Source of the DNA: an uncultured Bacilli bacterium
GTDB lineage: Bacteria > Bacillota_I > Bacilli_A > RF39 > UBA660
Reading direction: 5' to 3'
Assembly: GCA_944359595.1 (NCBI GenBank)
Contig: CALVSV010000015.1
Span: 1 to 12,311 of the forward strand
Length of the DNA: 12,311 nt
Part shown: piece by piece, positions 1 to 12,311 of the stretch
How positions within the stretch are numbered: position 1 is the stretch's first letter
Layout of the letters: each line of letters starts with the position of its first letter
Made by a program: the position numbers and the translations under genes
Notes under the pieces: generated by a model
Told to the model about the DNA's origin: nothing
Seen by the model: only the letters and a program-made list of their open reading frames with translations
Database searches by the model: none

Positions 1-201
1 AAAAGAACGATGACCCCATATTCATCTAACAGTCCACAAGTATATACATATCCTTTTACTGGGCAAAGTTATGATACTGATTTTGTTAATGTATCCTATC
101 CTTCGATACACCCAGTCATCAATCTGAAATCAGACATTCTATATACTAGCGGTAATGGCACTAAAACAAGCCCATACACTATCGATCTTAACAGTATATA
201 A
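1..201 (+). CDS. C-terminal fragment of an exported or surface protein (partial, 5' end outside window)
   Basis: An open frame enters from the left edge and ends at TAA 199-201, giving 66 residues without a start in view. The ATG at position 10 has no Shine-Dalgarno before it, so I treat it as internal. The tail is rich in Ser, Thr, Tyr, Asn and Pro with few charged residues, as in extracellular proteins. It contains the pattern PVINLKSDI..SGNGTKTSPY.I close to the end. From memory, the 'VINLK(S/A)D...SG(D/N)GT...PY.I' ending recurs in secreted proteins of AT-rich gut Bacillota, often annotated as DUF6273-type; I could not check this by search. The rest of the gene, including any signal peptide, is outside the window. 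A terminator starts at the stop codon. Being a real coding end is fairly secure; the family is tentative. Confidence 0.7.
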   Translation, partial: KRTMTPYSSNSPQVYTYPFTGQSYDTDFVNVSYPSIHPVINLKSDILYTSGNGTKTSPYTIDLNSI

Positions 202-228
202 AAATCTAGTACATACTAGATTTTTTAT
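201..228 (+). terminator. Intrinsic terminator after the surface-protein gene
   Basis: AAAATCTAGT (201-210) pairs perfectly with ACTAGATTTT (215-224), leaving a 4-nt loop. The descending arm runs into TTTTTT (221-226). The stem begins at the last base of the stop codon. It separates the left-edge gene from the thioredoxin gene. Confidence 0.85.
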
Positions 229-236
229 TATAAATT

Positions 237-245
237 TGATACAAT
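237..245 (+). promoter_or_regulatory. Extended -10 promoter for the thioredoxin gene
   Basis: TGATACAAT reads as the extended -10 form TG-n-TACAAT (5 of 6 matches to TATAAT). No good -35 exists at the expected distance, where the sequence is TAGATT inside the preceding terminator. Extended -10 promoters can work without a strong -35. Transcription would start near 252, leaving a leader of about 18 nt that contains the Shine-Dalgarno AAAGGA (255-260). Confidence 0.5.
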
Positions 246-269
246 TACATTGTGAAAGGACTGAATATA

Positions 270-566
270 ATGAAAATAAATTATTTAGAAGAAGATAATT
301 TTGATAAAATGATCAGTGGTAAAAAAATATTGGTTGATTTTTATGCTGATTGGTGCGGACCATGCAAGATGCTTGGTAAAGTTTTAGAAAGTAGTGATAT
401 AGATATCGAATGTTTAAAAGTAAATATCGATAAATATAGTGATTTAGCTACTAAATATAGAGTAATGAGTATTCCAACAGTTATTATGTTTGATGATGGA
501 AAAGAAATTAAAAAAAATGTAGGGTTTATGGACGAAGATGAATTAAAAGAATTTGTTAATAATTAA
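270..566 (+). CDS. Thioredoxin-family protein
   Basis: A 98-aa cytoplasmic thioredoxin-fold protein with the classical active site WCGPC at residues 28-32. It follows the usual beta-strand context LVDFYADWCGPC, and the cis-proline is in SIPT (Pro69). The family reduces protein disulfides and is recycled by thioredoxin reductase. No export signal is present, so it should act in the cytoplasm. I chose ATG 270, although an in-frame GTG lies at 252. The Shine-Dalgarno AAAGGA (255-260) sits between them, properly spaced for ATG 270, and the protein then starts at the normal thioredoxin N-terminus. At 98 residues it is slightly shorter than the usual 105 or so, mainly in the helix after the active site (K33 onward). 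It is monocistronic between two terminators. It could be the housekeeping TrxA or a paralogue; no reductase is visible nearby, so I give no gene symbol. Confidence 0.92.
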   Translation: MKINYLEEDNFDKMISGKKILVDFYADWCGPCKMLGKVLESSDIDIECLKVNIDKYSDLATKYRVMSIPTVIMFDDGKEIKKNVGFMDEDELKEFVNN

Positions 567-607
567 ATCATAGAAGATAAACTCTTTCTATGATTTAACT
601 TTTTAAT
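563..607 (+). terminator. Intrinsic terminator after the thioredoxin gene
   Basis: TTAAATCATAGAA (563-575) pairs perfectly with TTCTATGATTTAA (586-598) around a 10-nt loop, followed by CTTTTTAA. The stem begins inside the stop codon region. Confidence 0.88.
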
Positions 608-649
608 ACTTTTTTTATTAAATATATTTTAATTTATCCTATATTATAG

Positions 650-655
650 TATAAT
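650..655 (+). promoter_or_regulatory. Candidate -10 box for the sensor/YihY unit
   Basis: A perfect TATAAT lies 28 bases before the start codon at 684, in the short gap after the thioredoxin terminator. The -35 position (about 627-632, TTTTAA) is a poor match to TTGACA. As the only upstream gap for the three following genes, it is the likely promoter of that unit. Confidence 0.5.
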
Positions 656-683
656 TAATTCATAAAATATAGGAGATGTTAAA

Positions 684-1172
684 ATGAAGAAGATAATAAA
701 AAAAATTAAAAATGCATGGAATAATAATAGAATTGTATTTTTGTTTACTGTAGTGTTGATAACTTTTGTAGTTGTATTTTCATCAATGTTGATATCTATG
801 TATGCTGGATCTGGTGATAAATATGGGAATAGACTTGCCGGTATAGAAGATGTTAAATTAGATAAAAATATTGGTAAAGATATAGAAGAAAAGTTAAAAG
901 AAAATGAAATAGTTGATGATGTAGAGACTGATTTAAAAGGTAAAACATATAATATATTGATATATTTAGTTGATAATTCTGATGTTAATACTATAGTAGA
1001 AGATGCTGAAAATATTATTGATATATTTACAAAAGATGAATTAAATTTTTATGATATACAAGTATTTATTACATCTACTATAGATACTGAAGAAGGAGAT
1101 AAGACTGATAAAACAATTGTTGGGTATAGAAATTCTTATAAAGAAGAGTTTTCTTGGACTAACAATAGATAG
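684..1172 (+). CDS. Unrecognised membrane-anchored protein
   Basis: A 162-aa protein I do not recognise. Residues 1-16 are strongly basic (MKKIIKKIK...). Residues 18-40 form one hydrophobic segment, giving an N-terminal anchor with the rest outside by the positive-inside rule. There is no lipobox Cys. The outer part, from about residue 48, is acidic. It has the look of a small alpha/beta domain: a helix-like stretch (DIEEKLKENEIVDDV), a strand KTYNILIYLVD, a helix VNTIVEDAENIIDIF and a strand YDIQVFIT. This order resembles small Asp23- or BON-like folds, but that is inference only. The start is supported by AGGAG 671-675. Its stop TAG (1170-1172) overlaps the AGGAG Shine-Dalgarno (1171-1175) of the sensor gene that follows, so the two are co-transcribed and probably coupled. 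A role as a partner of the sensor is possible but unproven. Confidence 0.85.
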   Translation: MKKIIKKIKNAWNNNRIVFLFTVVLITFVVVFSSMLISMYAGSGDKYGNRLAGIEDVKLDKNIGKDIEEKLKENEIVDDVETDLKGKTYNILIYLVDNSDVNTIVEDAENIIDIFTKDELNFYDIQVFITSTIDTEEGDKTDKTIVGYRNSYKEEFSWTNNR

Positions 1173-1185
1173 GAGTTAATCTTAT

Positions 1186-3228
1186 ATGAAAAAAAATAAA
1201 AAAATATTAATAATAAGTGGAGCGCTCATAGTTTTAATAGCGCTTTTAACAACTGTATTTGTAGTGCTTACTACACCCGATAAAAATACTACACTTACAG
1301 CGATAGAAAAAAGATATGTAACACAAAATAAAAATAATGTAATTAATATAGCAGTACCTAATGACATACCTGTATTTGGTTTCAATGGGGAAGGTGTGTT
1401 TTTTGATTTTATTGATGATTTTTCAGAAAATATAGGTTTAGAACTTAATAAAGTACCATATAATGCTTTTGATGAACCATCACTATATGATTATAAATTT
1501 GAAGTAGTTAATAGTGTTAAGAAAGATCAAATATTAGTATATCAAGATTATTATGTTGCTTTATCATTAGAACCTAATAGAATAAATAGTATAGATAAAT
1601 TGGAAAAATTAAATATTGGATGTTTAAGTAATCAAATGGATAATATAACTTATTATTTAGAGGGTATAGATGCAGCATTTATATCTAAAGAAAATGTTAC
1701 AGAATTGTTTGAAGGACTTGAAAAAAATGAATTTGATACAATAATATTACCATATATGATGTACATTAATAATATATTAGAGAAGAATTATAATATTATA
1801 TATAGTTTTAATGATTTAAAAGCTAATTATTGTTTGACAATGTCAAAAGATAATGAAACAGTTAATAAAATAATGAAAAAATATTATGAATTGTGGAGAA
1901 GTTCTAATTACATTGATTCATATAATCAAGCTTATAATTCACTTTATAATGATGTTAAAAATATAGATTCAAGAACACAAGCTAAATTAGTTGAAAAAGT
2001 ATATACTTATGGGTATGTAGATAATTTACCATATGAAAGTGTTGTAAATAAAAAGTTAGTGGGTATTAATGGTGAGTATTTAAATAATTTTATGAGACTT
2101 ACTAATACAGAATTTAAACTTAAAAAATATACATCAATAAGTGATCTTATAGAAGCTTTTGACAATAATGAAATAGATATGATGTTTAATAATTTTAGTA
2201 CAAATAATACATTATCTAATGCATATCAAACAACTTCTACATTTAAAGAAAATTATGTAGTTGTAACAAATATTTTAAATACACAAGTTATGGATTCTAT
2301 TAAAGCATTAAAGGGAAAAACTGTTTATTCGTTAGAAGATAGTGATTTATCAACATTTATTAAAGTTAATACTGAAGCTAATTTAAAAACATATAAAAAT
2401 TATAGTGTATTATTAAATAATTTAAAAGATGATATGTTGATAGTAATGGAAGAAGATGTTTATAATTATTATAAAAATAATGAATTAAGAAATTATTATA
2501 TTGTATATGAAGATGAGTTTGAAAATTCATATAACTTTATAATTAAAAATAATAATAGTAATAAAACATTGTTACAGATGTTTAATGATTTTATATCTAG
2601 TCAAAATTATGATTATGTTAAGATGAGCGCATATAAAAATATAGTTACTAATCCTAAAAATCAAACATTGTCTCAAACATTATTAAACTATATATTATTT
2701 GTTGTATTACCTATAATAATAGTTGTTACTATATTAAGTATTGTATTTAAGAAGAAAAAAGAAAAAAATATAATTAAAAAAGATGAAAAATTAAGATATG
2801 TTGATATGCTTACATCTCTTAAGAATAGAAATTATTTGAATGCGAACATAAGTGCATGGGATGAAGCTAAGATTTATCCACAAGCAATCATTATAATAGA
2901 TTTAAATAATATCAAATATATTAATGATAATTTTGGACATGAAGAAGGGGACAATGAAATTAAATTTGCTGCTAATGTACTTATTAAATCTCAACTAGAA
3001 AATAGTGAAATAATAAGAACAGATGGAAATGAATTTCTAATATACTTGATTGGTTATAAAGAAGATCAAATCATTAATTACATGAGAAAATTATATAAAG
3101 CCATGAAATCTTTACCACATGGATATGGGGCTGCTTTTGGTTATAGTATGATAGAAAATGATACTAAATTACTTGATGATGCAATTAACGAAGCAACACT
3201 TGATATGAGGAGTAATAAAGAATCTTAG
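1186..3228 (+). CDS. Transmembrane sensor: solute-binding-like outer region plus degenerate GGDEF domain
   Basis: A 680-aa protein in four parts. There is an N-terminal membrane segment (residues about 6-28) and a long external region (about 48-495). That region reads as two successive periplasmic-binding-like units of the SBP_bac_3 type, each opening like NVINIAVPNDIPVFGF and VYTYGYVDNLPYESVV. A second membrane segment follows (about 502-522), then a cytoplasmic GGDEF-type domain (about 536-680). GGDEF landmarks are the D-x-LT-x-L-x-NR motif at 540-548, the metal-site DLN at 572-574, GHEEGD, and the active-site loop. That loop reads DGNEF (613-617) in place of GGDEF. The third position normally supplies a metal ligand (Glu370 in PleD) but is Asn615 here, and the second Asp of the usual D-x-D is Asn574. 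Catalytic c-di-GMP synthesis is therefore doubtful; the domain may bind nucleotide or signal by contact. No EAL or HD-GYP domain is attached. It starts 13 nt after the upstream gene and its stop overlaps the next Shine-Dalgarno. The architecture is fairly sure; ligand and output are unknown. Confidence 0.88.
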   Translation: MKKNKKILIISGALIVLIALLTTVFVVLTTPDKNTTLTAIEKRYVTQNKNNVINIAVPNDIPVFGFNGEGVFFDFIDDFSENIGLELNKVPYNAFDEPSLYDYKFEVVNSVKKDQILVYQDYYVALSLEPNRINSIDKLEKLNIGCLSNQMDNITYYLEGIDAAFISKENVTELFEGLEKNEFDTIILPYMMYINNILEKNYNIIYSFNDLKANYCLTMSKDNETVNKIMKKYYELWRSSNYIDSYNQAYNSLYNDVKNIDSRTQAKLVEKVYTYGYVDNLPYESVVNKKLVGINGEYLNNFMRLTNTEFKLKKYTSISDLIEAFDNNEIDMMFNNFSTNNTLSNAYQTTSTFKENYVVVTNILNTQVMDSIKALKGKTVYSLEDSDLSTFIKVNTEANLKTYKNYSVLLNNLKDDMLIVMEEDVYNYYKNNELRNYYIVYEDEFENSYNFIIKNNNSNKTLLQMFNDFISSQNYDYVKMSAYKNIVTNPKNQTLSQTLLNYILFVVLPIIIVVTILSIVFKKKKEKNIIKKDEKLRYVDMLTSLKNRNYLNANISAWDEAKIYPQAIIIIDLNNIKYINDNFGHEEGDNEIKFAANVLIKSQLENSEIIRTDGNEFLIYLIGYKEDQIINYMRKLYKAMKSLPHGYGAAFGYSMIENDTKLLDDAINEATLDMRSNKES

Positions 3229-3237
3229 GTGAATTAA

Positions 3238-4113
3238 ATGAAAAGAATAAAAATTAAAATTCAAAATATACTAAGTAAAATTATATTAATATTAAGAAGA
3301 CCGGATATGAACATATTACCAGGACATATTGCGTTCTTCTTTGTGTTATCACTAATTCCATTACTTACACTTGTAACTTATTTTGCAACTCTTTTTAATA
3401 TACCTATACATGAGATTGGAAATACAGTAACTCTACCAAATGGAATAGTTGAATTTCTAACTCCAGCATTAACTGATACTACTATTTCTTTAGGCAATGT
3501 ATTAATATTGTTAATATCGTTTATCGTAGCTTCTAATGGGGCTGATTCTATAATAATTATTTCAAACAAGTTATATAGTATTAAACAATCTGGATTTTTT
3601 CAAAGAAGAATTAAAGCAATAATAGTTACTATTATATTTATAATATTATTCTTATTTATGTTATTAATACCTGTATTTGGAAATATTTTAATAGAGTTTA
3701 TTAGTAATTTTGTAAATGAAACAGTATATAATTCTATAAAAACTATATATAATATTTTGCAGTTTCCATTAACACTTTTATTTGTATATTTAAATATTAA
3801 GCTTATTTATACTTTGGCACCTGATAAAGATATTAATAGTAAAGAAGTAAATAAGGGTGCGATATTTACAACATTATCATGGGTAATAATAGTACAAACA
3901 TATTCATACTATGTAAATAATTTTGCGAATTATGGCAGAATTTATGGTAATTTATCTAATTTAGTTGTTTTGATGTTATTTATATATTTATTATCAACAA
4001 TTTTTGTTATTGGAATGGCTTTAAATGCATATAAAGTTGAATTAGATGATGAAATAAATAGAACTGGAAGTATGAATATTATTAAATCGTTACATAATAA
4101 AAGTGGGAAGTAG
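3238..4113 (+). CDS. YihY/BrkB-family integral membrane protein
   Basis: A 291-aa polytopic membrane protein. Its opening carries the YihY/BrkB signature: a basic helix, then RRPDMNILPGHIAFFFVLSL (20-39), leading into the first membrane helix. I count six hydrophobic segments at about 29-52, 83-108, 127-156, 172-193, 208-229 and 240-265. The family pattern continues in the TLAPDKDINSKEVNKGAIF loop (192-210), and the helix-6 segment ends in an A-N-A-Y-K-V-E motif (262-268, usual form 'GAELNA'). The length is normal for the family. Its biochemical function is not firmly established; the old name 'ribonuclease BN' is a misassignment. The Shine-Dalgarno (AGGTGA, from 3227) overlaps the stop of the sensor gene (3226-3228), which implies translational coupling. 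A hairpin formed over its own stop codon closes the unit. Confidence 0.9.
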   Translation: MKRIKIKIQNILSKIILILRRPDMNILPGHIAFFFVLSLIPLLTLVTYFATLFNIPIHEIGNTVTLPNGIVEFLTPALTDTTISLGNVLILLISFIVASNGADSIIIISNKLYSIKQSGFFQRRIKAIIVTIIFIILFLFMLLIPVFGNILIEFISNFVNETVYNSIKTIYNILQFPLTLLFVYLNIKLIYTLAPDKDINSKEVNKGAIFTTLSWVIIVQTYSYYVNNFANYGRIYGNLSNLVVLMLFIYLLSTIFVIGMALNAYKVELDDEINRTGSMNIIKSLHNKSGK

Positions 4114-4129
4114 TAATTCCCACTTATTT
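4101..4129 (+). terminator. Hairpin over the yihY-family stop codon (weak terminator)
   Basis: AAGTGGGAA (4101-4109) pairs perfectly with TTCCCACTT (4117-4125), and the stop codon TAG lies in the loop. Only ATTTGT follows, so the U-tract is poor. It may act as a 3'-end protecting hairpin, with the better terminator at 4211 doing the termination. Confidence 0.55.
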
Positions 4130-4210
4130 GTGGACTTTAGAGTACAAAAACGTTTTATAGGAACTTAATCATGTATTTATAATCTCCTTGTTTTAACTTT
4201 AAAGTTTAAT

Positions 4211-4237
4211 GGACGCTATTTAATAGCGTTCTTTTTA
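4211..4237 (+). terminator. Intrinsic terminator between the yihY-family gene and typA
   Basis: GGACGCTA (4211-4218) pairs with TAGCGTTC (4224-4231), including one G-U pair, around a 5-nt loop, and is followed by TTTTTA. It lies just upstream of the typA promoter. It therefore most likely ends transcription arriving from the sensor/YihY unit rather than acting on typA. Confidence 0.7.
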
Positions 4238-4245
4238 TAAAACTC

Positions 4246-4273
4246 TTGACATAACAGCAAATAATTTGATAAT
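4246..4273 (+). promoter_or_regulatory. Sigma-A-type promoter of typA
   Basis: A perfect -35 TTGACA (4246-4251), a 16-bp spacer and the -10 GATAAT (4268-4273). Transcription would start near 4280, giving a leader of about 30 nt with the Shine-Dalgarno AGGAG (4295-4299). It sits directly after a terminator, so typA appears to have its own promoter. Confidence 0.75.
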
Positions 4274-4309
4274 ATATATTGGTATTTATTCGTTAGGAGT
4301 TGGAGTTTT

Positions 4310-6121
4310 ATGGATAAAATAATTAATGTTGCAGTTGTTGCGCATGTTGATGCTGGTAAATCAACTTTGGTTGATGCATTACTTAATCAAAGTGGTGTTT
4401 TTAGAGAAAATGAAGAAGTAGTAGATTGTGTCATGGATAGTGATGATATTGAGCGTGAACGTGGTATAACTATATATTCTAAAAATTGCGCTATAAAACA
4501 TAACGGAGTAAAAATAAATATTGTAGATACTCCAGGACACGCAGATTTTTCATCAGAAGTTGAACGTGTTATGAAAACAGTAGACACAGTAATATTAATA
4601 GTTGATGCTCAAGAAGGTGTAATGCCACAAACTAGATTTGTATTAGAAAAAGCATTACAACAAGGACTTAAACCTATATTATTCATAAATAAAATTGATA
4701 AAAAAGATGCAAGAATTGATGAAGCTGTTAATATGACATTTGATACGTTTGTGGAATTAGGAGCAACAGATGAACAGCTTGATTTTCCAATATTATATGG
4801 TATTGGTAAACAAGGTATCGCTAAAAAAGATATAGATGATGATTCAAAAGATTTAACTCCTTTATTTGATGTATTGTTTTCTCATGTTAAACCATATGAA
4901 GGTAGTGTTAATGATAATTTACAAATGCAAATATCAAGTTTAGGATATGATGATTATATAGGTAGACTTGGTATTGGTAGAGTTACAAAAGGAGTAATAA
5001 AATCTGGTGAAATGGTAAGTGTTGTAAGAAAAGATGGGGAAGTTACACATAATAAAATTTCTAAATTATTTGTAAATCAAGGACTTAATAGAGTTGAGGT
5101 TAAAGAAGCATATTATGGTGATATTGTAACTGTCGCAGGAATAGATAATATATCTATAGGAGAAACTATTTGTGATCCAGATCATGTAGAAGCCTTACCT
5201 ATGATAGAAATTGAACCACCTACACTATCTATGAATTTTTTACCTAATACTTCACCATTTTCTGGGCGTAGCGGAAAATATGTAACAACTAGACATATTA
5301 AAGAAAGACTTGAAAGAGAGTTAGAAACTAATGTTGGATTAAGAGTTGAAGAAATTAAAGATGGGGATGGAGGATATAAAGTATCTGGTAGAGGTGAATT
5401 GCATTTATCTATTTTATTAGAGAACATGAGAAGAGAAGGTTTTGAATTAGGTGTATCAAAACCAGAAGTTTTAACAAAAAATATTGATGGTAAAACATAT
5501 GAACCGTTTGAAAAGGTATTAGTTACTGTTCCTGATGAGTATGCTGGAACAATTATTAATGATTTAAATGAAAGAAAAGGTATAATGCAATCTATGATAA
5601 GTGAAGAAGGGTATACTAAATTAATTTATTTATCACCTACACGTGGACTTATAGGATATAGAAGTAGCTTTATAACTAATACTAAAGGTGAAGGAGTTAT
5701 GGTTAAAAGTTTTGATTCATATATGCCTTATGCCGGAGAAATTAAATCAAGAAAAAACGGAGTTTTAGTATCTATGGTAGATGGAAAAACTATGGCGTTC
5801 TCATTATATAATTTATCAGATAGAGGTACTATGATTGTAGAACCGGCAACTGAAGTATATGTTGGAATGATTATAGGAATAAATAATAGAAATGAAGATT
5901 TAAATGTAAATCCATGTAAAAATAAAAATTTAACTAATACACGTGCAAGTGGATCTGATGACGCTATAACATTATCACCACCAAAAACATTTACTTTAGA
6001 AGAAGCTTTAGAATTTATTGATGACGATGAACTTGTAGAAGTTACTCCTGACGCGATAAGATTAAGAAAAAAGGATTTGGATCCTAAAACAAGATTAAAA
6101 CTACAAAATAAACAAAATTAG
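4310..6121 (+). CDS. typA: Ribosome-associated translational GTPase TypA/BipA
   Basis: A 603-aa translational GTPase, near the usual 605-615 aa of TypA. The G domain shows G1 AHVDAGKST (11-19), G2 RGITI (51-55), G3 DTPGH (73-77, with catalytic His77) and G4 NKID (127-130). The G5 region reads YGIGKQG, not the more usual YAS(A/G)K-x-G. The later domains are typical of TypA rather than EF-G or TetM: PPTLSMNFLPNTSPFSGRSG, the GRGELHLSILLENMRREGFE block, the SPTRGLIGYRSSF block and the C-terminal block with NRNEDLNVNPCKNKNLTN. TypA binds the 70S ribosome in an EF-G-like way and supports 50S assembly and growth under stress or cold. The G1 motif has DAGKST where most TypA proteins have DHGKTT; the Lys and the hydroxyl residue are kept, so activity is expected. 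The gene is monocistronic: own promoter upstream, strong terminator starting at the stop codon. Start ATG 4310 follows AGGAGTTGGAG. Confidence 0.97.
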   Translation: MDKIINVAVVAHVDAGKSTLVDALLNQSGVFRENEEVVDCVMDSDDIERERGITIYSKNCAIKHNGVKINIVDTPGHADFSSEVERVMKTVDTVILIVDAQEGVMPQTRFVLEKALQQGLKPILFINKIDKKDARIDEAVNMTFDTFVELGATDEQLDFPILYGIGKQGIAKKDIDDDSKDLTPLFDVLFSHVKPYEGSVNDNLQMQISSLGYDDYIGRLGIGRVTKGVIKSGEMVSVVRKDGEVTHNKISKLFVNQGLNRVEVKEAYYGDIVTVAGIDNISIGETICDPDHVEALPMIEIEPPTLSMNFLPNTSPFSGRSGKYVTTRHIKERLERELETNVGLRVEEIKDGDGGYKVSGRGELHLSILLENMRREGFELGVSKPEVLTKNIDGKTYEPFEKVLVTVPDEYAGTIINDLNERKGIMQSMISEEGYTKLIYLSPTRGLIGYRSSFITNTKGEGVMVKSFDSYMPYAGEIKSRKNGVLVSMVDGKTMAFSLYNLSDRGTMIVEPATEVYVGMIIGINNRNEDLNVNPCKNKNLTNTRASGSDDAITLSPPKTFTLEEALEFIDDDELVEVTPDAIRLRKKDLDPKTRLKLQNKQN

Positions 6122-6151
6122 ATATAATCTGAAATATATCTAGTTTTTTTT
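6114..6151 (+). terminator. Intrinsic terminator after typA
   Basis: The stretch 6114-6126 (ending TTAGATATA) pairs with 6135-6147 (TATATCTAGTTTT) with one G-U pair and an 8-nt loop. The U-run is 6144-6151. The stem includes the typA stop codon. Confidence 0.82.
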
Positions 6152-6196
6152 ATAAAAATTAGCCTAAAACTATATAAATTATAGTAAAATATTAGC

Positions 6197-6231
6197 TATA
6201 ATACTTTAAATATTTTAAGAAATGTTATAAA
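6197..6231 (+). promoter_or_regulatory. Candidate promoter elements for the RDD-lysS-permease operon
   Basis: Two possible -10 boxes lie between the typA terminator and the RDD gene. One is a perfect TATAAT at 6197-6202. The other is an extended form, TG-T-TATAAA, at 6223-6231. Neither has a good -35. The second would give a leader of only about 13 nt, with the Shine-Dalgarno GGTGA (6240-6244) almost at its 5' end. I cannot decide between them. Confidence 0.4.
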
Positions 6232-6250
6232 ATAGTATTGGTGAAGTGAA

Positions 6251-6868
6251 ATGAATGCAAGTTTTTCAAAAAGATTTTCTGCTTTTGTAATTGATTTATT
6301 AATTATATCTTTAATATGTAATATTATTACTTGGGTTATTCCAGTAAGTGATAATTATAAGAGTTTGTCCTCAAAATTAAATGATACTGCAGAAGTATAT
6401 AGTGATAAGATAATTAAAAACGAAACAGAAATAGATATTAGTGTTTTTGAAGACTATATTGATGAAGTGTCTCCTATAACTTATCAAATGGAAAAAGAAA
6501 CATTTATATCTAAAATAATTATTGTTGTTGTTTATATTGCTTATTATATAATTTATCAATATAAAAATAATGGACAAACATTAGGTAAAAAATTTATGAA
6601 GATAAAAGTAGAAAAACAAGATGGTACATTACAAATAAATGATATGATATTTAGAAGTTTTATAATAAACTCTGTATTATCTAGTTTAATATATATTATA
6701 TTATTATTTACTACTAAGAATATGACATACTTAATATGTACAGAAATTGTGTCAATAATATTTGGAATACTTATATTAGTAAGTGGTATTATGTGTATTG
6801 CACGTAAAGATAAAAAAACATTACAAGATATAATAACAAAAACACATGTTGTAGAAATGGGTGAATAA
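6251..6868 (+). CDS. RDD-family membrane protein
   Basis: A 205-aa membrane protein with the hallmarks of the RDD family. The opening SFSKRFSAFVIDLLII holds the Arg (R8) and the Asp in helix 1 (D15). NNGQTLGKKFMKIKV (107-119) follows helix 2, and the C-terminal RKDKKTLQDIITKTHVV (185-201) carries the third conserved Asp. Membrane segments lie at about 10-30, 87-104, 133-153 and 160-184, with a charged external loop of about 55 residues after the first helix. RDD proteins are widespread. A few are linked to ion transport or stress, but no general function is known. GGTGA (6240-6244) precedes the ATG. The stop TAA (6866-6868) is one base from the lysS start, so the two genes are in one operon. 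The family is sure; the function is not. Confidence 0.88.
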   Translation: MNASFSKRFSAFVIDLLIISLICNIITWVIPVSDNYKSLSSKLNDTAEVYSDKIIKNETEIDISVFEDYIDEVSPITYQMEKETFISKIIIVVVYIAYYIIYQYKNNGQTLGKKFMKIKVEKQDGTLQINDMIFRSFIINSVLSSLIYIILLFTTKNMTYLICTEIVSIIFGILILVSGIMCIARKDKKTLQDIITKTHVVEMGE

Positions 6869-6869
6869 A

Positions 6870-8354
6870 ATGGAAAGAAATTTTAGCGAACAAGAAATTG
6901 TTAGACGTGAAAAATTAAAAGAAATTAGTGATGTATGTAACCCATATCCAGAAAGATATGAAATTAATTATGAAATAGGGGAAGCTAAAAAGTTAGATGA
7001 TGATGTTCAAAATGTTCGTGTTGCTGGAAGAATTATTTTGATGAGAAAAATGGGTAAATTAAGTTTCCTAACGATTAGTGATATAACTGGTAAAATTCAA
7101 ATATCTATAAAATATGATACAGTCGGTGAAGAAAGATATAAATTCTTTAAAGATAGCTTTGATTTAGGTGATTTTATTGGTGTTGAAGGTACTACTTTTA
7201 CAACACATACTGGTGAAAAAACAATTAGAGCTAATTCTTTTGAATTTTTAGGTAAAGCATTAAAACCATTGCCGGATAAATTTCATGGACTTTCAGATAG
7301 TGAATTAATATATAGAAATAGATTTGTAGATATTATTATGAATGAAGAATCTAAAAATAATATATTATTGAAATATAGATTTATTAGTGAGATAAGAAAA
7401 TATTTAGAATCTAATAAATATATAGAAATAGAAACACCTGTACTTATAAATAAGCCTAGTGGAGCTATAGCTAAACCGTTTATATCACATCATAATGCAC
7501 TTGATATAGATGTATATTTAAGAATTGCTCCTGAAACTTATCTAAAACGTGCGATAATTGGTGGATTTACTAAAGTGTTTGAGTTTGCAAGATGTTTTAG
7601 AAATGAAGGAATAGATTCTACACATTTACAAGATTTTACTATGCTTGAATGTTATCATGCATATTATAATTATAAAGATAATATGAAATTTATTGAAGAA
7701 ATGTTAAAAAGTGTAATAAAAAATGTATTTGGAACACTTGAAATAACTATAGATGGAAAAAAGATAGATTTATCAAAGAAATGGGAAACTGTTTCATTTA
7801 AAGATATTATTTTAAAATATATAAATATAGATATTTCTATATATAATACAAAAGAAAAATTATTAAATATAATTAAAGAAAAAGGTATTACCTTAGAAAG
7901 TGATGCTGATATTGGTTCGTTAGGTTTTGGAAACCTAGTAGACCTTTTATATAAAAAAGTTGCTCGTCCTTATATGATTGAGCCAGTATTCTTAATTGAA
8001 CATCCAATCGAATTATCACCACTTGCTAGAGCATGTGATGATAATAAAGGTATAACTGATAGATTCCAATTAGTAATAAATGGAGCTGAAATAGTTAATG
8101 CCTATTCAGAATTAGTTGATCCTAATGAACAATTAAGAAGATTAGAGGAACAAGCCAAATTACATAGCGAAGGTGATGAAGAAGCCATGGTAATGGATAT
8201 GGATTATATCGAAGCTATGGAATATGGAATGCCACCAATATCAGGTTGGGGTATGGGTATTGATAGAGTTGTACAGGTATTAACTGGTGTACCTAATATA
8301 AAAGACAATGTTTTGTTCCCATTGTTAAGACCTACCCAAAATAAAGAAGACTAA
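6870..8354 (+). CDS. lysS: Lysyl-tRNA synthetase, class II
   Basis: A 494-aa cytoplasmic enzyme that charges tRNA-Lys with lysine using ATP. An N-terminal OB-fold anticodon-binding domain (about 48-125, opening NVRVAGRIILMRKMGKLSF) is followed by the class II catalytic core. The signature block GAIAKPFISHHNALDIDVYL (198-217) leads to RIAPETYLKR (218-227). Motif 2 is FEFARCFRNEGID (237-249), followed by FTMLECYHAYYNYKD (256-270). Motif 3 is GWGMGIDRVVQVLTG (459-473), where G-M-G-I-D-R replaces the common G-I-G-I-D-R. Length and motif order are normal. I chose ATG 6870, because GGGTG (6859-6863) is correctly spaced for it and not for the in-frame GTG at 6861. It starts one base after the RDD stop and is followed 15 nt later by the permease gene. 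A T-box would not be expected for this arrangement, and none is seen. Confidence 0.97.
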   Translation: MERNFSEQEIVRREKLKEISDVCNPYPERYEINYEIGEAKKLDDDVQNVRVAGRIILMRKMGKLSFLTISDITGKIQISIKYDTVGEERYKFFKDSFDLGDFIGVEGTTFTTHTGEKTIRANSFEFLGKALKPLPDKFHGLSDSELIYRNRFVDIIMNEESKNNILLKYRFISEIRKYLESNKYIEIETPVLINKPSGAIAKPFISHHNALDIDVYLRIAPETYLKRAIIGGFTKVFEFARCFRNEGIDSTHLQDFTMLECYHAYYNYKDNMKFIEEMLKSVIKNVFGTLEITIDGKKIDLSKKWETVSFKDIILKYINIDISIYNTKEKLLNIIKEKGITLESDADIGSLGFGNLVDLLYKKVARPYMIEPVFLIEHPIELSPLARACDDNKGITDRFQLVINGAEIVNAYSELVDPNEQLRRLEEQAKLHSEGDEEAMVMDMDYIEAMEYGMPPISGWGMGIDRVVQVLTGVPNIKDNVLFPLLRPTQNKED

Positions 8355-8369
8355 CGAGGAGATGAAGAA

Positions 8370-9926
8370 ATGAAAAACAAGATTTTATTAGCTTTAGCCA
8401 CAATAATTGTTAACATAATAGTATGGTTAGTACCAGTACCAGATTGGTTTAAAGCATTATTTACAATATGTACAGTTTTCTACACAATGAATGCTGTATT
8501 ACCAAAAGAACATGATTTATTCAAAAAGATATTTATTGCAATATTTATATTTGTAATACTTAGTTGGATAATCGCACCAGGTTCACTTTCATCAAATACA
8601 ATTAGTATAGCTGATGAAACTACAAGACTTGGTATATGGAATGTATTTAATATATTCGCATCGTCATTAAGTAGTTTTGCAATATACGGATTATTCTTAG
8701 TTGCTGTAGGAGCATTTTATGTAGTTCTTAATAAAACACAAGTATATCAAAGAATAGTTGAAAAGATTGCAAAAAAGACTAAGAAAAAACCAGTTTTATT
8801 TGTAGCTATAGTTGCATTCGTTTTTGCAGCACTATCATCTGTTACAAATTTAGGATTAATATTATTCTTATTTGTACCTTTTGTAGCATCAATAATATTT
8901 AAAATGGGATATGATAAATTCACTGCTGCAACAACTACTATAGGAGCATTATTTGTAGGTATTATAGGATCAACATTAGGATATTATGTTTCTTATGTAA
9001 TAAATGCAACATTAGGTTTAGATTTTACAACAAATATAATAGCTAAATTAGTATTATTTGTACTTTCTTTAGGATTATTAATATTCTACATTAAAGGTCA
9101 TATGTCTAAAATAAAAGCAAAAAAATCTATTGAATTAAAGACAGAAGCAGATGATATGCTTTATGAAGAAGTAGAAACAAAATCTAAAAGGAAAGCATTA
9201 CCAATGGTTATCATATTATGCTTGATATTAGTTTTAACATTAATTTCAACATTTTCATGGTCAACTGCATTTGGAATAGATTTATTTACTAATTTTCATA
9301 ATAAAGTAAGTGAATTACCTGTACTTATGGATGTATTAGGTAAACCTATGGTAATAGGATATTATACTCAATATGGAATTAATGCATTAGGTAGTTGGGA
9401 TTATATAGATATTTCAATTATATTGGTTATTGCATCATTTGTAATTGGATTAATATATAAAGTAAAATTTAAAGATATTGCTAAATCATTTGTTGAAGGA
9501 TTTAAAAAATTTGTTAAACCTGCATTCTTAATAATATTAGCTTATACATTATTTGTTCTAAATTATTATGTTCCAGTGTTTACAACAATAATTGATTACT
9601 TTGGTAATTCATTCAATATAGTAACAAGTTCTGTAGTAGCAGCACTTTCATCAGTAATCAATATCGACATGATGTATGTTGCACAAAATTCAATGGCAAT
9701 ATCAAACGCTTTAATAAATGATAGCTCAGTTGCATCTACACTTGCGCTATTATATCAAGCTATATATGGATTAGTTCAATTTATAGTTCCAACATCGTCA
9801 CTATTAATAGTATTGCTTTGCTATTTCAAAATATCTTACAAAGAATGGTTTAAATATATTTGGAAATTAGTACTACAATTATTAGTTATTATTTTAATAA
9901 CTTTAATAGTGTTAATGTTAATATAG
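8370..9926 (+). CDS. YfcC/DcuC-like multi-span permease (ion-transporter superfamily)
   Basis: A 518-aa protein with roughly 11-13 hydrophobic segments spread from residue 3 to 518. A charged cytoplasmic loop at about 243-276 splits it into two halves, as in secondary transporters of the ion-transporter superfamily. Three blocks resemble YfcC-family carriers: WIIAPGS early on (66-72, compare 'YIIPAG'), the GLFLVAVGAFYVVLNKTQ block (107-124), and the C-terminal QAIYGLVQFIVPTSSLLI (463-480, compare 'FIIPTSG...'). Each half has a small-residue stretch (AATTTIGALFVGIIGSTLG; SSVVAALSSVINI) that could form a substrate site. The substrate is unknown; YfcC and DcuC relatives are annotated for C4-dicarboxylates, amino acids or peptides. 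GAGGAG (8356-8361) precedes the ATG, and the 15-nt gap puts it in the lysS operon, which suggests, weakly, an amino-acid link. Membrane transporter is sure; the family is a moderate call from remembered patterns. Confidence 0.75.
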   Translation: MKNKILLALATIIVNIIVWLVPVPDWFKALFTICTVFYTMNAVLPKEHDLFKKIFIAIFIFVILSWIIAPGSLSSNTISIADETTRLGIWNVFNIFASSLSSFAIYGLFLVAVGAFYVVLNKTQVYQRIVEKIAKKTKKKPVLFVAIVAFVFAALSSVTNLGLILFLFVPFVASIIFKMGYDKFTAATTTIGALFVGIIGSTLGYYVSYVINATLGLDFTTNIIAKLVLFVLSLGLLIFYIKGHMSKIKAKKSIELKTEADDMLYEEVETKSKRKALPMVIILCLILVLTLISTFSWSTAFGIDLFTNFHNKVSELPVLMDVLGKPMVIGYYTQYGINALGSWDYIDISIILVIASFVIGLIYKVKFKDIAKSFVEGFKKFVKPAFLIILAYTLFVLNYYVPVFTTIIDYFGNSFNIVTSSVVAALSSVINIDMMYVAQNSMAISNALINDSSVASTLALLYQAIYGLVQFIVPTSSLLIVLLCYFKISYKEWFKYIWKLVLQLLVIILITLIVLMLI

Positions 9927-9956
9927 AATGTTTTTTAACATTCTTTTTATTTTTCT
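9925..9956 (+). terminator. Intrinsic terminator after the permease gene
   Basis: AGAATGTT (9925-9932) pairs perfectly with AACATTCT (9937-9944) around TTTT, followed by a long T-rich tail to 9956. It starts inside the stop codon and abuts the -35 box of the next gene's promoter. Confidence 0.85.
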
Positions 9957-9985
9957 TTGCATTATATAAAATATTACTGTATAAT
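9957..9985 (+). promoter_or_regulatory. Sigma-A-type promoter of the 175-aa gene
   Basis: -35 TTGCAT (9957-9962), a 17-bp spacer and a perfect -10 TATAAT (9980-9985). The predicted start near 9992 leaves a leader of about 18 nt with the Shine-Dalgarno GAGAGGTGA (9994-10002). The spacing is ideal and this is the strongest-looking promoter in the window. Confidence 0.75.
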
Positions 9986-10009
9986 ATATACACGAGAGGT
10001 GAATTTAAA

Positions 10010-10537
10010 ATGAAAGATACTACAAATTATGTAGATGTTAGAAATATATGTATGTTTAACCCGGTAAAATATAGTCAAAATGAACATAGCGTTACTGCTA
10101 CATCTGGTGGTAGAGTTGGTGTTATTTATGATGATGTATGTGTAGATATTTTAAATGGACTAGTATATAATATATATAACTTTAAAGAAAAAAATAAGGA
10201 AACAGGTTATTATGCGTATATATATAACTTGCCATTTAAAAATATAGATGAAGTTATACCATTCGATGAATTAAAAAAGGCTCTAAGATTTTATGAAACT
10301 TTAGATAAAGTAGAAATATTTAAAAAAGATAAGATTAGTAAAATACTATATAAAGACTATGGTAAAAAAATAAAATCTTTAGGTTATGAAATATATGAAA
10401 ATGATACAATATATGATTTTAATTATAATAGAAATATTAATTCAAACGATATAATATATAAATCTAAAATAAATACAAAAGAAAAATCTTCATTAAATGA
10501 TATAAAAAAATTGATTAAAACATATAAAATCTACTAA
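10010..10537 (+). CDS. Unrecognised 175-aa soluble protein
   Basis: I do not recognise this protein. It has no signal peptide or membrane segment, is rich in Tyr, Asn, Lys and Ile, and is basic towards its end. The N-terminal half looks folded and possibly conserved, with a short Cys/Pro patch (NICMFNPVKY, 12-21) and a small-residue block TATSGGRVGVIYDDVCVDIL (29-48). A helix-like stretch (DELKKALRFYETLDKVEIF) follows. The last third (DFNYNRNINSND onward) is low in complexity and may be a flexible tail. The open frame extends upstream to 9860, but that part overlaps the permease end and its terminator. ATG 10010 is preceded by AGGTGA and an excellent promoter, so I start there. It is monocistronic, with its own promoter and terminator, directly before spoIIGA. 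No function can be assigned; being a real gene is well supported. Confidence 0.82.
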   Translation: MKDTTNYVDVRNICMFNPVKYSQNEHSVTATSGGRVGVIYDDVCVDILNGLVYNIYNFKEKNKETGYYAYIYNLPFKNIDEVIPFDELKKALRFYETLDKVEIFKKDKISKILYKDYGKKIKSLGYEIYENDTIYDFNYNRNINSNDIIYKSKINTKEKSSLNDIKKLIKTYKIY

Positions 10538-10567
10538 AAAAGACAAAATAAGCTTTGTCTTTTTTTT
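10536..10567 (+). terminator. Intrinsic terminator before spoIIGA
   Basis: AGACAAA (10541-10547) pairs with TTTGTCT (10554-10560) around ATAAGC. The A-run before it (10536-10540) can pair with the T-run after it (10561-10567), so it could also terminate minus-strand transcripts. It leaves only 11 nt before the spoIIGA Shine-Dalgarno, so any separate spoIIGA promoter must overlap it or lie inside the upstream gene. Confidence 0.85.
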
Positions 10568-10590
10568 ATACTATATTTGGTGATAAAATT

Positions 10591-11370
10591 ATGAAAATAT
10601 ATTTAGACTTAATATTATTACTTAATTTTTTTATGGATTTATTGCTTTTATTTACTGTTAGTATAATTTTAAAAAGAAATGTACGTATCATAAGACTTAT
10701 ATTAGGCGCGTTATTTGGAGCAAGTAGTATATTTTTACTATTTATAAATATAAATTCAATTACTCTTTTTATATTAAAATTTATAATAAGTTTAGTAATG
10801 TTATTAATTAGTTTTGGATATAAAGATATAAAATATATGGTAAGAAATATATTGTATTTATATGTAAGTAGTATTATACTTGGCGGTTTTTTATATTATC
10901 TTAATATAGAATTTAGTTATAAGAGTGAAGGAATAGTATTTTATCATAATGGATTAAGTGTTAATTATATTGTATTAATAGTATTATCACCTATAATTTT
11001 AACATTATATATAAGACAATCACTATATTTAAAGAATACATATTCTAAATATTATAAAATAGATATATATTTAAAAAATGGGAATATATTAAAATTTAAT
11101 TCATTTTTAGATACAGGAAACAAATTATATGATCCATATATGAAAAGACCAATATTATTAATAGATGGTAAAAATATTATTTATGACAAATATATATATG
11201 TACCATATTCATCTATTAATATGCACGGATTATTAAAATGTATTGTACCCAATAAAATATATATACATGGTATTGGGTATCGAACCAACTTACTTATTGG
11301 AATAAGTAACGAAAAAATAATGTTAGATGGAGTAGATGCAATTATGCATGAAGCTATATTGGAGGGATAA
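10591..11370 (+). CDS. spoIIGA: Sporulation sigma-E processing aspartyl peptidase SpoIIGA
   Basis: A 259-aa membrane protease, shorter than the 309-aa B. subtilis protein. Five hydrophobic segments (about 5-22, 35-52, 55-75, 86-105, 122-142) form the N-terminal membrane domain. A C-terminal aspartyl-protease-like domain follows, with the catalytic motif SFLDTGNKLYDPYMKRPILL at 171-190, where Asp174 is the expected catalytic residue. Later family features are YIYVPYSSIN (201-210), LKCIVP (215-220) and LLIGIS (234-239). SpoIIGA sits in the sporulation septum and cleaves the pro-sequence of sigma-E in the mother cell after activation by SpoIIR from the forespore. ATG 10591 is chosen because GGTGA (10579-10583) is well placed and the protein then begins with the typical short MKIYLDLI lead-in to helix 1. 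The in-frame TTG at 10555 lies inside the terminator. sigE starts one base after its stop codon. Confidence 0.95.
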   Translation: MKIYLDLILLLNFFMDLLLLFTVSIILKRNVRIIRLILGALFGASSIFLLFININSITLFILKFIISLVMLLISFGYKDIKYMVRNILYLYVSSIILGGFLYYLNIEFSYKSEGIVFYHNGLSVNYIVLIVLSPIILTLYIRQSLYLKNTYSKYYKIDIYLKNGNILKFNSFLDTGNKLYDPYMKRPILLIDGKNIIYDKYIYVPYSSINMHGLLKCIVPNKIYIHGIGYRTNLLIGISNEKIMLDGVDAIMHEAILEG

Positions 11371-11371
11371 T

Positions 11372-12064
11372 ATGTTAGAAAAAATAAAAAAGTTAATAAA
11401 TAAAATATTTATTAAAAAAAATGATTTGTTTTTCTTAGGTAGTAGTGATGCACTACCACCACCACTACCTAAAGAAGAGGAATATAAATTGATTATTGAA
11501 AAAGAAAACGGTAATATTGAGGCAAAAGAAAAATTAATTGAACATAATTTAAGATTAGTAGTATTCTTAGCTAAAAAGTATGAAAACACAAAAGTAGATT
11601 TAGAAGATTTAGTAAGTATTGGTAGCATTGGACTTATAAAGGGAATAGATACTTATAAACATGATAAAAATATTAAGTTGGCAACTTATGCATCACGCTG
11701 TATAGATAATGAAATATTAATGTATTTAAGAAAAAATAAAAGAAAGAAAAGTGAAGTTAGTTTTGAAGATTCACTAAGTTACGATAGCGAGGGTAATGAA
11801 CTTCATTTAGAAGATGTATTAGGAACTGATGCTGATATTGTTACTAAACCACTTGATGAAAAGGTCAATAGACATATAGTAAGAAATGAATTAGCTAAAT
11901 TAAATGACAGAGATAAAAAGATTATGATGTTAAGATATGGATTAGGTGGTACAAAAGAAATGACACAAAAGGAAGTAGCACAATTTTTAGGAATCAGCCA
12001 ATCATATATTTCTAGAATAGAAAAAAAAGTAATTAATAGACTTAAAAATATTGTAAAAAATTAA
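11372..12064 (+). CDS. sigE: RNA polymerase sporulation sigma factor sigma-E (pro-form)
   Basis: A 230-aa sigma-70-family factor of the sigma-E/K type (B. subtilis SigE has 239). Residues 1-20 form an amphipathic basic pro-sequence (MLEKIKKLINKIFIKKNDLF). Next comes FLGSSDALPPPLPKEEE (21-37), which matches the YIGGSEALPPPL start of mature B. subtilis sigma-E. By alignment, SpoIIGA should cut near F20/F21. Region 2 spans about 58-125 (HNLRLVVFLAKKY; DLEDLVSIGSIGLIKGIDTY; ATYASRCIDNEILMYLR) and region 4 about 172-227, with the helix-turn-helix KEVAQFLGISQSYISRIEKKV. It drives early mother-cell genes in sporulation. GGAGGG (11361-11366), inside the spoIIGA end, gives ATG 11372. Upstream in-frame codons from 11336 lie inside spoIIGA and lack this site. 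Adjacency to spoIIGA and the pro-sequence separate it from sigma-K and sigma-G. No clear intrinsic terminator follows. Confidence 0.96.
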   Translation: MLEKIKKLINKIFIKKNDLFFLGSSDALPPPLPKEEEYKLIIEKENGNIEAKEKLIEHNLRLVVFLAKKYENTKVDLEDLVSIGSIGLIKGIDTYKHDKNIKLATYASRCIDNEILMYLRKNKRKKSEVSFEDSLSYDSEGNELHLEDVLGTDADIVTKPLDEKVNRHIVRNELAKLNDRDKKIMMLRYGLGGTKEMTQKEVAQFLGISQSYISRIEKKVINRLKNIVKN

Positions 12065-12112
12065 ATATAACTATTGAACTAAATGTATAAAAATGTTAAT
12101 ATTTAACTGTAA

Positions 12113-12126
12113 GGTACAGCTGTACC
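12113..12126. promoter_or_regulatory. 14-bp perfect palindrome, possible operator
   Basis: GGTACAGCTGTACC is a perfect inverted repeat in otherwise AT-rich sequence. Its core TACAGCTGTA (12115-12124) fits TACA-nn-TGTA, the box known for CopY- and BlaI/MecI-type repressors. A further CTGTA at 12107-12111 could pair with the same TACAG in RNA. It lies between sigE and the structured leader. It has no U-tail on either strand, so it is not a terminator. It may be a DNA operator or a small RNA hairpin (GGUAC-AGCU-GUACC). Confidence 0.5.
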
Positions 12127-12131
12127 AAAAA

Positions 12132-12222
12132 TTATAAAACAAGCCCTCCCGGACGCAAACATATGTTCGGGGGGAGTTGAACTTTATAAAAACCTTTACT
12201 TGTTTTATAAATAGTAAAGGAG
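12132..12222 (+). ncRNA. Structured 5' leader, candidate translational RNA switch
   Basis: TTATAAAACAAG (12132-12143) pairs perfectly with CTTGTTTTATAA (12199-12210), a 12-bp closing helix. Inside is a GC-rich hairpin: CCTCCCG (12145-12151) with CGGGGGG (12168-12174, one G-U), a 6-nt bulge GACGCA, and a capping AAC-AUAU-GUU. CCTTTACT (12193-12200) also pairs perfectly with AGTAAAGG (12213-12220), which would hide part of the Shine-Dalgarno AAAGGAG (12216-12222). The 3' strand of the closing helix is the loop of this second hairpin, so the two compete or form a pseudoknot. A third option pairs TTTATAAAA (12183-12191) with TTTTATAAA (12203-12211). I do not recognise a known riboswitch class. 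Confidence 0.55.
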
Positions 12223-12230
12223 TTTTAATA

Positions 12231-12311
12231 ATGGAAGAGAAGAAAAACAAAAAACAAACAATAATTATAGTTATCGCAGTAATAGCTGTTATCGCACTAT
12301 TAATAGGAGCA
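12231..12311 (+). CDS. Start of a gene for a membrane-anchored or exported protein (partial, 3' end outside window)
   Basis: Twenty-seven codons are visible and the frame is open to the right edge. The product starts with a basic, hydrophilic head (MEEKKNKKQ) followed by a hydrophobic run of about 18 residues of Ile, Val, Ala and Leu. That fits a signal peptide or a single N-terminal membrane anchor. No Cys (lipobox) is reached before the window ends. AAAGGAG (12216-12222) is a strong Shine-Dalgarno 8 nt before the ATG, and it lies in the 3' arm of a hairpin in the structured leader. Function cannot be inferred from this fragment. Its start is well supported by the Shine-Dalgarno and the sensible N-terminus. 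Confidence 0.75.
   Translation, partial: MEEKKNKKQTIIIVIAVIAVIALLIGA

Follow-up and report, generated by a model that had tools for sequence, protein, structure and literature searches.

What does the structured leader at the 3' end of this stretch of DNA control, and by which mechanism? The stretch analyzed here (the window, 12,311 nt) is the whole of contig C15 of genome G000, whose 1.19 Mb are spread over 166 contigs; its 3' end falls within a repeated gene. Upstream of this gene, the sequence-only reading had proposed a translational riboswitch of a possibly new class. Our analysis retains the switch and leads to another view of its input. The reading that we favor, tentatively and with somewhat less than even confidence, is that of a doubly locked, SOS-inducible leader cassette placed on surface and pilin-like genes, the two locks being LexA and the masking of the Shine-Dalgarno (SD) sequence.

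All the features of the leader lie on the forward (+) strand. A −35-like hexamer, TTGAAC (12074-12079; found by eye, letters confirmed), stands 17 nt from the −10 hexamer, and from the extended −10, TGTTAATAT (12094-12102), transcription is predicted to start near 12109. A palindrome, GGTACAGCTGTACC (12113-12126), which is retained in part of the copies only, opens the leader on its 5' side. It is followed by the 5' strand of the anti-sequestor helix P1, TTATAAAACAAG (12132-12143), by a GC-rich hairpin identified by folding (12145-12174), which other copies have with altered sequence, and by the 3' strand of a local helix, P1' (12177-12189), with which the 5' strand of P1 can also pair, so that P1' and P1 are competitors. 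The tip of the hairpin is a LexA-operator-like palindrome, CAAACATATGTTCG (12156-12169), which matches the strict motif. Further downstream, the anti-SD strand CCTTTACT (12193-12200), defined by its letters and by the alignment of the copies, has positions 12199-12200 in common with the 3' strand of P1, CTTGTTTTATAA (12199-12210), the rest of which forms the loop of the SD hairpin. The segment AGTAAAGGAG (12213-12222, letters checked) comprises the 3' strand of the SD helix, AGTAAAGG (12213-12220), and the Shine-Dalgarno. The surface-protein gene starts with the ATG at 12231 (MEEKKNKKQTIIIVIAVIAVIALLIGA..., 12231-12311) and is truncated by the contig end; the same start in C153 runs on into a SipW-type signal (TIGR04088). 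Examination of the letters confirmed the three pairings previously proposed, i.e., a perfect 12-bp P1 helix (12132-12143 with 12199-12210), an SD hairpin (12193-12200 with 12213-12220) masking the GG of AAAGGAG (12216-12222), and a third, perfect pairing between 12183-12191 and 12203-12211. Besides, the hairpin contains an ATG (12163-12165 in the window, and likewise in the copies) followed by TTC and G-runs of about 6-8 residues, a length that varies among copies as judged by eye; in C144, again by eye, the frame of this ATG stays open into the gene that follows.

A folding energy of −32.4 kcal/mol (z = −3.60) was obtained for the 116-nt region, and 0 of 200 shuffles were as stable. In the minimum-energy fold, 12132-12142 pairs with 12177-12189 (P1') and the SD is masked, the hairpin being formed by 12145-12155 with 12164-12174 around an 8-nt loop. 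Since GACG is paired in this fold, the 6-nt GACGCA bulge that had been described within the hairpin belongs to an alternative register of the same hairpin; the hairpin itself is present. Forcing P1 freed the SD of the window copy in the folding at a cost of 5.5 kcal/mol, as illustrated by a probability of GG pairing of 0.98 in the free fold vs. 0.04 with P1 forced. When 16 copies were folded, five of them from class B, in which the flanks differ, this probability ranged from 0.66 to 0.99 in the free fold and from 0.02 to 0.46 with P1 forced, and it was lower in 16/16. To set these values against chance, the 84 nt preceding the 3' strand of the SD helix were dinucleotide-shuffled 500 times. Equally strong SD masking occurred in 140/500 and a perfect helix of at least 10 bp in 10/500, whereas masking of at least 0.95 combined with a competing helix that lowers it to 0.1 or less occurred in 0/500. 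Hence, SD masking alone is common and the two-state arrangement is uncommon. A point against the favored reading is that, in absolute terms, the SD of the class A leaders (accessibility 0.29-0.45) was not clearly less accessible than the SDs of seven other window genes (0.15-0.79), which have different letters.

The leader is not unique to this locus, a fact that could not be seen from the window alone, any more than the match between the hairpin tip and the recA box. A covariance model revealed 22 leader copies in the window's own genome; this model (R1), built from 14 copies, recovered five class B copies absent from its alignment (E 1e-6 to 4e-5). A DNA search returned 22 places, some of which are partial matches to the leader or are limited to the gene start, to which a core-pattern search added C38 and C65, and a GAACN4GTTC search C40. 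The cassette is about 90-115 nt long and many copies are more than 90% alike. We read it as lineage-specific, since the searches of other genomes described below did not extend it beyond one lineage. Variants of the leader were also noticed. A second leader type, ACTGGTAAAAATTACC ... GAAAGGAAGTTAA, occurs in L019, L020 and L016 (C21, C57 and C86), where it takes the place of the first type, either entirely or in its 3' half; in C21, pairing with the anti-SD strand is preserved. The palindrome ATGTAACCGGTTACAT follows two gene-less hairpin copies, L026 and L046 (C157 and the second copy in C66).

The pairing was compared only among the copies of one genome, themselves related by duplication, because the searches of relatives yielded no convincing copy. 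Within this set, the distal part of P1 is 10/10 paired in 14/14 aligned class-A-type copies, vs. 40-60% in slid controls. Covariation in P1 is modest: a single pair changed on both sides (C-G to U-A in C155b and C40), another pair includes a G-U, and 147/500 shuffles matched the observed number of pairs changed on both sides, the observed values on cells and on score being reached by 3/500. The strength of the case for P1 lies in a pairing that persists around a highly variable interior. Class B shows the same competition with different letters, its 5' strand GAGAAAAAAATA lying opposite TATTTTTTTCTC, which adjoins CTCCTTTAAAGGAG; uninterrupted P1 pairs number 12 in C43 and C38, 10 in C19, and 9 in C26 and C65. 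The SD helix is 8/8 paired in the close copies, including C155a (one G-U). In the alignment register it drops to 7/8 in C155b, 6/8 in C40 and 5/8 in C111; with another spacing, C111 reaches 8/9 with a U-A to A-U swap. The same kind of swap is found in C21, where the helix is 9/9 paired even though the 3' half has been replaced and the strands lie 76 nt apart. Taken with the folding, these copies support the proposal of a translational switch with competing helices.

No such support was obtained for a ligand. The bulge region, whose conservation as GACGCA the sequence-only reading had named as a sign in its favor, reads GGACGC, GGATGC, GGACAC, GAACAC, GAGCAC or GGATAC depending on the copy and is missing in C155b and C40; a conserved aptamer was not found. 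Neither did Rfam give a credible match to a known family, whether the whole window was searched at the gathering score or 12060-12311 at E values up to 10; a SAM-V riboswitch match was rejected (15.6 bits vs. a cut-off of 41). A c-di-GMP riboswitch, considered because of a GGDEF gene in the window, had no Rfam match, and an integron attC site was discarded as its end motifs do not fit. On present evidence, a ligand riboswitch is not supported. Elsewhere, the exact core pattern had 0 matches in GTDB r220 genomes and 0 in IMG/VR, collections from which the own or near genomes are possibly missing. A pattern scan of 193 family genomes gave the own genome, G027 and G073 only, and the latter two were rejected, one having no 5' arm and one being another hairpin. 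With stricter filters, the covariance model gave in the same 193 genomes the own genome and, among the 192 others, G086 (E 0.007), a weak match that was taken as chance. Of 22 loci of named relatives located by the sigma-factor gene, ten were searched with the model and gave a best E of 0.21; these relatives are metagenome assemblies labelled mostly Bacilli, and also Bacillota, Clostridia and Mollicutes.

What distinguishes the hairpin is its tip. The sequence CRAACN4GTTYG matches the LexA operator motif of Firmicutes, CGAACRNRYGTTYC, in line with the published lexA footprint TACGAACATATGTTCGTA (PMC2248561). Two points weigh against the operator: palindromes are half expected at hairpin tips, and the site lies downstream of the promoter. 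The strict motif occurs at 17 sites in the genome, vs. 1 for the reversed control, and 16 of these lie in leaders (11 class-A-type, 5 class B), the remaining one being directly upstream of recA, so that leaders and recA carry the same box motif. The genome encodes a LexA protein (PF01726 match above cut-off, G000:C113, E 8.9e-22), whose own gene has CGAAACATTGTTTG at the −35, with one mismatch to the strict motif. In relatives, the strict box was found at 9/12 lexA loci fetched, and also at the uvrA of one relative. The count of 17 is the highest of 98 family genomes, the next being 11 and 10, and in many of them strict sites are no more numerous than in their own control; among surface-gene homologues of relatives, the strict box was found in 0/29 loci. 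As the copies are related by duplication, the 16 leader boxes do not represent 16 independent events. Among divergent copies, the palindrome is the part that varies least; in C155b and C40, the flanks have changed and the box is perfect. The strict box is absent from 6/22 leaders: C111 and C155a have one mismatch each, and C86, C157, C72 and the second C66 copy lack an intact gene at the normal spacing, as judged by eye.

Regarding transcription, an extended or good −10 was found 39-56 nt before the box in 15/21 copies examined. The nearest candidate of C21 lies 35 nt before it, C12, C112 and C155a have weak candidates only, and no −10 was found in C157 and C72. Given this upstream −10 in most copies, the whole switch is likely transcribed in most of them. 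In the window, the TTGAAC/TGTTAATAT pair was not listed by a stricter promoter scan, and no intrinsic terminator was found in 11900-12311.

In most copies, the leader runs up to the start codon of a gene for a secreted surface protein. The genes of class A start MEEKKNKKQ or MEENKKKK, and two that are long enough (C14 and C153, the latter with a divergent leader of its own) encode the SipW-type signal (TIGR04088); a weak camelysin match was found among the class A genes carrying this signal. Class B genes (C19, C26, C38, C43 and C65) are read from second-type (class B) leaders, and C38, the only gene of this class that was scanned, encodes DUF285 and PARCEL repeats. The C40 product is a type IV prepilin-like protein (N_methyl), the C111 leader precedes a 611-aa protein with no Pfam match, and the C155a gene contains a stop. 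Since other paralogues (C131, C155:5.6 kb, C17, C117 and C51) are absent from the model's matches, the leader marks a subset of the gene family.

According to the reading that we favor, LexA would bind the palindrome as DNA, some 33-50 bp beyond the point where transcription is predicted to begin, and act as a roadblock to transcription until DNA damage removes it. The transcript would then adopt by default the fold that masks the SD, as indicated by the comparison of copies and by folding, and formation of P1 instead would free the SD. The leader could pass from the masked to the open state while it is being transcribed, when ribosomes load, or through a trans factor acting at the hairpin. 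A broader version, possible and yet rather doubtful, is that one palindrome is read twice, as LexA operator in the DNA and as stem of a translational switch in the RNA, in a cassette that has spread over the surface and pilin-like repertoire, giving each gene two locks and bringing the cell surface into the SOS response.

Three other explanations were weighed against this one. The competing helices present in 16/16 folded copies would equally fit a translational switch operating at the RNA level only, whose hairpin would respond to a small RNA, a protein or a ligand, with the likeness to LexA operators a by-product of a palindromic hairpin. Indeed, C155b, C155a, C72 and C153 retain the hairpin in altered sequence, and C72 and C153 have lost the box. 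However, the tip is conserved beyond what pairing demands, the perfect boxes of C155b and C40 standing between changed flanks, and outside the leaders the strict motif occurs once in the genome, at recA; without a conserved pocket or an Rfam match, we consider this explanation unlikely. Conversely, SOS control could be exerted on the DNA only, the RNA helices having been inherited through recent duplication without any role. Such an operator would account for the boxes of the 16 leaders, of recA and of the relatives' lexA loci, as well as for the high similarity of many copies and the frequency of SD masking in shuffled sequences. It fits poorly with a P1 that stays 10/10 despite its differing interior, with the same competition being written in other letters in class B, and with an SD helix re-formed in C21 after replacement of the 3' half, and we consider it decidedly unlikely.

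The cassette might also be a repeat or a small mobile element whose inverted ends are the P1 strands and which merely lies upstream of duplicated surface genes. In several copies, the similarity does end near the P1 strands, and four contigs (C66, C86, C157 and C72) have a copy and no gene at the usual distance, both observations being made by eye. Against this, an ATG stands at the leader end in 14/16 strict-box copies, the exceptions being C66 (no gene) and C43 (ATT), although the contigs of C155b and C65 stop after only 5 and 3 codons; moreover, C157 and C72 are the copies in which no −10 was found. Of the explanations considered, this one appears the least probable and is very unlikely.

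The closest known logic to the doubly locked leader is that of E. coli tisB, in which LexA-controlled transcription is combined with a structurally sequestered ribosome-binding site (RBS) (PMC7708055). Judging from sequence and folding, the present leader likewise has a sequestered RBS behind a LexA site. It differs in that the operator forms part of the hairpin that is transcribed, the leader is multi-copy, and the genes encode surface proteins: where readable, the downstream products are large surface proteins and not small toxic membrane peptides of the tisB type. tisB further depends on processing of its leader, on a standby site and on an antitoxin RNA. The present leader would work like tisB, yet not be a member of the tisB system. 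Its folding resembles that of translational riboswitches of the sequestor/anti-sequestor kind, with competing helices of which one masks the SD, and it departs from them by having no conserved ligand pocket, a single lineage in the searches made and no Rfam match. The box itself is like the Firmicutes LexA/SOS (Cheo) box in motif and footprint; here it lies downstream of the predicted start, unlike those of recA and lexA in the same genome, which are at the promoter. In the open papers searched, LexA/SOS control of camelysin was not found, nor a LexA regulon with Firmicutes pilin or surface proteins; a query for a LexA box in a hairpin leader with a Shine-Dalgarno yielded an integron review only, matches for roadblock by an operator were unrelated, and no LexA-box passage was found among those consulted in the dinQ paper (PMC3567139). 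So far as these open papers show, a comparable system is not in print. If the favored reading is true, a translational RNA switch would contain an SOS operator and have multiplied with it as a cassette, and DNA damage would alter the surface proteins of a small-genome lineage, the named relatives of which are metagenome assemblies.

The remainder of the window offers some further observations. Positions 10555-12064 encode SpoIIGA together with a sigma factor, the genome measuring 1.2 Mb. L171, the nearest named relative, has a different gene directly 3' of the sigma factor, and neither the leader nor the surface gene at this place. The protein encoded by 1186-3228 combines SBP_bac_3 and GGDEF domains. 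Finally, positions 1-201 are the 3' end of a gene from the same surface family (PVINLKSDILYTSGNGTKTSPYTI), so that both contig ends lie within repeated surface genes.
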